Source: Streptosporangium lutulentum
Lineage (GTDB): Bacteria > Actinomycetota > Actinomycetes > Streptosporangiales > Streptosporangiaceae
Assembly: GCF_030811455.1 (NCBI RefSeq)
Contig: NZ_JAUSQU010000001.1
Coordinates: 8,618,001 to 8,682,000, forward strand
Reading direction: 5' to 3'
DNA length: 64,000 bases
Program-made: the position numbers and the translations under genes
The notes under the pieces: generated by a model
The model's database searches: none
Seen by the model: only the letters and a program-made list of their open reading frames with translations
What the model was told of the DNA's origin: nothing
Part shown: positions 1 to 64,000 of the stretch, piece by piece
Layout of the letters: the number at the start of each line of letters is the position of its first letter
How positions within the stretch are numbered: the first letter of the stretch is position 1

Positions 1-37
1 GGCGGGAGGGGACCACCTCCCTGCGGCAGGAGAGCGT

Positions 38-76
38 GGCGGCGAACCTCCGGTGATCCCGGCGGTGTTCGCCGCC
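38..76. terminator. Hairpin at left edge of window
   Basis: GGCGGCGAAC (38-47) pairs perfectly with GTTCGCCGCC (67-76) around a 19-nt loop. A plus-strand reading frame entering from the left edge stops at 54-56 and could be the last 17 codons of an upstream gene, but that is too short to identify. The hairpin would then be that gene's terminator, and it also lies just downstream of the minus-strand CDGSH gene. No T-tract follows, as is usual in high-G+C actinobacteria. Confidence 0.35.
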
Positions 77-108
77 TCGGGACGCGTCGGTTCGGGTTGC
101 CGGGTTCG

Positions 109-336
109 CTAGTTCGGGTTGTCGGGCTCGCTCGAAGCACGGAATCCCGCCGCCTTGTGCGAGCCGTCGCAGAACGGTTTGGTCGCCGACCTGCCGCAGC
201 GGCACAGTGCCACCGTCGTCCTGCCCGGATCGATGGAACGCCCCTCCTGGGTCAGGATCGTGAACGCCCCGCGCAGCAGGAGCGGGCCGTTCTCGCATGG
301 GGTCACCGTGACGACGTCATCTGGTTTGTCGTGCAT
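109..336 (-). CDS. CDGSH iron-sulfur domain protein
   Basis: This 75-residue protein carries the CDGSH signature CRCGRSATKPFCDGSH at about residues 44-59, in which three Cys and one His ligate a redox-active [2Fe-2S] cluster (established for mitoNEET-type proteins). It has no signal peptide or membrane segment, so it should be a soluble cytoplasmic cluster-transfer or electron-transfer protein. One CDGSH motif in a protein of this length matches the small stand-alone bacterial family. The next gene on this strand is upstream and unrelated (WD40). The physiological partner cannot be told from the sequence. Confidence 0.85.
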   Translation of the reverse strand: MHDKPDDVVTVTPCENGPLLLRGAFTILTQEGRSIDPGRTTVALCRCGRSATKPFCDGSHKAAGFRASSEPDNPN

Positions 337-368
337 TCCTGTTCGATGCCCGAGCCGTTCGGAAAGTA

Positions 369-387
369 ACGCCCGCGGTCCGGGCGT
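369..387 (-). terminator. Short hairpin downstream of WD40 gene
   Basis: ACGCCCG (369-375) and CGGGCGT (381-387) form a 7-bp stem with a 5-nt loop, about 100 bp past the stop of the minus-strand WD40 gene and just upstream of the CDGSH start. It is a plausible transcription terminator for the WD40 gene. The rest of the 150-bp gap shows nothing distinctive. Confidence 0.35.
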
Positions 388-486
388 GAAACGGAGAACG
401 CCCTGGTCGAGACCGTTCTCTCCGCAGGGCGCGGCGGTGGTGCTGACCCGTCGATATCGTGACAGCTCGGTGCCGGAACGGCTGAG

Positions 487-1812
487 TCATCGGGCCGACC
501 ACAACATCACGGTATCGCCCAGGTCGCTGCTGCCGGTGGCGAGGGTCGTCCCGTCCGGGCTGAAGGCCACCGAGTGAACAGAGCCGAGGCGGTCGGTGAG
601 AACAGCGGTGTTTTCGCGACGAGCCACGTCCCACAACAGCACCGTGCGGAAGTCACCTGCGGCGAGGGTCGCCCCGTCCGGGCTGAAGGCCACCGAGTCG
701 ACATCGTCCCAGTGATCGGCGAGGACGGCGATGTTTTTACGGCCGGCCACGTCCCACAATCGCACCGTGTCGTCCCAGCTGCCGGTGGCGAGGGTCGCTC
801 CGTCCGGGCTGAAGGCCACCGAGGTGACCTCTTCGGTGTGGCCGGTGAGGGTGGCGGCGGCTTCGCGACGGGCCACGTCCCACAACCGAACCGTTTTGTC
901 ATCGCTGCCGGTGGCGAGGATCGTCCCGTCCGGGCTGAAGGCCACCGATTGGACAGAGCTCATGTGCTCGGCGAAAGTCGCAATGGTTTCGCGACGGGCC
1001 ACGTCCCACAACCGCACTCTCTTACCGTCGCCGCTGCCCGCGCCGGTGGCGAGGGTTGTCCCGTCCGGGCTGAAGGCCACCGATAAGACAGAGTCGGTGT
1101 GGCCGGTGAGGGTGGCAATGGTTTTGCGACGGGCCACGTCCCACAACCGAACCGTCTTGTCGGAGCTACCGGTGGCGAGGATCGTCCCGTCCGGGCTGAA
1201 GGCCACCGATTGGACAGAGCTCATGTGCTCGGCGAAAGTCGCAATGGTTTCGCGACGGGCCACGTCCCACAACCGCACTCTCTTACCGTCGCCGCTGCCC
1301 GCGCCGGTGGCGAGGGTTGTCCCGTCCGGGCTGAAGGCCACCGATAAGACAGAGTCGGTGTGGCCGGTGAGGGTGGCAATGGTTTTGCGACGGGCCACGT
1401 CCCACAACCGAACCGTCTTGTCGGAGCTACCGGTGGCGAGGATCGTCCCGTCCGGGCTGAAGGCCACCGACCAGATCAAGCCCTTGTGGCCGAGAGTCGC
1501 AATGGTTTCGCGGCCGGCCACGTCCCACAACCGCACCGTTTCGTCGCGGCTACCGGTGGCGAGGATCGTCCCGTCCGGGCTGAAGGCCACCGAGTGAACA
1601 GAGTCGGTGTGGCCGAAGAGGGCGGCAGAGGATTCGCGACGGGCCACGTCCGGCTGTCCCGCCGCCTTATCGTCGCTGCTGGTGAGGGCTATCGTGATCG
1701 GCACGCCGACGGCCGTGAGGGCGCCGAGCCCGGCCAGGAGCAGGACACGGCGCCGTGGCAGCCGGTGTCGTCCGTCGGTGGGTTCGCTGCCCGGCTTGAT
1801 CATTTTCAACAT
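487..1812 (-). CDS. Membrane-anchored WD40 repeat protein (nine repeats)
   Basis: The 441-residue product begins with a basic stretch and one hydrophobic segment (about residues 23-43), then nine WD40 repeats recognisable by SVAFSPDG followed by VRLWDVA. WD40 domains fold as beta-propellers that act as protein-binding platforms, so this is a propeller displayed outside the membrane; no enzymatic domain (for example a kinase) is attached. Repeats 3-4 and 5-6 are identical in protein and DNA (see the repeat at 908-1429). The start is uncertain: ATG at 1812 and ATG at 1803 are both in frame and neither has a strong ribosome binding site. Stand-alone WD40 proteins with an N-terminal anchor are often remnants or partners of WD40 Ser/Thr kinases in actinomycetes, but no kinase is nearby. 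Confidence 0.85.
   Translation of the reverse strand: MLKMIKPGSEPTDGRHRLPRRRVLLLAGLGALTAVGVPITIALTSSDDKAAGQPDVARRESSAALFGHTDSVHSVAFSPDGTILATGSRDETVRLWDVAGRETIATLGHKGLIWSVAFSPDGTILATGSSDKTVRLWDVARRKTIATLTGHTDSVLSVAFSPDGTTLATGAGSGDGKRVRLWDVARRETIATFAEHMSSVQSVAFSPDGTILATGSSDKTVRLWDVARRKTIATLTGHTDSVLSVAFSPDGTTLATGAGSGDGKRVRLWDVARRETIATFAEHMSSVQSVAFSPDGTILATGSDDKTVRLWDVARREAAATLTGHTEEVTSVAFSPDGATLATGSWDDTVRLWDVAGRKNIAVLADHWDDVDSVAFSPDGATLAAGDFRTVLLWDVARRENTAVLTDRLGSVHSVAFSPDGTTLATGSSDLGDTVMLWSAR
908..1429. repeat. Perfect 261-bp tandem duplication inside WD40 gene
   Basis: Positions 908-1168 and 1169-1429 read as identical base for base. Each unit is 87 codons, encoding two WD40 blades, and about 40 further bases of the unit continue after 1429 before divergence. 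Neighbouring blades in the same gene differ at many silent sites, so this duplication is recent or kept uniform by gene conversion. The reading frame is preserved, so the propeller gains two blades per unit. Confidence 0.95.
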
Positions 1813-1993
1813 GATAGGGAGGGCGAGGAACGCCGGAAGGAAAAGTCACGACAAGGGCATGTGATCGTGGCTCTTGGCGTGACGGACCGTGTCGAGGCGC
1901 TCGGACTCGCTGCCGGGTCGGCTCGCCGTTCTCCGAGTCGCCGAACGACGGCCGATCGACTCCCGGTGATTACCGGCGGTCATGATCCGCGTG

Positions 1994-2006
1994 GGTGATT
2001 ATCACC
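1994..2006. promoter_or_regulatory. GGTGATTATCACC palindrome between divergent genes
   Basis: A perfect 13-bp palindrome lies in the 270-bp gap between the WD40 gene (minus) and the acylase (plus), about 80 bp before the acylase start. It is the right size for an operator of a dimeric repressor. A related half, GGTGATTACC, occurs about 25 bp to the left (around 1965-1975). The regulator is unknown and no regulator gene is adjacent. Confidence 0.4.
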
Positions 2007-2085
2007 TCGGCCATTGATCCCCCGTTGGCCCGGCAGTATGTTCCTCCCAACATCCGAGCACGCCTCATGTTTTGGGGGTTCTCAC

Positions 2086-5000
2086 ATGCATGCACGTCTC
2101 CGGCGGAAGATCACTGCTGCCTCCGCGGCCGCGATCCTCACGCTGGCTTCCCTCGTCGTGCCCGCATCGGCAGCGACCTTCACCCCCGCCGACTACTGCC
2201 TCGGCGAATGCGCGGACATCCTGCCGCCCGGCGAGAACGGCAACGCGACCCTGGTCGAGATTCTCGGCAACCAGGGGTTCGGCACGATGCCGCGACACAG
2301 CGACGACCAGCTCGGCAAGTACGCCGACCTCATCTCCGGCTACACCGGACTGACCGACGACCAGATCACCACGTTCTTCAACGACGGCTCCTTCGGCGTT
2401 CCGCAGGGGCAGGTGGAGAGCACGACCAGCCCCCGGCCGGACGTGAAGATCGTCCGCGACAAGGCGACGGGTGTCCCGCACATCACCGGGACGACCAGGC
2501 AGGGCACGATGTTCGGCGCCGGATACGCGGGCGCGCAGGACCGCCTGTGGGTGATGGACCTGATGCGGCACGTCGGCCGCGGCGAGCTGACGCCGTTCGC
2601 CGGCGGCGCGCCGGGCAACCGCGCCCTGGAGCAGAGCGCCTGGCGGAACTCCCCCTACACCGAGGCGGACCTCCAGGGGCAGATCACCAGGCTCAGGGAC
2701 TCCGGCCCCCGGGGCGCGCAGCTCTACGCCGACGTGCGGGACTACGTGAGCGGGGTCAACGCCTACATCGACCGCTGCATGGCGAACCGCGACTGTCCCG
2801 GCGAGTACGTCCTGACCGGGCACATGGACGCGATCACCAACGCGGGCGGGCCCCAGGACTTCACCATGACCGACCTGATCGCGATCTCCGGGGTGATCGG
2901 CGGGCTGTTCGGCGGGGGCGGCGGCGCGGAGATGCAGTCCGCGCTGGTGCGGGTCGCGGCCCGGGCCAAGTACGGCACGGAGGCCGGCGACCGGGTCTGG
3001 TCGGCGTTCCGGTCGCAGAACGACCCGGAGGCCACGCTCACCCTGCACGACGGCCAGAGCTTCCCCTCCGGCAACGCGCCCGGCGCCACCGGAGCCGTCC
3101 TCCCCGACCCGGGGACGGCGCCCGTGGACATCACCGAGAACGAGAGCGGATCGGCCACCACCTCGACCTCCGCCGCGAAGGGCGTGCTGGACGGACTGCT
3201 CGTCGACAACTCCAAGCCCGGCATGTCCAACGCCGTGGTGGTGTCGGCGGAGGAGTCGGCGTCCGGGCACCCGATCGCGGTGTTCGGCCCGCAGACGGGC
3301 TACTTCGCCCCCCAGTTGCTCATGCTGCAGGAGATCTCCGGCCCCGGAATCCAGGCGCGCGGCGCGGCGTTCTCCGGGCTCAACTTCTACGTGCTGCTCG
3401 GCCGGGGCACGGACTACGCCTGGAGCGCGACCTCCAGCGGCCAGGACATCACCGACACCTACGCCCTCCAGCTCTGTGACCCGAGCGGCGCGGCGGTGAC
3501 CACGGAGTCGGACCACTACCTCTACCACGGCACCTGCACGGCGATGGAGACGCTGAAGAAGACCAACGCGTGGAAGCCGAGCGTCGCCGACGCCACCGCC
3601 GCCGGCTCGTACGACCTGGTCGTGCAGCGCACGAAGTACGGGCTGGTGAGCTGGCGCGGCACCGTCGGCGGGCGGCCCACCGCCTTCACCACCCTGCGGT
3701 CGACCTACCAGCACGAGGCCGACTCGGCGATCGGGTTCCAGATGTTCAACGAGCCGGACCAGATGGGCGACGCGGCGGCGTTCACGAACTCCGCCTCCAA
3801 GATCGCCTTCGCGTTCAACTGGTTCTACGTGAACTCCTCCGACGCGGCGTACTTCATGTCGGGCAACGACCCGGTCAGGTCCGCGGTGTCCGACCCGAAC
3901 CTCCCGATGCCGGCCGACGCGGCCCACGAGTGGGCGGGCTTCGATCCGTCCACCAACACCGCGACGTACAGGGATCCCGCCACCCACCCGCAGACGGCCG
4001 ACCAGGACTACCTCGTCAGCTGGAACAACAAGCAGGCCAAGGACTACGGCGCCGCGGACGGCAACTTCAGCTTCGGGCCGATTCACCGGGCCGACCTGCT
4101 GGACGCCCCGGTCAAGGCGGCCCTGTCCGGATCCGGGAAGCTCGACCGGGCGGGCACCGTGAAGATCATGGCGGAGGCCGCCACGACCGACCTGCGCGGC
4201 AAGAAGGTCCTGCCCGACCTGCTCCGAGTGATCAACAGTGCGACCGTGACCGACCCGGCACTCGCCTCGGCGGTCTCCAAACTGTCCGCCTGGGCGGTGT
4301 CGGGAGCCAGGAGGCTCGAAACCACACCGGGCAGCAAGTCCTACGCGAACGCCGACGCGATCCGCGCGTTCGACGCGTGGTGGCCGAAACTCGTCAACGC
4401 GCAGTTCAAGCCCGGCCTGGGCGGCGGCCTGTACCAGTCACTGGTCAACGCCCTCCAGATCAACGAGTCACCCTCGGGCCACCAGCAGGGCGACGTCTCC
4501 AGCTTCCCCACCTCGGCGAACGAGGCCCAGACGCACAAGGGCTCGTCGTTCCAGTACGGCTGGTGGGGCTACGTGAGCAAGGACGTCCGGGCCGTGCTCG
4601 GCGACCCGGTCACCGGTCCGCTGCCCGCCAAGTACTGCGGGGACGGCACGGTGGCGGGCTGCCGCACGGTCCTGCTGAACAGCCTGTCGGCGGCGCTGGC
4701 GGAACCCGCGGCGACGACCTACCCGGCGGACGACGTGTGCGCGGCGGGCAACCAGTGGTGCGCCGACGCCGTCCGGCAGTCGCCGCTCGGCGGGATCAAG
4801 CAGGCGCTGATCTCCTGGCAGAACCGGCCGACCTACCAGCAGGTCGTGTCGTTCCCCGCCCACCGCGGTGACCCGATCGCCAACCTGGCGGGCGGAGGGG
4901 CGGTGAAGGCGTCCGAGTCCCAGCTCTTCTACCCGGCGAGCGCGGCCGTCGACGGCGACCCGACCACCCGCTGGGGAAGCGGGTGGAACGACAACCAGTA

Positions 5001-5262
5001 CCTCCAGGTCGACCTCGGATCCATCAAGACCGTGGCCAGGGCGGTGCTGCGCTGGGAGGCGGCCTACGGGTCGGCGTACTCGATCCAGACGTCGCCCGAC
5101 GGATCCACCTGGACCACCGTCCACTCCACCACCACCGGAAACGGCGGCGTGGACAACGTGACGTTCAGCCCGGTCAGCGCCCGCTACGTCCGCATGCAGG
5201 GCGTCAAGCGCGCGACGTCGTACGGCTACTCCCTCTACGAGCTGGAGGCCTACTCCCGGTGA
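2086..5262 (+). CDS. Secreted penicillin acylase family Ntn-hydrolase with C-terminal discoidin (F5/8 C) domain
   Basis: The preferred start is ATG 2086 behind a G-rich ribosome site; an in-frame ATG upstream at 2014 lacks one. Residues 1-30 are a Sec signal peptide ending near VPASA. The central part is a penicillin-acylase-type (S45) precursor: an alpha region, a spacer, then GMSNAVVV, in which Ser381 would become the N-terminal nucleophile of the beta chain after autocleavage (known for the family). Substrates of relatives include penicillins, acyl-homoserine lactones and cyclic lipopeptides; the sequence does not decide between them. The last ~130 residues are an F5/8 type C (discoidin) beta-sandwich (AVDGDPTTRW, YLQVDLGS, RYVRMQG), a carbohydrate- or surface-binding module. 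The total length, about 1058 residues, exceeds an ordinary acylase because of this fusion. A terminator follows at 5296. Confidence 0.88.
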   Translation: MHARLRRKITAASAAAILTLASLVVPASAATFTPADYCLGECADILPPGENGNATLVEILGNQGFGTMPRHSDDQLGKYADLISGYTGLTDDQITTFFNDGSFGVPQGQVESTTSPRPDVKIVRDKATGVPHITGTTRQGTMFGAGYAGAQDRLWVMDLMRHVGRGELTPFAGGAPGNRALEQSAWRNSPYTEADLQGQITRLRDSGPRGAQLYADVRDYVSGVNAYIDRCMANRDCPGEYVLTGHMDAITNAGGPQDFTMTDLIAISGVIGGLFGGGGGAEMQSALVRVAARAKYGTEAGDRVWSAFRSQNDPEATLTLHDGQSFPSGNAPGATGAVLPDPGTAPVDITENESGSATTSTSAAKGVLDGLLVDNSKPGMSNAVVVSAEESASGHPIAVFGPQTGYFAPQLLMLQEISGPGIQARGAAFSGLNFYVLLGRGTDYAWSATSSGQDITDTYALQLCDPSGAAVTTESDHYLYHGTCTAMETLKKTNAWKPSVADATAAGSYDLVVQRTKYGLVSWRGTVGGRPTAFTTLRSTYQHEADSAIGFQMFNEPDQMGDAAAFTNSASKIAFAFNWFYVNSSDAAYFMSGNDPVRSAVSDPNLPMPADAAHEWAGFDPSTNTATYRDPATHPQTADQDYLVSWNNKQAKDYGAADGNFSFGPIHRADLLDAPVKAALSGSGKLDRAGTVKIMAEAATTDLRGKKVLPDLLRVINSATVTDPALASAVSKLSAWAVSGARRLETTPGSKSYANADAIRAFDAWWPKLVNAQFKPGLGGGLYQSLVNALQINESPSGHQQGDVSSFPTSANEAQTHKGSSFQYGWWGYVSKDVRAVLGDPVTGPLPAKYCGDGTVAGCRTVLLNSLSAALAEPAATTYPADDVCAAGNQWCADAVRQSPLGGIKQALISWQNRPTYQQVVSFPAHRGDPIANLAGGGAVKASESQLFYPASAAVDGDPTTRWGSGWNDNQYLQVDLGSIKTVARAVLRWEAAYGSAYSIQTSPDGSTWTTVHSTTTGNGGVDNVTFSPVSARYVRMQGVKRATSYGYSLYELEAYSR

Positions 5263-5295
5263 TGACGACGGGAGAAGAACGCTGAGATAGGCGAG

Positions 5296-5332
5296 ACGGA
5301 ATGGCGGCGGAGATATTCCGCCGCCATTCCGT
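5296..5332 (+). terminator. Strong hairpin terminator after acylase
   Basis: Arms 5296-5311 and 5317-5332 are perfectly complementary over 16 bp with a 5-nt loop (GATAT). The hairpin begins 33 bp after the acylase stop. The following 260 bp to the L,D-transpeptidase start are comparatively A/T-rich and should hold that gene's promoter. Confidence 0.75.
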
Positions 5333-5593
5333 GCGTATTACGTCATATCGTGGAATTCCATAGAAACCTGCTCCGGTTGAGATCCGGCGAAACTTTGCAG
5401 TGGGCGAGGGCGAGGCAGGCTCATTCGCGGTGCTCTGCGGTGCTATACGTGGAGGGTTCTCCTGAGCTGAGGATTGTGGCGCCTCGTGGTGTATCGACTG
5501 CCGCGTAGGTCCGCGGCGCCGCGATTCCCTTCGAGCGCCGAATGTCGAATATGGCAAATTGCTGCATTTGTTGGTTTTTTCTGGAGGTTCTCG

Positions 5594-6448
5594 TTGCCCG
5601 GTCGCTTTCGATGTGACAGGTCCGGTCGTTTGACCGCCCGGTCGACATGGGCGCTCGTGTGCGGCACGGTACTGGCTGTCGTGACCCTGGCCGCCGCCTG
5701 CGGAACGGACGTGGGGCCGCCGGACGCCGGGCCGCCGTCCGCCTCGCCGGAACCGGTCGCACCGGTCTCGGTGTCGGCGGCACATATGGCGCGATTGCCG
5801 CTCGCCACGACCTTCGCGAAGTTGCCGAAGGCGCCGCAGGACTCGGAGCCGTTCGAGCCCGCCGACGGGGTCGTGACACATCCCACGGTGCCGCAGGTGG
5901 TTTATACCCGTCCGGGTGGGCCGCCGGTGGCGGTGCTGCCCGTCACCGAGCTGGGAAGCCCGACGTGGGTTCCGGTGGTGCAGACGCAGCCGGGATGGGT
6001 GCGGGTTCTGCTGCCGAGCCGGCCGAACCGGTCGACGGGATGGATCCACGTCGCCGGTGGAGGGCTGCGGAACGCTTACAGCGCCTACCGAGTGCGAGTC
6101 GATCTGTCCGCTCACAGACTCACGGTGTTCGACACCACTCGCAGGCTGGGATCGTGGACGGTGGCCGTGGGCGCCCCTTCCACGCCCACGCCGACGGGAC
6201 GGACGTTCCTGCTGGCCTCCCGGGCTCCCGCCCGTCCGACCTACAGTCCGCTGATCCTTCCGCTGGGCGCGCATTCGACCAGCTTTGACACCTTCGGTGG
6301 CGGGCCCGGCACGATCGCCCTGCACGGCTGGTCGGACGAGACCGTGTTCGGGCGTGGGATCAGCCACGGTTGTGTGCGGGTTCCCGCCGACGCGTTGCGC
6401 GTACTGTCCCGGGTGCCATTGGGCAGCCTCGTCATGATCACCGCCTGA
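5594..6448 (+). CDS. L,D-transpeptidase (YkuD) lipoprotein
   Basis: The start is set at TTG 5594 because GGAGG (5583-5587) sits 6 nt upstream and because this start gives a proper lipoprotein signal: an Arg-rich n-region, a hydrophobic core and a lipobox ending AAAC near residue 34. The C-terminal YkuD domain has the catalytic signature HGWSDETVFGRGISHGCVRV, with the conserved His and Cys of L,D-transpeptidases that make 3-3 peptidoglycan cross-links or attach proteins. The ~100-residue middle region resembles the SH3-like module found in other YkuD proteins. The product is about 284 residues, acts at the outer face of the membrane and is probably monocistronic. Function at family level is secure; the exact cross-link is not. 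Confidence 0.88.
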   Translation: MPGRFRCDRSGRLTARSTWALVCGTVLAVVTLAAACGTDVGPPDAGPPSASPEPVAPVSVSAAHMARLPLATTFAKLPKAPQDSEPFEPADGVVTHPTVPQVVYTRPGGPPVAVLPVTELGSPTWVPVVQTQPGWVRVLLPSRPNRSTGWIHVAGGGLRNAYSAYRVRVDLSAHRLTVFDTTRRLGSWTVAVGAPSTPTPTGRTFLLASRAPARPTYSPLILPLGAHSTSFDTFGGGPGTIALHGWSDETVFGRGISHGCVRVPADALRVLSRVPLGSLVMITA

Positions 6449-6779
6449 TCGCGGGCTTTTGTGTCGGGGGGAGCCGGAGCCGGTCATCCAGGGACATTTT
6501 GCGTGAGGCGAAGAATCCTACTATCGGGTGATTTCAGGATAGGGCTAAAGGATTAATTGATCTTTATTTTCAGTTTAAGCGACTCGTGTCCGAAATTGTT
6601 TATATCTCCAGGTAGCATGCGGATTCATGGGGCAGGGCTCTCGATTTTCGCGAACCACTGATCGCTCCACGGGGGGAACCTGAGATCGATCGGCGACTCA
6701 TGCGGACGGACATTTCACCCTCGGTAAACGTGATGGCCGTGCGGCTCCAGGGCCCTTGCATAGGAGAAAGGTCCGCTAA
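6449..6779 (+). promoter_or_regulatory. Promoter/leader region of DUF3494 gene
   Basis: This 331-bp gap is unusually A/T-rich for the window around 6525-6610 (runs such as ATTAATTGATC and TTGTTTATAT), consistent with a promoter region. The ribosome site AGGAG is at 6762-6766. I see no tight inverted repeat and no family of riboswitch I can name; a G-rich tract followed by AACC lies near 6670. Confidence 0.35.
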
Positions 6780-8213
6780 ATGAAAGCTATCTTTACTCGT
6801 GTCTCCCATAGGTCGCCCGGGTTTTCCACGCTGGCGGTGGGTCTCGCGCTTGTCCCCGCCGTGGCTCTGCTCATCACCGTGCAGCTCAGTGCGAGCGCCG
6901 CGGAACCGCGGGTGGATCTCAGAACCGCCGGCCGCTTCGCGGTTCTGGCCGGGGCCACGGTCACCAACACCGGTCCCAGCACCGTCATCGGAGATCTGGG
7001 CGTGAGCCCGGGAAGCGCGGTGACCGGTTTCCCTCCCGGCCTGGTGATCGGGGCACGGCACACCGCCGATGCCATCGCGCTGCGGGCAAAGTCCGACGTG
7101 ACCACCGCGTACAACGACGCCGCCGGCCGGACCCCGGCCACCGGTGTCGCGGGCGATCTCGTTGGCCGGACGCTCGTTCCCGGCGTTTACAAGTCCACGT
7201 CCTCGCTCGGGCTGACCGGCACAGTCACCCTGGACGCCCAGGGCGACCCCAACGCCGTCTTCATCTTCCAGATCGCCTCCACACTCATCACCGGATCGGC
7301 CAGCAACGTCAACCTCATCGGTGGCGCGCAGCCGTGCAACGTCTTCTGGCAGGTGGGTAGCTCCGCGACACTGGGAACGAACTCCGTCTTCGTGGGCAAC
7401 ATCCTTGCCCTGACGTCGATCTCGGTGACAACCGGCGCCACCATCGACGGCCGGGTACTGGCCCGTAACGGTCAGGTCAGCCTCGACACCAACACGATCA
7501 TCAGGGTCAACTGCGCGCCGCCGACGGTGAGTCCGACGGTGACGGTGAGTCCTACCGTGACGGTGAGTCCGACCGTGAGTCCTACGGTGACGGTGAGCCC
7601 GACGGTCAGTCCTACGGTGACGGTCAGTCCTACGGTCAGTCCGACGGTGACGGTGAGTCCGACCGTCAGTCCGACCGTGACGGTGAGCCCGACGGTGAGC
7701 CCGACGGTGACGGTGAGTCCGACCGTGAGTCCTACGGTGACGGTCAGTCCGACCGTGACGGTCAGTCCTACGGTGACGGTGAGCCCGACGGTAACGGTGA
7801 GCCCTACGGTGACGGTCAGTCCTACGGTGACGGTCAGTCCTACGGTGACGGTCAGTCCTACGGTGACGGTGAGCCCGACGGTGAGTCCGACCGTGACGGT
7901 CAGCCCGACGGTGAGTCCGACCGTGACGGTCAGCCCGACGGTGAGTCCGACGGCGACGGTGACGCCGACGGTAACGCCGAGGCCTACACCGGCCGAGCCC
8001 GGTCACGGCACCAACAACAGCAATAACAACAACAACGGCAGCGGCAGCGGCCGTGAGCACGGGCGCGGCCGTGAGTACTGGCACGGCCGCGGGCATGGGC
8101 ACGGGCATTGCCACGGGCACAGGCACGGCCGTTGCCGGGGCCACGGCCACGAAGGGCTGGCGCCGGCGCCCGCTCCCAGACCGGTCAACAAGAACTTTCC
8201 TGTAACCGGCTGA
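6780..8213 (+). CDS. Secreted DUF3494 (ice-binding-like) adhesin with Ser-Pro-Thr-Val stalk and His/Gly-rich tail
   Basis: Start ATG 6780 follows AGGAG by 13 nt. Residues 1-40 are a signal peptide (VALLITVQLSASAAEP). Residues ~45-245 form a DUF3494 domain (RFAVLAGATVTNTG, IGDLGVSPG, GVYKSTSSL, NAVFIFQ), the fold of bacterial ice-binding proteins and of many adhesins from non-polar bacteria. Residues ~250-400 are built almost only of SPTV and SPTVTV units, a likely rigid extracellular stalk. The tail is Asn/Gly- then His/Gly/Cys-rich (GHGHCHGHRHG), suggesting metal binding. The protein ends NFPVTG: a sortase-like pentapeptide immediately before the stop, with no hydrophobic anchor or basic tail after it. 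A surface-adhesin role is more likely than ice binding in a soil actinomycete; this is inference. Confidence 0.85.
   Translation: MKAIFTRVSHRSPGFSTLAVGLALVPAVALLITVQLSASAAEPRVDLRTAGRFAVLAGATVTNTGPSTVIGDLGVSPGSAVTGFPPGLVIGARHTADAIALRAKSDVTTAYNDAAGRTPATGVAGDLVGRTLVPGVYKSTSSLGLTGTVTLDAQGDPNAVFIFQIASTLITGSASNVNLIGGAQPCNVFWQVGSSATLGTNSVFVGNILALTSISVTTGATIDGRVLARNGQVSLDTNTIIRVNCAPPTVSPTVTVSPTVTVSPTVSPTVTVSPTVSPTVTVSPTVSPTVTVSPTVSPTVTVSPTVSPTVTVSPTVSPTVTVSPTVTVSPTVTVSPTVTVSPTVTVSPTVTVSPTVTVSPTVTVSPTVSPTVTVSPTVSPTVTVSPTVSPTATVTPTVTPRPTPAEPGHGTNNSNNNNNGSGSGREHGRGREYWHGRGHGHGHCHGHRHGRCRGHGHEGLAPAPAPRPVNKNFPVTG
7523..7976 (+). repeat. Degenerate 12/18-bp coding repeat (SPTV / SPTVTV)
   Basis: About 450 bp consist of units encoding Ser-Pro-Thr-Val with or without an extra Thr-Val. 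Synonymous variation between units (AGTCCGACGG, AGTCCTACGG, AGCCCGACGG) shows that they have drifted while the amino-acid pattern was kept. Such arrays readily change copy number by slippage, so stalk length is probably variable between strains. Confidence 0.9.
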
Positions 8214-8447
8214 AGGCTCCATCCCGTCGGTCCTCGCTGACCCCGTCGGCGCTGTCCGACACCGCCCGTGTCCCGCAGGTCGGCGGCCATGATCCGGGAC
8301 AGCGCCTCGCCGCCGGCGAACCGTCCGGGAGCCTGGACTCAGAACAGGCCCCGGGCGATCGGCTGTCGAACGGTTCCCGGCAACGCGGCTCATCCGGGTT
8401 TCCGACGGGTGAGCCGCCCGGCGGTGGGGATCAGGCGGGAGAGGATG

Positions 8448-10769
8448 TCAAAGCAGCTTGTCCAGGGTGATGGGCAGGTCGCGCACCCGTTTGCCGGTCG
8501 CGTGGTGGATCGCGTTCGCGATCGCGGCGGCGGTGCCGGTGATGCTCACCTCGCCCACGCCGACCAGGCCCAGGGGCATGGTCGGATCGGGCTCGTCCAG
8601 GCAGTGGATGTCGATCGGCGGGATGTCGGCGTGCACCGGGACGTGGTACTCGGCCAGGCCGGGGTTCATGATCCGGCCGTTGCGCGGGTCGACGAGCGTC
8701 TCCTCCGACAGCGCCATGCCGATCCCCATCACGATGCCGCCGCGGAGCTGGCTGCCGACCGTCTTCGCGTTGATCACCGTGCCGACGTCGAACGCCCCGA
8801 GCCAGCGGGACACCCGCACCTCGCCGGTGTCCGGGTCGACGCGCACCTCGCAGAACTGCGCCCCGCACGCGGCCTTCACCCAGCGCCGCCTGTCGAGCAG
8901 GAGCTTCGACATGAACCGGACCTGCCCGGCCACCTCACCGACCCGGGTCTCGGACCCGACGCGGGCGTCGACGGAAGGCACGCCCGCCCGGGCCAGGATC
9001 GCCACGTAGGTCTCGCCCGGACCCGTTCCACCCGCCCAGAGCCCGCCGTCCCGGGCTTCGAGACCGTTCAGCCGCCGCCCTCGCAACGGCGACTCGCTCG
9101 ACCGTCTGGCCAGGGCGAGCACCGACCGCTTCAGCTTCTCGCATGCGGTCAGAAGGCTCGCGGCCACGCTCGCGGTCTGCCCTGACCCGCCTGCGCCCGG
9201 TCCGGTGGGCAGGGTCGAATCGCCGTACTCCACCCGTACGGCGTCGAACGGCACGCCGAGCGCGTCGGCGGCGATCTGGGCCTGAGCGGTCGCCCCGCCC
9301 ATGCCCATCTCGTGAAAGCCGCACCGCACCACGACGGTGCCGTCGACCGCCAGCCGTACCGTGACGTTGGCGCTGAACTGCCACGACGGGTGGTACGCCG
9401 AGGCGACGCCCATGCCGACGAGCCACCTGCCGTCCCGCATCGAGCCCGGTTGCGGAGTCCGGCCGGACCAGCCGAACTTCTCCGCCCCGAGTGCGTAGGC
9501 CTCGCGCAGCATCCGGTGCGCGAACCTCTTGCCGTCGATCGGGTTCCTCGACGGCTCGTTCCGCATCCGCAGCTCGATCGGATCGAGATCGAGCTTGTAG
9601 GCCAGTTCGTCGACCGCCGTCTCCAGCGCGAAGGTCCCGATCGACTCGCCGGGCGCGCGCATGACCGTGTTCGAGAGCGCGTCCAGCTCGACGAGGTTCT
9701 GCTGGAGGAGGATGTTCGCGGCGTCATAGAGGTGGCGCGACTGCGAGGTCACCTGCTCGGGGCCGCCGCCGACCCGTCCGGTCTGCGTCACGCTGGTATG
9801 GATCAGCGCGGTCAGCTTACCGTCCGCGTCGGCGCCCAGCGCGACCCGCTGCGTCGAGGGGGTGCGCCCGCCGACCGTTCGGTAGACCCCTTCCCGGGTG
9901 AGCATCATCCGCACCGGCCGGCCGGTCACTCGCGCCGCCAGCACCGTCAGGATCGTGCCGGCCCAGACCATGCTCTTGCCGCCGAAGGCACCGCCGACGT
10001 ACGGCGAGATCACCCGCACGCCCTCCACCGGGACGTCGAACCTCCGGGCGAGCTGCTTGCGGGTCCAGGCGATGTTCTGCGTTCCCTCGTGGACGGTCAG
10101 CCGGTCGCCGTCCCACGCCGCCGTGGTCGAGTGCGGCTCGATCGCGTTGTGGTGGTGCGGCGGCGTGGTGAACCGCAGGTCCACCGAGAACGGTGCCGCC
10201 GCGAGCGCGGCCTCCGCGTCGCCCTTCCTGGCCCCGCCCGACTGGATCGGGCTGTTCTTCTGAGGGACGGCGTTCTTCTCCTCGCCGGTGAAGTCCACCG
10301 TGGCGGGCAGTTCCCGGTAGGTGACCCGGACCAGGGCCGCGGCCCGCAGAGCGGCGTCCAGGGTCTCCGCGACGACGACCGCCACCGGCTGGCCGTTCCA
10401 GTGCACCTCGTCGGTGTTGAGATAGTTGACCGACGTCCCGGTGGCGAGCGTGCTCAGGTCCATCACACTCATCGCCGGGGGCGGCTTCATCGCCGGTGCG
10501 TTCAGATGGGTGATCACCGCGAGCACGCCCGTGATCGCGGAGGCGTCCGCGGTGTCGATGCCGGTGATCCGGCCCCGGGCGATCGTCGCGTACACCAGTG
10601 CGGCGTGCGCGATGTCGGGGTACGGGAACTCGGCCGAGAAGCGGGCCGCGCCGGTCGTCTTGGCCTTGCCGTCGACCCGGTCGATCGGCCTGCCGACGCT
10701 GCGCTCGGCCGTCGCGCTTCGGGGTGGGCTCTGCACCTGGGACGTCCGGGACGCCTGGGTCCGGGTCAT
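8448..10769 (-). CDS. Xanthine-dehydrogenase-family aldehyde oxidoreductase, molybdenum-binding subunit (PaoC/YagR-like)
   Basis: The 773-residue catalytic subunit starts at ATG 10769, whose A overlaps the TGA of the FAD subunit (ATGA), so the two are translationally coupled. An N-terminal Ald_Xan_dh domain (VGRPIDRVDGKAKTTGAARFSAE) is followed by the molybdopterin-binding half; near the C terminus GVGEVS supplies the conserved active-site Glu of this superfamily. Relatives oxidise aromatic or aliphatic aldehydes, or purines and nicotinate derivatives. The three-gene order 2Fe-2S/FAD/Mo and the [4Fe-4S]-type insert in the FAD subunit point to the Pao/Yag branch (aldehydes). No XdhC/PaoD-type maturation gene is in the window. 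Confidence 0.88.
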   Translation of the reverse strand: MTRTQASRTSQVQSPPRSATAERSVGRPIDRVDGKAKTTGAARFSAEFPYPDIAHAALVYATIARGRITGIDTADASAITGVLAVITHLNAPAMKPPPAMSVMDLSTLATGTSVNYLNTDEVHWNGQPVAVVVAETLDAALRAAALVRVTYRELPATVDFTGEEKNAVPQKNSPIQSGGARKGDAEAALAAAPFSVDLRFTTPPHHHNAIEPHSTTAAWDGDRLTVHEGTQNIAWTRKQLARRFDVPVEGVRVISPYVGGAFGGKSMVWAGTILTVLAARVTGRPVRMMLTREGVYRTVGGRTPSTQRVALGADADGKLTALIHTSVTQTGRVGGGPEQVTSQSRHLYDAANILLQQNLVELDALSNTVMRAPGESIGTFALETAVDELAYKLDLDPIELRMRNEPSRNPIDGKRFAHRMLREAYALGAEKFGWSGRTPQPGSMRDGRWLVGMGVASAYHPSWQFSANVTVRLAVDGTVVVRCGFHEMGMGGATAQAQIAADALGVPFDAVRVEYGDSTLPTGPGAGGSGQTASVAASLLTACEKLKRSVLALARRSSESPLRGRRLNGLEARDGGLWAGGTGPGETYVAILARAGVPSVDARVGSETRVGEVAGQVRFMSKLLLDRRRWVKAACGAQFCEVRVDPDTGEVRVSRWLGAFDVGTVINAKTVGSQLRGGIVMGIGMALSEETLVDPRNGRIMNPGLAEYHVPVHADIPPIDIHCLDEPDPTMPLGLVGVGEVSITGTAAAIANAIHHATGKRVRDLPITLDKLL

Positions 10770-11761
10770 GCCGCGCTCCCATCGGTGAGCAGTTGCCGCA
10801 GCGTCGCGACGATCGCGCGCTGTGCCAGCTCGATCTTGAAGGTGTTCTGGGGCAGGCCGACCGCGGGCGCGAGCTCGGCCGCGGCCGCCCGCCGGAACGA
10901 CTCCTCGGTGGCCGGCGCGCCGAGCAGGACCCGCTCCGCCTCGTGTGCCCGCCACGGCTTGGCGGCGACACCGCCGAGGGCCAGCCGGACGGCGGTCACC
11001 GTACCGTCCTGGACCTCCAGGGCGGCGGCGACGGAGACCAGGGCGAAGGCGTACGACGCCCGATCCCGCACCTTGCGATAGCGCGAGTTCGCGGCGACGG
11101 ACGACGCCGGCAGTTCGACCGCCGTGATCAGCTCATCGGTGGCCAGCGCGGTTTCGACGTGCGGCGCGTCGCCGGGGAGCCGATGGAATTCGACCAGAGG
11201 GATGCGCCGGATCCCGCGCACGCTTTCCACCTCGACCACGGCGTCGAGCGCGGCCAGCGCGACGCACATGTCCGAGGGGTGCACCGCTATGCAGCTGTCG
11301 CTCGCGCCGAGGATGGCGTGATTGCGGTTGAACCCTCCGAGCGCGTCACATCCGCTGCCCGGCTCGCGCTTGTTGCAGGCGGCCGCGCCGTCGTAGAAGT
11401 AGAGGCAGCGGGTGCGCTGCAACAGGTTCCCGCCGACCGTGGCCATGTTCCGCAGCTGCGCCGAGGCACCGGTGAGGATCGCCCGGGACAGCAGCGGATA
11501 ACGGGTCCGGATCAGCAGGTCGGCGGCGAGGCGGCTGTTGCGGACCAGCGCTCCGATCCGGACGCCACCGCCGGGCAGTTCCTCGATCTCGGTCAGGGGA
11601 AGCCTGGTGATGTCGATGATCGTGTCGGGCCGCTCGATGTGCTCGCGCATCAGGTCGACGAGGTTCGTCCCGCCGCCGAGGAACTTCGCGTTGGGCTCCG
11701 TCGAGATCGCGTGGACCGCCGTGGCGACGTCGGGGGCGCTCACGTAGGAGAACGGCCTCAT
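10766..11761 (-). CDS. Aldehyde oxidoreductase FAD-binding subunit (PaoB/YagS-like)
   Basis: This 331-residue protein starts at ATG 11761, overlapping the stop of the 2Fe-2S subunit by ATGA. It has the CO-dehydrogenase-flavoprotein fold: FLGGGTNLVDLM (FAD pyrophosphate loop, about residues 30-41) and a second FAD-binding stretch, TVGGNLLQRTRC. The Cys-rich segment RTRCLYFYDGAAACNKREPG, with two further Cys, is the additional [4Fe-4S] insert typical of the YagS/PaoB branch. The subunit relays electrons from the [2Fe-2S] centres to FAD and on to the acceptor. It has no signal peptide. Confidence 0.88.
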   Translation of the reverse strand: MRPFSYVSAPDVATAVHAISTEPNAKFLGGGTNLVDLMREHIERPDTIIDITRLPLTEIEELPGGGVRIGALVRNSRLAADLLIRTRYPLLSRAILTGASAQLRNMATVGGNLLQRTRCLYFYDGAAACNKREPGSGCDALGGFNRNHAILGASDSCIAVHPSDMCVALAALDAVVEVESVRGIRRIPLVEFHRLPGDAPHVETALATDELITAVELPASSVAANSRYRKVRDRASYAFALVSVAAALEVQDGTVTAVRLALGGVAAKPWRAHEAERVLLGAPATEESFRRAAAAELAPAVGLPQNTFKIELAQRAIVATLRQLLTDGSAA

Positions 11762-12273
11762 CGCACGGTCTCCGTCGCGGCGACTTCCTGGATGGCGCTG
11801 ACGATTCCGTTGTAGGCGCCGCATCGGCACAGGTTGCCGCTCATCCGTTCCCTGATCTCCGCGTCCGACAGCTCGCCGGTCGCGCAGAGGTGCTCGGTCA
11901 CGGCGCTCGGCGTTCCCGCGTCGTGCTCGGCCAGCATCCCGATCGCCGAGCAGATCTGGCCGGAGGTGCAGTAGCCGCACTGGAAGCCGTCGTTCCTGAT
12001 GAACGCCTTCTGCAGCGGGTGCGCGTGTTCGCCGTCGGCGATTCCCTCGATCGTGGTGATCTCGCGGTCCGCGTACTGCACGGCGAGGGCCAGGCAGGAG
12101 TTGATCCGCTCGCCGTCGGCGAGCACCGTGCACGCGCCGCAGGCGCCCCGGTCGCAGCCCTTCTTCGTACCGGTCAGGCCAAGGTGTTCGCGCAGCGCGT
12201 CGAGCAGGCTGACCTGCGGTGGGAGATCGAGTGACTCGGTTGTTCCATTGACCCGTATCCGTATCTCGACCAT
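11758..12273 (-). CDS. Aldehyde oxidoreductase 2Fe-2S subunit (PaoA/YagT-like)
   Basis: The start is ATG 12273 with an AGGGGAA ribosome site; upstream in-frame starts are less likely. The 171-residue product has an N-terminal plant-type ferredoxin domain (GCDRGACGACTV) and a C-terminal four-helix 2Fe-2S domain (QCGYCTSGQ, LCRCGAY), the two clusters of this family. E. coli PaoA has a Tat signal and works in the periplasm; this protein begins directly with VEIRIRVNG, so the complex here should be cytoplasmic. It is the first gene of the three-gene operon and diverges from the TetR regulator across a 147-bp control region. Confidence 0.88.
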   Translation of the reverse strand: MVEIRIRVNGTTESLDLPPQVSLLDALREHLGLTGTKKGCDRGACGACTVLADGERINSCLALAVQYADREITTIEGIADGEHAHPLQKAFIRNDGFQCGYCTSGQICSAIGMLAEHDAGTPSAVTEHLCATGELSDAEIRERMSGNLCRCGAYNGIVSAIQEVAATETVR

Positions 12274-12357
12274 GTGTTCCCCTACTCGTGACGGTATTCC
12301 GGCACCCGCTCCCTCTGAACCGGTACCCGCTCCGCCTGAATACTCGCCGACGCTAAC

Positions 12358-12392
12358 AGAACGACGTCCTCTTAACAAGAGGACGATGTTCT
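12358..12392. promoter_or_regulatory. Extended dyad operator between pao-like operon and tetR
   Basis: A 35-bp interrupted palindrome is centred on AAC 12374-12376. The inner arms CGTCCTCTT (12365-12373) and AAGAGGACG (12377-12385) match perfectly, and the outer arms AGAAC (12358-12362) and GTTCT (12388-12392) also match, with two unmatched bases on each side. Position and size fit a TetR-family operator controlling both the oxidoreductase operon and the regulator. Binding is inferred. Confidence 0.7.
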
Positions 12393-12420
12393 CTTAAGCT
12401 CGCCGTATGCTTGCTGGGAA

Positions 12421-13074
12421 ATGACGGAGCAGGCATTCGTGCGGGCCAGGCGGCCCGAGCACAAGCAGCAGCGGCGCGAGGCGCTCCTCGCCGCCGCGCG
12501 CGAACTCGCCCTCCAGTCCGGGGTGCGCAACGTCAGCCTGGGCAGTGTCGCGGCGGCCGTGGGGCTGGCGAAGTCCAATGTGGCGCGCTACTTCGGCACC
12601 CGCGAGGAGATCTACCTCGAACTCACCGCCGAGGAGTGGCAGGACTGGCAGAACGCGGTCACCGAGCGGCTGCGAGACGTCACCGGGCCGGACGACGTCA
12701 TCGCGGCCCTGGCGGAGACGATCGAGGTGCGGCCGCTGTTCTGCGATCTGCTCGGCCACGTGTCGACCAGCCTGGAGCACAACGTCTCCGTTCCGGCGGC
12801 CCGTGCCTTCAAGCGGATCACGCTGCGCGTCATCGCGGAGCTCGGCGCGCGGGTCGCGGAGGCTCACCCCGACCTGACCGAGAAGGAGGGGGGCGAGGTG
12901 GTCGCGATGGCCACGGCTCTCGCCGGGGTCCTCTATCCGGTCGCCAACCCGTCTCCGGCGCTGGTCGAGCTCTACGCGCAGGACCCGGACATCGCCGCGC
13001 TGTGCCCGCCGTTCCTGCCGACGCTGAAGCGGGCGCTCACGGCGCTCGCCGCCGGTCTTCCGGCACTGCGCTGA
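12421..13074 (+). CDS. TetR/AcrR family transcriptional regulator
   Basis: The 217-residue protein has an N-terminal TetR helix-turn-helix (REALLAAARELALQSG, SLGSVAAAVGLAKSNVARYF; about residues 18-66) and a larger, weakly conserved C-terminal ligand domain. It is transcribed away from the molybdenum oxidoreductase operon, with the 12358-12392 dyad about 30 bp before its start, so local auto- and cross-repression relieved by an aldehyde-like ligand is the simplest reading. The ribosome site (GGGA) is weak. Confidence 0.85.
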   Translation: MTEQAFVRARRPEHKQQRREALLAAARELALQSGVRNVSLGSVAAAVGLAKSNVARYFGTREEIYLELTAEEWQDWQNAVTERLRDVTGPDDVIAALAETIEVRPLFCDLLGHVSTSLEHNVSVPAARAFKRITLRVIAELGARVAEAHPDLTEKEGGEVVAMATALAGVLYPVANPSPALVELYAQDPDIAALCPPFLPTLKRALTALAAGLPALR

Positions 13075-13134
13075 GCCGGTACGGCCGCCCTCGTGGCCGG
13101 ACCCCGGCTGACCCGTCTCGGCGTCTGGGCGGGG

Positions 13135-13902
13135 TCAGATGAGTTCGAGGCCGCCGTCGACGGTGACGACCTGGCCGGTGAGCCAGGGGGCGGTGGGGTC
13201 GCCGAGGCGGAGGACCCAGCCGGCGACCTCGTGGGGTTCGCCCAGGCGGCCCAGGGGGATGCGGCCGATCTCATGCTCGTACATCTCCTCGACGACGGCG
13301 TCGGAGAGGCCCGCGCTGGTCAGGACCTCGGTCCGGACGGGGCCGGAGGCGACGGCGTTGACCCGGACGCGGTCGTCGGTGAGTTCGAGCGCCCAGCTGC
13401 GGGTGAGGTGCTCCAGGGCGCTCTTGGAGGCGGCGTAGTGGGCCGCGCCGGGCTGTGGCCGGTGGCCGTAGGTGCTGGAGAGGTTGACGATCGAGCCGTG
13501 AGCCCGGCGCAGGTGGGGCAGGGCCGCCTGGGCGAGCATGGTGGGCGCGGTGACGTTGAGGTCGAACAGGTCGGTGACGCGTGAGGCTGTCGCCTCGGCG
13601 AGCGACATCACGGCGAAGCCGCCGGCGTTGTTCACCAGCACGTCCACCCGGCCCCAGCGGTCGACCGCCGCGTCGACGATCGCTTCCGGCGCCTGCTCGG
13701 CGCGGATGTCGGCGGCGAAGGCGGCGATGCCGGGATGCTCCCGGGCGGTCTCGTCCAGTGGGTCCCGGCGGCGGCCGACACCGAGGACATGCGCTCCGGC
13801 CTGGGCGAACGCGATCGCGATGGCGCGGCCGATCCCGGATCCGGCCCCGGTGACGATCACGGTTTTACCCGCGAGCTGATGGGCGGATTGGTCCTTTGTC
13901 AT
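13135..13902 (-). CDS. Short-chain dehydrogenase/reductase
   Basis: This 255-residue classical SDR has the cofactor motif TGAGSGIG (residues ~17-24), the NNAG structural motif and the catalytic triad region (NLSSTYGHRP with YAASK). The start ATG 13902 is preferred because AAAGG lies 7 nt upstream; ATG 13908 is 2 codons longer. An Arg pair after the second beta strand (GVGRRRDP) suggests NADP(H) preference. Its substrate is unknown. It converges on the TetR gene and is followed upstream by the M1 peptidase on the same strand, separated by a strong hairpin. Confidence 0.85.
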   Translation of the reverse strand: MTKDQSAHQLAGKTVIVTGAGSGIGRAIAIAFAQAGAHVLGVGRRRDPLDETAREHPGIAAFAADIRAEQAPEAIVDAAVDRWGRVDVLVNNAGGFAVMSLAEATASRVTDLFDLNVTAPTMLAQAALPHLRRAHGSIVNLSSTYGHRPQPGAAHYAASKSALEHLTRSWALELTDDRVRVNAVASGPVRTEVLTSAGLSDAVVEEMYEHEIGRIPLGRLGEPHEVAGWVLRLGDPTAPWLTGQVVTVDGGLELI

Positions 13903-14023
13903 CGTCATGCCTTTGTTCGATGTTTCATGAACTTCGAACGAAGGTATCACGGCTGTTGGGAGAGGCGTGCGTCGCCCCGAGGCCGCACCATGTGCGGAGA
14001 ATCGCACCCTGACGTCACAACGG

Positions 14024-14065
14024 CGACGGCCATGCGAATCCACTCTCGGATTCGCATGGCCGTCG
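14024..14065 (-). terminator. 18-bp-stem hairpin after M1 peptidase
   Basis: Arms 14024-14041 and 14048-14065 are perfectly complementary over 18 bp with a 6-nt loop. The hairpin lies about 90 bp downstream of the M1 peptidase stop and about 120 bp before the SDR start, both on the minus strand, so it should separate the two transcripts. There is no U-tract. Confidence 0.7.
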
Positions 14066-14153
14066 TCTGCCGCCGGGGCGATCAGGGAGATCGCCGGTGA
14101 GGCTCGCCCTCTCGCCCGGACGGCGATGGGAACGCCGCCGGTAGGGGCGGAAA

Positions 14154-15575
14154 TCACCAGGTGGTGGGCTTGCCCTTCCGGTAGAGCCAGACGTCGAAGA
14201 AGGTCTTCAGGTTCTTGCCCGAGACGCTCGAAGCCTGGTGGATGAAGTCGGCGGTGCTCACGTTGCCGTACTTGTGCTTGGCGGCCCAGTCCTTGACGAG
14301 CTTGAAGAAGGCGGTGTCGCCGATCTTGCCGCGCAGCGCGTGCAGCGTCATCGCGCCGCGGTTGTACGGCACGTCGCCGAACAGGTCGGCCGTGCCGGGG
14401 TCGGCGGTGACGGTCTGCCAGAACGGCGCGGCCGCGTCCCGGCCGTAGTTGTCGCTACTGTCGAACGTCTGCTGCGCCGTGGCCCCTCCGTTGTGCTCGG
14501 TCCACAGCCACTGGGCGTAGGTGGCGAAGCCCTCGTTGAGCCAGATGTCGGACCACCGCTTGGGCGACACGCTGTCGCCGTACCACTGGTGCGCGATCTC
14601 GTGCGCCATCGTGCTGAGGCTCGGGGCGCTGGAGAAGATCGGCTTGGTCTGGCTCTCAAGGGCGTAGCCGACGTTCGGCGCGCGGTCGACGATCGCTCCC
14701 GCCGAGGCGAACGGATACGGCCCGAAGAGCGAGGTGAAGTACCCGATGATGTCCGGGATCCTCGCGACGACGGCCGCCGACTGGGTCGCCAGCGCGGGGT
14801 CGACCGCGGTGTAGACGGGGATCCCGCCGGGCGTCTTCGAGGTGGCGACCTTGAACTTGCCGATGGTCACCGTGGCGAGATAGGTCGCCATGGGTTCGGT
14901 CGAGTCCCACACGAACGTCGTCCGGCCCTTGCGGGTCTTCTGCGAGAGCAGCTGGCCGTTGCCGACCGCTGTGACGCCCTCCGGCACGGTCGCGTGGAAG
15001 GTGAAGGTCGCCTTGTCCGTCGGGTGGTCGTTGGACGGGATCCACGCCGGAGTGCCCTGCGGCTCGCCCGGCACGAACGCGCCGTCGTCGGTCGGCACCC
15101 AGCCCTCGATGGAGCCGTCCGGGTCCGTGATGACCGGCGGCGTCCCGGCGTACTTCACGACCACCGTGAAGGACTTCCTGTTCTTGAGCTTCAGGCGCGG
15201 CGTCACGACGAGCTCCTGCCCGTCCCGCCGGAACGAGGCCCTGTGCCTGTCCACGTTCAGGTCGGTGATCTTCGGGCCCCGGAAGTCGAGGTTGAACCGG
15301 TCCAGGTCCTGGGTCGCGGTCGCGGTGATCGTCGTGGTGGCGTCCATGCGCTTGGTGGCCGGGTCGTAGGAGAACGCGACGTCGTAGTGCTTCACATCGA
15401 AGCCCCCGTTGCCCTGGGCGGGGAAGTACGGGTCGCCGATGCCGGCCGCACCCGCCGAGTGGCGCGGGTCACCGGGCTTTCCGGGAGCGGCAAGAGCGGG
15501 GTGCGCCAACGGGGCACTCGCCAGAACGCACAGCGCGGCCGCGAGGGCCGTGCCGCGGATGCTGCGGGGTCTCAT
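14154..15575 (-). CDS. Secreted M1 family zinc metallopeptidase
   Basis: The start is ATG 15575 (MRPRSIRG), preceded by AAAGGAA; the frame extends further upstream without a better start. A Sec signal peptide (ALAAALCVLASAPLAHPALA) precedes an aminopeptidase-N-like beta domain and the catalytic domain, with HEIAHQWYGD and the downstream Glu in WLNEGFATY, the HExxH-x18-E zinc site of gluzincins. At about 473 residues it lacks the C-terminal helical domain of full-length aminopeptidase N and resembles the short secreted M1 peptidases of actinomycetes. It acts outside the cell on peptides. Confidence 0.9.
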   Translation of the reverse strand: MRPRSIRGTALAAALCVLASAPLAHPALAAPGKPGDPRHSAGAAGIGDPYFPAQGNGGFDVKHYDVAFSYDPATKRMDATTTITATATQDLDRFNLDFRGPKITDLNVDRHRASFRRDGQELVVTPRLKLKNRKSFTVVVKYAGTPPVITDPDGSIEGWVPTDDGAFVPGEPQGTPAWIPSNDHPTDKATFTFHATVPEGVTAVGNGQLLSQKTRKGRTTFVWDSTEPMATYLATVTIGKFKVATSKTPGGIPVYTAVDPALATQSAAVVARIPDIIGYFTSLFGPYPFASAGAIVDRAPNVGYALESQTKPIFSSAPSLSTMAHEIAHQWYGDSVSPKRWSDIWLNEGFATYAQWLWTEHNGGATAQQTFDSSDNYGRDAAAPFWQTVTADPGTADLFGDVPYNRGAMTLHALRGKIGDTAFFKLVKDWAAKHKYGNVSTADFIHQASSVSGKNLKTFFDVWLYRKGKPTTW

Positions 15576-15930
15576 GCGGTTCCTTTCATCGGTTCCGGCC
15601 GGACGATAACCCGGTCTGAACACACTCGCACAACGAGAGGACGGAGTCAGCTCACGGTGGTGCACAGCGGGATACCGCAGGTGGGTGGCATGATCCGCAC
15701 TCATCGGGGCGAACCCGTCCGGCTCACCCGCACGTCGCCCGCCCCGTCCGGCCCCGCGAGCCGAGCCGGCCGCGGCTCCGGCGGGTCATCGGAGCCCTCT
15801 CCGCCGTCGCCGTTCTTTTTGACGCCGATCAACCGAATGGACGTTATACCAACAGTTTAAATTTTTAAGCTTTCGCGGCCGGTGCGCGGGGCGTAGAGAC
15901 GAGACAGGGAGGGTGCCGGAGAGGAGATCG
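15576..15930. promoter_or_regulatory. Divergent promoter region of M1 peptidase and mannitol dehydrogenase
   Basis: The 355-bp gap holds a candidate sigma-70-type promoter for the dehydrogenase: TTGACG (15819-15824), an 18-bp spacer and GTTATA (15843-15848). It is followed by an A/T-rich stretch (TTTAAATTTTTAAG) to about 15872. The ribosome site GGAGAGG (15917-15923) precedes ATG 15931. Nothing else stands out in the left half. Confidence 0.5.
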
Positions 15931-17424
15931 ATGGCAGTGACCATGTTGACGCGGGAAACAGTGGGAACCCTTTCCGAGGGGGTGGCGGTCCCTTCCTACG
16001 ACCGGTCGGAACTCACGGTCGGCATCGTCCACTTCGGGGTGGGCGGGTTCCATCGCGCGCATCAGGCGATGTACCTCGATCGGCTGATGGACGCGGGAAA
16101 GGCACACGACTGGGCGATCTGCGGCGCCGGGGTCCTGCCCGGCGACGCGCGGATGCGAGACGCGCTGACCGCGCAGGACGGTCTTTACACGCTCGTGGTG
16201 AAACATCCCGATGGAGCCCTGGAGGCCAGGGTCATCGGGTCGATCATCGAATACCTGCTCGCCCCCGACGATCCGGAGGCCGTCATCGGGAGAATGACCG
16301 ATCCGGCGGTACGGATCGTGTCGCTCACGATCACCGAGGGCGGCTACAACATCCATCCCGTCACCGGCGGGTTCGACGCCGAGGCTCCCGCGATCCGAGC
16401 GGACCTGGAGCCCGGCGCGACCCCGGCCACGGTGTTCGGGCTCGTCACCGAGGCGCTGCGCCGCCGCCGTGCCCGGGGGGTCGCGCCGTTCACCGTCATG
16501 TCGTGCGACAACATCCAGGAGAACGGGGACGTCGCGCGTCGCGCCTTCACGGCGTTCGCCCGGCTCGCCGACCCCGATCTCGCCGTCTGGATCGAGAGCG
16601 CCGTAGCGTTCCCCAACTCGATGGTCGATCGCATCACTCCCGTCACCACCGGCCAGGATCGCGAGACGGTGGCCCTGAGGTTCGGCGTCGACGACGCCTG
16701 GCCGGTCGTCTGCGAGCCGTTCGCACAGTGGGTGCTCGAAGAGCGTTTCCCCGGGGGACGGCCTCCCTACGAGGAGGCCGGCGTCCAGGTCGTCGCGGAC
16801 GTGGAACCGTACGAGTTGATGAAGCTGCGCCTGCTCAACGCCGGCCACCAGGCGATCTGCTACCTCGGGTACCTCAGCGGGTACCGGTACGCCCACGAGG
16901 CGGCCACCGACGCCGCGATCGCGAAATTCCTCCTCGACTACATGAACATCGAGGCCACGCCGACGCTCCGGCCGGTGCCGGGCATCGATCTGGACGTGTA
17001 CAAGCGGACCCTCGTCGAGCGGTTCTCCAATCCCGAGGTGCGGGACACGCTCGCGAGACTGTGCGCCGAGTCGTCGGACCGGATCCCGAAATGGCTGCTC
17101 CCCGTCGTGAGGGAGCAGCTGGCGCGTGGCGGGGAGGTCACCCGCGCGGCCGCGGTGGTGGCGAGCTGGGCCCGCTACGCCGAGGGGGCCGACGAATCCG
17201 GTGAGCCGATCGAGGTCGTCGACCGGCTGAGGGACCGGCTGACGGCCACCGCGAGAACGCAGCGCGAGCATCCCACGGCCTTCATCGAGAACCGGGACCT
17301 CTTCGGCGACCTCGCGGATGATCGGCGGTTCGTCGAACCGTACCTGCGCGCGCTCGAATCGCTGCACGTGAGGGGCGCCCGTGCGACGGTGCGGGAGCTC
17401 GCGGGGCTGGAGGTGCGCGCGTGA
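15931..17424 (+). CDS. Mannitol 2-dehydrogenase family (long-chain polyol dehydrogenase)
   Basis: ATG 15931 is chosen over GTG 15913 because GGAGAGG lies 7 nt before it. The 497-residue protein has the N-terminal Rossmann motif GVGGFHRAHQ and, in the C-terminal domain, KLRLLNAGH, which contains the K-x4-N-x2-H catalytic residues of the mannitol 2-dehydrogenase family. These enzymes interconvert D-mannitol and D-fructose, or uronates such as fructuronate/mannonate, with NAD(P). Mannitol and mannonate enzymes cannot be separated with certainty by eye. No polyol transporter or sugar kinase is adjacent. Confidence 0.85.
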   Translation: MAVTMLTRETVGTLSEGVAVPSYDRSELTVGIVHFGVGGFHRAHQAMYLDRLMDAGKAHDWAICGAGVLPGDARMRDALTAQDGLYTLVVKHPDGALEARVIGSIIEYLLAPDDPEAVIGRMTDPAVRIVSLTITEGGYNIHPVTGGFDAEAPAIRADLEPGATPATVFGLVTEALRRRRARGVAPFTVMSCDNIQENGDVARRAFTAFARLADPDLAVWIESAVAFPNSMVDRITPVTTGQDRETVALRFGVDDAWPVVCEPFAQWVLEERFPGGRPPYEEAGVQVVADVEPYELMKLRLLNAGHQAICYLGYLSGYRYAHEAATDAAIAKFLLDYMNIEATPTLRPVPGIDLDVYKRTLVERFSNPEVRDTLARLCAESSDRIPKWLLPVVREQLARGGEVTRAAAVVASWARYAEGADESGEPIEVVDRLRDRLTATARTQREHPTAFIENRDLFGDLADDRRFVEPYLRALESLHVRGARATVRELAGLEVRA

Positions 17425-17473
17425 CGTACGGGTCGTCGTCGGCACGGCGCCCCGATCGGCGGTCACGACGAGG

Positions 17474-17851
17474 TCATTCCCCGACGAGGCAGAAGGGGTG
17501 GCCCGCGGGGTCGGCGTAGATGCGCCAGCGGCGGGTGGCGTCACCGGAGTCGAGGAGTGTGGCGCCGAGGGCGAGGACCTGCCGCTGGGCCTCGTCGAGG
17601 TCCTCGACGTCGATGTCGAGGTGGAACTGCTGCGGGCGGGCGGGGTCCGGCCACAGCGGCGGGCGGTGATCGTCAACGCCCTGGAAGGCGAGCACCATGC
17701 CGGTCTTGAGGTGGAGGGTCGCCCAGTCGTCGTCGAGCGACCACCGGGGGTCGGGCTGGTTGACCGTCCCGCCCAGGAGCGCCCGGTAGAAGTGGGCGAG
17801 TTCCAGGGCGGCCGGACAGTCCAGCACCACGCACTGCAGATTGCCGATCAC
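17474..17851 (-). CDS. VOC family (glyoxalase-like) protein
   Basis: This 125-residue single-domain VOC protein contains LDCPAALELAHFYRALLGG and, near the end, DPAGHPFCLVGE, the typical metal-site and C-terminal strands of glyoxalase/bleomycin-resistance folds. The start is placed at GTG 17851, which has GGAAGAGAAG upstream; a longer version from 17887 is possible. It converges with the mannitol dehydrogenase and lies downstream of the XRE regulator on the same strand. Substrate unknown. Confidence 0.8.
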   Translation of the reverse strand: MIGNLQCVVLDCPAALELAHFYRALLGGTVNQPDPRWSLDDDWATLHLKTGMVLAFQGVDDHRPPLWPDPARPQQFHLDIDVEDLDEAQRQVLALGATLLDSGDATRRWRIYADPAGHPFCLVGE

Positions 17852-17993
17852 GTCTCTTCTCTTCCTTCCGGGGGTGGGGCGGGCCACTGTGATGGCGCAG
17901 GCCCGTCGCTTCCCAGGGTGAGGCCGCCACGACTGTCACAGGTCAGTTGTTGGTCATGACGTTGCTGACGCCTACGAGACCGGTCGGTTCGGG

Positions 17994-18893
17994 TCAGCTC
18001 TTCTCGATCCTCGTCTGAGGACGAGCGGGGGGAGCCGTGTTGGAGGCGGTGAAGCTGCCGAGGAAATTCAGCGCCTCCTCGGCAGGACTTCCGGGCGGGG
18101 CCGTGTAGATCACGAGGAGGTGGTGAGCGGGGCCGGGGACCTGAAAGGTCTCGTAGTTGAGCGTCACGTCTCCGACGGTGGGATGCCGGAAGCGCTTGGG
18201 GCCGTGGGTCTTCTCGTGAACGTGGTGGCCGGCCCACAGCTTGCGGAAGGTCTCGCTGCCCAGTGACAGTTCGCCGACCAGGCGAACGAGTTCCGGGTCG
18301 TGCGGGTGACGTCCGGCGGCCATGCGCAGGATGCCGACCGTGGTGCGCGCGGCTTCGTCCCAGTCGAGGTGGATCTGCCGCGCGTCAGGGTCCAGGAAGA
18401 TCCGGCGGGCCATGTTCCGCTCGTGTGCCACGAGGTTGGGGAAGTCGGCGATCAGCGCGGCTGCCAGCCGGTTCCAGGCCAGGACGTCGTTGCGGTCGTT
18501 CATGATCATGGCGGGGATGGTCGGGATGGCCTCGACGACCTGCCACAGGGCGGAACGCAGCACGTCGCCCCGTCCGCTGACCGCTGCCGTCACCGCGGCG
18601 CGGCGGGGCGGCCGGGCCAGGTCGTACAGATGCGCGCGTTCGGCGGACCCGAGCCGCAGTGCCCTGCTGAGCGCGTCAAGGACCTCATCGGAGGGGTGAT
18701 CGGCGCGCCCCTGCTCCAGCCGTACGTAGTAGTCGGTGCTGAGCCCGACAAGTTCCGCGACCTCCTCGCGGCGCAGGCCGGGCACGCGGCGGCGGCCGGT
18801 CGCCGGCAGGCCCACGTCCGCGGGTGACACCAGGGCCCGTCGGGCCCGGAGGTAGTCACCGAGGCTGGTGGCGATCGTGTTCGTGTCAGCCAT
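17994..18893 (-). CDS. XRE-family regulator with MmyB-like ligand-binding domain
   Basis: The 299-residue protein (ATG 18893) has an N-terminal helix-turn-helix (GLRREEVAELVGLSTDYYVR, about residues 39-58) followed by the MmyB-like domain, whose markers IPAMIMNDRNDVLAWN and HERNMARRIFLD are visible. MmyB-like regulators commonly control a divergently transcribed oxidoreductase or transporter, and the MFS gene at 19007 is exactly so placed across a ~110-bp gap. A paralogue lies at 45552. The ligand is probably a fatty acid or other small hydrophobic molecule (known for one structure); this is inference here. Confidence 0.87.
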   Translation of the reverse strand: MADTNTIATSLGDYLRARRALVSPADVGLPATGRRRVPGLRREEVAELVGLSTDYYVRLEQGRADHPSDEVLDALSRALRLGSAERAHLYDLARPPRRAAVTAAVSGRGDVLRSALWQVVEAIPTIPAMIMNDRNDVLAWNRLAAALIADFPNLVAHERNMARRIFLDPDARQIHLDWDEAARTTVGILRMAAGRHPHDPELVRLVGELSLGSETFRKLWAGHHVHEKTHGPKRFRHPTVGDVTLNYETFQVPGPAHHLLVIYTAPPGSPAEEALNFLGSFTASNTAPPARPQTRIEKS

Positions 18894-19006
18894 ACGCCCC
18901 AGTATGGGGGCACCGTCAGGGGCGCGACCGTCGGAAGGTGGCCCTGTCATTCCCAGGGAACGGCGGTCTCTTCATCCACCGACGGCACTCGCAAATGATC
19001 GAGGGC

Positions 19007-20593
19007 ATGTCCACACCACCCTCTCTCAACGGCACACGCCGGCCCGATCCGGATCGCACTCGCAGCGCGAGCGGCCCTGGATCCGCCCCGTCACTCGAAC
19101 CGGCCTCAACCCGACCCGCGGACGACAGCGGGCACGGCTACCTGCCCACGGTGGTCGCGGTCGCGTCCGCCAGCATGATGCTGCCGTTCTCCGTGACCGG
19201 GGCCGCGGTGGCCCTGCCGAGCATGGCGGCGCACCTGGGCTCCTCGGTCGGCGCCGCGCAGTGGATGCTGAACGCCTTCAACATCACCTTCGCCGCCCTG
19301 CCGCTCGCGGCCGGCGGCCTCGCGGACCGGCTCGGCAGGCGCCGTGTGCTGCTGACCGGCATCGCACTGGTCGGCGCGCTATCCCTGTTGATCGCGCTGG
19401 CGCCTTCGATGGCCCTGGTCGATGCGGCCAGGGTGGTCCAGGGATGCGGGGCAGCGGCCGTTCTGGCCTCGGGAGCGGCGGTGCTGGCCCACTCCACCTC
19501 CGGGCGGCGCCGGCAGCTGGCCTTCGGGTTCCTCGGCACCTCCTTCGGTACGGGCCTGGCGATCGGACCGCTGGTCGCCGGGGCCCTGGTCGAAGCGGCC
19601 GGCTGGCGGTCGGTTTTCCTCCTGGTCGCGGCCATGTCCATACCCGCCTGGCTGTGCGCGACCCGAGCTCCGGAATCTCGCAACCCCGCCCGGCCTGCCC
19701 TCGACGTGGCCGGGCTGGTCACCTTCACCGCCGGGCTGGCCTGTCTGTCCTTCGCCTTCGTCCAGGCCGGGGCCGCAGGCTGGAGCGCGCCGAGCACCCT
19801 GCTGCCGCTCGCCGCCGCCGTGGCGCTGGTCGCGCTGTTCGCCGTGGTGGAGATCCGCCTGGCCGACCGTGCGATGTTCGACGTCCGCCTGTTCCGCAGG
19901 CCCGAGTTCGTCGCGGTGGTCTGCCAGCCCTTCACGGTCACCCTTGGCTTCGTCGTCCTGCTGGTCTACCTGCCCGCCTACCTCCAGGGCGTCGCCGATC
20001 GCACGATCTTGGCCAGCGGACTGCTCCTGCTGCCGATGACCGCCCCGGTCCTCCTCCTGCCGCTCGCCGCCGGCCAGCTGGCCGCGCGCACCTCCGTGCG
20101 AGCGGTGCTGACCTGCGCCTCCGCGCTGATCGTGGCCGGTGCCCTGCTCCTGGCGACCCTGCACAGCAACGGATCGTGGCTGGCGCTGGCGCTTCCCCTG
20201 CTGCCCTTCGGCGCCGGTGTGGGTCTGGCGTTCGGGGTCATGGACAACGCCGCCGTCAGCACCGTCCCGGTCGAGAACGCCGGGGCCGCAGCGGGCATCT
20301 TCAACACGATGCGCATCACCGGCGAGTCCGTCGCCATCTCCGGCGCCGCGGCACTGCTCACCACGCTCACCGCCGCCCGGTTGAGCGGCAGTGGTCTCTC
20401 CTCCGGTTCCGCGACCCGCATCGCCGGGCAGGCCGTCCAAGGTCAGGTGGCCGGAACACATCACGCGGCCCTGGCCGCAGGCTTCACCGGCGCCTTCCAC
20501 ACCCTCGGCCTCATCCTCGCGGCCCTGTCCACGTTCGGCGCGGTCTTCACCTACCTCGCGCTCGCACCCCATCGCACCCCATCGCGCCACTGA
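19007..20593 (+). CDS. MFS transporter, DHA2-like drug exporter
   Basis: The ~528-residue protein has a 45-residue polar N-terminal tail and then some 14 hydrophobic segments; the loop GGLADRLGRRRVLL is the MFS motif A and GPLVAGALVEAAGWR resembles the motif C of drug:H+ antiporters. Antibiotic- or toxin-efflux function is the family expectation. ATG 19007 is close behind GAGGG; ATG 18995 is a possible alternative start. It diverges from the MmyB-type regulator, its probable controller; CCCTG and CAGGG half-sites 7 bp apart lie near 18942-18958 in the shared promoter. Confidence 0.85.
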   Translation: MSTPPSLNGTRRPDPDRTRSASGPGSAPSLEPASTRPADDSGHGYLPTVVAVASASMMLPFSVTGAAVALPSMAAHLGSSVGAAQWMLNAFNITFAALPLAAGGLADRLGRRRVLLTGIALVGALSLLIALAPSMALVDAARVVQGCGAAAVLASGAAVLAHSTSGRRRQLAFGFLGTSFGTGLAIGPLVAGALVEAAGWRSVFLLVAAMSIPAWLCATRAPESRNPARPALDVAGLVTFTAGLACLSFAFVQAGAAGWSAPSTLLPLAAAVALVALFAVVEIRLADRAMFDVRLFRRPEFVAVVCQPFTVTLGFVVLLVYLPAYLQGVADRTILASGLLLLPMTAPVLLLPLAAGQLAARTSVRAVLTCASALIVAGALLLATLHSNGSWLALALPLLPFGAGVGLAFGVMDNAAVSTVPVENAGAAAGIFNTMRITGESVAISGAAALLTTLTAARLSGSGLSSGSATRIAGQAVQGQVAGTHHAALAAGFTGAFHTLGLILAALSTFGAVFTYLALAPHRTPSRH

Positions 20594-20844
20594 ACAGCCA
20601 TGACGCCCACACCGCGACGCGCCCGCCGACCGGAAAGACACTCGTGACCCACGCGCCCCCAACCACCACCGCCCGCACGCCACAGGCCGTCCGTGTCCCC
20701 GCTCCGGGCGGGCGTAACCACCATCATGACGATTGTTCATGAATAGGTCATAAAAAGGTTTTAACGGGCGCTCGGTGGCCTCCGGGGGTAGATCTTTTCC
20801 CTGCACTGTGTCATATGGAGGCACTGTGTGCTTAAAGTCCCTTC

Positions 20845-21618
20845 ATGCGTTTTGCTCCCTTTGTCCCGATTTTTGCTGTACTGATCGCGAGTATGGCCTC
20901 GCCCGCATGGGCCATCACCAACGGGTCCGCCGACGAAATCGCTCATCCGGAGGTCGGGGCCGTCCTCGGCCATAAGCCGAACCCCGACGGCACGTGGTCC
21001 TACTGCACCGGCACGCTCATCTCGCCGACGGTCTTCCTCACCGCCGCTCACTGCGGAAACCCGGGGGAGAAGAATGCGCGGGTCTCGTTCTCCAGCCGTT
21101 ACAAGCGCGGGGACAAGGTCTACACGGGCCGTTACGTGCCCGACAAGCGATTCAAGGAAAAGCGAGATCTCTACGACATGGCGGTCGTCGTCTTCAGCAC
21201 CCCCATTCCGGATATCACGCCCGCCAAGCTGCCCACCGAGGGCATGCTCGACCGTCTCAAGGCCGATGACAGCCTGAAGACCTCGCGATTCACCCCGGTC
21301 GGATACGGCGCGCTGGGGCCGGTCAAGGGGACGCACGGGAAAGAGTTCGACTACAACGACACCCGTAACCAGGCGTCCATCTCCTTCAAGAAACTCACCC
21401 GTGCGTGGCTCGAACTGTCGCTGGGTTCCAAGGACGACGGCAGCACCTGCTACGGCGACTCGGGCGGCCCGAACTTCCTGGAAGGAGCCACCACCGATCT
21501 GCTCGTGGCCACGACGATCAGCGGGGACGACGACACCTGCAAGTCGACCAACTTCGACTACCGCCTGGACACCCCTTCGGCCCGGCAGTTCCTCGGCAAG
21601 TTCGTCACGCTTCCCTGA
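20845..21618 (+). CDS. Secreted trypsin-like serine protease (S1)
   Basis: The 257-residue product has a signal peptide (residues 1-23, ending SPAWA), then a chymotrypsin fold with the full triad: His in FLTAAHC, Asp in LYDMAVVV and Ser in YGDSGGP. ITNG after the signal resembles the mature N terminus of activated S1 proteases, so little or no propeptide is present. Cysteine pairs flank the His and Ser sites. The 250-bp upstream region is A/T-rich near 20730-20765 and contains a 9-bp direct repeat, GCACTGTGT, at 20805 and 20823. The ribosome site is weak. Confidence 0.88.
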   Translation: MRFAPFVPIFAVLIASMASPAWAITNGSADEIAHPEVGAVLGHKPNPDGTWSYCTGTLISPTVFLTAAHCGNPGEKNARVSFSSRYKRGDKVYTGRYVPDKRFKEKRDLYDMAVVVFSTPIPDITPAKLPTEGMLDRLKADDSLKTSRFTPVGYGALGPVKGTHGKEFDYNDTRNQASISFKKLTRAWLELSLGSKDDGSTCYGDSGGPNFLEGATTDLLVATTISGDDDTCKSTNFDYRLDTPSARQFLGKFVTLP

Positions 21619-21972
21619 CCACGCCCCGCCGGGACCTGATCCCTGACCCGGCCCTTCCGGGAGCGAGGCTCCCTCGGCCTCACCGGCCTCGGTCCACGAC
21701 CGACCGTCACGCCGCCCTGCTCTTCGGCGCTCCTCGGCGCTCCTCGGCCTCCTGGGCTTCGGTCCATGACCGGCCGTGGCCACAGGCGCCACCACGGCGG
21801 CCGAGCCGATGAGCACAACCGATGACACCCGTCATGGCATGAGAAACCTCTCACGCCATGGCGGGTGTCGCGGTGTCCGGCCCAGGTTTTTCGCACGCGT
21901 GGTGATCGTCCGCATCGCGGATACGAGATGGCGACCGTTGGGCGAGATGGAGATCCTCTCCTGTCCGGATCA
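21619..21972. other. Intergenic region with strong hairpin
   Basis: This 354-bp gap between the protease and the GNAT gene has no convincing coding frame. It contains the long hairpin at 21824-21869 and CTTCGGCGCTCCTCGG-type short repeats near 21720-21750. The right end must hold the promoter of the GNAT gene. Confidence 0.5.
21824..21869 (+). terminator. Long hairpin, about 21-bp stem
   Basis: Arms 21824-21844 and 21849-21869 pair with two mismatches around an AACC loop: GACACCCG/CGGGTGTC outside, then CATGGC/GCCATG and TGAGA/TCTCA inside. It is the strongest hairpin in the gap after the protease gene, although 200 bp past its stop. It may terminate read-through into the GNAT gene. Confidence 0.55.
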
Positions 21973-22674
21973 ATGGGGCGGGATGATGATCGCGTGTTGA
22001 TTGAGCGTGTTCGGTCGTTGTGGGCGGGTTTGACGCGGATTCCGGTGGAGTTTCCTCAACCTGGAGAGACCCGCGTGGTGGTCTCGCCCGAATCGCTGCT
22101 GTGCCCACCGGGCTGGATGGGCATCGTGCGACTCGGAGGGGCGACGCTCGCGACCGTCCCGGAGCCCGGGATGGTCGATCGGGTACGGCATGCCCTGCGG
22201 CAGCGGGACCCGGTTGCCGTGCTCAAGCCGGCGGGAACGCTTGGCCCGGCCTGGCTGTCCTATCTCGACCGCGCCGACTTCGTCCCGGTCGGCGGTGAGG
22301 TGGAGCGGTTACCGGTTGACCATCCGGCGGTCAGGAAGCTCATCGCCGAGGTGGACCGGGCGGAGGCGGACGAGGCCGGGCTGGACGAGATCACGTCGGA
22401 TGCCTTCGTCGTCAGGGACGCGGCCGAGGTGATCTCCGGCTGCGGTTACCGGCCGTGGTCGGATACGGCGGCGCATCTGTCGGTGTTGACCGCTTCGCAT
22501 CGGCGCGGCCAGGGGTACGCGCGGATGGCCGCCTCGGCGGCTGCCCTCGACGCGCTCGACCGTGGGCTGATGCCGCAGTGGCGAGCGCGAGTCGATCCGT
22601 CGCGACGGGTGGCTCGGGCTCTGGGGTTCCGTGAGCTGGGAACGCAGCTCAGCCTGCGGTTGCCCGCCGAATGA
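21973..22674 (+). CDS. GNAT family N-acetyltransferase
   Basis: The ~233-residue protein has a GNAT domain in its C-terminal half: an acceptor-side strand (HLSVLTASHRRGQGYARMAA), in which RRGQGYA is the acetyl-CoA pyrophosphate loop (motif A, R/Q-x-x-G-x-G/A). The N-terminal half is poorly conserved. ATG 21973 gives this length; GTG 21994, seven codons in, has a G-rich stretch before it and is also possible. The substrate is unknown. The gene stands alone. Confidence 0.75.
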   Translation: MGRDDDRVLIERVRSLWAGLTRIPVEFPQPGETRVVVSPESLLCPPGWMGIVRLGGATLATVPEPGMVDRVRHALRQRDPVAVLKPAGTLGPAWLSYLDRADFVPVGGEVERLPVDHPAVRKLIAEVDRAEADEAGLDEITSDAFVVRDAAEVISGCGYRPWSDTAAHLSVLTASHRRGQGYARMAASAAALDALDRGLMPQWRARVDPSRRVARALGFRELGTQLSLRLPAE

Positions 22675-22778
22675 GAGGGAGATCCTCCAGCGGCTCACGA
22701 TGAACCTCCGGGCGGGCCGTCTCGCAGGACGATGAGGGGGATGAGGATTGAGGCCGCCTGGGGCGGATCGCCGTCCGT

Positions 22779-23019
22779 GAGAGCCGGGGGCTGATGAGAG
22801 CGGGGTCTGGTGGGAGCAGGGCCTGGTGAGAGCGGGGTCTGGTGGGAGCAGGGCCTGGTGAGAGCGGGGTCTGGTGGGAGCAGGGCCTGGTGAGAGCGGG
22901 GTCTGATGAGAGCCGGGCCTTGTGAAAGCGGGGTCTGGTGAAAGCGTGACCTGCTGAGAGCGTGGCCTAGTGAGAGCGGGGTCTGATGAGAGCCGAGCCT
23001 GCTGAAAGCGTGGCCTCGT
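22779..23019. repeat. 16-bp minisatellite, fifteen units
   Basis: Fifteen head-to-tail units of 16 bp (the first 17 bp) follow the pattern GAGAGCGGGGTCTGGT. In the left half, two variants strictly alternate (GAGAGCGGGGTCTGGT and GGGAGCAGGGCCTGGT, three pairs from 22796 to 22891), indicating expansion of a 32-bp dimer; the right half is degenerate. The unit is not a multiple of three and the array is non-coding. It lies between the GNAT gene and the first small secreted-protein gene. Confidence 0.95.
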
Positions 23020-23206
23020 GCGAGAAAATGATGGGCGGAATATCACGAATTAAGGCCATTACGGCCTCAGGTGGTGACGCTCCTATCTCGCTCTCGTCGA
23101 CTGAAAAATGTACGCCATGCCGTTGTGGGTCATCGGCTGGATTCATTGCCGAAGCCGAAATCGTGATCTCTTCCGAGATGTAACCCTCTGCTTTCTTTCT
23201 CCCTAA

Positions 23207-23348
23207 TGATCCCGGACCAAGGCTTTGTTCTCTCTGGGGAGACCACTCATATGCCCCTCAACTAGCGTCTTTAGTAAGGACGCCGATTCGGCATATTTCC
23301 GGGAAACCGAGACGGTGCCCTGTAAGTCCAGGCGGTACGCCGGGATCA
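23207..23348 (+). ncRNA. Candidate structured 5' leader, copy 1
   Basis: The 142-nt element is closed by TGATCCCGG (23207-23215) pairing with CCGGGATCA (23340-23348). Inside are TCTC...GAGA, and GCGTC...GACGC with a 9-nt loop. A near copy sits before the paralogous gene at 24188. The stems are identical in both copies, while the GCGTC hairpin loop differs at 3 of 9 positions. The closing stem ends 12 nt before the GGAG ribosome site (23361-23364), the layout of a translation-controlling riboswitch or thermosensor. I could not match it with confidence to a known riboswitch class. Some of the conservation could instead reflect a recent duplication that included the promoter. Confidence 0.5.
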
Positions 23349-23372
23349 ACCACCAGACACGGAGTGATTTTC

Positions 23373-23648
23373 ATGTTGAAGCAGTTTCTCGCCGCCGGTA
23401 CGTTGGCGGCCGCCGGCCTCGTCGTCGCCATGACGGTGTCGGCCCAGCCCGCCGGTGCGAGCGCGGTGACTCAGGAAGCCACTGTCACGTCGGTGCTCAC
23501 GAGCGGTGGCAGTGCCTACCACGACCCCTACGACCCCACCTACCCCTGGGGCGGTGGCTACCTCCACCGCAATGCCTACGGCCCGGGTTACCACGTCCAC
23601 CCGGGCAACCCCTGGGGTAATTACGGATACTACGGCCGCAATTACTAG
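23373..23648 (+). CDS. Small secreted Tyr/Gly-rich protein 1
   Basis: ATG 23373 is used because GGAG (23361-23364) precedes it by 8 nt; GTG 23364 overlaps that site. The 91-residue product has a clean signal peptide (MLKQFLAAGTLAAAGLVVAM, cleavage after PAGA or ASA) and a mature part of ~60 residues that becomes Gly/Tyr/Pro/His-rich (YPWGGGYLHRNAYGPGYHVH), ending in GYYGRNY. I do not recognise a domain. Signal peptide and leader are shared with the gene at 24351, but the mature parts differ in composition. A cell-surface or matrix role is only a guess. Confidence 0.75.
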   Translation: MLKQFLAAGTLAAAGLVVAMTVSAQPAGASAVTQEATVTSVLTSGGSAYHDPYDPTYPWGGGYLHRNAYGPGYHVHPGNPWGNYGYYGRNY

Positions 23649-23845
23649 AAATGGCCCGGTATCAGCAGTAAATAACGACCGGTCGGTGCGGTGATCGAAT
23701 ACGTCCACCGGGTTCGGAGAATCGCGACCTCGGATGGCGGCCTCGGCAAGGCGATGATCGACGAACGCGCCATGCCTCACGGTCACCGCACCGGTGAGCG
23801 GCGCCGGCCACGGCTGATCGCGTCCGGTTCCCGCTCGTCGTCCAT

Positions 23846-23875
23846 GGCACCTCGGGTGGGCCCGCCCGAGGTGCC
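23846..23875. terminator. GC-rich 30-bp dyad
   Basis: GGCACCTCGGGTGGG (23846-23860) is followed directly by CCCGCCCGAGGTGCC (23861-23875). They are complementary except for one G-T pair, giving a 13-bp stem with a 4-nt loop. It lies 200 bp after small secreted protein 1 and may end its transcript. Confidence 0.5.
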
Positions 23876-24051
23876 GGCCCGGCGGGGAGAACATGAACGC
23901 GACGGACCTCGGATCCGAACCGCTGTGCCCGTGATCTTGGGATCCATGACGGTCGCCGGCGACGCCGCTCCTTCTCGGCGGTGAATCCGCCGCTTCGCGC
24001 ACATCGAGGAAGAACCGCGGAGGTGACGTGAGACGGAGGCCGGTCCGTGGA

Positions 24052-24099
24052 CTCGAACACATGCGGCCTCGAACACATACGGCCTCGGAAACATGCTGC
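24052..24099. repeat. Three 16-bp tandem units
   Basis: CTCGAACACATGCGGC, CTCGAACACATACGGC and CTCGGAAACATGCTGC follow each other without spacers. The array is about 90 bp upstream of the second leader. The unit sequence is unrelated to the 16-bp minisatellite at 22779, although the period is the same. Confidence 0.85.
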
Positions 24100-24187
24100 A
24101 CTGTCCGGAACCGCGGTGGGATTCACCGCCGGGATTGGATTCGCAACCCTCACTCCGAAGGCGCTCTTCGTCTTTCATTTTCCGTGA

Positions 24188-24326
24188 TGATCCCGGACCA
24201 AGCCTTTGTTCTCTCTGGGGAGACCACTCATATGCGCTCAACTAGCGTCTTCAGACAGGACGCCGATTCGGCATATTCCGCGAACTCGGTAGGCGCTAGG
24301 TAACTCCAGGCGGCACACCGGGATCA
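24188..24326 (+). ncRNA. Candidate structured 5' leader, copy 2
   Basis: The 139-nt element is closed by TGATCCCGG (24188-24196) and CCGGGATCA (24318-24326), as in copy 1. The first ~49 nt, including the closing strand and the CTCTCTGGGGAGA hairpin, match copy 1 with one substitution. The GCGTC/GACGC stem is unchanged. A short frame from ATG 24232 could encode 23 residues, but the equivalent frame in copy 1 stops after four codons, so a conserved leader peptide is unlikely. TAACTCC followed by AGGC near the 3' side faintly recalls the core of ydaO (c-di-AMP) riboswitches, but copy 1 does not keep it. Confidence 0.5.
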
Positions 24327-24350
24327 AACATCGGACACGGAGTGATTTTC

Positions 24351-24716
24351 ATGTTGAAGCATGCTCTTGTCACCGGAACATTGGTGGCTTCCAGCCTCAT
24401 CCTCGCTATGACGATGTCGGCCCAGCCCGCCGGTGCGAGCGGGATGACCCAGAAAACCGCCCCCGTATCTGGATTCCTGAATGATCCCCCTCCCGGCGGC
24501 CGCGATTACCACGGCCATCCCGGTGGCCATCCCGGTGGCCCGCCCGACTGGCGTCCCGGCGGTCGGCCTGATTGGCACCACGGGGGCTGGCCCGACTGGC
24601 ACCACGACCATCACTGGCACGGCAGGCCCGACTGGTACCACGGTCACGGCCACGGTCACGGTCACGGCCACGGCCACGGCCACGGTCACGGCCACCGAGG
24701 CCCCTTCAACCAGTAG
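24351..24716 (+). CDS. Small secreted His/Gly-rich protein 2
   Basis: ATG 24351 lies 8 nt behind a GGAG site, as in the paralogue at 23373. The 121-residue product has a matching signal peptide (MLKHALVTGTLVASSLILAM, then PAGASG). The mature part is rich in Gly, His, Pro, Trp and Asp (repeated RPDW or WPDWHH) and ends in nine or ten His-Gly dipeptides before RGPFNQ, encoded by a GGYCAC hexanucleotide run at about 24648-24695. Such tails bind Ni, Zn or Cu in characterised proteins; here this is inference. No domain is recognised. A terminator follows at 24772. Confidence 0.75.
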   Translation: MLKHALVTGTLVASSLILAMTMSAQPAGASGMTQKTAPVSGFLNDPPPGGRDYHGHPGGHPGGPPDWRPGGRPDWHHGGWPDWHHDHHWHGRPDWYHGHGHGHGHGHGHGHGHGHRGPFNQ

Positions 24717-24771
24717 GGCCGTGGTGACAGGCGGCCCGGCGAGAGCGGTGACCGACCGGTGATTCAGGGCG

Positions 24772-24813
24772 CGAGCGGCGCCGGACGTGGCAGGCCACGT
24801 CCGGCGCCGCTCG
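24772..24813. terminator. 20-bp-arm bidirectional terminator
   Basis: Arms 24772-24791 and 24794-24813 are perfectly complementary and very G/C-rich, effectively a 19-bp stem with a 4-nt loop. It sits between the convergent small secreted-protein gene (plus) and the membrane-protein gene (minus) and can serve both. Confidence 0.8.
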
Positions 24814-24919
24814 TCGCCTCACGGGACCCCGGCGGACCCGCCGGATCTCCGGCCCGGGGCGAGAAGCGCTCCGCGGGCACGTGATCGTACGGGCACCCGC
24901 CGGCGTCAGTGCCCCGCAT

Positions 24920-25327
24920 TCAGTGCCCGCATCCGGCGTACTCGTCGAGGCGCCAGAACATGACGGCCAGCATCAGCGGGAACATCGCCACGTGGGCGAT
25001 GACCATCAGGCCCTCGCCGTCGATGAGGCCCAGCCACAGCAGCGGGAAGAGCGGCAGGACCGGGACGAACATGGAACCGCACATCTCCAGGGTGCGGGCC
25101 CAGCCGTGGCCGCGGTAACGCATCCAGACGGCCATGCCGACGGACATGTTGAACGCCATCAGCAGGTAGGCGAGCTCGGGGTCCCGCTCGTGGGAGAAGC
25201 CGAGCCCGGCGGCGGACAGAAGCATCCCGAGGACGGCCATCCCGGCGAACATCGCGATGATCATCTCGACGTAGTGCCAGGCGAATCGCCCCCATCGGCG
25301 TCGGGTGGCCGGTGCTGTCTGAGTCAT
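24920..25327 (-). CDS. Small four-helix membrane protein
   Basis: The start is ATG 25327 (MTQTAPATRRRWGRFAWHYV). The 135-residue product has four hydrophobic segments: MIIAMFAGMAVLGMLLSAAG, ELAYLLMAFNMSVGMAVWM, MFVPVLPLFPLLWLGLI and LMVIAHVAMFPLMLAVMFW. The R-rich N terminus and the HYVEMIIAMFAGM stretch resemble short actinobacterial membrane proteins sometimes labelled FliP-like in databases, a label I would not trust because no flagellar gene is near. Function unknown. It diverges from the frameshifted GlxA-type gene. Confidence 0.75.
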   Translation of the reverse strand: MTQTAPATRRRWGRFAWHYVEMIIAMFAGMAVLGMLLSAAGLGFSHERDPELAYLLMAFNMSVGMAVWMRYRGHGWARTLEMCGSMFVPVLPLFPLLWLGLIDGEGLMVIAHVAMFPLMLAVMFWRLDEYAGCGH

Positions 25328-25425
25328 GACCCAACTGTGTCGCCGTACCGGCCGCGCGCCCAGGGAGGCGATTGTGCGGGTCTGGAAACTTGGGCACCCT
25401 GTCCTTTCTGACATAGATTCGCCTC

Positions 25426-26396
25426 ATGATCGAACGGCGCATCGTCGTCGTCGGGTACGACGCCGCAGAACTGCTCGACATCGCCTGCGTGACCACGAGC
25501 CTGGAGAGCGCGAACTGGCACGGCGCCACGCCCGTGTATCGCGTGCGCCTCGCCACCCCGGGGGGCCATCCCATCACCTGCGGCACCGGTCTGACGCTTC
25601 AGTCCCAGGAGGCGCTCGAACGGATCACCGGACCGCTCGACACGCTCGTCGTGTCGGGGGGATCGGACACGAGGCGGCGGCGGGCAACCAGCTGATCATC
25701 GGTCACGTCCGCCGTCTGGCACGGGAGAGCCGTCGTATCGCGTCGGTGTGCACGGGGGCAGCCGTCCTGGCCGCCGCCGGTCTGCTCGACGGCCGGCGCG
25801 CCACCACCCACTGGCAATCGGCGCCCGTCCTCGCCGCCCGCCATCCGAAGGTCGTCGTCGACTCCGACCCGATCTTCATTCGCGACGGGAACACCTACAC
25901 GGCGGCCGGCGTCACCAGTTCCCTGGACCTCACCCTCGCCTTCGTCGAAGAGGACAACGGCGCCGAGCTGGCACGGCGAGTGGCCAGGCACCTGGTGACC
26001 TACCTGCAACGACCCGGCAACCAGGCGCAGATGAGCATGTTCACCGCCGCCAAGCCGTCTGCGAACAGCCTGGTCAAGCACAGCGTCGACCACATCACGG
26101 GCCACCTGGACGCCGACCTGACCACGGCCGCGCTGGCGGTCCGCGCGGGCGTGAGCGAACGGCATCTGACCCGGCTGTTCCTCAAACACCTCGGACGGAC
26201 ACCGGGCCGGTTCGTACGGCAGGCCCGCACGGAGGCCGCCGCGCACCTCCTGGTCTCCACCTCCCTGCCCATGGCCCGCGTGGCGGCCCGCTGCGGGTTC
26301 GGGACGGCCGAGACCATGCGCCAGGCGTTCGTCAGCCAGTACGGGGTCCCGCCCTCGCGATACCGATCCACGGCGACGTCCACGGTTGGTTCGTGA
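25426..26396 (+). pseudogene. GlxA-family regulator (DJ-1/PfpI + AraC HTH) interrupted by a frameshift
   Basis: The first frame (25426-25695) encodes the start of a DJ-1/PfpI domain (RRIVVVGYDAAELLDIACVT through LDTLVVSGG). The remainder continues in another frame: GNQLIIGHVRRLA, the nucleophile-elbow region SVCTGAAVLAAAGLLDG, and a C-terminal AraC double helix-turn-helix (GVSERHLTRLFLKHLG; VAARCGFGTAETMRQAF; PPSRYR). The break falls at a run of six G (25656-25661). A seventh G would join the frames as VVSGG-IGHEAAAGNQL. Either the gene is inactivated, or the run is phase-variable, or one base was miscalled. Intact relatives are ~320-residue activators or repressors. No other damage is visible, which argues for a very recent event or an error. 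Confidence 0.8.
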
Positions 26397-26440
26397 CGCG
26401 GGCCGCGTGGCGTCACCGCGGATCCGCTCCCTGACGCCTC

Positions 26441-27739
26441 TCAGGGGGTGATCGTGTGAACGTGGACGGCGGAGGTGGAGGCGGAGGCGGTCACCGCCGA
26501 AGGGTGGGCGGCGCCCACTCCCCAGATCTTCTCCGGCGTCCTGGCCAGCGCGTTCAGGGACACGCGCCCGCCGAAAACAGCCGGGGTGGACACCGACGAC
26601 GACCCGTCGGCGGCGAGCGACAGGATCGCGGTGGTGGGAGTGACCGCGTCGGGGTCGCCGTCGGCGGGCCGGACGATGACCTGGGCGCCGCCCCGCCCGT
26701 CGGACACGGCCTCGCGGAGCGACCACCGGGGAGGGACGGTCACCGCGCGCCACGAACGGCCGTCCCAATGCGCCGCCACGGGGAGGCTCCGCGATTCGCC
26801 CTCGCCGGATTCACCGGGACGCTCCGCGCGGGAGCCGAAGATCCAGACGTCGTCCTCGCCGCCGGTGACCAGGTTCTCCAGCCGCAGGTAGTGGCTCTCG
26901 TCGTCCGGCGGGAAGATCCCGTCGAGGGAGACGCGCGTCCAGCGGGTTCCGTCCGAGCGGAAGACTCCCGTGGTCTGTCGCGGGCCCTCCCCCGACAGCC
27001 CGACCGCCCACAGGGTGCCCGGCGCGGTCGCGCCGATCGCCAGGCCGAGCACCCCGCCGGGCAGGGGAGTCCTCCGCCAGCCGTCCCCGTCGAAGAACCA
27101 GGTCACGTTCGCGTCCTCGGCGGGAAGGGCCCAGACATGCGTGCGATCCAGCACCTCGATCTGCCGCATCGCGAGCGGGAACTCCTCGGAGAGCGTCCAC
27201 CGGACGCCGTCCCAGTGGAAGGCGGACGAGGACCTCTCGGTGCCGGCGAGCATCCAGACGTCGTCCGGCGCGGCGGATCCGGCGTCGACGACCGACCCCT
27301 TGAGGCCGTCCGGCAGCGCGCTTCTCACCCACTGCCAGCCGTCCCACCTGAGCGCGAACGGAGCACCTTTCCAGGTCTCGGTCTGCCCGAACGCCCACGC
27401 GTCGTCCTCGGCGGGAGCCACCACGCGCGACAGCGAGTCGAAGACGCCGTAGTCCGCGAGGTGGGCGAGCCTCCACGGCTCGCCCACGAGCGGAACGGTC
27501 ACCGGGTCCTTCCCCGTGGCCGGGCTGTCGGGATAGAGGTAGTCGAACGCGCCCGTCACGTACTTCTCGTCCTCGGAGGGCGAGGACGAGGGACTCGCCC
27601 CGGGTGTGCCCGTCGCGGTCGTCGCGGCGCTCGCCGGGCTCTGTCCCGCCGGCGACTGCCGGCCCGCCGAGCCGCAACCGGCGACCGACAGGCCGAAAAC
27701 GGTGATCAGCACGACGGGTCCCTTGAGTTCACGGAGCAT
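26441..27739 (-). CDS. Lipoprotein with beta-propeller-like Trp/Asp repeats
   Basis: The ~432-residue protein starts at ATG 27739 and has a lipoprotein signal (LITVFGLSVAGC), then a Ser/Thr/Pro/Ala-rich linker (about residues 25-60). The rest is repeats with alternating DDAWAFG, PDDVWMLA, THVWALP, GTLWAVG and DDVWIFG strands followed by HWDGVRW or RWDGWQW. This W-D-G pattern indicates a beta-propeller of about six blades, similar to actinomycete 'galactose oxidase/kelch-like' lipoproteins. It would face the outside of the membrane. Ligand unknown. The following ~250 bp to the DGPF gene show no feature. Confidence 0.75.
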   Translation of the reverse strand: MLRELKGPVVLITVFGLSVAGCGSAGRQSPAGQSPASAATTATGTPGASPSSSPSEDEKYVTGAFDYLYPDSPATGKDPVTVPLVGEPWRLAHLADYGVFDSLSRVVAPAEDDAWAFGQTETWKGAPFALRWDGWQWVRSALPDGLKGSVVDAGSAAPDDVWMLAGTERSSSAFHWDGVRWTLSEEFPLAMRQIEVLDRTHVWALPAEDANVTWFFDGDGWRRTPLPGGVLGLAIGATAPGTLWAVGLSGEGPRQTTGVFRSDGTRWTRVSLDGIFPPDDESHYLRLENLVTGGEDDVWIFGSRAERPGESGEGESRSLPVAAHWDGRSWRAVTVPPRWSLREAVSDGRGGAQVIVRPADGDPDAVTPTTAILSLAADGSSSVSTPAVFGGRVSLNALARTPEKIWGVGAAHPSAVTASASTSAVHVHTITP

Positions 27740-27986
27740 CTCGTGATGATAGGAGCCGATGCCCCGGCACGGTCGCCCGTTCACCGGATCGCCGTCACGC
27801 GCGCACGGCCCCCGGCGGGCGGTTCGACGCCGGGTGAGGGGGTCCCGGAAGGTCGTGATCGTGCGCCGTGTGGAATCGGGATGATTTTTTTCACGAGTGT
27901 CCGCCAGGATGTCGAGAAGGCGGAGGTGTGCTTCTACCTACGGGTGAGGGCGTCGACGAGGGCGCACGAACGTGAAGGGCAAGGAC

Positions 27987-28388
27987 ATGAAATACATGCT
28001 GTTGATGCAGTTCAGCGCGCAGAGCGACCTCCAGCCGATGGACACCTGGCCCGCGGAGGACGTCAAGGCCCACATCGAGTTCATGCACACCACGAACGAC
28101 AGGTTCGTCGAATCCGGTGAGTTCGTGGACGCGCAGGGCCTGGCGAGTCCGGAGCAGGCCAGGATCGTGCGGGCGGCCGGTGAGGGCGTCGCCCCCGTCG
28201 TCACGGACGGCCCGTATCCGGAGACGAAGGAGTTCCTGGTCGGCTACTGGATCGTCGACTGCGAGAGCATGGAACGGGCGATCGAGCTCGCCGCGTACGT
28301 CTCGGCCGCGCCCGGGCCCGGCGGCAGGCCGTTCAACATGCCGATCGAGGTGCGCCAGGTGATGTCGGCCGCTCCCGAGGGGATGTGA
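27987..28388 (+). CDS. YCII/DGPF-domain protein paired with ECF42 sigma factor
   Basis: The ~133-residue protein (ATG 27987 after GAAGGG) starts KYMLLMQF and contains VTDGPYPETKEFLVGYWIVD, the DGPF signature. DGPF proteins belong to the YCII dimeric ferredoxin-like fold. Genome-context work on ECF42 sigma factors shows one or more DGPF genes next to the sigma gene, and here the gene ends 19 bp before it. The DGPF protein may be a target or a modulator of the sigma factor; no anti-sigma factor is present. Confidence 0.85.
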   Translation: MKYMLLMQFSAQSDLQPMDTWPAEDVKAHIEFMHTTNDRFVESGEFVDAQGLASPEQARIVRAAGEGVAPVVTDGPYPETKEFLVGYWIVDCESMERAIELAAYVSAAPGPGGRPFNMPIEVRQVMSAAPEGM

Positions 28389-28407
28389 CCCGCTGAGCGG
28401 TCCGGCC

Positions 28408-29649
28408 GTGGACGACCTGCTGCGCGAACTCGCGCCGCGGGTCGTCGGCGTGATCACCCGGCGTTTCGGAGATTTCGCCGCCGCCGAGGACGCGGTCCAG
28501 GAGGCGCTGCTGGACGCCGCCGCCCAGTGGGCCGAGGAAGGCGTGCCCGGCAACCCGATGGGCTGGCTCGTCCAGGTCGCGTACCGCCGGATGATCGAGC
28601 AGGTGCGCAACGAGCAGGCGCGGCGACGCCGTGAGGAACGGGTGGTCACGCAGACGCCCTCGGACCGGCGGGTGGCGCCACCGGCGGACGACGTCCACGA
28701 AACGGATCGGGACGACACGCTGATCATGCTGTTCATGTGCTGTCATTCCGAGCTGACCCCGGCCTCGGCGATCGCCCTCACCCTGCGCTCCGTGGGCGGC
28801 CTGACCACGGCCGAGATCGCCAAGGCCTTCATGGTGCCCGAGCCGACCATGGCTCAGCGGATCAGCCGGGCCAAGCAGCGCATCAAGGCGTCCGGCGTCC
28901 CGTTCCGCCTGCCGGCCCCCGGCGAACGGGCGCGGCGGCTCGCCTCGGTGCTGCACGTGCTGTACCTCATCTTCAACGAGGGCTACGCCGGCAGCGCCGG
29001 CCCCGACCTGCACCGCGTGGAGCTGTCCCGCGAGGCGATCCGGCTGGCCAGGATGCTTCACGGCCTCCTCCCCGACGACTGCGAGGTGGCCGGACTGCTC
29101 GCGCTGATGCTGCTCACCGACGCCCGGCGTCCCGCGCGGACCGGCGCGGGCGGCGTCCCGATCCCGCTGGCGGAGCAGGACCGGAGCCTGTGGGACGGCG
29201 AGGCCGTCGCGGAGGGGGTCGCGCTCGTCACCGCGGCCCTGTCCAGGGGGTCGGTCGGCCCCTACCAGCTCCAGGCGGCGATAGCCGCGGTCCACGACGA
29301 GGCGGCGACGGCCGAGGAGACCGACTGGCCGCAGATCCTGGCGCTGTACGGCCTGCTGGAACGGATGTCCGACAATCCCATGGTCTCGCTCAACCGCGCG
29401 GTCGCCGCCGCCATGGCGCACGGCGTCGCGGTCGGCCTCGACATGCTCGGCACGCTCGACGACGAGGGACGGCTGGCGGGGCACCACCGCTTCTACGCGG
29501 CCAGGGCCCACCTTCTGGAGATGGCGGGCGACCCGCGGGCGGCCGTCGACGACTACCGGGCGGCGGCGAGCCGTACGACGAGCCTCCCGGAACGCGACTA
29601 CCTCATCACCCGCGCCGCCCGGCTCGCCGCGGCGGATCAGCCGAAGTAG
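28408..29649 (+). CDS. ECF sigma factor of the ECF42 group with C-terminal extension
   Basis: This 413-residue protein is twice the usual ECF length. Sigma-2 is at residues ~1-75 (FGDFAAAEDAVQEALLDA, NPMGWLVQVAYRR) and sigma-4 at ~105-165 (GGLTTAEIAKAFMVPEPTMAQRIS, split here as the helix-turn-helix). The remaining ~230 residues, with YLIFNEGYAG and NPMVSLNRAVA, are the TPR-like extension that defines ECF42 and is known to be needed for its activity. The start is GTG 28408, 19 bp after the DGPF stop. It has no cognate anti-sigma factor here, as in other ECF42 loci. Confidence 0.88.
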   Translation: MDDLLRELAPRVVGVITRRFGDFAAAEDAVQEALLDAAAQWAEEGVPGNPMGWLVQVAYRRMIEQVRNEQARRRREERVVTQTPSDRRVAPPADDVHETDRDDTLIMLFMCCHSELTPASAIALTLRSVGGLTTAEIAKAFMVPEPTMAQRISRAKQRIKASGVPFRLPAPGERARRLASVLHVLYLIFNEGYAGSAGPDLHRVELSREAIRLARMLHGLLPDDCEVAGLLALMLLTDARRPARTGAGGVPIPLAEQDRSLWDGEAVAEGVALVTAALSRGSVGPYQLQAAIAAVHDEAATAEETDWPQILALYGLLERMSDNPMVSLNRAVAAAMAHGVAVGLDMLGTLDDEGRLAGHHRFYAARAHLLEMAGDPRAAVDDYRAAASRTTSLPERDYLITRAARLAAADQPK

Positions 29650-29734
29650 GGCGGTCCGCCGACGGTCCGTCCCGGCCGTGCCGTTCCGGGAGCACGGGGA
29701 GACCCGCCCGCGGTCACACGAACCGGCCGGAGCG

Positions 29735-30325
29735 TCAGCCGGTGACCAGACGCTGGAGCGCGGGCGCGTAGAGGTCGGCCAGGTGTTCGGGGGTGGCATG
29801 CGCTCCGGCGCCCGAGGGGTGGAGGCTGAGGGTGGCGCCCAGGCCGAGGAGCTGACCGGCGATCAGCTCGGCCCGCAGGACGGGCTCCGGGCCGGTGAGC
29901 AGGGTGGCCAGTCGCGAGGTGACCTGCTCGCGGAAGCGATCCCGCAGGAGGGAGCGCTCGTCGCTGTTGCCCAGGGAGAACACGACGCGCAGCAGCGGAT
30001 CTCCCCGCTGCTCGCGCCGGCTGCGCACCACCGTCAGCACCAGGTGCCGGCCGAGCGTGCCGAGGGGCGCGGCGAGGAGTTCGTCGGCCGCCGGCTCGAA
30101 GTCGGCGACGGTGTTGAACAACTGCTCCTTGCTGCCGAAGTACTTGACGATGAGCGACGCGCTCACCCCCGCGTCGGCGGCGATGCCCCGCAGGGTCACC
30201 TCGGCGTACGGGCGCAGGGCGAACGCCCGCCGGGCCGCGCGCACGATGGCGTCGCGGCCCGTGCCGGCGTCCGTGCCGGTGGCGGCTCCGGTGTCCGCCG
30301 CCTCGTCGGTGGTATGCCCGGTCAT
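29735..30325 (-). CDS. TetR family regulator coupled to MFS exporter
   Basis: This 196-residue protein (ATG 30325) has a TetR helix-turn-helix: DAIVRAARRAFALRPYAEVT, then IAADAGVSASLIVKYFGSKE. Its start overlaps the stop of the MFS gene upstream by ATGA, so the two form an operon with the regulator second. The C-terminal domain (residues ~85-196) resembles the TetR_C group of mycobacterial and streptomycete efflux repressors. It probably represses the operon promoter in the repeat-bearing region 31807-32096. Confidence 0.85.
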   Translation of the reverse strand: MTGHTTDEAADTGAATGTDAGTGRDAIVRAARRAFALRPYAEVTLRGIAADAGVSASLIVKYFGSKEQLFNTVADFEPAADELLAAPLGTLGRHLVLTVVRSRREQRGDPLLRVVFSLGNSDERSLLRDRFREQVTSRLATLLTGPEPVLRAELIAGQLLGLGATLSLHPSGAGAHATPEHLADLYAPALQRLVTG

Positions 30326-31806
30326 GCGCGCTCCTGGGCGAGTGTCGTCGGCGGGCGCTCCACAGCGTCCGCAGTCCGGTCCTGTCCGACGGTACCCGGA
30401 TCCCGGGCCGGTCGGCCCGGCAGACACAGCGTGACGACCAGGGCGAGGAGCGCCGCGCCGGCGGCGATGAGGAAGACCAGCAGGTAGGCGTGGAGGGTCG
30501 GGGCGGTACGGCCGCCGGCCTGGAAGGTGATGTTGGCCAGGACGGCGGCGACGACCGAGCTGCAGAAGGCCTGCCCGATCGATCGCATCAGCGTGTTGAG
30601 GCCGTTGGCCGCGCCGGTCTCGCTGACCGGCACCGCGCGCATCACGAGGGCGGGCAGCGCGGAGTAGGCGATGGCGGTGCCCGCGGCCACCACGGTGGCG
30701 CCGAGGATGATCGTCCACAGCTGGTGGCTGGTGAAGAAGCGCACCACGTAGCCCACGGCCATGAAGGCCGCGGCCAGCGCCAGGGTGACCTTGGGGCCGT
30801 AGCGCGCCGACAGCCTGGCGGACACCGGCGACAGCGCCACCATCGCGAGGCCGCCGGGCAGCAGGCACAGGCCGCTGACGACGATGGACGCGCCGAGGCC
30901 GTAGCCGGTGCTCGTGGGCTCCTGCACCATCTGCGCGGTGACCAGGGAGTTGGCGTAGAAGGCGAAGCCGATCAACAGGGCGGCGAGGTTCGCCAGCAGC
31001 ACCGCGGGCCGGGCCGACACCCGCAGGTCGACGATGGGGGAGGGGACGCGCAGCTCGTAGACGCCCCAGAGCAGCCCGGTCACCACGGCCGCCGCGAACA
31101 GCCCGAGGGTGCGGACGGAGGTCCAGCCCCAGTCACCGCCCTGGGTGACCGCCACCAGCAGGCAGACCAGGGCGGCGGACAGGCCGATGGTGCCCAGGAC
31201 GTCGAAGCGGCCGCGCGAGCGCAGCGGCGACTCGGGCACGCAGCACAGCACCAGCACGATGTCGAGCAGGCCGATGCCGGCCGACGCCCAGAACATGATG
31301 TGCCAGTCGGCGTTCTCGACGACGAGGGCGGCGACGGGCAGCCCGACGGCCGCGCCGATGCCCAGCGTCGCGCTCATCAGCGCGACCGAGGACAGCATCC
31401 GGTCGGGCGCGAGTTCGTCCCGCATGATGCTGATGCCCAGCGGCACGACGGCCAGCGCCGCGCCCTGCAGGGCGCGTCCCGCGATGAGCACCCCGATGTG
31501 CGAGCTGAGGGCGCACATCGCGGAGCCGACGACCAGCACGCCGAGGGAGACCAGGAGCACCCTGCGCTTGCCGTACATGTCGCCGACCCGTCCGAGGACG
31601 GGGGTGCAGACGGCGCCGGTGAGCAGGGTGATGGTGATCAGCCAGCTCGCGGCGGTGGGAGTGCTGCCGGTGAGCCGGGGGATGTGCGGCAGGAGCGGCA
31701 CGACGAGCGTCTGCATGACGGCCACCACCACCCCGCAGAACGCCAGGACACCGACGAGAAAACGGGGGTGGGGGGCCTCGACGGGCTCGATCGTCGCTTC
31801 GGGCAC
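30322..31806 (-). CDS. MFS transporter, DHA2-like (14 TM)
   Basis: The ~494-residue protein has about fourteen hydrophobic segments and the motifs GRVGDMYGKRRVLL (motif A) and GIGAAVGLPVAALVVENADW (motif C-like). GTG 31806 is favoured because GGAG lies 5 nt upstream; GTG 31848 would add 14 residues. It is the first gene of the operon with the TetR gene at 29735. Drug or metabolite efflux is inferred from the family and the partner. Confidence 0.85.
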   Translation of the reverse strand: MPEATIEPVEAPHPRFLVGVLAFCGVVVAVMQTLVVPLLPHIPRLTGSTPTAASWLITITLLTGAVCTPVLGRVGDMYGKRRVLLVSLGVLVVGSAMCALSSHIGVLIAGRALQGAALAVVPLGISIMRDELAPDRMLSSVALMSATLGIGAAVGLPVAALVVENADWHIMFWASAGIGLLDIVLVLCCVPESPLRSRGRFDVLGTIGLSAALVCLLVAVTQGGDWGWTSVRTLGLFAAAVVTGLLWGVYELRVPSPIVDLRVSARPAVLLANLAALLIGFAFYANSLVTAQMVQEPTSTGYGLGASIVVSGLCLLPGGLAMVALSPVSARLSARYGPKVTLALAAAFMAVGYVVRFFTSHQLWTIILGATVVAAGTAIAYSALPALVMRAVPVSETGAANGLNTLMRSIGQAFCSSVVAAVLANITFQAGGRTAPTLHAYLLVFLIAAGAALLALVVTLCLPGRPARDPGTVGQDRTADAVERPPTTLAQERA

Positions 31807-31910
31807 GGTTCTCCGTAGGTCGTTGGACGGGGGTGCACAACTGTTCACCTCTAGGGTAAACGCCCGTACACCCCAGGTGGGACGCGGGTGGAGAAATCTG
31901 GACAGAAGAC

Positions 31911-32060
31911 CGGCGGTACGAACCGGTCGCGCCCGCTCCTAAACTGACCTGCCGGATGCATCGCGAGCCGGCGGTACGAGCCGGGTGTGGTCGCTCCTGA
32001 GCCGACCTGCCGGATGCGCCGCAAGCAGACGTTACGAACCCGGTCGCGCCCGCTCCTCAC
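31911..32060. repeat. 58-bp tandem repeat, about 2.6 copies
   Basis: CGGTACGA recurs at 31914 and 31972 with a degenerate match (CGTTACGA) at 32030. Each is followed by CCGGTCGCGCCCGCTCCT-like sequence and, in the first two, GACCTGCCGGATGC. The period is 58 bp. The array fills most of the 290-bp gap between the divergent MFS/tetR operon and the phosphotransferase gene. Multiple regulator sites or duplicated promoters are possible. Confidence 0.8.
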
Positions 32061-32096
32061 CCGAGCCGCGCGAACATACGAGCCTCAGGGAGTCGC

Positions 32097-33086
32097 GTGG
32101 AGTTCCGATCGATCGAGCGCGCTCCCGGCGCGTTCCAGCAGCCGGTGACCGCCGGGCAGATCCACGCGATGTGCCGCCGGGCGTTCGGCGCGAGCGTGAG
32201 CGCCGTCTCGGCCGTCGAACTGGGCAACGGGATGTACAACAGCACCTACCGCGTCGACCTCGGCTCGGGCCTGCCCGTCATCCTGCGCGTCGCGCCCGAG
32301 CCGGCCCGGCAGTTCCGCATCGAGCGGGAGTTGATGCGCAACGAGCACGCGAGCGTGCCGTACCTCGCCCCGATCGCGCCGCTGATGCCGCGCACGCTCG
32401 CGATCGACTTCACACACGAGATCATCGGGCGGGACTACCTGTTCCAGACGATGCTCGACGGCGTACCCGCGCCGGACGGCCTCGGCGCCTACCCCCGCCC
32501 GGAGTGGGCGTCGTTCTTCCGCCGGATGGGGACGATCGCGCGCGACATCCACGCGGTACGCGGGAGGCGCTTCGGCCCGGTGAACGGCCCGGCGTTCACC
32601 ACGTGGAGCGAGGCGGTGATCGCGTCCCTGGACGACACCGCGGCCGACCTCGACGACGTCGGTCTCGACGCGACCGACGTGCGGGAGCTCGCCGCGGCCG
32701 CGGACCGGCACCGGGCGGTCCTCGACGAGATCACCGAGCCACGGCTGCTCCACGGCGACCTGTGGACCGTCAACGTGATGATCGAGCCCGGCGCGCCGGA
32801 GCCCACGATCAGCGGTGTGTTCGACTGCGACCGGACCTCGTGGGGCGACCCGGAGTCCGACTGGACGATCTTCATGGCGGGCAGGCGCCCGGGCACGGAG
32901 CGAGACGCGTTCTGGGAGACGTACGGGTCGCGGTCATCCACACCCGGCGCGGCGTGGCGGGCGCTCCTCTACCGGGCCCGGCACCTCGCCGCGGTCCGGC
33001 TGGAGAGACACCGGCTGGGAAACTCCGAGGCCGTACCGGACACCTACGACGACCTGCGCGACGTGCTCGCACTCCTGACGGCCTGA
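32097..33086 (+). CDS. Aminoglycoside phosphotransferase (APH) family kinase
   Basis: The 329-residue protein starts at GTG 32097 behind AGGGAG. The kinase-like fold is shown by HGDLWTVNVM (Brenner motif with catalytic Asp, about residue 221) and by the metal-binding segment GVFDCDRTSWGDPESDW. The N-terminal lobe has LGNGMYNSTYRVDL as a nucleotide-binding strand. Family members phosphorylate aminoglycosides, macrolides, homoserine, fructosamines and other small molecules, so a resistance role should not be assumed. It is a single gene. Confidence 0.82.
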   Translation: MEFRSIERAPGAFQQPVTAGQIHAMCRRAFGASVSAVSAVELGNGMYNSTYRVDLGSGLPVILRVAPEPARQFRIERELMRNEHASVPYLAPIAPLMPRTLAIDFTHEIIGRDYLFQTMLDGVPAPDGLGAYPRPEWASFFRRMGTIARDIHAVRGRRFGPVNGPAFTTWSEAVIASLDDTAADLDDVGLDATDVRELAAAADRHRAVLDEITEPRLLHGDLWTVNVMIEPGAPEPTISGVFDCDRTSWGDPESDWTIFMAGRRPGTERDAFWETYGSRSSTPGAAWRALLYRARHLAAVRLERHRLGNSEAVPDTYDDLRDVLALLTA

Positions 33087-33245
33087 TCGGCACCGCGGGC
33101 CAGGGAGGTCGCCGCCGATCGCCCATGCGGCTCGAAACGAGATCTCCGGTGGGTTTTCAGGCGGGCGGGGCGAGCCGCTCTCCCCGGTCGCGGGCAGGTC
33201 GCCGAGCTCGGTCGACACGCGGTCCCGGCCGGCTCGGGCGGGCCG

Positions 33246-33644
33246 TCAGACGTCGTCGAGTGCGCTCAGCTCGTCGTCGGTGAACAGCCGGGAACGGACC
33301 AGGAAGCGCACGCCTTCGGGGGCCTCCACCGAGAAGCCGCTGCCCCGGCCGGGCACCACGTCGATGGTGAGGTGAGTATGCCTCCAGTACTCGAACTGAG
33401 ACGCCGACATCCACACCGGGATCGGTTCGTCGATCCCGTCCACCCTGAGGTCGCCGAGGTGGACGTCGGCGTTGCCGGTGCGGAACTCTCCCAGCGGATA
33501 GCACATCGGGGAGCTGCCGTCGCAGCACCCCCCGGACTGGTGGAACATCAACGGCCCGTGCTGTCCGGTGAGCCGTCGCAGCAGGCCGGCCGCGGCGTCG
33601 GTGAGATCCACCCGCTGTCCCGAAGGGTGCTCCTGAACGGACAT
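33246..33644 (-). CDS. DUF779 protein, aldehyde dehydrogenase partner
   Basis: The 132-residue protein contains GPLMFHQSGGCCDGSSPMCY (residues ~30-49) and FEYWRHTHLTIDVVPGRGSGFS, the hallmark of DUF779, a small family almost always encoded next to acetaldehyde-type dehydrogenases. The paired Cys and His suggest metal binding. It starts 2 bp after the dehydrogenase stop and so is in the same operon. Its role is unproven; a metallochaperone or activity modulator is a reasonable guess. Confidence 0.88.
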   Translation of the reverse strand: MSVQEHPSGQRVDLTDAAAGLLRRLTGQHGPLMFHQSGGCCDGSSPMCYPLGEFRTGNADVHLGDLRVDGIDEPIPVWMSASQFEYWRHTHLTIDVVPGRGSGFSVEAPEGVRFLVRSRLFTDDELSALDDV

Positions 33645-33646
33645 GA

Positions 33647-35170
<1,524 letters not shown>

Positions 35171-35208
35171 GTGCCTGCCCCCTATATCATGAATTGACGG
35201 TCATTTAT

Positions 35209-35243
35209 CAACGTAGGAAGGCCGACGTTGCAGCATCGTTGCA
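35209..35243 (-). promoter_or_regulatory. ACGTTG/TGCAAC boxes before aldehyde dehydrogenase
   Basis: CAACGT (35209-35214) and ACGTTG (35225-35230) form a dyad with a 10-bp spacer. ACGTTGCA (35225-35232) and CGTTGCA (35237-35243) make a direct repeat. On the coding strand the boxes read TGCAACG and TGCAACGT. The same TGCAACGT occurs at 36978-36985 before the dehydratase operon. They are candidate operators for the GAF regulator encoded between the two arms. Confidence 0.5.
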
Positions 35244-35379
35244 CGGGGGAGCGCCTGAGGGCAGGATCGGCTGTCCGCCTTCGCCGAGGCAGGCGTCGCG
35301 CGGCATGCTGAGGTAAGCCCGGTCACCGGCAGTGACGGCCACCCTGACGCGCCCCGTCAGGGCCGCCGCGGAGCGCATC

Positions 35380-36912
35380 ATGGAAGTCCATCCCTCCGAA
35401 GCACCGACAGCGGCACCGACAGCGGCCTCGACGGCCCTGAGCCTGTCGTCGGACCCCGTGGCGCAGTTCCACGCGCTGCAACAGGTACACGAGGCCACGC
35501 TCGGTGGTGAGAAGGCGCCGGTGTCGCCCCGCTCGGTGATCTCCGAGTCCTGGCGGCGCTCGCTGGCCGCGCACGTGGATCCGGAGGGCTACCGGCCGCC
35601 GGTGGTGTACGGATCGGACGAGGTGGCCGACGTCCGATCGGCTCATCCGCTGCGCGCCGTACTGCCGCTGCTGCGCGACCTGCTGGTCGGCATCGCGGAC
35701 GAGTCGCGGCACGTCATGATCGTCACCGACGCGGAGGGCACCATCCTCTGGCGCGAGGGGCCGCGTGACATCTGCCTGCGCGCCGACCCGGTCGGGTTGT
35801 GCGAGGGCGCCCGCTGGACCGAGGACGCCATCGGGACCAACGCGATGGGCACCGCCCTCGCGATCAACGCCCCGGTGCAGATCTACTCCGCCGAGCACCT
35901 CGTACGGACCTACCACACCTGGACCTGCGCGGCGGCGCCCATCCATGACCCCGACACCGGGGACCTGCTCGGCTCGGTCGACGTCAGCGGGCTGCTCCAG
36001 GCGCTGCATCCCGCGGTGGTCTGCCTGGTCAACGCCACCGCACAGCTCGCCGAGAGTCACCTGCGCGGGCAGATGGAGCTGAGCGACGAGCGGTTGCGGA
36101 CCAGGAACATGCCGCACCTGGCCGGGCTGCGCGGTGAGACGGGCGCGCTGCTGACCCCGACCGGGCGGATCATCGCCGCCGAGCCGCACGGCCGGTGGCC
36201 CGAGCGGATCAGGATCCGGCCCGGCGATGATCGAGTCCTGCTCGACGACGGCCGTGAGGCGCTGGTCGAGCCGCTGGCCGAGGGATACCTGATCCGCCTT
36301 CCCCGCTCGGCGCGGACGGCCCCGCACCGGCCCAGGCTGTCGCTGTCGTTCCTCGGAGACCGGCCGGTGGCGGTGCTGGACGGCCGGGAGCTGCCGCTGA
36401 CCCTGCGCTGGGCCGAGCTGCTCGCCCTGCTCGCCCTGAATCCCGCCGGGCTGACCGCCGAGCAGCTCGCGCTGCGGCTCTACGGGGACGACGGCAACCC
36501 CGCGACGGTGCGGGCCGAGATCCACCGGCTCCGGACCCAGCTCGGCGACGAGGGCCTGCGGGCCAAGCCCTACCGGTTGCGGGCCGAGGTCGAGGCCGAC
36601 TTCCTCACCGCGCGGGCCGCGCTGAGCTCGGGTGACGTGCGCGCCGCGGCGGCGGCCTGCCACGCGCGGCTGCTCGCCGACTCGGAGGCGCCCGCCATCC
36701 GGGCGGAGCGCTACCACCTGGTCGCGGCCCTGCGATCGGCCGTCCTCGACCACCGCGACCTCGACGCCCTGTGGACGTTCGCACAGAGCGAGCCCGGCAA
36801 CGACGATGTGGAGGTGTTCGAACGCCTCGTCGAGGAGCTGCCCGCGCACGACCCCCGGCGGCCGGTCGCCGCAGCCAGGCTCGCGTGGCTGCTCACCGAG
36901 GACGACGAATAG
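35380..36912 (+). CDS. GAF-domain transcriptional regulator with winged-helix C terminus (AcoR/DhaR-like sensor)
   Basis: ATG 35380 is preferred for its CGGAG site 6 nt upstream; GTG 35332 would add 16 residues. The ~510-residue protein has an N-terminal region (VISESWRRSLAAHVDPE) and a GAF domain (GLCEGARWTEDAIGTNAMGT, AAAPIHDPDTGDLLGSVDVSG) typical of AcoR/DhaR activators of acetoin and glycerol/diol genes. The AAA+ sigma-54 module is missing; instead a winged-helix region (LTAEQLALRLYGDDGNPATV, EIHRLRTQLG; residues ~365-400) leads to a helical, BTAD-like tail. This architecture is the sigma-54-independent actinobacterial form. It sits between the aldehyde dehydrogenase and the diol dehydratase, its likely targets. 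Confidence 0.82.
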   Translation: MEVHPSEAPTAAPTAASTALSLSSDPVAQFHALQQVHEATLGGEKAPVSPRSVISESWRRSLAAHVDPEGYRPPVVYGSDEVADVRSAHPLRAVLPLLRDLLVGIADESRHVMIVTDAEGTILWREGPRDICLRADPVGLCEGARWTEDAIGTNAMGTALAINAPVQIYSAEHLVRTYHTWTCAAAPIHDPDTGDLLGSVDVSGLLQALHPAVVCLVNATAQLAESHLRGQMELSDERLRTRNMPHLAGLRGETGALLTPTGRIIAAEPHGRWPERIRIRPGDDRVLLDDGREALVEPLAEGYLIRLPRSARTAPHRPRLSLSFLGDRPVAVLDGRELPLTLRWAELLALLALNPAGLTAEQLALRLYGDDGNPATVRAEIHRLRTQLGDEGLRAKPYRLRAEVEADFLTARAALSSGDVRAAAAACHARLLADSEAPAIRAERYHLVAALRSAVLDHRDLDALWTFAQSEPGNDDVEVFERLVEELPAHDPRRPVAAARLAWLLTEDDE

Positions 36913-36970
36913 GCGCCGCACGTAAAAGCGATATGGGTGAATTGCAAAATTCACATTAAAAATGAGCGCT

Positions 36971-36985
36971 ACGTTATTGCAACGT
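36971..36985 (+). promoter_or_regulatory. ACGTT-N5-AACGT dyad before diol dehydratase operon
   Basis: ACGTT (36971-36975) and AACGT (36981-36985) form a dyad; its right part reads TGCAACGT, shared with the aldehyde dehydrogenase control region. It lies in an A/T-rich stretch (AAAATTCACATTAAAAATG just upstream) about 130 bp before the small-subunit start. It is a candidate binding site of the GAF regulator. Confidence 0.5.
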
Positions 36986-37069
36986 GACGTTTCTTAGCAT
37001 TTACCGCATCTCGGCACCGCGATAACCGTTCGAGCGTCCGGCTCAAGGCGGTGGCGACTCCGGTGACAC

Positions 37070-37086
37070 CGAGCCCGCAGGGCTCG
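37070..37086 (+). promoter_or_regulatory. Stable hairpin just upstream of the dehydratase ribosome site
   Basis: CGAGCCC (37070-37076) and GGGCTCG (37080-37086) pair perfectly over a GCA loop, ending about 25 nt before ATG 37112. Immediately upstream, CGGTG and CACCG (37061-37071) could form a competing small stem that shares bases with it. No B12-box of the cobalamin riboswitch is visible. A translational or attenuation role is possible but unproven. Confidence 0.4.
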
Positions 37087-37111
37087 TGATGGAGAAGGCA
37101 GGTGCAAGCCG

Positions 37112-37534
37112 ATGAGCCCCTCAGAGCTGGATCCGCAGCGCGATTACCCGTTGGCGTCCCACCGTCCAGAGCTGCTTCGGACCCCGACCGGCAAGCGTCT
37201 CGACGAGATCACCATGGAGGCCGTCCTGGCCGGCGAGGTGGCGGCCGAGGACCTCCGCATCGCGCCGGAGACGCTGCGGCTGCAGGCGCAGATCGCGGAC
37301 TCCGTCGGCAGGCCGCAACTCGGGCAGAACTTCCGCAGGGCCGCCGAGCTGACCGCGTTGCCGGACGAGAAGGTGCTGGGCTTCTACAACGCGCTGCGGC
37401 CCCGCGCCTCCACGAAACAGCAGCTGACCGCGATCGCGGACGAACTGGAGCGCGACTACTCCGCCACGCTGTGCGCGCGGCTGATCAGGGAGGCCGCCGA
37501 CGTCTACGAGCGCCGGGGCATCCTCGCGAACTGA
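37112..37534 (+). CDS. pduE: Diol/glycerol dehydratase small subunit
   Basis: The 140-residue protein aligns by eye with PduE/DhaC small subunits: YPLASHRPELLRTPTGKRLD, ITMEAVLAGEVAAEDLRI, LQAQIADSVGRPQLGQNFRR and LRPRASTKQQLTAIADELE. It is the first gene of the dehydratase operon. The usual order in enteric bacteria is large-medium-small; here the small subunit comes first and the other two are fused, as in several actinobacteria. It is needed for the (alpha-beta-gamma)2 holoenzyme in the cytoplasm. Confidence 0.92.
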   Translation: MSPSELDPQRDYPLASHRPELLRTPTGKRLDEITMEAVLAGEVAAEDLRIAPETLRLQAQIADSVGRPQLGQNFRRAAELTALPDEKVLGFYNALRPRASTKQQLTAIADELERDYSATLCARLIREAADVYERRGILAN

Positions 37535-37621
37535 GCACGCCACGCATCCGCCGGTGACGTACGGGCCGAACCCGCCACGCGATCCGCCGGCACCAGAGGC
37601 ATCAGGAAGGTGAGACCGGAG

Positions 37622-39985
37622 ATGAGCATCAAGCGCGCGGCACGTCCCCAACCGCCGGCGGCCCCCCAGCGGGCCGGCCGTCGGACGCCGGTGACCCCCA
37701 AGCGGTCCAAGCGGACGGAGATCCTGGAGAACCGCCCGGTCAACCTCGACGGCTTCGTCGAGGAGTGGCCCGAGGTCGGCATGGTCGCGATGGACAGCCC
37801 GTACGACCCGCGGCCGAGCGTGCGGGTGGAGAACGGGACCATCGTGGAGATGGACGGCAGGGACCGGGCGGATTTCGACTTCCTCGACCAGTTCATCGCC
37901 GACCACGCGATCGACGCCGAGGCCACCGAGCGGGCGATGGCCCTCTCGGCGACCGAGATCGCGCACCTGCTGCTGGATCCGAGGGTGTCGCGCGCCGAGG
38001 TGCTGGCGGTGTCGTCCGGCCTGACGCCGGCCAAGCTGCTCGACGTCGTCAAGACCATGAACGTGGTCGAGATGATGATGGCGCTGCAGAAGATGCGGGC
38101 CCGGCGCACCCCGGCCAACCAGGGGCACTCCACGAGCGCGCGGGACAACCCGGTCCAGGTGGCCGCGGACGCCGCCGAGGCAGGGCTGCGCGGGTTCCGC
38201 GAGCTGGAGACCACCCTCGGCATCGTGCGATACGCCCCGCTGGTGGCCATCGCGCTGCAGGTCGGCGCCCAGGCGGGGAAGCCCGGCGTGCTCACCCAGT
38301 GCGCGCTGGAGGAGGCCACCGAGCTGGAACTGGGCATGCGCGGCATCACCGCCTACGCGGAGACGATCTCGGTCTACGGCACCGAGCAGGTCTTCTGTGA
38401 CGGTGACGACACCCCGTGGTCGAAGGCGTTCCTCGCCTCCGCCTACGCGTCCCGGGGGATCAAGATGCGCTTCACCTCGGGCACCGGCTCCGAGGTGCAG
38501 ATGGGCAACGCCGAGGGCAGGTCGATGCTGTATCTGGAGATCCGGTGCATCCTGGTCGCCAAGGGGGCCGGGGTCCAGGGTCTGCAGAACGGCTCGATCA
38601 GCTGCATCGGCGTGCCCGGCGCGGTGCCGGCCGGAATCCGCGCCGTGCTGGCCGAGAACCTCATCGCCAGCACCGTCGACCTGGAGTGCGCCTCCGGCAA
38701 CGACCAGTCCTTCTCGCACTCCGACATGCGCCGCACCGCGCGGATGATGCCCCAGCTGCTGCCCGGCACCGACTTCATCTGCTCGGGCTACTCCGCCGTG
38801 CCGAACTACGACAACATGTTCGCCGGTTCCAACATGGATCCCGAGGACTACGACGACTGGAACACCCTCCAGCGGGACCTGCAGGTCGACGGCGCGCTCC
38901 GGCACGTCCCCGAGGCGGAGATCCTCGCCGCCCGCAACCGGGCCGCGCGGGCGCTGCAGGGCGTGTTCGCCCACCTCGACCTGGCGCCGATCACCGACAG
39001 GGAGATCGAGGCGGTCACCTACTCCCACGGGAGCAAGGAGCTGCCGCCCCGCGACGTGCTGGAGGACCTGAAGTCGGCGCAGGCGGTGATGGACCGGGGC
39101 GTCACCGGGCTCGACATCGTCAAGGGGCTGGAGGCCGGCGGCTTCCCGGACGTGGCCGAGGCGCTGCTGGGCGTGCTGAGGCAGCGCGTCTCCGGCGACC
39201 TGCTGCACACCTCGGCGATCCTGACCCCCGAGCTGACGACGCTCTCGGCCGTCAACGACGCCAACGACTACGCGGGCCCGGGAAGCGGATACCGCCCGAG
39301 CGGCGAGCGGTGGGAGGAGATGAAGCGGCTGCGGCACGTCGTCAGCGCCCGCAACCCGGAACAGGAGGTCGGCGGCGCCTCCCCGGCGGTCGTCGCCGAA
39401 GCGGCGGGTGCGACCGGCGGGCGCACGCTGCACCTGGGGGAGAAGGGCCCGGCCCGGCCGGGGCGCCGCTCCGACGAGGTGGTCATCGGCGTCTCGCCGG
39501 CGTTCGGCGACTTCTTCTCCAAGACCATCGTCGACGTCCCGCACGCCGAGGTGCTGCGCGAGCTGCTGGCCGGGGTGGAGGAGCAGGGCGTGCACGCCCG
39601 CGTCATCCGGCTCCGCTCCAGCGCCGACCTCGCGGTCATCGCCCACACCGCGGCCAGGCTCTCCGGATCGGGCATCGGGATCGGCATCCTCTCGCGCGGC
39701 ACCACCATGATCCATCAGAAGGACCTGGTCCGCCTGTCCAACCTGGAGCTGTTCCCGCAGGCACCGCTGATGGACCTGGAGACCTTCCGCAAGATCGGCC
39801 GCAACGCGGCCCGGTACGCCAAGGGCGAGTCGCCGGAGCCCGTGCCCTCGCGCAACGACTACATGGCCCGCCCGCGCTGGCAGGCCAAGGCCGCGCTGCT
39901 GCACATCAAGGAGACCGAGTTCGTACGGTCCGGCGCCGAGCCGGTGGAGCTCGAAGTCCTGATCCGCATGGCAGACGCCGTCTGA
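37622..39985 (+). CDS. Adenosylcobalamin-dependent diol/glycerol dehydratase, fused large and medium subunits
   Basis: ATG 37622 follows a GGAAGG region; GTG 37610 is 4 codons upstream. Residues ~30-590 match the large subunit ([20 protein letters not shown] with His169 at the active site, [58 protein letters not shown]). Residues ~610-787 match the medium subunit ([45 protein letters not shown]). The linker (~590-610) is Ala/Gly-rich. The enzyme uses coenzyme B12 radical chemistry to convert 1,2-propanediol to propionaldehyde or glycerol to 3-hydroxypropionaldehyde. Diol and glycerol forms cannot be separated by eye. Confidence 0.93.
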
Positions 39986-39999
39986 GGCCGGGGAAGACC

Positions 40000-41844
40000 A
40001 TGACCCTGGTGGCGGGGGTGGACATCGGCAACTCGACCACGGAGGCGTGCGTCACGGACGTCGGCGAGGACGGGAAGGTCACCTACCTTTCCGGTGCCCT
40101 GGGCAGGACCTCGGGTGTGAAGGGCACCACGGAGAACGTCTCGGGGGTCGTCGAGATCGTGCGCCTGGCCCTGGCCAGAGCCGGGCGTGATCCGGCCGAA
40201 CTCCAGACGGTGCTGGTCAACGAGGCGACCCCCGTGATCAGCGGACTGGCCATGGAGACGATCACCGAGACGATCATCACGGAGTCCACGATGATCGGGC
40301 ACAACCCGGACACCCCGGGCGGCGTCGGGCTGGGGGTCGGCACCACCGTGGCCTTCCCTGAGCTGCCGGGCTGCGCCGCCGGGAGCGCGGTGATCTGCGT
40401 GGTCGGCCCCGGGGTCGACTTCGAGGACGCCGCGGCGGGGATCAACGGCGCCACCGCGCGCGGGGTCCGGGTCGCCGGGGTGGTCGTGCACGCCGACGAC
40501 GCCACCCTGATCGCCAACCGGCTGGGCGAGCCGGTGCCGGTGGTCGACGAGGTCACGCTGGTGGACAGGGTGCCGCTGGGCATGCAGGCCGCCGTCGAGG
40601 TCGCGGAGCAGGGCCGTACCATCCGGACCCTGTCCAACCCCTACGGGATCGCCACGGTGTTCGAGCTCGACCCCGAGCAGACCCGCATGATCGCACCGGT
40701 GGCGCGGGCGCTGGTGGGCAACCGTTCGGCCGTTGTGGTGCGCACCCCGGCCGGGGACATCACCGACCGCAGGATCCCCGCGGGCACCCTCACCCTGATC
40801 GGCGAGAAGAGCAAGCGGTCGGTCGAGATGGACGCCGGGGCCGAGGAGATCATGGAGACCCTGCAACGGGTGCGGCCCCTGGCCGACGCCACCGGCGAGC
40901 CCGGCACGCACGTCGGCGGGATGCTCGCCCGCGTCCGCGACACCATGTCCGAGCTGACCGCGATGCCGGTCGACACCGTGCGCATCCAGGATGTGCTCGC
41001 CGTGGACACCTTCGTGCCGCAGCGGATCACCGGCGGCCTGGCGGGAGAGTTCGCGCTGGAGAACGCGGTCGCGCTGGCCGCGATGGTCCGTACCAGCAGG
41101 GGACCGATGGAACTGCTCGCCGCCCGGCTGCGAACGGCCCTCGACGCGGAGGTGCTGATCGGCGGGGTCGAGGCCGACATGGCGCTGCTGGGCGCGCTCA
41201 CCACCCCGGGCACCGACAGGCCCGTGACGATCCTCGACCTCGGAGGCGGATCCACCGACGCGGCGGTGTCCACCGAGGGCGCCGAGGTGCACTCGGTGCA
41301 CCTGGCCGGTGCGGGCGACCTGGTCACCAACCTGATCGACTCCGAGCTCGGGCTGAAGAACCTGGAACTCGCCGAAGAGATCAAGAGGTTCCCGCTGGCG
41401 AAGGCGGAGAGCTTCTTCCACGTCCGCATGGAGGACGGCACCGTCCGCTTCTTCGACAGGCCCCTGCCCGCCGACGCCTTCGCCCGCGTCGTCGTGCTCA
41501 CCGACGCCGGCATGCACCCGATCCCCACCCGGCACGGCGTGGAGAGGATCCGCGAGGTACGAAGATCCGCCAAGCGCCGGGTCTTCGTGGTCAACGCGCT
41601 CCGCGCGCTCGAACAGGTGGTCCCGGGAGGCAACATCCGGCGCACGGGTTTTGTGGTGGTCCTGGGCGGTTCCGCGCTGGACTTCGAGATCCCCGACATG
41701 ATCGCGGAGGCCGTCGCGGAGTTCGGGATCGTCAGCGGGACCGGCAACGTGCGCGGCTCCGAGGGGCCGCGCAACGCCGTGGCCACCGGCCTGGTCGTCA
41801 ACTACGCGTCGGCGCGGGCGGCCGGGGCCGCGACGGGAGGTTGA
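40000..41844 (+). CDS. ddrA: Diol dehydratase reactivase large subunit
   Basis: The 614-residue protein starts at ATG 40000, 14 bp after the dehydratase stop. It has an Hsp70/actin-like ATPase fold: GVDIGNSTTEACV (phosphate 1) and TILDLGGGSTDAAV (phosphate 2), plus NEATPVISGLAMETITETII and VGPGVDFEDAAAGIN typical of DdrA/PduG. With DdrB it swaps damaged cobalamin out of inactivated dehydratase using ATP. Length matches the family (about 610 residues). Confidence 0.93.
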   Translation: MTLVAGVDIGNSTTEACVTDVGEDGKVTYLSGALGRTSGVKGTTENVSGVVEIVRLALARAGRDPAELQTVLVNEATPVISGLAMETITETIITESTMIGHNPDTPGGVGLGVGTTVAFPELPGCAAGSAVICVVGPGVDFEDAAAGINGATARGVRVAGVVVHADDATLIANRLGEPVPVVDEVTLVDRVPLGMQAAVEVAEQGRTIRTLSNPYGIATVFELDPEQTRMIAPVARALVGNRSAVVVRTPAGDITDRRIPAGTLTLIGEKSKRSVEMDAGAEEIMETLQRVRPLADATGEPGTHVGGMLARVRDTMSELTAMPVDTVRIQDVLAVDTFVPQRITGGLAGEFALENAVALAAMVRTSRGPMELLAARLRTALDAEVLIGGVEADMALLGALTTPGTDRPVTILDLGGGSTDAAVSTEGAEVHSVHLAGAGDLVTNLIDSELGLKNLELAEEIKRFPLAKAESFFHVRMEDGTVRFFDRPLPADAFARVVVLTDAGMHPIPTRHGVERIREVRRSAKRRVFVVNALRALEQVVPGGNIRRTGFVVVLGGSALDFEIPDMIAEAVAEFGIVSGTGNVRGSEGPRNAVATGLVVNYASARAAGAATGG

Positions 41845-41846
41845 TC

Positions 41847-42245
41847 ATGCACCACGCGCCCGTCGACGACCGGCGCTCCGATCGCGCGGGGCGAGACCGG
41901 CCCGCCGTGACGGTGCTTCACCGCCCGGATCCCGGAACCCGGCGTCTCCTGCGTGAGATCACCGCCGGCATGGAGGAGGAGGGCGTGCCGTACCGGGTCG
42001 AGGAGGCGGCGGACGGCGGTGACGGTGCGCGGGAGCTGGCCCTGGCCGCGGCCCAGGCCTCCACCCTCGACGTCGGGATAGGGGTGGACGCCGCGGGGTA
42101 CATCTGTGTGCACCACGCCAAGCTGCCGCCGGACGCGCCCGCGGCGGCGGGCCCGCCCTCAAGTGCCCGCACCATGGGACACAACGCGGCCCGGCTGGTC
42201 GTCGGCATCCCGTTCAAGCAGCAGGAGGGCCCTTCCCATGCCTGA
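41847..42245 (+). CDS. ddrB: Diol dehydratase reactivase small subunit
   Basis: ATG 41847 is preceded by GGGAGG (6-nt spacing); TTG 41841 is in frame but overlaps the ribosome site. The 132-residue product resembles the dehydratase medium subunit fold used by DdrB/PduH: LREITAGMEEEGVPYRVEEA, ASTLDVGIGVDAAG and TMGHNAARLVVGIPFK. Its end overlaps the OsmC start by 8 bp. The N terminus is a little longer and more charged than in enteric PduH. Confidence 0.9.
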   Translation: MHHAPVDDRRSDRAGRDRPAVTVLHRPDPGTRRLLREITAGMEEEGVPYRVEEAADGGDGARELALAAAQASTLDVGIGVDAAGYICVHHAKLPPDAPAAAGPPSSARTMGHNAARLVVGIPFKQQEGPSHA

Positions 42246-42681
42246 TCGCATCGCCACGACCCGATGGACCGGTGAGCTCGCCACCGGATCGGGAACGGTC
42301 ACCCTCGTCTCCTCCGGGGCGGGCCGGTTCGCTTTCTCGCTGCCCTCCAGAGCCGGCGAACCGAACGGCCAGACCAGCCCGGAGGAACTGGTCGCCGCGG
42401 CACATTCCGCCTGCTACAGCATGCAGCTCTCGGCGCTGCTCACCGCGGCCGGTACGCCCCCGGAACGGATCGACACCACGGCGACGGTCTCCCAGAACCA
42501 GCGCGGCGAGGCCTATCTGATCACTGAGATCCGGCTGGTCGTACGGGCCGCCGTCCCGGGCGCCGACGAGGAGGGCTTCCGCCGGGCGGCCATGAGGGCC
42601 AAGGACACCTGCCCCGTCTCCGTGGCACTCAGCGCCACGGAGATCACTTTGGACGCCGAGCTGGAGGCGGCGCCCACCTAG
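42238..42681 (+). CDS. OsmC family peroxiredoxin-like protein
   Basis: The 147-residue protein starts at ATG 42238, inside the end of the reactivase gene, after AGGAGGG. The two peroxidatic Cys are in AAHSACYSM and KDTCPVSVAL, as in OsmC/Ohr thiol peroxidases; the SPEELVAAAH stretch marks the OsmC branch. It reduces organic hydroperoxides in the cytoplasm. Translational coupling to a radical-B12 operon suggests protection against oxidative or aldehyde stress created by this pathway, which is inference. Confidence 0.9.
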   Translation: MPDRIATTRWTGELATGSGTVTLVSSGAGRFAFSLPSRAGEPNGQTSPEELVAAAHSACYSMQLSALLTAAGTPPERIDTTATVSQNQRGEAYLITEIRLVVRAAVPGADEEGFRRAAMRAKDTCPVSVALSATEITLDAELEAAPT

Positions 42682-42727
42682 GAACGTGACGGCACCCGCG
42701 ATCTCGTCGATCGGTGGGGCGGACGTC

Positions 42728-42832
42728 GTCCGCGACCGTGTCGACCGGTGAGGGGAGACCTCGTCCGCGACCGTGTCGATCGACGGGAGGGGGCCCCGTC
42801 CGGGACCGTACCGATCATCGAAGGGAGACACC
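42728..42832. repeat. Three 35-bp tandem repeats before GlcG/HbpS gene
   Basis: Units start at 42728, 42763 and 42798 with GTCCGCGACCG, GTCCGCGACCG and GTCCGGGACCG. Each ends in a purine-rich tract that looks like a ribosome site (AGGGGAG, GGGAGGG, AAGGGAG), the last serving ATG 42836. They fill the 154-bp gap inside the operon. The three tracts suggest duplication of a translation-initiation segment. Confidence 0.85.
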
Positions 42833-42835
42833 ATC

Positions 42836-43255
42836 ATGCCCGTACGATTCGGCCTCGCCGAGGCCCGCACCGTGCTGGACGCCGCGCTGGACAAGGCGGA
42901 CGAGATCGGCCAGCCCATGAACGTCGCCGTGGTCGACGGCGGCGGGCACCTGCTGGCGTTCGCGCGCCAGGACGGGGCGATCCTCGCCAGCATCGACATC
43001 GCCACGCGCAAGGCCCGCACCGCCGTGCTGATGGCGATGACCACCGAACAGCTCGGGACCGCCGCGGCGCCCGGTGGCTCGCTCTACGGCATCGAGGTGA
43101 CCAACGGGGGCCTGGTGATCTTCGGCGGAGGCATCCCGCTGGTCGAGGCGGACGGTGAGGTCGTCGGTGCGGTCGGGGTGAGCGCGGGGACGGTGGAGCA
43201 GGACATCACGGTCGCCCAGGCGGGGGTGGACGCCTTCGGCAAGCACGCCGGATAG
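42836..43255 (+). CDS. GlcG/HbpS family protein (PduO C-terminal-like)
   Basis: The 139-residue protein (ATG 42836 after AAGGGAG) is a single GlcG/HbpS domain: MNVAVVDGGGHLLAFARQDG, ASIDIATRKARTAV, PLVEADGEVVGAVGVSAGTV and EQDITVAQAGVDAF. The same domain is the C-terminal half of PduO in propanediol operons and binds haem or corrinoid in HbpS-like proteins. As the last gene of the dehydratase operon, a cobalamin-handling role is plausible. The adenosyltransferase half of PduO is absent. Confidence 0.88.
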   Translation: MPVRFGLAEARTVLDAALDKADEIGQPMNVAVVDGGGHLLAFARQDGAILASIDIATRKARTAVLMAMTTEQLGTAAAPGGSLYGIEVTNGGLVIFGGGIPLVEADGEVVGAVGVSAGTVEQDITVAQAGVDAFGKHAG

Positions 43256-43402
43256 CCGCCGCGCGACGGGCTTTCCGGGGCCGGGGAGCCGGGCTCTCCA
43301 CGGCGCACCGGCGCGTCGCGGCGGTCGAGAACCTTCCGGTGGTCCGCGGTGTACGGAGGGTGGGTGGGATCGGGACGGATCCGCCGCGGACAGGGAGATC
43401 CC

Positions 43403-44566
43403 ATGCGTGAACACGTTGTGCCGGCCTCCATCGCGCTCATGGCCGCCGTCGTCCTGGCCGCCTGCGGCACCGAGGCGGCCGTCCGGCCCGGCGGGCGCCC
43501 ATCGTCGGACCCGGCCGTCGCGCCCCGCATCCCCTCGGCGCCGGAGCTGCCGGGCCAGGCCGCCTTCGTGTCCTTCGCCGACGAGCGCAACGGGTTCGTG
43601 ATCATGGTCGACTGCACGGGTGAGGAGACGGGGGAGGGGCGCCGCTGCCGCCAGCGGGTGGCGGTCCTGGAAGGCGGAAGGTGGTGGCTCCGGCGATCGC
43701 CCCTGCCGGAGGTGACCGGTGGCGAGGGCATCACCGCGGACGTCTTCGCGCTGGGCCCCGGCCGGGCGTCGATCACCGAGGGCACGGGCGTCCGGCCGGA
43801 CCGCACCTGGTACACCGATGACGGCGCCAGAACCTGGCGGCCCGGCACGACCGAGGTCTCCGGCACCGTACAGGCCATCCCGGAGGCGGCCCCGCTCTCC
43901 TCGGACTGCCTGCGGATCGCGGAGGGAGCGTGCGCCCGCACCCGGCTCGTCGTGACGATGCCGGACAGCGGGGAGCGCAGGGAGCTGGCCACGCAGCCGC
44001 CGCTGGAGGGGGTGGTGTCCCCGGCGGGCTCGTCGCGCGACGGCGGGCAGTGGGTCTCGGGCCTGGACCCGGGGAGCGGGACGCCGGCGGTCGCCGTCTC
44101 GCACGACCGGGGGCGCACGTGGCGGACGCACCGGCTGCCCGGCCCGAAACTGGAGAACACCTGGGGATTCCGGGTCGTCGACGGACGGGATGCCCTCTAC
44201 GCGGCCGAGTTCGGACAGCTTCCCGCCGAGGAACAGGTCAAGAACGGCCTCGGGGCGATCCACCGGAGCACGGACGGAGGCCGCACCTGGGAGCGCGTCT
44301 GGGCGTTCCGCTCCGGGCACGAGCCCCGCTCGATGCTCGCCGACCCCGTGGCCGCCGCGGACGGCAGCCTGACGATCTACGGCGAGAGCGGTGTCCACCG
44401 CAGCGACGACGGCGGCCGCAGCTTCCGCGAGATCGCCGACGGCGGCCTGCTCGGGGCGGCGAGCCGGACGGAGATCGGCTATCTCTGGAGCCACGGCGGG
44501 GAGCAGGGCCGGTACGGGGTCTCCGCCGACGGTGTCCGCTGGCACACCTTCACCCTCGGGTCGTGA
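43403..44566 (+). CDS. Lipoprotein with BNR/sialidase-like repeats
   Basis: The ~387-residue protein (ATG 43403, AGGGAG upstream) has a lipoprotein signal, ALMAAVVLAACG, then a short Pro/Ser linker. Several S-x-D-x-G-x-T-W Asp-box motifs are visible: YTDDGARTW, SHDRGRTW, STDGGRTW and SDDGGRSF. These mark a sialidase-like beta-propeller of the photosystem-assembly (Ycf48)/BNR type with no obvious catalytic residues. It faces outward at the membrane. Function unknown; it may be a binding or sensor propeller. Confidence 0.78.
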   Translation: MREHVVPASIALMAAVVLAACGTEAAVRPGGRPSSDPAVAPRIPSAPELPGQAAFVSFADERNGFVIMVDCTGEETGEGRRCRQRVAVLEGGRWWLRRSPLPEVTGGEGITADVFALGPGRASITEGTGVRPDRTWYTDDGARTWRPGTTEVSGTVQAIPEAAPLSSDCLRIAEGACARTRLVVTMPDSGERRELATQPPLEGVVSPAGSSRDGGQWVSGLDPGSGTPAVAVSHDRGRTWRTHRLPGPKLENTWGFRVVDGRDALYAAEFGQLPAEEQVKNGLGAIHRSTDGGRTWERVWAFRSGHEPRSMLADPVAAADGSLTIYGESGVHRSDDGGRSFREIADGGLLGAASRTEIGYLWSHGGEQGRYGVSADGVRWHTFTLGS

Positions 44567-44653
44567 CGGCCGGCGGCACCGTGATCAACGTGCCGTCCGG
44601 CCGGCGGTTCCGCGGCGGCCAGGCCGGCCCCGGCGGCCGTGACATCCACGGGC

Positions 44654-44721
44654 GCGGTGATCGCATCCAAGCGGTGATCGCTTCTAAGCGGTGATCGCGC
44701 CCATGCGGTGATCGGCGGCCG
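44654..44721. repeat. Four 17-bp tandem units
   Basis: GCGGTGATCG begins at 44654, 44671, 44688 and 44705, each unit being 17 bp with a variable tail (CATCCAA, CTTCTAA, CGCCCAT). The array is non-coding and lies just upstream of the FMN reductase promoter. Confidence 0.85.
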
Positions 44722-44745
44722 GTCGCCCAGGAGGCCGCGCCCGGG

Positions 44746-44775
44746 TTGGCACGACCCGAACGAGGCTTCTATGCT
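44746..44775 (+). promoter_or_regulatory. Sigma-70-type promoter of FMN reductase
   Basis: TTGGCA (44746-44751) and TATGCT (44770-44775) are separated by 18 bp. Transcription should begin near 44782, giving a leader of roughly 28 nt before GTG 44810. The -10 element overlaps the first bases of the operator palindrome. Confidence 0.65.
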
Positions 44776-44797
44776 CATGCAATTAATGCATGAGCAT
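44771..44797. promoter_or_regulatory. 27-bp perfect inverted-repeat operator
   Basis: ATGCTCATGCA (44771-44781) and TGCATGAGCAT (44787-44797) are exact 11-bp inverted arms around ATTAA. The dyad overlaps the -10 region and the predicted transcription start, so a bound dimer would block initiation. MarR- or HxlR-type regulators bind sites of this shape. No such regulator is in the window, so it is probably encoded elsewhere. Confidence 0.75.
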
Positions 44798-44809
44798 GGG
44801 AGTGGTTTC

Positions 44810-45370
44810 GTGGATTTCCTTTTCCTGCTGGGCAGCACGCGCCGGAACGGCAACACCGAGGCACTGGCGCGGCAGGCCGCGGCGCATCTCCCCGCGGAGG
44901 TGAACCAGAGCTGGCTGCGGCTGAGCGATCTTCCACTGCCGGTGTTCGGCGACATCCGCCACCAGGGGGACGGAAGCTATCCACAGCCGGTGGACAACGA
45001 GCGTGTCCTGCTGGAGGCGACCCTCAGGGCGAGTGATCTGGTGATCGCGTCACCGCTCTACTGGTACAGCGTGTCGGCGAGTACCAAGACCTACCTCGAC
45101 CACTGGTCGGCGTGGCTTCGGGTGCCGGGGGCCGACTTCAAGAACCGGATGCGGGGGAAGACCATGTGGGCGATCACCGCGCACACCTCGGAGGACGCCA
45201 CCCGGGTGGAGCCCCTGCTCGGCACGCTGCGATTGACCGCCGACTACATGGGCATGCGATGGGGCGGAGAACTCCTCGGATACGGAAACCGTCCGGGACA
45301 GGTGCTCGAAGACGCCGATGCCCTGGCCCGCGCGCAGACCCTGTTCACATCCCGGTCAGTGCGGGCGTGA
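44810..45370 (+). CDS. NADPH-dependent FMN reductase family flavodoxin-like protein
   Basis: GTG 44810 is chosen because GGGAG (44797-44801) precedes it and because the upstream ATGs (44771, 44777, 44786) fall in the promoter/operator. The 186-residue product begins with the FMN-binding loop LLGSTRRNGNTEALAR (residues ~5-20) and has SPLYWYSVSASTKTYLDHW, the second FMN loop of the NAD(P)H:quinone/azo reductase group. It is a cytoplasmic two-electron reductase for quinones or nitro compounds, consistent with tight regulation by a small-molecule-sensing repressor. Confidence 0.85.
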   Translation: MDFLFLLGSTRRNGNTEALARQAAAHLPAEVNQSWLRLSDLPLPVFGDIRHQGDGSYPQPVDNERVLLEATLRASDLVIASPLYWYSVSASTKTYLDHWSAWLRVPGADFKNRMRGKTMWAITAHTSEDATRVEPLLGTLRLTADYMGMRWGGELLGYGNRPGQVLEDADALARAQTLFTSRSVRA

Positions 45371-45538
45371 CCCGGGAGATCCGCCTTCGAGGGTGGCGGC
45401 GCGTCCGATACCGCAGGTCGCCGCACATCCAGATGATCGCTGGCCCGAGTCCCTCCAGGACTTCTCCCATCGGGGGTCTTGCGGACCGAGGGTACGACAG
45501 ACCCCCTTTCGGGCGGTGCCGCACCGCCGTCCCCGTCC

Positions 45539-45544
45539 TACCCT
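45539..45544 (+). promoter_or_regulatory. -10 element of a probable leaderless transcript
   Basis: TACCCT ends 7 bp before GTG 45552, so transcription would start at or next to the start codon, a common arrangement in actinobacteria. No ribosome binding site precedes this GTG, which supports the idea. Confidence 0.45.
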
Positions 45545-45551
45545 GGACACC

Positions 45552-46442
45552 GTGAACGCATCCTCATCCGGCGCCGAGGGCAACGCGGAGCTCCGTGAGT
45601 TCCTGCGCTCACGCCGGGCCCGCATCACCCCGGAGGAAGCCGGACTGCCGTCGCAGCCGGGTTCCCGCCGGGTGCCGGGCCTGCGCCGGGAGGAGGTCGC
45701 CCAGCTCGCCGGGGTGAGCATGGACTACTACGTCCGCCTGGAGCGAGGCCGCAACGGCAACGTCTCCGAGGCGGTGCTGGACGCCGTCGCCCGCGCCCTG
45801 CGGCTGAACGACACGGAGCGCGGCCACCTGTTCGCCCTGGCCAAGCCCGTCCGCACCAAGCCCCGGCCGATGCCGCCGCAGCGGGTGCGGCCCGGGCTCC
45901 GCCGCGTGCTGGAGACCCTGAGCGACACCCCGGCCCTGGTCATCGGCCATCGCCTGGACGTCCTGGCCACCAATCGCCTGGCCCGCGTCCTGTACACCGA
46001 CTTCGACGCGCTGCCGCACCGCGAGCGCAACATGGCCCGCTATCTCTTCCTCGACGAGGCCGCCCGCGAGCTGTACGTCGACTGGGAGGGGGCCGCCCGC
46101 GGCACCGTCGCCTCCCTGCGCCTGTACGCCGGGCGTCACCCCCACGACCTCCGGCTCGCCGAGCTGGTCGGCGAGCTCTCCCTGCGCGACACGGACTTCC
46201 GCCGCTGGTGGGCCGACCACAACGTCCTCCGCCGCACCCACGGCACCAAGAGTTACCACCACCCCCTGGTCGGCGGCCTCGTCCTGGACTACGAGGCGTT
46301 CGCCCCCTCCGGCGACCCCGAACAGCTCCTCGGCATCTACACCGCCGAACCCGGCTCCCCGTCCGAGCACGCCCTGCGCCTGCTGGCCAGCTGGACCAGC
46401 GAACCCGCCACCGGGGTGGCGGCGCGCCCGGATCGAGGCTGA
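45552..46442 (+). CDS. XRE-family regulator with MmyB-like domain (second copy)
   Basis: This 296-residue protein has the same architecture as the one at 17994: a helix-turn-helix (GLRREEVAQLAGVSMDYYVR, about residues 38-57) and an MmyB-like domain (TPALVIGHRLDVLATN, HERNMARYLFLDEAA, YAGRHPHDLRLAELVGELSL). GTG 45552 gives the expected N terminus and may be leaderless. Its target is unclear: the FMN reductase lies upstream on the same strand and DinB genes follow. Confidence 0.87.
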   Translation: MNASSSGAEGNAELREFLRSRRARITPEEAGLPSQPGSRRVPGLRREEVAQLAGVSMDYYVRLERGRNGNVSEAVLDAVARALRLNDTERGHLFALAKPVRTKPRPMPPQRVRPGLRRVLETLSDTPALVIGHRLDVLATNRLARVLYTDFDALPHRERNMARYLFLDEAARELYVDWEGAARGTVASLRLYAGRHPHDLRLAELVGELSLRDTDFRRWWADHNVLRRTHGTKSYHHPLVGGLVLDYEAFAPSGDPEQLLGIYTAEPGSPSEHALRLLASWTSEPATGVAARPDRG

Positions 46443-46466
46443 CGCCGGACGTAACGGAAGATCGGG

Positions 46467-46970
46467 CTATTCGCCGGTGACGCCGTCGATCCGCTCGCGC
46501 AGCAGGTCGGCGTGGCCGTTGTGCCGGGCGTACTCCTCGATCATGTGGACGAGGATCCAGCGGTGGGAGCAGTCCTGCCCGTGGCGCTGCCGCTTTCCGA
46601 CGGCGTCCAGCGGCACCTCGGCCGAGAGCCTGCGGGCGTGCTCGATCTCGGCCTGCCAGGTGGCGAAGGCCTCCTCGGCGGAGGCGGTGTCCACGTCGTT
46701 GAACTCGGCGTCGGGATCGTCGGTTTTGTAGAGGAGGGGAACGTCCTCGGCGTTGAGCACGCGGCGGAACCAGGCGCGCTCCACATGCGCCATGTGGCGG
46801 ACCAGGCCGAGCAGCGACAGGGTCGACGGCGGCACGGGGCGTTCGCGGAGCTGCTTCTCCGAGAGCCCCGCGCACTTGACGGCCAGGGTCTCGCGGTGCC
46901 AGTCGAGCCAGTTGTTCAGCATGGCGCGCTCGTCACCGAGGAAGGGGGGAGGCACGCGGTTATCGGTCAT
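46467..46970 (-). CDS. DinB superfamily protein
   Basis: The 167-residue protein (ATG 46970) is a four-helix DinB/DUF664-type bundle: MLNNWLDWHRETLAVKCAGL, LVRHMAHVERAWFRR and HRWILVHMIEEYARHNGHAD contain the three His that ligate the metal in this family. Many actinobacterial members are mycothiol-dependent or of unknown function. It converges with the XRE gene and diverges from a second DinB gene. Confidence 0.82.
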   Translation of the reverse strand: MTDNRVPPPFLGDERAMLNNWLDWHRETLAVKCAGLSEKQLRERPVPPSTLSLLGLVRHMAHVERAWFRRVLNAEDVPLLYKTDDPDAEFNDVDTASAEEAFATWQAEIEHARRLSAEVPLDAVGKRQRHGQDCSHRWILVHMIEEYARHNGHADLLRERIDGVTGE

Positions 46971-47151
46971 AGGGCACGATCCTTCCACCCGCGAGGCGGC
47001 GTCCGGCCGCGGCCTCGGCGCGCCGGCTCCGCCTCGCGATCCCCGAGAGCGAACGGTTCGGTCGCGGCGAGCCCGCCGCGACCCGACCGGGTGATCCGGG
47101 CCGGTGAAAAACGGCTTTCCGGGTGGGCGGACGATGTGCCATGGTTTGCCG

Positions 47152-47676
47152 ATGTCCGCATCCCGTGGTGACGTCCTGCGCTGGCAGTTCGACCTGACCT
47201 GGTCGCTGCTGGAACTCCATCTGCCGCGGCTCGAACAGGAGGACTTCCTGTGGGAGCCCGCGGCCCACTACTGGACGGTGCGTCCGGGCGACGGCGGGTG
47301 GGTGCCCGACTGGGAGGAGACCGAGCTCGATCCCATTCCGGTTCCCACGATCGGATGGGTCACCTGGCACATAGGCTGGTGGTGGAGTGTGACCATCGAC
47401 CACGCGCAAGGACGGACGCCGCGGGAGCGGGAAGAGATCAGATGGCCCGGTGACGGGAAGGCGACCGTCGAGTGGTTGCGCGGCCTTCGCGTGGAGTGGC
47501 TGGAGGTGCTGGAACGGCTCACCGAGGCCGACCTGGACGCCACCGCGCCCTTCCCATGGCAGGACAGCCCCGAGCTGACCGTCGCCCACATGATCGGCTG
47601 GGTGAACGCCGAACTGATGAAGAACACCGCCGAGCTCGGCCAGCTCCGCTTGCTGCGCGCGGCCTCCGCCGGGTGA
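47152..47676 (+). CDS. DinB superfamily protein (second)
   Basis: The ~174-residue protein contains LEQEDFLWEPA, TIGWVTWHIGWWWSVTIDHA and SPELTVAHMIGWVNAELMKN, in which His residues occupy the DinB metal-ligand positions. ATG 47152 is one of three in-frame starts (also 47134 and 47104); none has a strong ribosome site. It is transcribed away from the other DinB gene (46970) over a 181-bp shared promoter region. The two are only distantly alike. Confidence 0.78.
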   Translation: MSASRGDVLRWQFDLTWSLLELHLPRLEQEDFLWEPAAHYWTVRPGDGGWVPDWEETELDPIPVPTIGWVTWHIGWWWSVTIDHAQGRTPREREEIRWPGDGKATVEWLRGLRVEWLEVLERLTEADLDATAPFPWQDSPELTVAHMIGWVNAELMKNTAELGQLRLLRAASAG

Positions 47677-47753
47677 GACGGGATCGACGGGATCACAGCC
47701 GTGACCCCGTCGGAAGGTGAGCGGCGGGCAGGGGCTCCGAAACCCACGCCACC

Positions 47754-47796
47754 GGCGTCGACCAGGGCGCGGCACTCCCCGCCCCTGGTCGACGCC
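47754..47796. terminator. Bidirectional terminator between convergent genes
   Basis: GGCGTCGACCAGGG (47754-47767) and CCCTGGTCGACGCC (47783-47796) are perfectly complementary over 14 bp with a 15-nt loop. The hairpin lies between the DinB stop (47676) and the stop of the minus-strand sigma-partner gene (47803). Confidence 0.75.
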
Positions 47797-47802
47797 TCAG
47801 GT

Positions 47803-49182
47803 TCAGGAGCCCGGAACGCGGATGCCCGCGACGATCCTGTCCAGCTCACCGGCCAGTTCGGGACTGACCTTGACGTGAACGGCGACGCCCGGGGCCACCC
47901 AGAAGGCTCCCCGCCGGCCGTTCGGGTCGGTGGTCCATATCCCCACGGGCGCTCTTCCCACCGGGGCGGACTGCCGCTTCTCCCCCAGCAAGAACTCGTC
48001 GAGCCACTGGCTGGTGTGCAGGACCCCACCCCGGGCCACGGTGACCTCAACGTCGCCTCGACTGCTCGACCAGCGATCGATCGTCGCGCTCCATCCGCTG
48101 CCGAACCGCATGTTGCTCCCGGGCGTCGTTCGCTGAGAACCGGGGGGCAGGTAGGTGACGCCGACTCCGTCGACCGGTTCGCCGGGTACGGTCGCCGGTT
48201 CGGCGGGAACGATGCCGTCCACGATCCTGTCCAGTTCGGGGGCCAGGGGCCGGCTGACGGCCAGGAGGTACCCGAGCCCCTGCTTCTCCACCCACAGGCG
48301 CACGTGCGCCTGACGCTGGTCGGGGTCGTCCAGCGTGGCACTGTATCCAGGTTTCCCCCGGACCTTCTCCGGGGTGCCGCCGGACAGCCGCTGATGGGTT
48401 CCGGCCCAGGCGAGCAGCGTCTGCGAGTCCTCGGCGTCCGCTCCGCGCACGGCCAGCAGCCGCATCGAGACGTCGTTCCCGCTCCACCGCATCTGGGTCC
48501 AGGAACCGTTGGCGGAGGCGGGCCCGTCCAGGTGCAGGCCGGCGGGGAGGTAGGTGAGGAGCAGGCCCTCGAAGGCACCGCCGGTGCGGCCCTCGGGTTC
48601 GAGGCCGTCGGCGACGGCCCGGAGGTCGCTCCGGTGCCGGGTGCCCACGGTGACGCGCAGGACCAGGTCCGGCCGCTCCACCCAGACCAGGTCGTCGTCC
48701 GCGAGTGTGGTGAGCCCCGGGCGCCCGCGAACCAGGGCGCCTCCTCGCAGCGCGCCGGAGGACTCCTTGAGCCTGGCCAGCATGACCTCGGGATCTCCGA
48801 GCTCCAGGACCGGGGGACGGTAGACCGTGACGAGGACCTCGTCGTCTCCCGAGCCCCAGGTCGCCCTGGTCCCCGGAAGGCCCCCGTCGCGGACCTTCTC
48901 CTGTTCGGGCGTGCCGAGGCCGGAGGGGAGGTATCCGACCTGGACGCCGTCGACGACGGCCGGCGGGGTGGGAGCGGCCACATCGCTCGCCTGCCCTCCC
49001 AGATAGGCGGGTACGGCCACCGCCACGGCCGCGATCGCGGCGGCCACGGCCAGTGCCGTCAGGTGGGATCTCCTGCGCCGGCGCGCGCGCCGCGTCACCT
49101 GGTGGGCGAGGTCGGGCGGGGCGCCCAGGGCGGAGGTCTCCTCGATCATCGCCTGCCGGAGTTCGCTCTCAAGGTTCGACAT
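47803..49182 (-). CDS. Membrane protein with three tandem modules, probable partner of ECF sigma factor
   Basis: The 459-residue protein starts at ATG 49182 (GGAGG site) and overlaps the sigma gene by 14 bp. Residues ~1-40 are a cytoplasmic region ([20 protein letters not shown]), followed by one membrane helix (LTALAVAAAIAAVAVAVPAY). The exterior is three related modules of ~125 residues. Each opens with a strand such as GVQVGYLPSGL, GLLLTYLPAGL or GVGVTYLPPGS and closes with LRAVADGL, LDRIVDGI or LDRIVAGI. I do not recognise the module. The gene position is that of an anti-sigma or sensor protein, but the short N-terminal part lacks a zinc-finger (ZAS) motif. Confidence 0.78.
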   Translation of the reverse strand: MSNLESELRQAMIEETSALGAPPDLAHQVTRRARRRRRSHLTALAVAAAIAAVAVAVPAYLGGQASDVAAPTPPAVVDGVQVGYLPSGLGTPEQEKVRDGGLPGTRATWGSGDDEVLVTVYRPPVLELGDPEVMLARLKESSGALRGGALVRGRPGLTTLADDDLVWVERPDLVLRVTVGTRHRSDLRAVADGLEPEGRTGGAFEGLLLTYLPAGLHLDGPASANGSWTQMRWSGNDVSMRLLAVRGADAEDSQTLLAWAGTHQRLSGGTPEKVRGKPGYSATLDDPDQRQAHVRLWVEKQGLGYLLAVSRPLAPELDRIVDGIVPAEPATVPGEPVDGVGVTYLPPGSQRTTPGSNMRFGSGWSATIDRWSSSRGDVEVTVARGGVLHTSQWLDEFLLGEKRQSAPVGRAPVGIWTTDPNGRRGAFWVAPGVAVHVKVSPELAGELDRIVAGIRVPGS

Positions 49183-49687
49183 GGGGCAACGCCTCCTCAA
49201 GGAGATCGGCGCCGATCAGGGCGCGCAGACGGGCCAGGGCCTTGGACGTCTGGCTTTTGACCGTTCCGACGGAGCAGCCCAGGATCCCGGCGGCCTGGGC
49301 CTCGGTCAGGTCCTCGAAGAAGCGCAGGACCAGGACCGCCCGCTGGCGAGGCGTCAGGGCGCGCAGACCGATCATCAGGATCTGGCGGAGTTCGACGCCG
49401 GCCAGGGTGTCGGGCGCCGGGGTGTCGGGTGGCGCGTGGGTGGAAAGGATCTGCAGGATCGCCTGGCGGCGGGCCCGGCTGATCGCGGTGTTGACGATGA
49501 TGCGGCGGACGTAGGGCTCGGGGTCGCTGCCCTCGCGCAGGCGGCCCCAGTTGCGATAGGCCTTCTCCAGCGCGCTCTGCAGGACGTCCTCGGCCTCGTC
49601 GCGAGACCGGCACGTGAGGTGAGCGATCCGGAACAGGCTGGTTCCCCGTGCCGCGACGAATTCGGTGAACTCCTGATGGCTGCTCAC
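49169..49687 (-). CDS. SigE-family ECF sigma factor
   Basis: Sigma-2 ([32 protein letters not shown]) and sigma-4 ([40 protein letters not shown]) match the actinobacterial SigE-type ECF group. GTG 49687 is favoured for GGAG 8 nt upstream; ATG 49717 would add ten residues. The product is about 172 residues. It is translationally coupled to the membrane protein at 49182, its presumed signal-transducing partner. The region upstream carries 34-bp tandem repeats. Confidence 0.87.
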
Positions 49688-49740
49688 GCGGCTGTCTCCG
49701 GTCTCATACCCGTCCATACGCCCGGCCCCGGCAAAGGGTT

Positions 49741-49876
49741 GCCGGTATCACGTCCCGCGCCCGGAAAGCGGACCGCCGGTATCGCGTCCCGCGCCCGGAA
49801 AGCGGACCGCCGGTATCGCGTCCCACGCCCGGAGAGCGGACCATCGGTATCGCGTCCCGCGCCCGGAGAGCGGGCC
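49741..49876. repeat. 34-bp tandem repeat, four units
   Basis: GCCGGTATCGCGTCCCGCGC-like units start at 49741, 49775, 49809 and 49843 and differ by only a few bases (AAAGCGG or AGAGCGG tails). The array is non-coding and lies immediately upstream of the SigE-type gene, on the 5' side of its possible start sites, where an autoregulated promoter is expected. Confidence 0.9.
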
Positions 49877-49995
49877 GCCGTGGCACCGCTCACCCACCGC
49901 GTCCGCCCCTTCGGGAGCGCCCGGTGAGGTGGCGAGGCCGCAGGTGGGTACGTAGGGGAAGAAGATCTCATACGTGCCTGACCGGGGGAGGGCCG

Positions 49996-50739
49996 ATGCT
50001 GGGATTGCCTGACGGGGTTCGCGGGTGCCTGTTCGACATGGACGGGGTGCTCACCCGCACCGCGACGGTGCACGCCGCCGCGTGGAAGTCGGCGTTCGAC
50101 GAGTTCCTGCGGGGATGGGCCGGCCGGACGGGAAACCCGTTCGTGCCGTTCGACGCGGTGGCCGACTACGACCGCTACGTCGACGGGAAGAAGCGGCTGG
50201 ACGGGACGAGGAGCTTCCTGGCCGCGCGTGGCATCACCCTGCCCGAGGGGTCGCCGGACGATCCGCCCGACGCGCTGACCCTGCACGGGGTGAGCAACCG
50301 GAAGAACACGCTCGTACAGGCGATCCTGGACAGGGACGGCGTGGAGGTGTTCCCGGGCTCGGTCCGGTACGTCCAGGCCGTCCGGGACGCGGGGTTGCAC
50401 AGGGCCGTCGTGTCGTCGAGCGCCAACACGGCGAAGGTCCTCGCCGCCGCGGGGCTCGCCGAGCTCTTCGAGGCGCGGGTCGACGGCGTGGTGGCCCAGC
50501 GGCGGGATCTCGCGGGCAAGCCCGCACCGGACATGTATCTCGCGGGGGCCGAGGCGCTCGGGCTCAAGCCCTCCGAGGCGGCGGTGTTCGAGGACGCGCT
50601 GGCGGGGGTGGCGGCCGGCCGCGCGGGGAGGTTCGCCTTTGTCGTCGGCGTCGACCGGGCCGGGCAGGCGGACGCGCTGCGCGAACACGGTGCGGACGTC
50701 GTGGTCAACGACCTCGCCGAGCTGCTGGAGCCTCGATGA
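49996..50739 (+). CDS. Beta-phosphoglucomutase family HAD phosphatase/mutase
   Basis: ATG 49996 follows GGGGGAGGG. The 247-residue HAD protein has [20 protein letters not shown] (nucleophile and acid Asp, motif I), [12 protein letters not shown] (motif II Ser), [16 protein letters not shown] (motif III Lys) and [15 protein letters not shown] (motif IV acidic pair). Coupling with a GH65 phosphorylase 50 bp downstream indicates beta-phosphoglucomutase: beta-glucose-1-phosphate to glucose-6-phosphate. The cap insertion between motifs I and II is of normal size. Confidence 0.9.
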
Positions 50740-50797
50740 TCTTTAATCCGCCGGTCGTCGTCGACGACCTCGCCGAGCCGTTGGAGGCATGATGATC
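50698..50797. repeat. Imperfect ~43-bp direct repeat at the mutase/GH65 junction
   Basis: The 3' end of the mutase gene (50698-50740, ACGACCTCGCCGAGCTGCTGGAG shown here only as its first half ACGACCTCGCCGAG) recurs 56 bp later (50754-50797), ending TTGGAGGCATGATGATC. The second copy supplies the ribosome site and start of the GH65 gene. The spacer and start region therefore look like a duplicated mutase tail. Confidence 0.75.
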
Positions 50798-53149
50798 CGT
50801 CATCCCGCCTTCACCGTCGACCCCTGGGCCGTGCGGGAGCACAGCCTCAACCTGGACGTGCTGGCGCAGACCGAATCGGTGTTCGCGCTGTCCAACGGGC
50901 ACATCGGCCTGCGCGGCAACCTCGACGAGGGCGAGCCGTACGGGCAGCCGGGAACCTACCTCAACTCGGTGTACGAACTGAGGCCGCTGCCGTACGCCGA
51001 GGCGGGCTACGGGTATCCCGAGTCAGGGCAGACGGTGGTCAACGTCACCAACGGCAAGCTGATCCGGTTGCTGGTCGACGACGAGCCGTTCGACGTGCGG
51101 TACGGCACGCTGCACGAGCACGAGCGGGTCCTCGACCTGCGCGCAGGGACCCTGACCCGCCGGGCGCACTGGAGCTCTCCGACCGGAGGCGAGGTGCGGG
51201 TCACCTCCACGCGGCTGGTGTCCTTCACCCACCGCGCGGTGGCCGCGATCCAGTACGAGGTCGAGGCCGTCGGCCGGCCGCGGGGCGTGGTCGTGCAGTC
51301 CGAACTCGTCGCCAACGAGACCATGGAGTACGCCGGCGACGACCCGCGCGCGGCCGCCGTTCTGGAGTCGCCGCTGGTTCTGGAGGAGAACGTCTCGACG
51401 AAGGACGGAATGGCGATCATGATCCATTCCACCCGGGCCAGCCACCTGCGGGTGGCTGCCGCCATGCGCCACGAGATCGACGGTCCCGAAGGGACGCGGG
51501 TCGTGACCGAAGGCTTCGGCGACGTCGGCCGGGTGACCATCGCCACGCGGCTGAAACCCGGCCAGAAGCTGCGGATGGTCAAGTTCTTCTCGTACGGCTG
51601 GTCGGCCAAGCGGTCCCGGCCCGCCATGCACGACCAGGTCGTCGCCGCGCTGGCGGCCGCCCAGCTGGTCGGCTGGGAGGGGCTCCGCGCCGACCAGCGG
51701 GAGTATCTCGACGAGTTCTGGGCCGGCGCCGACGTGGAGGTCGAGGGCGACGCCGAAGTACAGCAGGCCGTCCGCTTCGGACTGTTCCACGTGCTGCAGT
51801 CGGCCGCGCGGCTGGAGGATCGCCCCATTCCCGGTAAGGGGCTGACCGGGTCGGGCTACGACGGACACGCCTTCTGGGACACCGAGATCTTCGTGCTGCC
51901 GGTGCTCACCTACACCCACCCCAGGGCCGCCGCCGCCGCGCTGTCGTGGCGGAAGTCGATCCTTCCGATGGCGGAGGACCGGGCCGTCCAGCTCGGGCTG
52001 CGCGGGGCCGCCTTCCCCTGGCGGACCATCAACGGTGAGGAGTGCTCCGGCTACTGGCCCGCCGGAACCGCGGCGTTCCACGTCAACGCCGACATCGCCG
52101 ACGCGGTCACCCGTTACGTCGACGCCACCGAGGACACCCGGTTCGAGTGCGAGATCGGCCTGCCGCTGCTCGTCGCGACGGCCAGGCTGTGGTGCGCTCT
52201 CGGCCACTACGACGCCGACGGACGGTATCGCATCGATGGGGTCACCGGCCCCGACGAGTACAGCGCCGTCGCCGACAACAACGTCTACACCAACCTGATG
52301 GCCCAGCAGAACCTTCGCGAGGCGGCCGAGGCCGTCACCCGCCACCTCGACCGGGCGGAGGGGCTCGAAGTGACCTTGGAAGAGGCCGCCACGTGGCGTA
52401 ACGCGGCCACCGCGATGTTCGTCCCCTACGACGAGCGGCTCGGCGTGCATCCCCAGAGCGAGGGGTTCACCGAGCACGCGGTCTGGGACTTCGCCGCCAC
52501 CAAGCCGGACCAGTACCCCCTGATGCTGCACTTCGCCTACTTCGACCTCTACCGCAGGCAGGTGGTCAAGCAGGCCGACCTCGTGCTGGCCATGCACCTG
52601 CGCGGTGACGCGTTCACGCCCGAGCAGAAGGCCCGCGACTTCGCCTACTACGAGGCGCTGACCGTCCGCGACTCGTCGCTGTCCGCGTGCACCCAGGCGG
52701 TGCTCGCCGCCGAGGTGGGGCAGCTCGACCTCGCCTACGCCTACCTCGGGGAGGCGGCGCTGATAGACCTGGACGACCTGGAGAAGAACACCGTCGACGG
52801 GGTCCACATGGCGTCGCTGGCCGGGACGTGGATCGCGCTGGTGGCCGGATTCGGTGGGATGCGCGCCGGTCGGGGGCAGATGTCCTTCTCCCCCAGACTG
52901 CCCTCGGGCCTCACGCGGCTGGCCTTCGGGATGCGGTACCACGGTCGCCTGCTACGGGTCGGCGTCACGCCACGCGCGGCGACCTACCGGCTCCTGGAGG
53001 GCTCGCCCCTCACGCTGACCCACTACGGCGAGGAGTTCACGATCGTCGAAAAACCGGTCACCCGCCGGATCCCCAAGGCGTCGGTGCCCACGTTGAGGAT
53101 CCGCCAGCCACCCGGCCGCGAGATCACCCCTCGCCGCCCGAACCGATAG
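50789..53149 (+). CDS. GH65 glycoside phosphorylase (maltose/trehalose/kojibiose type)
   Basis: The 786-residue protein has the three GH65 parts: an N-terminal beta-sandwich (ESVFALSNGHIGLRGNLDEG), an (alpha/alpha)6 barrel (GLTGSGYDGHAFWDTEIFVL, GAAFPWRTINGEECSGYWPA, YRIDGVTGPDEYSAVADNN with catalytic acid Glu490) and a C-terminal sheet. It splits an alpha-glucoside with phosphate to beta-glucose-1-phosphate, which the adjacent mutase uses. The disaccharide (maltose, trehalose, kojibiose or nigerose) cannot be told by eye. ATG 50792 may be the true start because GGAGG is only one base from ATG 50789. It is cytoplasmic, with no signal peptide. Confidence 0.9.
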   Translation: MMIRHPAFTVDPWAVREHSLNLDVLAQTESVFALSNGHIGLRGNLDEGEPYGQPGTYLNSVYELRPLPYAEAGYGYPESGQTVVNVTNGKLIRLLVDDEPFDVRYGTLHEHERVLDLRAGTLTRRAHWSSPTGGEVRVTSTRLVSFTHRAVAAIQYEVEAVGRPRGVVVQSELVANETMEYAGDDPRAAAVLESPLVLEENVSTKDGMAIMIHSTRASHLRVAAAMRHEIDGPEGTRVVTEGFGDVGRVTIATRLKPGQKLRMVKFFSYGWSAKRSRPAMHDQVVAALAAAQLVGWEGLRADQREYLDEFWAGADVEVEGDAEVQQAVRFGLFHVLQSAARLEDRPIPGKGLTGSGYDGHAFWDTEIFVLPVLTYTHPRAAAAALSWRKSILPMAEDRAVQLGLRGAAFPWRTINGEECSGYWPAGTAAFHVNADIADAVTRYVDATEDTRFECEIGLPLLVATARLWCALGHYDADGRYRIDGVTGPDEYSAVADNNVYTNLMAQQNLREAAEAVTRHLDRAEGLEVTLEEAATWRNAATAMFVPYDERLGVHPQSEGFTEHAVWDFAATKPDQYPLMLHFAYFDLYRRQVVKQADLVLAMHLRGDAFTPEQKARDFAYYEALTVRDSSLSACTQAVLAAEVGQLDLAYAYLGEAALIDLDDLEKNTVDGVHMASLAGTWIALVAGFGGMRAGRGQMSFSPRLPSGLTRLAFGMRYHGRLLRVGVTPRAATYRLLEGSPLTLTHYGEEFTIVEKPVTRRIPKASVPTLRIRQPPGREITPRRPNR

Positions 53150-53178
53150 GGAAGACCACGGCGGGTCGCCGCGGACGG

Positions 53179-54264
53179 TCAGGGGCCGGTGAGGCGGCGG
53201 TCGCCGCGGGTGGTGACCACGAACACCTGCCAGTTGTAGTAGGCGTAGTAGTTCCTGATGTCCTGCTTGATCTGGCGGGCGTGGAGCAGCACCGCGTTGA
53301 CGTAGGCCTGGGAGTGGTTGTAGGCGTACAGCGCGCGCCGGTAGTCGCGCGGCGCCCCCGAGGCGTGCAGGTAGTTGGCCGCGGCGAGCATGGCGTCGCG
53401 GGTGTCGTGGACGTCGCCGCCCATCCCGTAGGCGTCCCACGTTCCCGGCATGAACTGCATGGGCCCCTGGGCGCCGGTGTGGCTCGGTGACCTCACGCGG
53501 CCGAACTTGGTCTCGACGAACATCACCGCCGCCAGCACCTCCCACTCGACGCCGAACCGGCGTTCGGCATGCCGGAAGTGGCCGAGCAGGACGTCCGCGG
53601 GTTTGGGCGGCTGGACGCGGAACTTCGCCGACCCGCTGATGGGGTGGACGAGGGAGCGCAGATCCCGGGTGGCCGTCACGTTGTCCTTCGCCTGCCCGGC
53701 CAGGGCCTTGGGCAGCTTGGCGTAGGTGCGCGAGGCGACCTGCGGATTGCGGGCGAGGTAGCGGTAGATGCGCTGCTGGTGCAGGGCCAGCAGCACCACG
53801 GGCTCGGGGGGTTGCCCCTTGGCGGGGTTCCCGTCGCGGATCCAGGCGTCGGTGGCGCGCCGGAGCTCCGCGGTGGTGCCGATCAGGGAGCGGGCCAGCT
53901 GGGACGGATCCTTGGGGATCGCCGCGTCCGGGGCGGGCAGGGCGGGCTCCTGGCGGAGGGGCTCCTTCGCCGGCGACGTCGCCGACTGCTCCGGAGCCGA
54001 TCGCGTCGCCGTCTGGCTGGGGGCGGCGGGTGAGGCGACGCCTTGTGGGGCGGCGCCCTGTGAGGCGGCGCCCTGTGAGGCGGCACAGCCGGAGATCGCG
54101 AGGGCCAGGCCGACGAGCGAGGCGGCCATCGGCCTCGCGCGCGACCGGTCCGTGCGCGGGCCCGGCGGCCCGCCACCCGGGGCGTCCTGCTGCGGAGGTG
54201 TCGCCGGACCGCTCGGCCGCCTGCCCCGCTCCGGCCGAGCGACCCCCGTGCGCTGATCCTTCAT
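53179..54264 (-). CDS. Lytic transglycosylase (SLT family) lipoprotein
   Basis: The 361-residue product starts at ATG 54264 with a long, basic, Pro/Gly-rich n-region, then ASLVGLALAISGC, a lipobox. A low-complexity linker of Ala/Ser/Gln/Pro (ASQGAASQGAAPQGVASPAA) follows. The C-terminal domain has the SLT features VEWEVLAAVMFVETKFGRVR (catalytic Glu), GAQGPMQFMPGTW and ALYAYNHSQAYVNAVLL. It cleaves the peptidoglycan glycan strand at the cell surface. The unusually long cytoplasmic n-region (~45 residues) means a downstream start is possible. Confidence 0.86.
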   Translation of the reverse strand: MKDQRTGVARPERGRRPSGPATPPQQDAPGGGPPGPRTDRSRARPMAASLVGLALAISGCAASQGAASQGAAPQGVASPAAPSQTATRSAPEQSATSPAKEPLRQEPALPAPDAAIPKDPSQLARSLIGTTAELRRATDAWIRDGNPAKGQPPEPVVLLALHQQRIYRYLARNPQVASRTYAKLPKALAGQAKDNVTATRDLRSLVHPISGSAKFRVQPPKPADVLLGHFRHAERRFGVEWEVLAAVMFVETKFGRVRSPSHTGAQGPMQFMPGTWDAYGMGGDVHDTRDAMLAAANYLHASGAPRDYRRALYAYNHSQAYVNAVLLHARQIKQDIRNYYAYYNWQVFVVTTRGDRRLTGP

Positions 54265-54491
54265 CGGCCCCAACGTACCCCGGACGGCCGCCTCCCCGGC
54301 GGTTTTCCCCGGGGACACGGCGGGTCCGCCGTACCGGTTCCGGAATCCGGCCGGCTCGTCCCAGTCGGGCCCGTGGAACACGCGGTCCTCGGACGTCGGC
54401 CGCGTTCGCCCGCACCGCCCACCCGGTGCCGCGTCGCCGCCGACGGCACGGACCCGGGCGAGGACCGTCGGGCGGGTGCCCGGACGTGGGC

Positions 54492-55478
54492 TCAGACCGT
54501 GATGACGACCTTTCCCGGGACGTGTCCCTCCTCCTGGTATCCGACGGCCGCCGGGATCTCCTCGAACGGGTAACAGCGGTCGATGATCGGGGTGATCTTT
54601 CCGTCCTCGATCAGCGCGGTCAGCGTCATCAGGTTCCGCTTGTTCTCCGTGCATCGGACCACGTCCGCCATGACCATTCTCTGGGACACGAACGGCGACA
54701 CCGCGAGCGCCGAGAACGCGTGAGCGGCGGGTTGCAGCCATCGGCCGGCCGGCCCGCCGATGACGACGTAGGTCCCCTTGGGGGTCAGCACCCGACGGCA
54801 CGCCGACGCCGAGTGGCCTCCCGCGTTGTCCAGCAGGAGGTCGTAGCGCCGTCCACTCCGGGTGAAGTCCTCCTTGGTGTAGTCGATGACCTCGTCCGCG
54901 CCGGCGGATCGGACCAGGTCCGTGTTCCGCGTGCTGCACACGCCGGTGACCTGCGCGCCGAACGCCCGGGCGAGCTGCACGGCGAACGTTCCCACGCCTC
55001 CCGAGGCGCCGTTGACGAGGACCTTCTGTCCCGGCTGAACTCGCCCCTGGTCGCGCAGAGCCAGCAGGGCGGTGTTGGCCGCCATCGGGACCGCCGCCGC
55101 CTGCTCGAACGACAGGTTCTTCGGTTTCGGCGCCAGTTCGCTTTCCCGGACGCATACGTACTGGGCGAAGCCGCCCCGCTTGGGCATCGCGAACACCTCG
55201 TCGCCGGGGCGGAACTCCGTCACGTCCTTCCCGACGGCCTCGACCTGTCCCGCCACGTCGGCGCCCAGGATGTCGATCTTCGGTTTGCGCAGCCCGACGC
55301 CGCCGCCCATCAGGCGCGCGATGTACGGCTCGCCTCTCATGTGGTGCCAGTCGTAGGGCTGGACGGAGGTCGCGCGCACCCGGACCAGCACCTCGTCGTC
55401 GCCGGGCACGGGCTTGTCGATGTCGGTGAGCTCCAAGACGTCGGGTGAACCGAACGAGCGCAGGACGAACGCCTTCAT
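54492..55478 (-). CDS. NAD(P)-dependent alcohol dehydrogenase / quinone oxidoreductase (MDR family)
   Basis: The 328-residue medium-chain dehydrogenase/reductase starts at ATG 55478 (GAGGAGA site). VNGASGGVGTFAVQLARAFG (residues ~147-166) is the Rossmann NADP loop; GADVAGQVEAVG and FRPGDEVFAM mark the N-terminal domain. The structural and catalytic zinc Cys residues are lacking, placing it with the quinone-reductase (QOR/zeta-crystallin) branch. Its promoter carries an operator shared with the TetR gene at 55789, so an electrophile or quinone inducer is likely (inference). Confidence 0.86.
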   Translation of the reverse strand: MKAFVLRSFGSPDVLELTDIDKPVPGDDEVLVRVRATSVQPYDWHHMRGEPYIARLMGGGVGLRKPKIDILGADVAGQVEAVGKDVTEFRPGDEVFAMPKRGGFAQYVCVRESELAPKPKNLSFEQAAAVPMAANTALLALRDQGRVQPGQKVLVNGASGGVGTFAVQLARAFGAQVTGVCSTRNTDLVRSAGADEVIDYTKEDFTRSGRRYDLLLDNAGGHSASACRRVLTPKGTYVVIGGPAGRWLQPAAHAFSALAVSPFVSQRMVMADVVRCTENKRNLMTLTALIEDGKITPIIDRCYPFEEIPAAVGYQEEGHVPGKVVITV

Positions 55479-55559
55479 CGCACTCTCCTCATCCGTCCGA
55501 AGATCCGGTCAGTGGATACATGGGTCTCCCCGCTTCCTCGCGGAGCGCACTCCGCATTC

Positions 55560-55611
55560 GTACGTTGTAAGTCGTACCTTGTAAGGTAATCGTACGGCGT
55601 AAGGCGGTCAA
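55560..55611 (-). promoter_or_regulatory. Promoter and operator of MDR oxidoreductase
   Basis: On the minus strand TTGACC (55606-55611) and TACCTT (55583-55588) are spaced by 17 bp, a good -35/-10 pair. Over it lies CCGTACG-N7-TACAAGG (55577-55597, minus strand), and upstream of that in the leader a GTACG-N8-CGTAC dyad (55560-55577). The former matches the site before the tetR gene at 56504. The rest of the 310-bp gap (55479-55788) shows nothing further. Confidence 0.7.
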
Positions 55612-55788
55612 TAGAGTCGTTCGCGGTCACAGCCGGGCGACCTTCGCCGGAGCGTCGTCCACACCCGGCTCACCTCGGCGATCCCGGTGACCGGGCGATC
55701 GGGGAGTGTCACGCGGGGTTTCTTCAGCCGGTCGATTCCCACGCCGAACAGGGCCGTCGACCCTGGTGACGGCCGAGAGCGCGGGGGA

Positions 55789-56487
55789 TCAGACGGTTTC
55801 GCGCATCCTGTCGAGACCGTCGAGGATCAGATCGAGCCCGAACTCGAACTCGGTCTGGTCGTCGCACCAGCCCAGTGTGGAGTCGGGATCGTCGTGGGCG
55901 ACCTCCGCCAGCATGCCGACGAGATGGGGAAGCCGGTCGGCCATGCTCTCAAGCGCCGCGGGGTCCTGGTCACCGGTTCCGTCGCCCGGATCGAACAGCT
56001 CCTGGGTGAACCCCAGGGCCCGGCTCCCCAGGGCGTGCAGCGCGTGGTGGGCCAGGTCGTACGAAAAGCCGCCGTCTCTCATGAGCCCGACCAGGGCGTC
56101 GAAGTACTGCACGATGGCCGGACTCGTGGTGGCGCGGCTCGGCAGGACGCCGGGCGCCCAGGGGTGGCGAAGGAGGACCGCGCGGGCGGACAGGATCCTC
56201 TGACGCATGGCCTTTTTCCAGTCGGCGCCCTTGGAGGGCACGTCGATCCGGTCGACGACGTCGTTGATCTCCTCGGCGATGACATCGACGATGCCGTCCA
56301 GGACCTTGTCCTTGTTGGCCACGTGGTAGTAGAGCGACATCGCCTCGGCCCCGAGCACCTCCGCGAGACGACGCATCGTGAGCGACTCGATGCCGCCTTC
56401 GTCCGCGACGTCGACCGCGGCCCGCAGGACCCGCTCTCTGCTCAACGGGATTCGGGGCTCGGTCCTTGGTTCGTTCTGGGCGGCCAC
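55789..56487 (-). CDS. TetR family regulator (TetR_C tetracycline-repressor-like)
   Basis: The 232-residue protein starts at GTG 56487, 10 nt behind GGAGGAGG; TTG 56496 is too close to that site. The helix-turn-helix is VLRAAVDVADEGGIESLTMR followed by LAEVLGAEAMSLYYHVANKD, close to the class TetR/ActII. The C-terminal domain (HPWAPGVLPSRATTSPAIVQ, LHALGSRALGFTQELF) is the TetR_C_1-like ligand pocket. It lies upstream of the MDR gene on the same strand with shared operator boxes, so it probably represses itself and that gene. Confidence 0.87.
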   Translation of the reverse strand: MAAQNEPRTEPRIPLSRERVLRAAVDVADEGGIESLTMRRLAEVLGAEAMSLYYHVANKDKVLDGIVDVIAEEINDVVDRIDVPSKGADWKKAMRQRILSARAVLLRHPWAPGVLPSRATTSPAIVQYFDALVGLMRDGGFSYDLAHHALHALGSRALGFTQELFDPGDGTGDQDPAALESMADRLPHLVGMLAEVAHDDPDSTLGWCDDQTEFEFGLDLILDGLDRMRETV

Positions 56488-56503
56488 CTGTATCAACCCT
56501 CCT

Positions 56504-56523
56504 CCGTACGTGATCGTACAAGG
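56504..56523. promoter_or_regulatory. TetR operator before its own gene
   Basis: CCGTACG-N6-TACAAGG includes the perfect dyad GTACG-TGAT-CGTAC (56506-56519). It overlaps the probable promoter of the minus-strand tetR gene. The matching site before the MDR gene differs by one base in spacing. A separate dyad, CAGGT-CTC-ACCTG (56564-56576), lies closer to the thioesterase. Confidence 0.65.
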
Positions 56524-56760
56524 TGAGCCTGTGTCCGGAACCGTCGGCGTGGCTGGGCCGCAACAGGTCTCACCTGCTGTCTCTCCTACCTCGGCCTTTC
56601 TCAGGTCAGATCTTCACGGGAGAGGGGGAGAGCCGAATCGCGGCGCTCGGCGGCGGTGTGCCGGATGGGATCGCGAACGTGTCTTGTTGCTCGTACGAGC
56701 AGTCGACGGTGCCGGGTCTGCGATACCAGCCTCATATTCGAGGGGGACAGGGGAACACAG

Positions 56761-57564
56761 GTGGGGACTTTTCAGGAAGCGACGGCGGTCGTCCGGCGTG
56801 GAGACGTCTATGAGGCCGACTTGGACCCGCAGTGGAGCGTGGGCGGGAAGTTGCACGGCGGCTATCTGCTCGCCGTGATGGGCCGCGCGGTCTGTCACGG
56901 CGGGACCAATGATCACCCGCATCCGAGCGTGGTGAGCGGGGCCTTCGTCACCGCGCCCGCGCCGGGCCCGGCCGAGATCCACGTCGAACCCCTGCGGACC
57001 GGGCGGAGCGCCACCCAGGTGCGGGCCCGCCTGACCCAGGGCGGTGCCGTCCGCATCGAGGCGTTGATCACGCTGGAGCGGCTGGACGAGGCCGATTCCT
57101 GGTGGTCCGGACTGGAGCCGGTCGACCTTCCCTCGGAGCGGGAATGCCCGCGCACCCCGCCCGAGGCGCCGGGCGGGGCCTTCCCGGTGCCGCTCATGGA
57201 GGTGATCGAGCAGCGGCTGGACCCCGGCCGCCTCGGTTTCATGTCCGGTTCGCCGTCTCGCGCAGGCGTCATCGCGGGCTGGCAGCGCCTCGCCGACGGC
57301 TCCGACTGGGACCCGCTCTCGCTGCTCGTCGCCCTCGATCCCGTCCCGTCGGTCAACTTCGACCTGGGCCTGACGGGCTGGGCTCCCACCATCCAGCTGA
57401 GCGCCTACATCCGCCGCGTCCCCGCCCCCGGACCGGTCCGCGTCCGCATGCACGCCGCCGATGTCACGAACGGGCGGATGGACGAGACCGCGTACGTCTG
57501 GGACAGCAAGGACCGCCTGGTCGCACAGGCCACTCAGCTGGCGGCGATCCGCACGCCGGGCTGA
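56761..57564 (+). CDS. Acyl-CoA thioesterase family protein
   Basis: The start is GTG 56761, behind AGGGGAA, giving 267 residues. The N-terminal half shows a hotdog fold: WSVGGKLHGGYLLAVMGRAV (the central helix), VVSGAFVTAPAPGPAEIHVE and RTGRSATQVRARLTQGG. The second half is a second, more divergent hotdog (VPSVNFDLGLTGWAPTIQLS), the double-hotdog arrangement of TesB-like thioesterases. It hydrolyses acyl-CoA of unknown chain in the cytoplasm. It diverges from the TetR gene at 56487 and could also be under its control. Confidence 0.82.
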   Translation: MGTFQEATAVVRRGDVYEADLDPQWSVGGKLHGGYLLAVMGRAVCHGGTNDHPHPSVVSGAFVTAPAPGPAEIHVEPLRTGRSATQVRARLTQGGAVRIEALITLERLDEADSWWSGLEPVDLPSERECPRTPPEAPGGAFPVPLMEVIEQRLDPGRLGFMSGSPSRAGVIAGWQRLADGSDWDPLSLLVALDPVPSVNFDLGLTGWAPTIQLSAYIRRVPAPGPVRVRMHAADVTNGRMDETAYVWDSKDRLVAQATQLAAIRTPG

Positions 57565-57586
57565 GCGGACACCGTCGACGGCGAGG

Positions 57587-58381
57587 TCACGGCGTCTCGG
57601 TCCTGCCGATCAGCATCCTCACACGGACGTGCTCGGTGTACGGCGCGTGCCGCTCGATCGCCTGGCGGATCAGTTCGGTGAAGCGCGGGCGTTCCTCCGG
57701 CGTGGGCAGCCTGTCGACGGAAAACGTCGAGTAGAGGCCGCCGACGATCCGGTCGAGGTCGAGGTCGCCGGTGTAGTCGAGGTCGGCCTCGACCGGCTCG
57801 AAACCGGCGGCGGCCAGGGCCGCGCCGTACCGCCGCCGGGTCGCGTCGTCGGTGCCGCAGGTCTGGGTGAGCCCGTGGCCGAGCCACTGCTCCAAGCAGC
57901 CGCGCAACGCCTGTGACCAGGCGGTGTCCTGCAACCACAACGGGGTTCCGTTGGCCACCACGGCCACGCCGCCGCCCGGCCGGACCAGCGGGACGAGCGT
58001 GCGGAACAGCCGGTCGTGATCCATCCAGTGCAGGGCCTGGCCGATGGTCACCGCGCCGACGGCCCGGTGGCCGAGCAGCGCGCCGAGCGCCGGCAGGTCG
58101 GTGTCCGTGCCGATCGTCCAGCTCGCGTTGGTGACGCCCTGCTCATCCGCGGCGCGGCGCGCCCGCCGGAGCATGTCCGGTTCCGGGTCGACGCCGGCGA
58201 CCGCGCGTACCCGCCCGGCGATCGGCAGGGTCAACTGGCCGGTACCGCAGCCGAGATCGACCACCACGTCGTCCTTCGTCAGCCCGAACGCGTCCACCAG
58301 CGTGTCGATGACGGCCTCGGGATAACCCCGCCGGTACCGGTGGTAGAAGTCGGCGATCTCGCCGCGGAATCCCAGATCCAT
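57587..58381 (-). CDS. Class I SAM-dependent methyltransferase
   Basis: The 264-residue protein has motif I VVDLGCGTGQLTLPIA (residues ~40-55), motif II AVAGVDPEPDML and motif III-like GAVTIGQALHWMD, matching the UbiE/methyltransferase-11 type. YHRYRRGYPEAVIDTLVDAF at the N terminus resembles actinobacterial small-molecule methyltransferases. It follows the VOC gene by 40 bp on the same strand and may belong to the ECF-led operon. Substrate unknown. Confidence 0.85.
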   Translation of the reverse strand: MDLGFRGEIADFYHRYRRGYPEAVIDTLVDAFGLTKDDVVVDLGCGTGQLTLPIAGRVRAVAGVDPEPDMLRRARRAADEQGVTNASWTIGTDTDLPALGALLGHRAVGAVTIGQALHWMDHDRLFRTLVPLVRPGGGVAVVANGTPLWLQDTAWSQALRGCLEQWLGHGLTQTCGTDDATRRRYGAALAAAGFEPVEADLDYTGDLDLDRIVGGLYSTFSVDRLPTPEERPRFTELIRQAIERHAPYTEHVRVRMLIGRTETP

Positions 58382-58421
58382 GATCGAATTCTGCTACGGA
58401 AAGCCTTACCGGGACAGCGAT

Positions 58422-58796
58422 TCAGCCGTCGGCCTCCTGGAGGGTCTGGGTCAGGTTGACCATGTTTCCGTCAGGGTCGTGGATGTGGGCCACGCGTTCT
58501 CCCCACGGCATGTCGGTCGACGGGCCGAGCAGCCGGCCGCCGGCCGCCTCGACCAGGCCCAGCAGGCCGTCGACGTCGTCGACCCTCACGCTCAGCAGGA
58601 TCCGCTGCGGTGCGGACAGGTCGGTCGTCGCCTCGTGGACCAGCCCGACCTCCGAGTCACCCAGCTTCAGGCCCACGAAGAAGGCGGGCCCGTCTTCCGG
58701 GAAGCGGCTCGCCTCCACCGCCCCGAGCAGGCGCTCGTAGAAGGCTCGCAGCCGGTCCAGGTCGGATGTGGTGATGATGGGCTGGACAGTCGTCAT
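58422..58796 (-). CDS. VOC family (glyoxalase-like) protein
   Basis: The 124-residue protein has one VOC domain: TTSDLDRLRAFYERLLG at the start, LSVRVDDVDGLLGLVEAAGG in the middle and HIHDPDGNMVNLTQTL at the end, with Glu/His positions usable for metal binding. It lies 61 bp downstream of an ECF sigma gene on the same strand; ECF factors with SnoaL-like tails often have such small enzymes as neighbours. Substrate unknown. Confidence 0.85.
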   Translation of the reverse strand: MTTVQPIITTSDLDRLRAFYERLLGAVEASRFPEDGPAFFVGLKLGDSEVGLVHEATTDLSAPQRILLSVRVDDVDGLLGLVEAAGGRLLGPSTDMPWGERVAHIHDPDGNMVNLTQTLQEADG

Positions 58797-58857
58797 GCCC
58801 GCTCCTCCGGTTCGTTCGAATTGCCGTCCACGGTGATACGCCGTGGCGTCACGAAAC

Positions 58858-59859
58858 TCATCGGTGTGAGGGAAACGGGTGCGGTGTCCGGGGGGAGTCA
58901 GCCGGAGCGCCGAACAGCGGGATCAGCCGGTCGGCGTCCAGGTAGGTGGTGATGCCACGGACCAGCCCCTCGAACACGTCGAGGAAGACCAGCCCGAAGG
59001 GGGCGTGGACCCCGTCCGGACCGGGTCTGGTCTGCCAGAACGCCGGCGAGCCGTTCGCCGCGACCGGGACGAGGCGCGCGCCCGCACAGGACGCGTCCGG
59101 ATCCAGCAACGCCTGCCTGATCCGGTCGCGACCGCGAAGCCACCAGGCGAAGGGGGGCATCGACATCGTCGCGTCCTCGTGCAGCAGGGCGACGAGCGCG
59201 GTGATGTCGTGACGCTCGAACGCGGCGCAGTAGCGGGTGAGCAGTTCGCGCTGGGCGGGGTCGGACGGCCGGAACGGCTCGCCGGGCATGACGTCGACCG
59301 CTTTGAGCGTCGACCTCGCCCGCTGCAACGCGCTGGTCACCGACGCGACGGTGGTCTCCAGGAGGGTCGCGACCTCCCCGGCCTTCCATCGCAACACGTC
59401 GCGCAGGATCAGCACCACCCTCTGCCGGGGCGGCAGGTGCTGCAGCGCGGCGACGAACGCCAGGCGGATCGTCTCACGCCGCACGGCCACCTCCTCCGGA
59501 TCGCCGTCCATCGGCAGCACGAGACCGTCGGGGACCGGCTGGATCCAGACCCGCTCCGGCACCGGCTCCCCGACGCTCGGTCCGGCGTCCGCCGCCCGGC
59601 TGAGATCCATGGCCAGGGCCCGGCGTTGCGTGCTGCGCAGCATGTCGAGGCAGATGTTGGTGGCGATGCTGTAGAGCCACGTACGCAGCGACGCCCGCTG
59701 CTCGTCGTAACGGTCGAACGACCGCCAGGCCCGCAGCAGCGTTTCCTGCACCGCGTCTTCGGCCTCGAAACCGGAGCCGAGCAACCGGTAGCAGTAACCG
59801 GTCAGTTCGGCCCGGAACGGCTCCAGCCGGGAGCCTTCGCCGGTCAGGGTCTCCGCCAT
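58858..59859 (-). CDS. ECF sigma factor with SnoaL-like C-terminal domain
   Basis: The 333-residue protein has sigma-2 (YCYRLLGSGFEAEDAVQETL, LRTWLYSIATNICLDMLR), sigma-4 (LPPRQRVVLILRDVLRWKAG, EVATLLETTVASVTSALQRA) and a C-terminal SnoaL-like region (residues ~215-320: LTRYCAAFERHDITALVALL, MSMPPFAWWLRGRDRIRQAL). This layout is that of the SigJ/SigG-like ECF groups, in which the SnoaL-like tail replaces an anti-sigma factor. It leads a probable operon with the VOC and methyltransferase genes. Twin direct repeats precede it at 59891. Confidence 0.87.
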   Translation of the reverse strand: MAETLTGEGSRLEPFRAELTGYCYRLLGSGFEAEDAVQETLLRAWRSFDRYDEQRASLRTWLYSIATNICLDMLRSTQRRALAMDLSRAADAGPSVGEPVPERVWIQPVPDGLVLPMDGDPEEVAVRRETIRLAFVAALQHLPPRQRVVLILRDVLRWKAGEVATLLETTVASVTSALQRARSTLKAVDVMPGEPFRPSDPAQRELLTRYCAAFERHDITALVALLHEDATMSMPPFAWWLRGRDRIRQALLDPDASCAGARLVPVAANGSPAFWQTRPGPDGVHAPFGLVFLDVFEGLVRGITTYLDADRLIPLFGAPADSPRTPHPFPSHR

Positions 59860-59890
59860 CCCCTGACCATAGGCGCCGTCACCGACAGAT

Positions 59891-59926
59891 CCGGGGGAGA
59901 GACCGATTCCCGGGGGAGAGACCGAT
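59891..59926 (-). repeat. Twin 17-bp direct repeats upstream of ECF gene
   Basis: CCGGGGGAGAGACCGAT occurs at 59891-59907 and again at 59910-59926, identical, with a 19-bp period. They are 32-67 bp upstream of the ECF start on the minus strand, where a promoter or operator would be. The period is close to two helical turns. Confidence 0.8.
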
Positions 59927-60077
59927 GACTTTCCGGCCCCGCGCCCGTACCCATACGGGGATCACATCGTCGCCGGGCCGGCTCACGGGGGAGGGCGCGG
60001 CACGGTTCTCCCGATAGTCCCCGAAGCCGGGCGACCGGTCATGTCCCCGGACGCGCCCGCCCTCGTCCTGTCAGGAC

Positions 60078-61394
60078 CTATCGGGTTTCCCGGTCCGGAT
60101 CCACGCTGCCGATGATGTCGTGCGCGGGTGCTGTCGTCCCTGGGGAGGAAGCCGTCGGTGAAGGTGCGGGCTCGGCGAGATGGCGGACCCTCAACAGCGG
60201 GACGGCCGCGGCGAGCGTGCCCGCTACGCCCAACGCCAGGAGGGGCGGCGGTCCCCACCCCCGGATGAGTGGCCCGGCGAGGGCTCCCAGCAAATCGCCG
60301 GCCAATTCGGCCAGGCCGATGAGCAGGAGCAGCGTGCCGCCGGTACGGCCCAGCAGCCGGTCGGGCGTGATCACCTGGCGGTGACTGAGCAGGGCGACCG
60401 CGACGATCGCCCATCCGGCCCGCGGGACGATCATGCTGATCTCGTACCAGAGCGCACCCCACGCCGTGTCGGCCAGCGTGGACAGCAGCGCGAACGGCGG
60501 GGTCACCAGGGCGGTCAGCCAGGCCAGCCGGAGAACGCCGATCCGACGGTGCAGCAGCACGACCGGCAGGAGCACGGCGAGGGATGCCGCGAAGCCGGCG
60601 AGCGCCGGCCATCCCGGATCGATGCGATGGGCAAGGATCGCGGCCTGGGCCGTTTCGCGGATCGCCGCCTCGATCACTTCCTCGAACAGCGCCGGCAGCA
60701 CCAGGCACAGGGCGATGGCCCGAAGCACCGGATGGGTCAGGGTGAAGCGCACGCCCTCGGCCAGTTCGCGCCGCAGACCCGACCGCGGCCCCGACGGCTC
60801 CTCCGGGGCGTCGATCCCGCGCAACAGCAACGCCGAGACCGCGAGCACCACGGCCGCGACGAGCAGGACCGGAGCCGGGGAGTCACCCATAAGGCGGTCG
60901 GACGCCAGCATGGCGCCGGGCAGGACGATCATTGGTGCGACGGTCAGCACGGTGTTCGCCGAGACCAGCCGGTCACGTCCGACGACGGTCGGCAGGTAGG
61001 CGTCATGGGCGATCGATGTCCCCTGCAGCATCCCGATGATCACTCCGACCAGGGCCACGTGCGGCCAGGTCGCCACACCCAGCCAGGTCGCGACCGGAAC
61101 CGAGGCGAGCAGCACCGCCCCCAGCAGGCTCATCGCCACCAGCACCGACCGGCGCCTTACCCGGTCGATCAGCACACCGAGAGGCAGAGCCAGAAGTAGC
61201 GGCAGCAGATCCCCGCCCATGCTCGTCCAGCCGAACACGGACCCGACACTGCCGAACAGGAAGGGACCTTCGGTCAGTGCGAGGATCAGGAAGGCGTATA
61301 CGGAACTCTGGACGTACACGGTGGCCCAGGAGCCCGCGCTGCCGCCGACGAAGAGCAGGAAGTGGCGCTGCCGGAACAGGCTGGGGGAGATCAT
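60078..61394 (-). CDS. MFS transporter, enterobactin-exporter-like (12 TM)
   Basis: The ~438-residue protein has about twelve hydrophobic segments; LPLLLALPLGVLIDRVRRRS is the motif A region. SPSLFRQRHFLLFVGGSAGS at the start resembles MFS_3/EntS-type exporters. ATG 61394 is favoured because AAGGA lies ~8 nt before it; ATG 61421 and GTG 61424 are possible and lack such a site. The protein ends in a Pro/Ala/Thr-rich tail. It is isolated from its neighbours by ~100-200 bp gaps; cargo unknown. Confidence 0.83.
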   Translation of the reverse strand: MISPSLFRQRHFLLFVGGSAGSWATVYVQSSVYAFLILALTEGPFLFGSVGSVFGWTSMGGDLLPLLLALPLGVLIDRVRRRSVLVAMSLLGAVLLASVPVATWLGVATWPHVALVGVIIGMLQGTSIAHDAYLPTVVGRDRLVSANTVLTVAPMIVLPGAMLASDRLMGDSPAPVLLVAAVVLAVSALLLRGIDAPEEPSGPRSGLRRELAEGVRFTLTHPVLRAIALCLVLPALFEEVIEAAIRETAQAAILAHRIDPGWPALAGFAASLAVLLPVVLLHRRIGVLRLAWLTALVTPPFALLSTLADTAWGALWYEISMIVPRAGWAIVAVALLSHRQVITPDRLLGRTGGTLLLLIGLAELAGDLLGALAGPLIRGWGPPPLLALGVAGTLAAAVPLLRVRHLAEPAPSPTASSPGTTAPAHDIIGSVDPDRETR

Positions 61395-61531
61395 CCCCGC
61401 ATCCTTCACGTGACCGTCCATCACAACAAATCAGCTACAAGCTGCTGATTTCCTTGCGTCCTCGACGATCAGCGCGGGGATTCCGGTCCACCCCGGACAT
61501 CAGGGGCCGGGTGGCATGTTGGTATGCCGGG

Positions 61532-62344
61532 TTACCGGTCGGTGACCGGGTCGTGGGAGGCCAGGCGGAGGTCGGGACGGTACCCGAGGCGGCGGGATCC
61601 CTCTTCGGCCGCCTCCATGACCGCGGGCGCGAGCCGGCTCGTGTCGGCGGGAGTCAGCCGTTGCGTCGGAGCGACGATGCCCAGGACCGCCACAAGCTCA
61701 CCGGTGGCCCCGAAGACGGGCGCGCTGATCGAGGCCGCGCCGATGTCACGTTCTTCGAACGTCGCCGAATAGCCGCTTTCGCGGATCTCCTCCAGTTGCC
61801 GGTCCAACTCGTCGATGTCGACGACGGTGTGGGACGTGTGCCGGATGAGACCGTGGCTGACCGCCGCACGGCGCGCCATCGGATCGAAGGCCATGAAGAT
61901 CTTGCCGGCCGACCCCGCGTGCAGGGGCATCACCATGCCCACCATGAACATCCGCATGATCACGTGGCGGGTCTCGGCCAGGCCCACCACCGTACGGAAG
62001 GGACCGTCCCGCACGTGCAGACAGGCCGATTCTCCCGTCTGATCACGCAGTCGCCGGAGCACCGGACGGGTGAGCCGCACGAGGTCCAGGCCGAAGGTTC
62101 CGGGAGCCGCCCACCGCACCAGAGCGAGACCGATGCGGTAGGTGTCCTCGTGGCGGTCCAGGAATCCCTCCCGCAGCAGGCTGTTCACCAGCCGCTGGCA
62201 GGTGCTGGAGGGCAGGCCCGTGGCCCGGGTGATCTGCTGAAGAGTCAGCTCGGGCCGCTCGACGGCGAAGCACTCCAGGATCTGGCGGATCTTGTGGAGA
62301 ACCAGCACCGACGCCGTGCCCGCTTCGTCGCTCCTGCTGCTCAT
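61532..62344 (-). CDS. IclR family transcriptional regulator
   Basis: The 270-residue protein (ATG 62344) has an N-terminal winged helix (LHKIRQILECFAVERPELTL, ITRATGLPSSTCQRLVNSLL) and the IclR effector domain (ESACLHVRDGPFRTVVGLAE, HAGSAGKIFMAF, ISAPVFGATGELVAVLGIVA). It lies just downstream of the HMG-CoA-lyase-type gene on the same strand, 50 bp from its stop. IclR regulators usually control the adjacent catabolic genes, here the lyase/CoA-transferase pair. Confidence 0.87.
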   Translation of the reverse strand: MSSRSDEAGTASVLVLHKIRQILECFAVERPELTLQQITRATGLPSSTCQRLVNSLLREGFLDRHEDTYRIGLALVRWAAPGTFGLDLVRLTRPVLRRLRDQTGESACLHVRDGPFRTVVGLAETRHVIMRMFMVGMVMPLHAGSAGKIFMAFDPMARRAAVSHGLIRHTSHTVVDIDELDRQLEEIRESGYSATFEERDIGAASISAPVFGATGELVAVLGIVAPTQRLTPADTSRLAPAVMEAAEEGSRRLGYRPDLRLASHDPVTDR

Positions 62345-62394
62345 CACCCGTGTCTTTCTGACCGTACGGGCCGCCCGCGAAGGCGTGCCGTACG

Positions 62395-63336
62395 TCAATT
62401 CGAGGTGGTCGTACACAGCAAGGCTACCGGCGCGGCCGGCACGGCGGAGAGAGCGGAGTCGAGCCTGCGGCCCAGCAGCGACCGCAGGTCGTTCCGGAGA
62501 GCGACGAGTTTCCCGGTGTCGATCCCGGTGGCGACCCCCACGTGATGGAAAAGGTTGACCAGATCGTCGGTGGCGATGTTCCCGGCCGCGCCGGGGGCGA
62601 ACGGGCAGCCGCCGACTCCGCCCAGCGAGGCGTCGAAGCGGCGGATGCCCAGCAGGAGCGCCTCCCAGGCGTTCGCCGAGGCCATTCCGTAGGTGTTGTG
62701 CAGGTGCAACCCGAGGGGCAGCCCCGGAAGCGCCGAGCGCACGGCGGAGACCGTTCGTCGGATGTGCCGGGGACTGGCCGCGCCGATCGTGTCGGCGAGG
62801 TGGAGCACCTCGATGCCGAACCCGGTCAGCTCCCGGGCCACGTTCACCACCGTGTCGGGGCTGGTCTCGCCGTCGAAAGGGCACACGAACGCCGTGGCGA
62901 CGGTGGCTTCGATCCCTACCCGCGCCTGTGTCAGCAGCTCCGCGGCGGGGCGCAGCCGGGCGAGGGCCGCCTGCGTGGACACCCCGGCGTTGGCCTGGCT
63001 GTGGCCGTCGCTCGCCGAGACGACGAGCCGGACGTGACGGGCTCCGGCCGCCACCGCACGGCGCGCTCCCCGCTCGTTGAAGACCAGGGTGTGCAGCGCC
63101 ACCGGCTCTCCGGGCCGCAACTCGCGGACCAGCCGATCGGTGTCCGCCATCTGCGGCACCCTTTCCGGGTGCACGAACGAGCCGATCTCCAGTGAGGTCA
63201 GCCCGGCGTCCACCAGCCCGTCGGCCAGCCGGATCTTGTCGTCGGTCGAGATGATCGTCGGCTCTATCTGAAAGCCGTCACGGAGCAGAACCTCGGTGAT
63301 CAGGGCCTGATCGACCGTCTTCGCCACGTCACTCAC
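62395..63336 (-). CDS. Hydroxymethylglutaryl-CoA lyase family protein
   Basis: The 313-residue TIM-barrel protein starts at GTG 63336, directly abutting the CoA-transferase stop. It contains LLRDGFQIEPTIISTDDKIR (R-D-G metal and substrate site), LEIGSFVHPERVPQMADTD, GLHLHNTYGMASANAW (metal His pair) and FDASLGGVGGCPFAPGAAGN, the Cys-containing signature of HMG-CoA lyase. Family members cleave 3-hydroxy-3-methylglutaryl-CoA or related acyl-CoAs to acetyl-CoA plus a keto acid. With a CaiB-type transferase beside it, activation and cleavage of an organic acid is likely. Confidence 0.88.
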   Translation of the reverse strand: MSDVAKTVDQALITEVLLRDGFQIEPTIISTDDKIRLADGLVDAGLTSLEIGSFVHPERVPQMADTDRLVRELRPGEPVALHTLVFNERGARRAVAAGARHVRLVVSASDGHSQANAGVSTQAALARLRPAAELLTQARVGIEATVATAFVCPFDGETSPDTVVNVARELTGFGIEVLHLADTIGAASPRHIRRTVSAVRSALPGLPLGLHLHNTYGMASANAWEALLLGIRRFDASLGGVGGCPFAPGAAGNIATDDLVNLFHHVGVATGIDTGKLVALRNDLRSLLGRRLDSALSAVPAAPVALLCTTTSN

Positions 63337-64000
63337 TCAGATCACTCCCAGGTTCCGCAGTTTCCCGCGGTGTGCCTCGTCCGTCCCCACTTCGGCCAGT
63401 ACCTCGTCGGTGTGCTCACCCAGCTCCGGCCCGAGCCACCGGACACGGCCGGGTTCCCGGGTGAACCTGGGCACGACGCCGGGGAAGACCACCTCCCGGT
63501 CCTGACCGGCGGCGATGGTCACCCGATGCCGCTCCAGCATGCCGCGAGCCGCGTAGTGCGGATCCTTGGCGATGTCGGCCGCGGTGAAGATGGGGGTGGA
63601 GGGAATCTGACCCTCCTCCAACCGCCGCAGCACCTCCTCGTGCGGCAGTTGGAGGGTCCAGGCCGAAACGGCGGCGTCCAGTCGCCCGGCGTGCCGTACC
63701 CGGCCGGCGTTGTCGGCGAGCCGTACGTCCTCGGCCAGTTCGGGACGGCCGATCACCCGCATCAGCCGTTTGAAGATGGAGTCCCCGTTGCCGCTGATCA
63801 CGACGTGGCGCCCGTCGCCGCACAGGTAGGTGTTGGACGGCGCGATCCCCGGCAGCGAGCCGCCGGTCCGCTCCGGCTCGATCTGGAAGGCGCTGTAGTC
63901 AGGGGTCAGCGACTCCATCAGTGAGTAGATCGTCTCGTACAGGGCGACGTCCACCACCTCTCCCTGTCCCGTGACGTCACGGCGGTGCAGGGCGGCGAGG
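63337..64000 (-). CDS. CaiB/BaiF family CoA-transferase (5' end outside window)
   Basis: The frame stays open to the window edge at 64000, so the N terminus is missing. The visible ~221 residues are the C-terminal part of a family III CoA-transferase: ALHRRDVTGQGEVVDVALYE, PSNTYLCGDGRHVVISG, DSIFKRLMRVIGRPELAEDV and PRFTREPGRVRWLGPELGEH. These enzymes move CoA between organic acids. The stop abuts the lyase start, so the two are in one operon, with the IclR gene following. Confidence 0.9.
   Translation of the reverse strand, partial: LAALHRRDVTGQGEVVDVALYETIYSLMESLTPDYSAFQIEPERTGGSLPGIAPSNTYLCGDGRHVVISGNGDSIFKRLMRVIGRPELAEDVRLADNAGRVRHAGRLDAAVSAWTLQLPHEEVLRRLEEGQIPSTPIFTAADIAKDPHYAARGMLERHRVTIAAGQDREVVFPGVVPRFTREPGRVRWLGPELGEHTDEVLAEVGTDEAHRGKLRNLGVI

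Follow-up and report, generated by a model that had tools for sequence, protein, structure and literature searches.

The two similar DNA stretches that precede a pair of small secreted-protein genes of Streptosporangium lutulentum are probably copies of a 5' regulatory cassette, a promoter followed by a leader of about 100 nt, belonging to a set of paralogous genes that in Streptosporangium and its relatives encode small secreted proteins. Both lie in a 64,000-nt window (the whole stretch of DNA analysed). The conserved pattern recurs in many genomes of the family and stands before one diverse family of small secreted-protein genes; the start site, action at the RNA level and any signal that the leader might answer are matters that we infer. 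A preliminary description had read each copy as a ~140-nt cis-acting RNA closed by a 9-bp stem. Its central idea holds in so far as a conserved cis element, widespread in the family, does precede secreted-protein genes, but the closed RNA anatomy does not.

The two copies in the window

Copy 1 (142 nt) and copy 2 (139 nt) begin with TGATCCCGG and end with CCGGGATCA, and these 9-bp arms are, as originally seen, exact reverse complements in both. The GGAG of the ribosome site, put earlier at 12-14 nt past the closing strand, lies 12 nt past it in both copies (from 23361 and from 24339). The copies had been said to differ at one base in their first ~49 nt, which is correct for 48 nt but not for 49, where there are two differences. 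The GCGTC/GACGC hairpin has the variable loop ascribed to it, 9 nt long with 3 of 9 positions differing between copies, and the two proteins indeed share a signal peptide and differ in their mature parts. Copy 2 is a duplicate of copy 1 and no independent case of the stem. In a single copy the 9-bp stem is just mildly unusual, since dinucleotide shuffling of the 142-nt leader (2000 times) yields some exact 9-bp inverted repeat in 2.7% of cases, and shuffling of the 300 nt around it in 11.6%. Relative to shuffles, the two strands of the leaders fold about equally strongly (z of -1.73 and -2.42 for the + strand of copies 1 and 2, -2.30 and -1.71 for the - strand). The features discussed below are collected in Table 1. 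Separately, a tandem repeat with a 16-bp unit (15.4 copies; 76% matches to the consensus GTGAGAGCGGGGCCTG) occupies 22777-23024 and ends ~180 bp 5' of copy 1.

Table 1. Coordinates in the window of observed and predicted features of the two copies.
Feature	Copy 1	Copy 2	Strand	Basis or remark
Leader as drawn in the preliminary description	23207..23348	24188..24326	+	closing stem present in the DNA of both copies, unconserved in relatives
CTTTGTTC, local form of the conserved CTTTTGCC block	23223..23230	24204..24211	+	0.83 bits per position, 109 loci
GAGACC, predicted weak -35 (family form GGGTGACC)	23239..23244	24220..24225	+	positions -26 to -19 average 0.58 bits
TAGCGT, predicted -10	23263..23268	24243..24248	+	TAnnnT in 70/73 rows
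Predicted transcription start (+/- 2)	23275	24255	+	placed from the -10 box alone
P1, candidate hairpin near the 5' end (copy 1 ACGCCG-ATT-CGGCAT)	23280..23294	24260..24274	+	88% of cells paired
GCCCTGT, partial ribosome-site complement (family form GCTCCGT)	23317..23323		+	pairing in 88.5% of cells vs at most 48.8% in slid versions
GCTAGGT, in the place of the ribosome-site complement; poor complement		24295..24301	+	alignments
P3, candidate hairpin 5' of the ribosome site	23327..23345	24305..24323	+	RNAalifold on 58 relatives; 78.6% of cells paired
Extended Shine-Dalgarno GGAGTGAT	23361..23368	24339..24346	+	ACGGAGTG columns
Small secreted protein, 91 aa	23373..23648		+	signal peptide, then Gly/Tyr/His-rich
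Small secreted protein, 121 aa		24351..24716	+	signal peptide, then His/Gly/Pro/Trp-rich with HG run

Relatives of the leader and the genes behind them

A DNA search found four copies in the genome itself, copies in 3 of the 16 genomes of the genus that were searched (its own included), and distant copies in the family. Of the 345 genomes searched in the order, 46 matched R1, a sequence-only model of 12 leaders, at E 0.01; its 81 matches, less 5 overlapping duplicates, left 76 distinct ones, and R2, a second model, was made after these had been read. At E 0.001, R2 has matches in 92 of 297 sampled genomes of the family, in 24 of 68 genera, and 8 copies in the genome of the window. The set used for most measurements was drawn from both. 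Four of the 76 were dropped, L038, L061 and L075 having no TAnnnT at the expected place and L060 no plausible ORF, which left 72; 40 further R2 loci, less L143, L178 and L180 (again no TAnnnT at the place), supplied 37 more, to a total of 109. The 40 are a part of the R2 matches, of which there are many more in genomes of the family, and the presence of TAnnnT in 37/37 of the R2 rows is no independent count because R2 was built from a set selected for it. L060 (G005:C25) shows the promoter-like pattern and P1 with no recognisable small ORF after them, and is perhaps a decayed copy. Streptosporangium subroseum has 7 matches to the leader pattern, in the same places as in genome G014, which is of the window's genus. 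When the class was sampled, 83 of 296 genomes passed E 0.01; 10 of the 83 are the genome itself and family members. Outside the family the best E was 2e-5 and the rest 1.6e-4 or weaker, many matches spanning the P1 part alone; we take them for chance and find nothing convincing among them.

A signal-peptide-like ORF follows 115 of the 116 loci read, with a median length of 98.5 aa and at most 200 aa in 111/116; the 115/116 is favoured by the method, as the ORF picker looks in the leader's direction only and its score rises with a ribosome site and with hydrophobicity at the start. The proteins typically start MLKHALAAGTLVASSL..., and their mature parts have diverged and are often of low complexity: three residues make up over half of the mature part in 50 of 101 proteins, and runs of G, N, Q, S, HG or DDW are found among them. 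Low-complexity runs recur across the family with differing residues, which points to repeats as a driver of change in the mature proteins. In the second window protein a 6-bp repeat, CCACGG, present in 9.7 copies at 24638-24695, encodes the HG run. Neither window protein had a Pfam or NCBIfam match above the curated cut-off, and two further pieces run beside them had none either. Some members of the family are very short, the same leader standing before secreted peptides of 41-60 aa whose ends are acidic or rich in DDW (L042, L077, L080, L082, L147, L153, L154, L157 and L158).

A promoter-like pattern inside the proposed leader

In an alignment whose rows were not chosen for the box, 70 of the 73 with letters at the six columns concerned have TAnnnT, for which the random expectation is 0.7% per site. 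In the selected 109 loci position 3 of the box varies freely and positions 4 and 5 somewhat, a pattern of conservation that looks like that of a -10 element; the 1.51 bits of the box and its invariant T, A and T are partly the result of selection, since rows without TAnnnT were left out. A conservation profile of the 109 loci, anchored on this box, is at background from -120 to -60 (0.05 bits per position), rises to 0.83 bits in the CTTTTGCC block ~40 nt 5' of the box and to 0.58 in GGGTGACC, and drops to 0.23 over the ~18 variable bases between GGGTGACC and the box. On the other side a variable stretch (0.30 bits) leads to GCGCCGTTTCGGCGT in the P1 region (1.01), a linker (0.81) ending in CGACGCTCCGTC (0.99), a hairpin stretch that varies (0.42), and the ACGGAGTG columns of the ribosome site, whose average of 1.53 bits is inflated, a GGAG-like pattern having served to find that block. 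The leader so predicted measures 90-110 nt in 81/109 loci and 150-180 nt in 15/109.

The whole resembles a sigma-70 (HrdB-type) promoter in its TAnnnT -10, in the conserved GGGTGACC ~18 nt 5' of it and in a predicted start ~7 nt past the box; it differs in that the -35 is weak and G-rich, is missed by a strict scan, and that conservation reaches on to the start codon. A scan with the strict sigma-70 consensus gave no match at the predicted promoter site, so that the promoter reading rests on conservation and position. Compared with TTGACA at the best of five spacings (16-20 nt), the -35 has 2/6 bases in 13, 3/6 in 57 and 4-5/6 in 40 of 110 loci; the best spacing is 17-19 nt in 97/110, a choice that chance also favours. 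Signs of another promoter type further upstream (GTGTAACC) were confined to close copies; positions -120 to -60 are unconserved family-wide.

Were transcription to start ~7 nt past the box, near 23275 in copy 1 and 24255 in copy 2, the RNA would lack the 5' arm of the closing stem (23207-23215 in copy 1). The 5' arm of the GCGTC hairpin begins inside the TAnnnT box and so looks to be in, or adjoining, the -10 element. The transcript thus probably starts inside the leader first drawn, an outcome that the preliminary description had itself named as telling against its RNA.

The closing stem and the GCGTC hairpin in relatives

The same description had looked to covarying base pairs in these two stems for support. 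Both arms of the closing stem are exact in 3 loci of the ~110 aligned (L060 being tallied beside the 109), and two of the three are those of the window. In the 12 close leaders 86% of cells are paired compared with 83.6% in shuffles, 24 of 500 shuffles reaching as high; this is a modest excess, yet 6 of 11 sequences do not form the fourth pair, at which L011 has G-C. In the wider alignment, where each pair has letters in just 14-37 of 76 rows, there is no excess (68.9% against 69.9% in shuffles), and the stem does not covary across the family. The closing stem was accordingly discarded as an RNA element, on the broken fourth pair, the lack of a wide excess and the rarity of exact arms. That the functional unit should nonetheless be a ~140-nt leader closed by TGATCCCGG and CCGGGATCA, transcribed from a promoter further upstream, appears very improbable to us: the exact arms in both window copies, the pairing among close leaders and the G-C of L011 speak for it, but the arms seldom survive in relatives, pairing in the wider alignment does not exceed that of shuffles, and the 5' arm sits 5' of the conserved promoter-like pattern.

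The GCGTC stem fared no better. Its changes in the 12 close leaders are one-sided, none two-sided, and a tree-based count over the 109 leaders falls in the same range as slid controls. Because one inner pair of the GCGTC/GACGC region changes on both sides in the wider alignment (27 cells), an extended inverted repeat, P0, was tested. Hairpin and extension are striking in single loci (L030, L023) and short or missing in the long-leader clade; the tree gives 3.0 compensatory events against 0-3.8 in slid versions, and this candidate too was rejected as RNA.

Known RNA classes

Rfam had no match at gathering threshold in the window, and the leaders matched nothing even with E relaxed to 10, in keeping with the remark that the element fits no familiar riboswitch class: no known cis-regulatory class was matched. 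On 19 homologous loci Rfam returned two tRNAs only. A faint ydaO-like TAACTCC..AGGC had been pointed out in copy 2; it is indeed confined to that copy among the 12 leaders, but Rfam lends it no support, the three weak matches at E up to 10 including none to ydaO and none on the leaders. Likeness to the ydaO-yuaA c-di-AMP riboswitch (RF00379) is thus limited to this short motif in one copy, neither leader matching the model. The open-access literature searched yielded no work on riboswitches or cis-regulatory RNAs in Streptosporangiaceae or Streptosporangium, and the portions of it consulted, PMC8269224 among them, had no description of the element; within Rfam and those portions we found none, and on this basis treat it as undescribed.

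Folding and covariation of the transcribed part

Evidence that the transcribed part works as a folded RNA is weak. The leaders have a mean fold z of -1.33, compared with -0.35 for equal-length upstream stretches (109 each), and stretches 3' of the genes fold more strongly still (mean -2.95, n=107), perhaps as terminators. Over 87 loci the P1 segment alone (-0.48) hardly differs from its upstream control (-0.32), and P3 (-0.75) differs modestly from the same control. An arm-permutation test using duplex energies was dropped: none of 2000 permutations did as well as the P0 and P1 arms, and 556 were as good as P2, but a control arm likewise outdid every permutation, so that relatedness drives the result.

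One form of RNA action would be a switch, in which a longer hairpin, PA (CGCCGnnUCGG...CCGAnnCGACG), forms in competition with P1, a helix GCUCCGU/ACGGAGU hides the ribosome site, and a ligand, temperature or a protein sets translation. We regard this as possible but doubtful. In its favour, RNAalifold proposed PA, GCUCCGU/ACGGAG (P2) and P3 unprompted from 58 leaders, PA and P2 persisting when all 72 were used; inferred compensatory double changes number 6.0 in PA (0-1 in slid versions) and 3.3 in P1 (0-1.6); and P1, with 88% of its cells paired, has 12 two-sided cells where letter shuffles have 5.4. One PA pair (C-G in 67, T-A in 16 and T-G in 5 of 109) reaches p 0.0027 under a tree-based null. 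The corresponding E is 0.024 when PA alone is considered and 0.059 for all 22 pairs that were tested, on the very data that had suggested PA. Thirty-six loci have both GCTCCGT and ACGGAG exact, 20-106 nt apart. Against the switch, that null yields no significant pair alignment-wide, nor any in P1 or P2, though it is simplified, spreading changes over all columns, and hence harsh on conserved ones; another PA pair is C-A in 52 of 109 leaders; and G-U changes are favoured over A-C changes no more than in the background (P1 0.62, PA 0.61, P2 0.52, against 0.54 +/- 0.12). Tests of ribosome-site sequestration gave weak results. Pairing potential is kept in P2, but its covariation is within the range of shuffles, its compensatory count is not above slid controls, its 3' arm would be fixed regardless because the ribosome constrains the Shine-Dalgarno, and copy 2 of the window has a poor complement. 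The unpaired probability of the ribosome site is slightly lower in native than in shuffled leaders (0.195 and 0.227, 88 loci), being below its own shuffled control in 50 of the 88 (nominal p 0.02, the loci being related).

The weakness of these RNA-specific signatures is also what speaks for a contrary account, in which the conserved transcribed blocks are DNA operators (palindromes CGCCGnnnCGGCG and TTCCCGGGAA) for a shared transcription factor and the leader RNA is passive. Palindromic blocks near the predicted start, with the conserved CTTTTGCC block and promoter upstream, fit it. Two observations do not. The distance from the blocks to the -10 box varies: an extra ~20-28 nt is found between box and P1 in L046 and L051, and past P1 in L063 and L069, with the remaining leader intact, and a variable distance from box to P1 is easier to reconcile with an RNA module than with an operator whose phase relative to the polymerase is fixed. 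Moreover, the first pair of P1 has G as often as A facing a partner that is mostly T (GT 42, AT 41 of 109); such a mixture is tolerable in RNA but would not be in a symmetric DNA site. We give this account, too, only a minority share of our belief.

Discussion

The cassette that we favour would work as follows. A sigma-70-like promoter, with weak GGGTGACC as its -35 and TAnnnT as its -10, would lie in the middle of the leader first drawn and direct transcription from near 23275 and 24255. The mRNA would carry a leader of ~100 nt made up of a 5' candidate hairpin, a conserved linker ending in CGACGCTCCGTC, a variable hairpin and an extended Shine-Dalgarno. Once transcription has begun, this leader would most likely set mRNA stability, ribosome loading or both, and the outcome would be joint expression of several dispersed secreted-protein genes. 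Control at the RNA level by the transcribed part is plausible.

Leaders of known kinds offer partial parallels. Translational riboswitches and thermosensors likewise have leaders of ~100 nt with candidate hairpins and a ribosome-site complement; here, however, there is no Rfam match, covariation is confined to one PA pair, there is no known ligand, and no enzyme or transporter gene lies directly 3'. The ompA leader is an example of a 5' stabiliser hairpin, and in many copies of the present element a candidate hairpin would begin within a few nt of the 5' end that we predict, but here the primary sequence is conserved, which a plain stabiliser does not need.

For work on the organism, the site at which to map transcription starts moves to near 23275 and 24255, away from the 5' side of the closing stem. 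For the family, R2 provides a searchable promoter-leader that marks a group of small secreted proteins; since their mature parts share little sequence, and the window members belong to no Pfam or NCBIfam family, both the protein family and a possible regulon can be found by the leader. A tentative further step, to which we would give less credence than to the cassette, is that Streptosporangiaceae possess a family-restricted new class of leader RNA, ~100 nt long, in which mutually exclusive P1 and PA hairpins are coupled to a ribosome-site helix and control a dispersed secreted-protein regulon. Should that be true, leader and signal peptide would be kept while rapidly diverging mature proteins turn over behind them, and, if the leader does act as RNA, it would add an undescribed regulator specific to this lineage.
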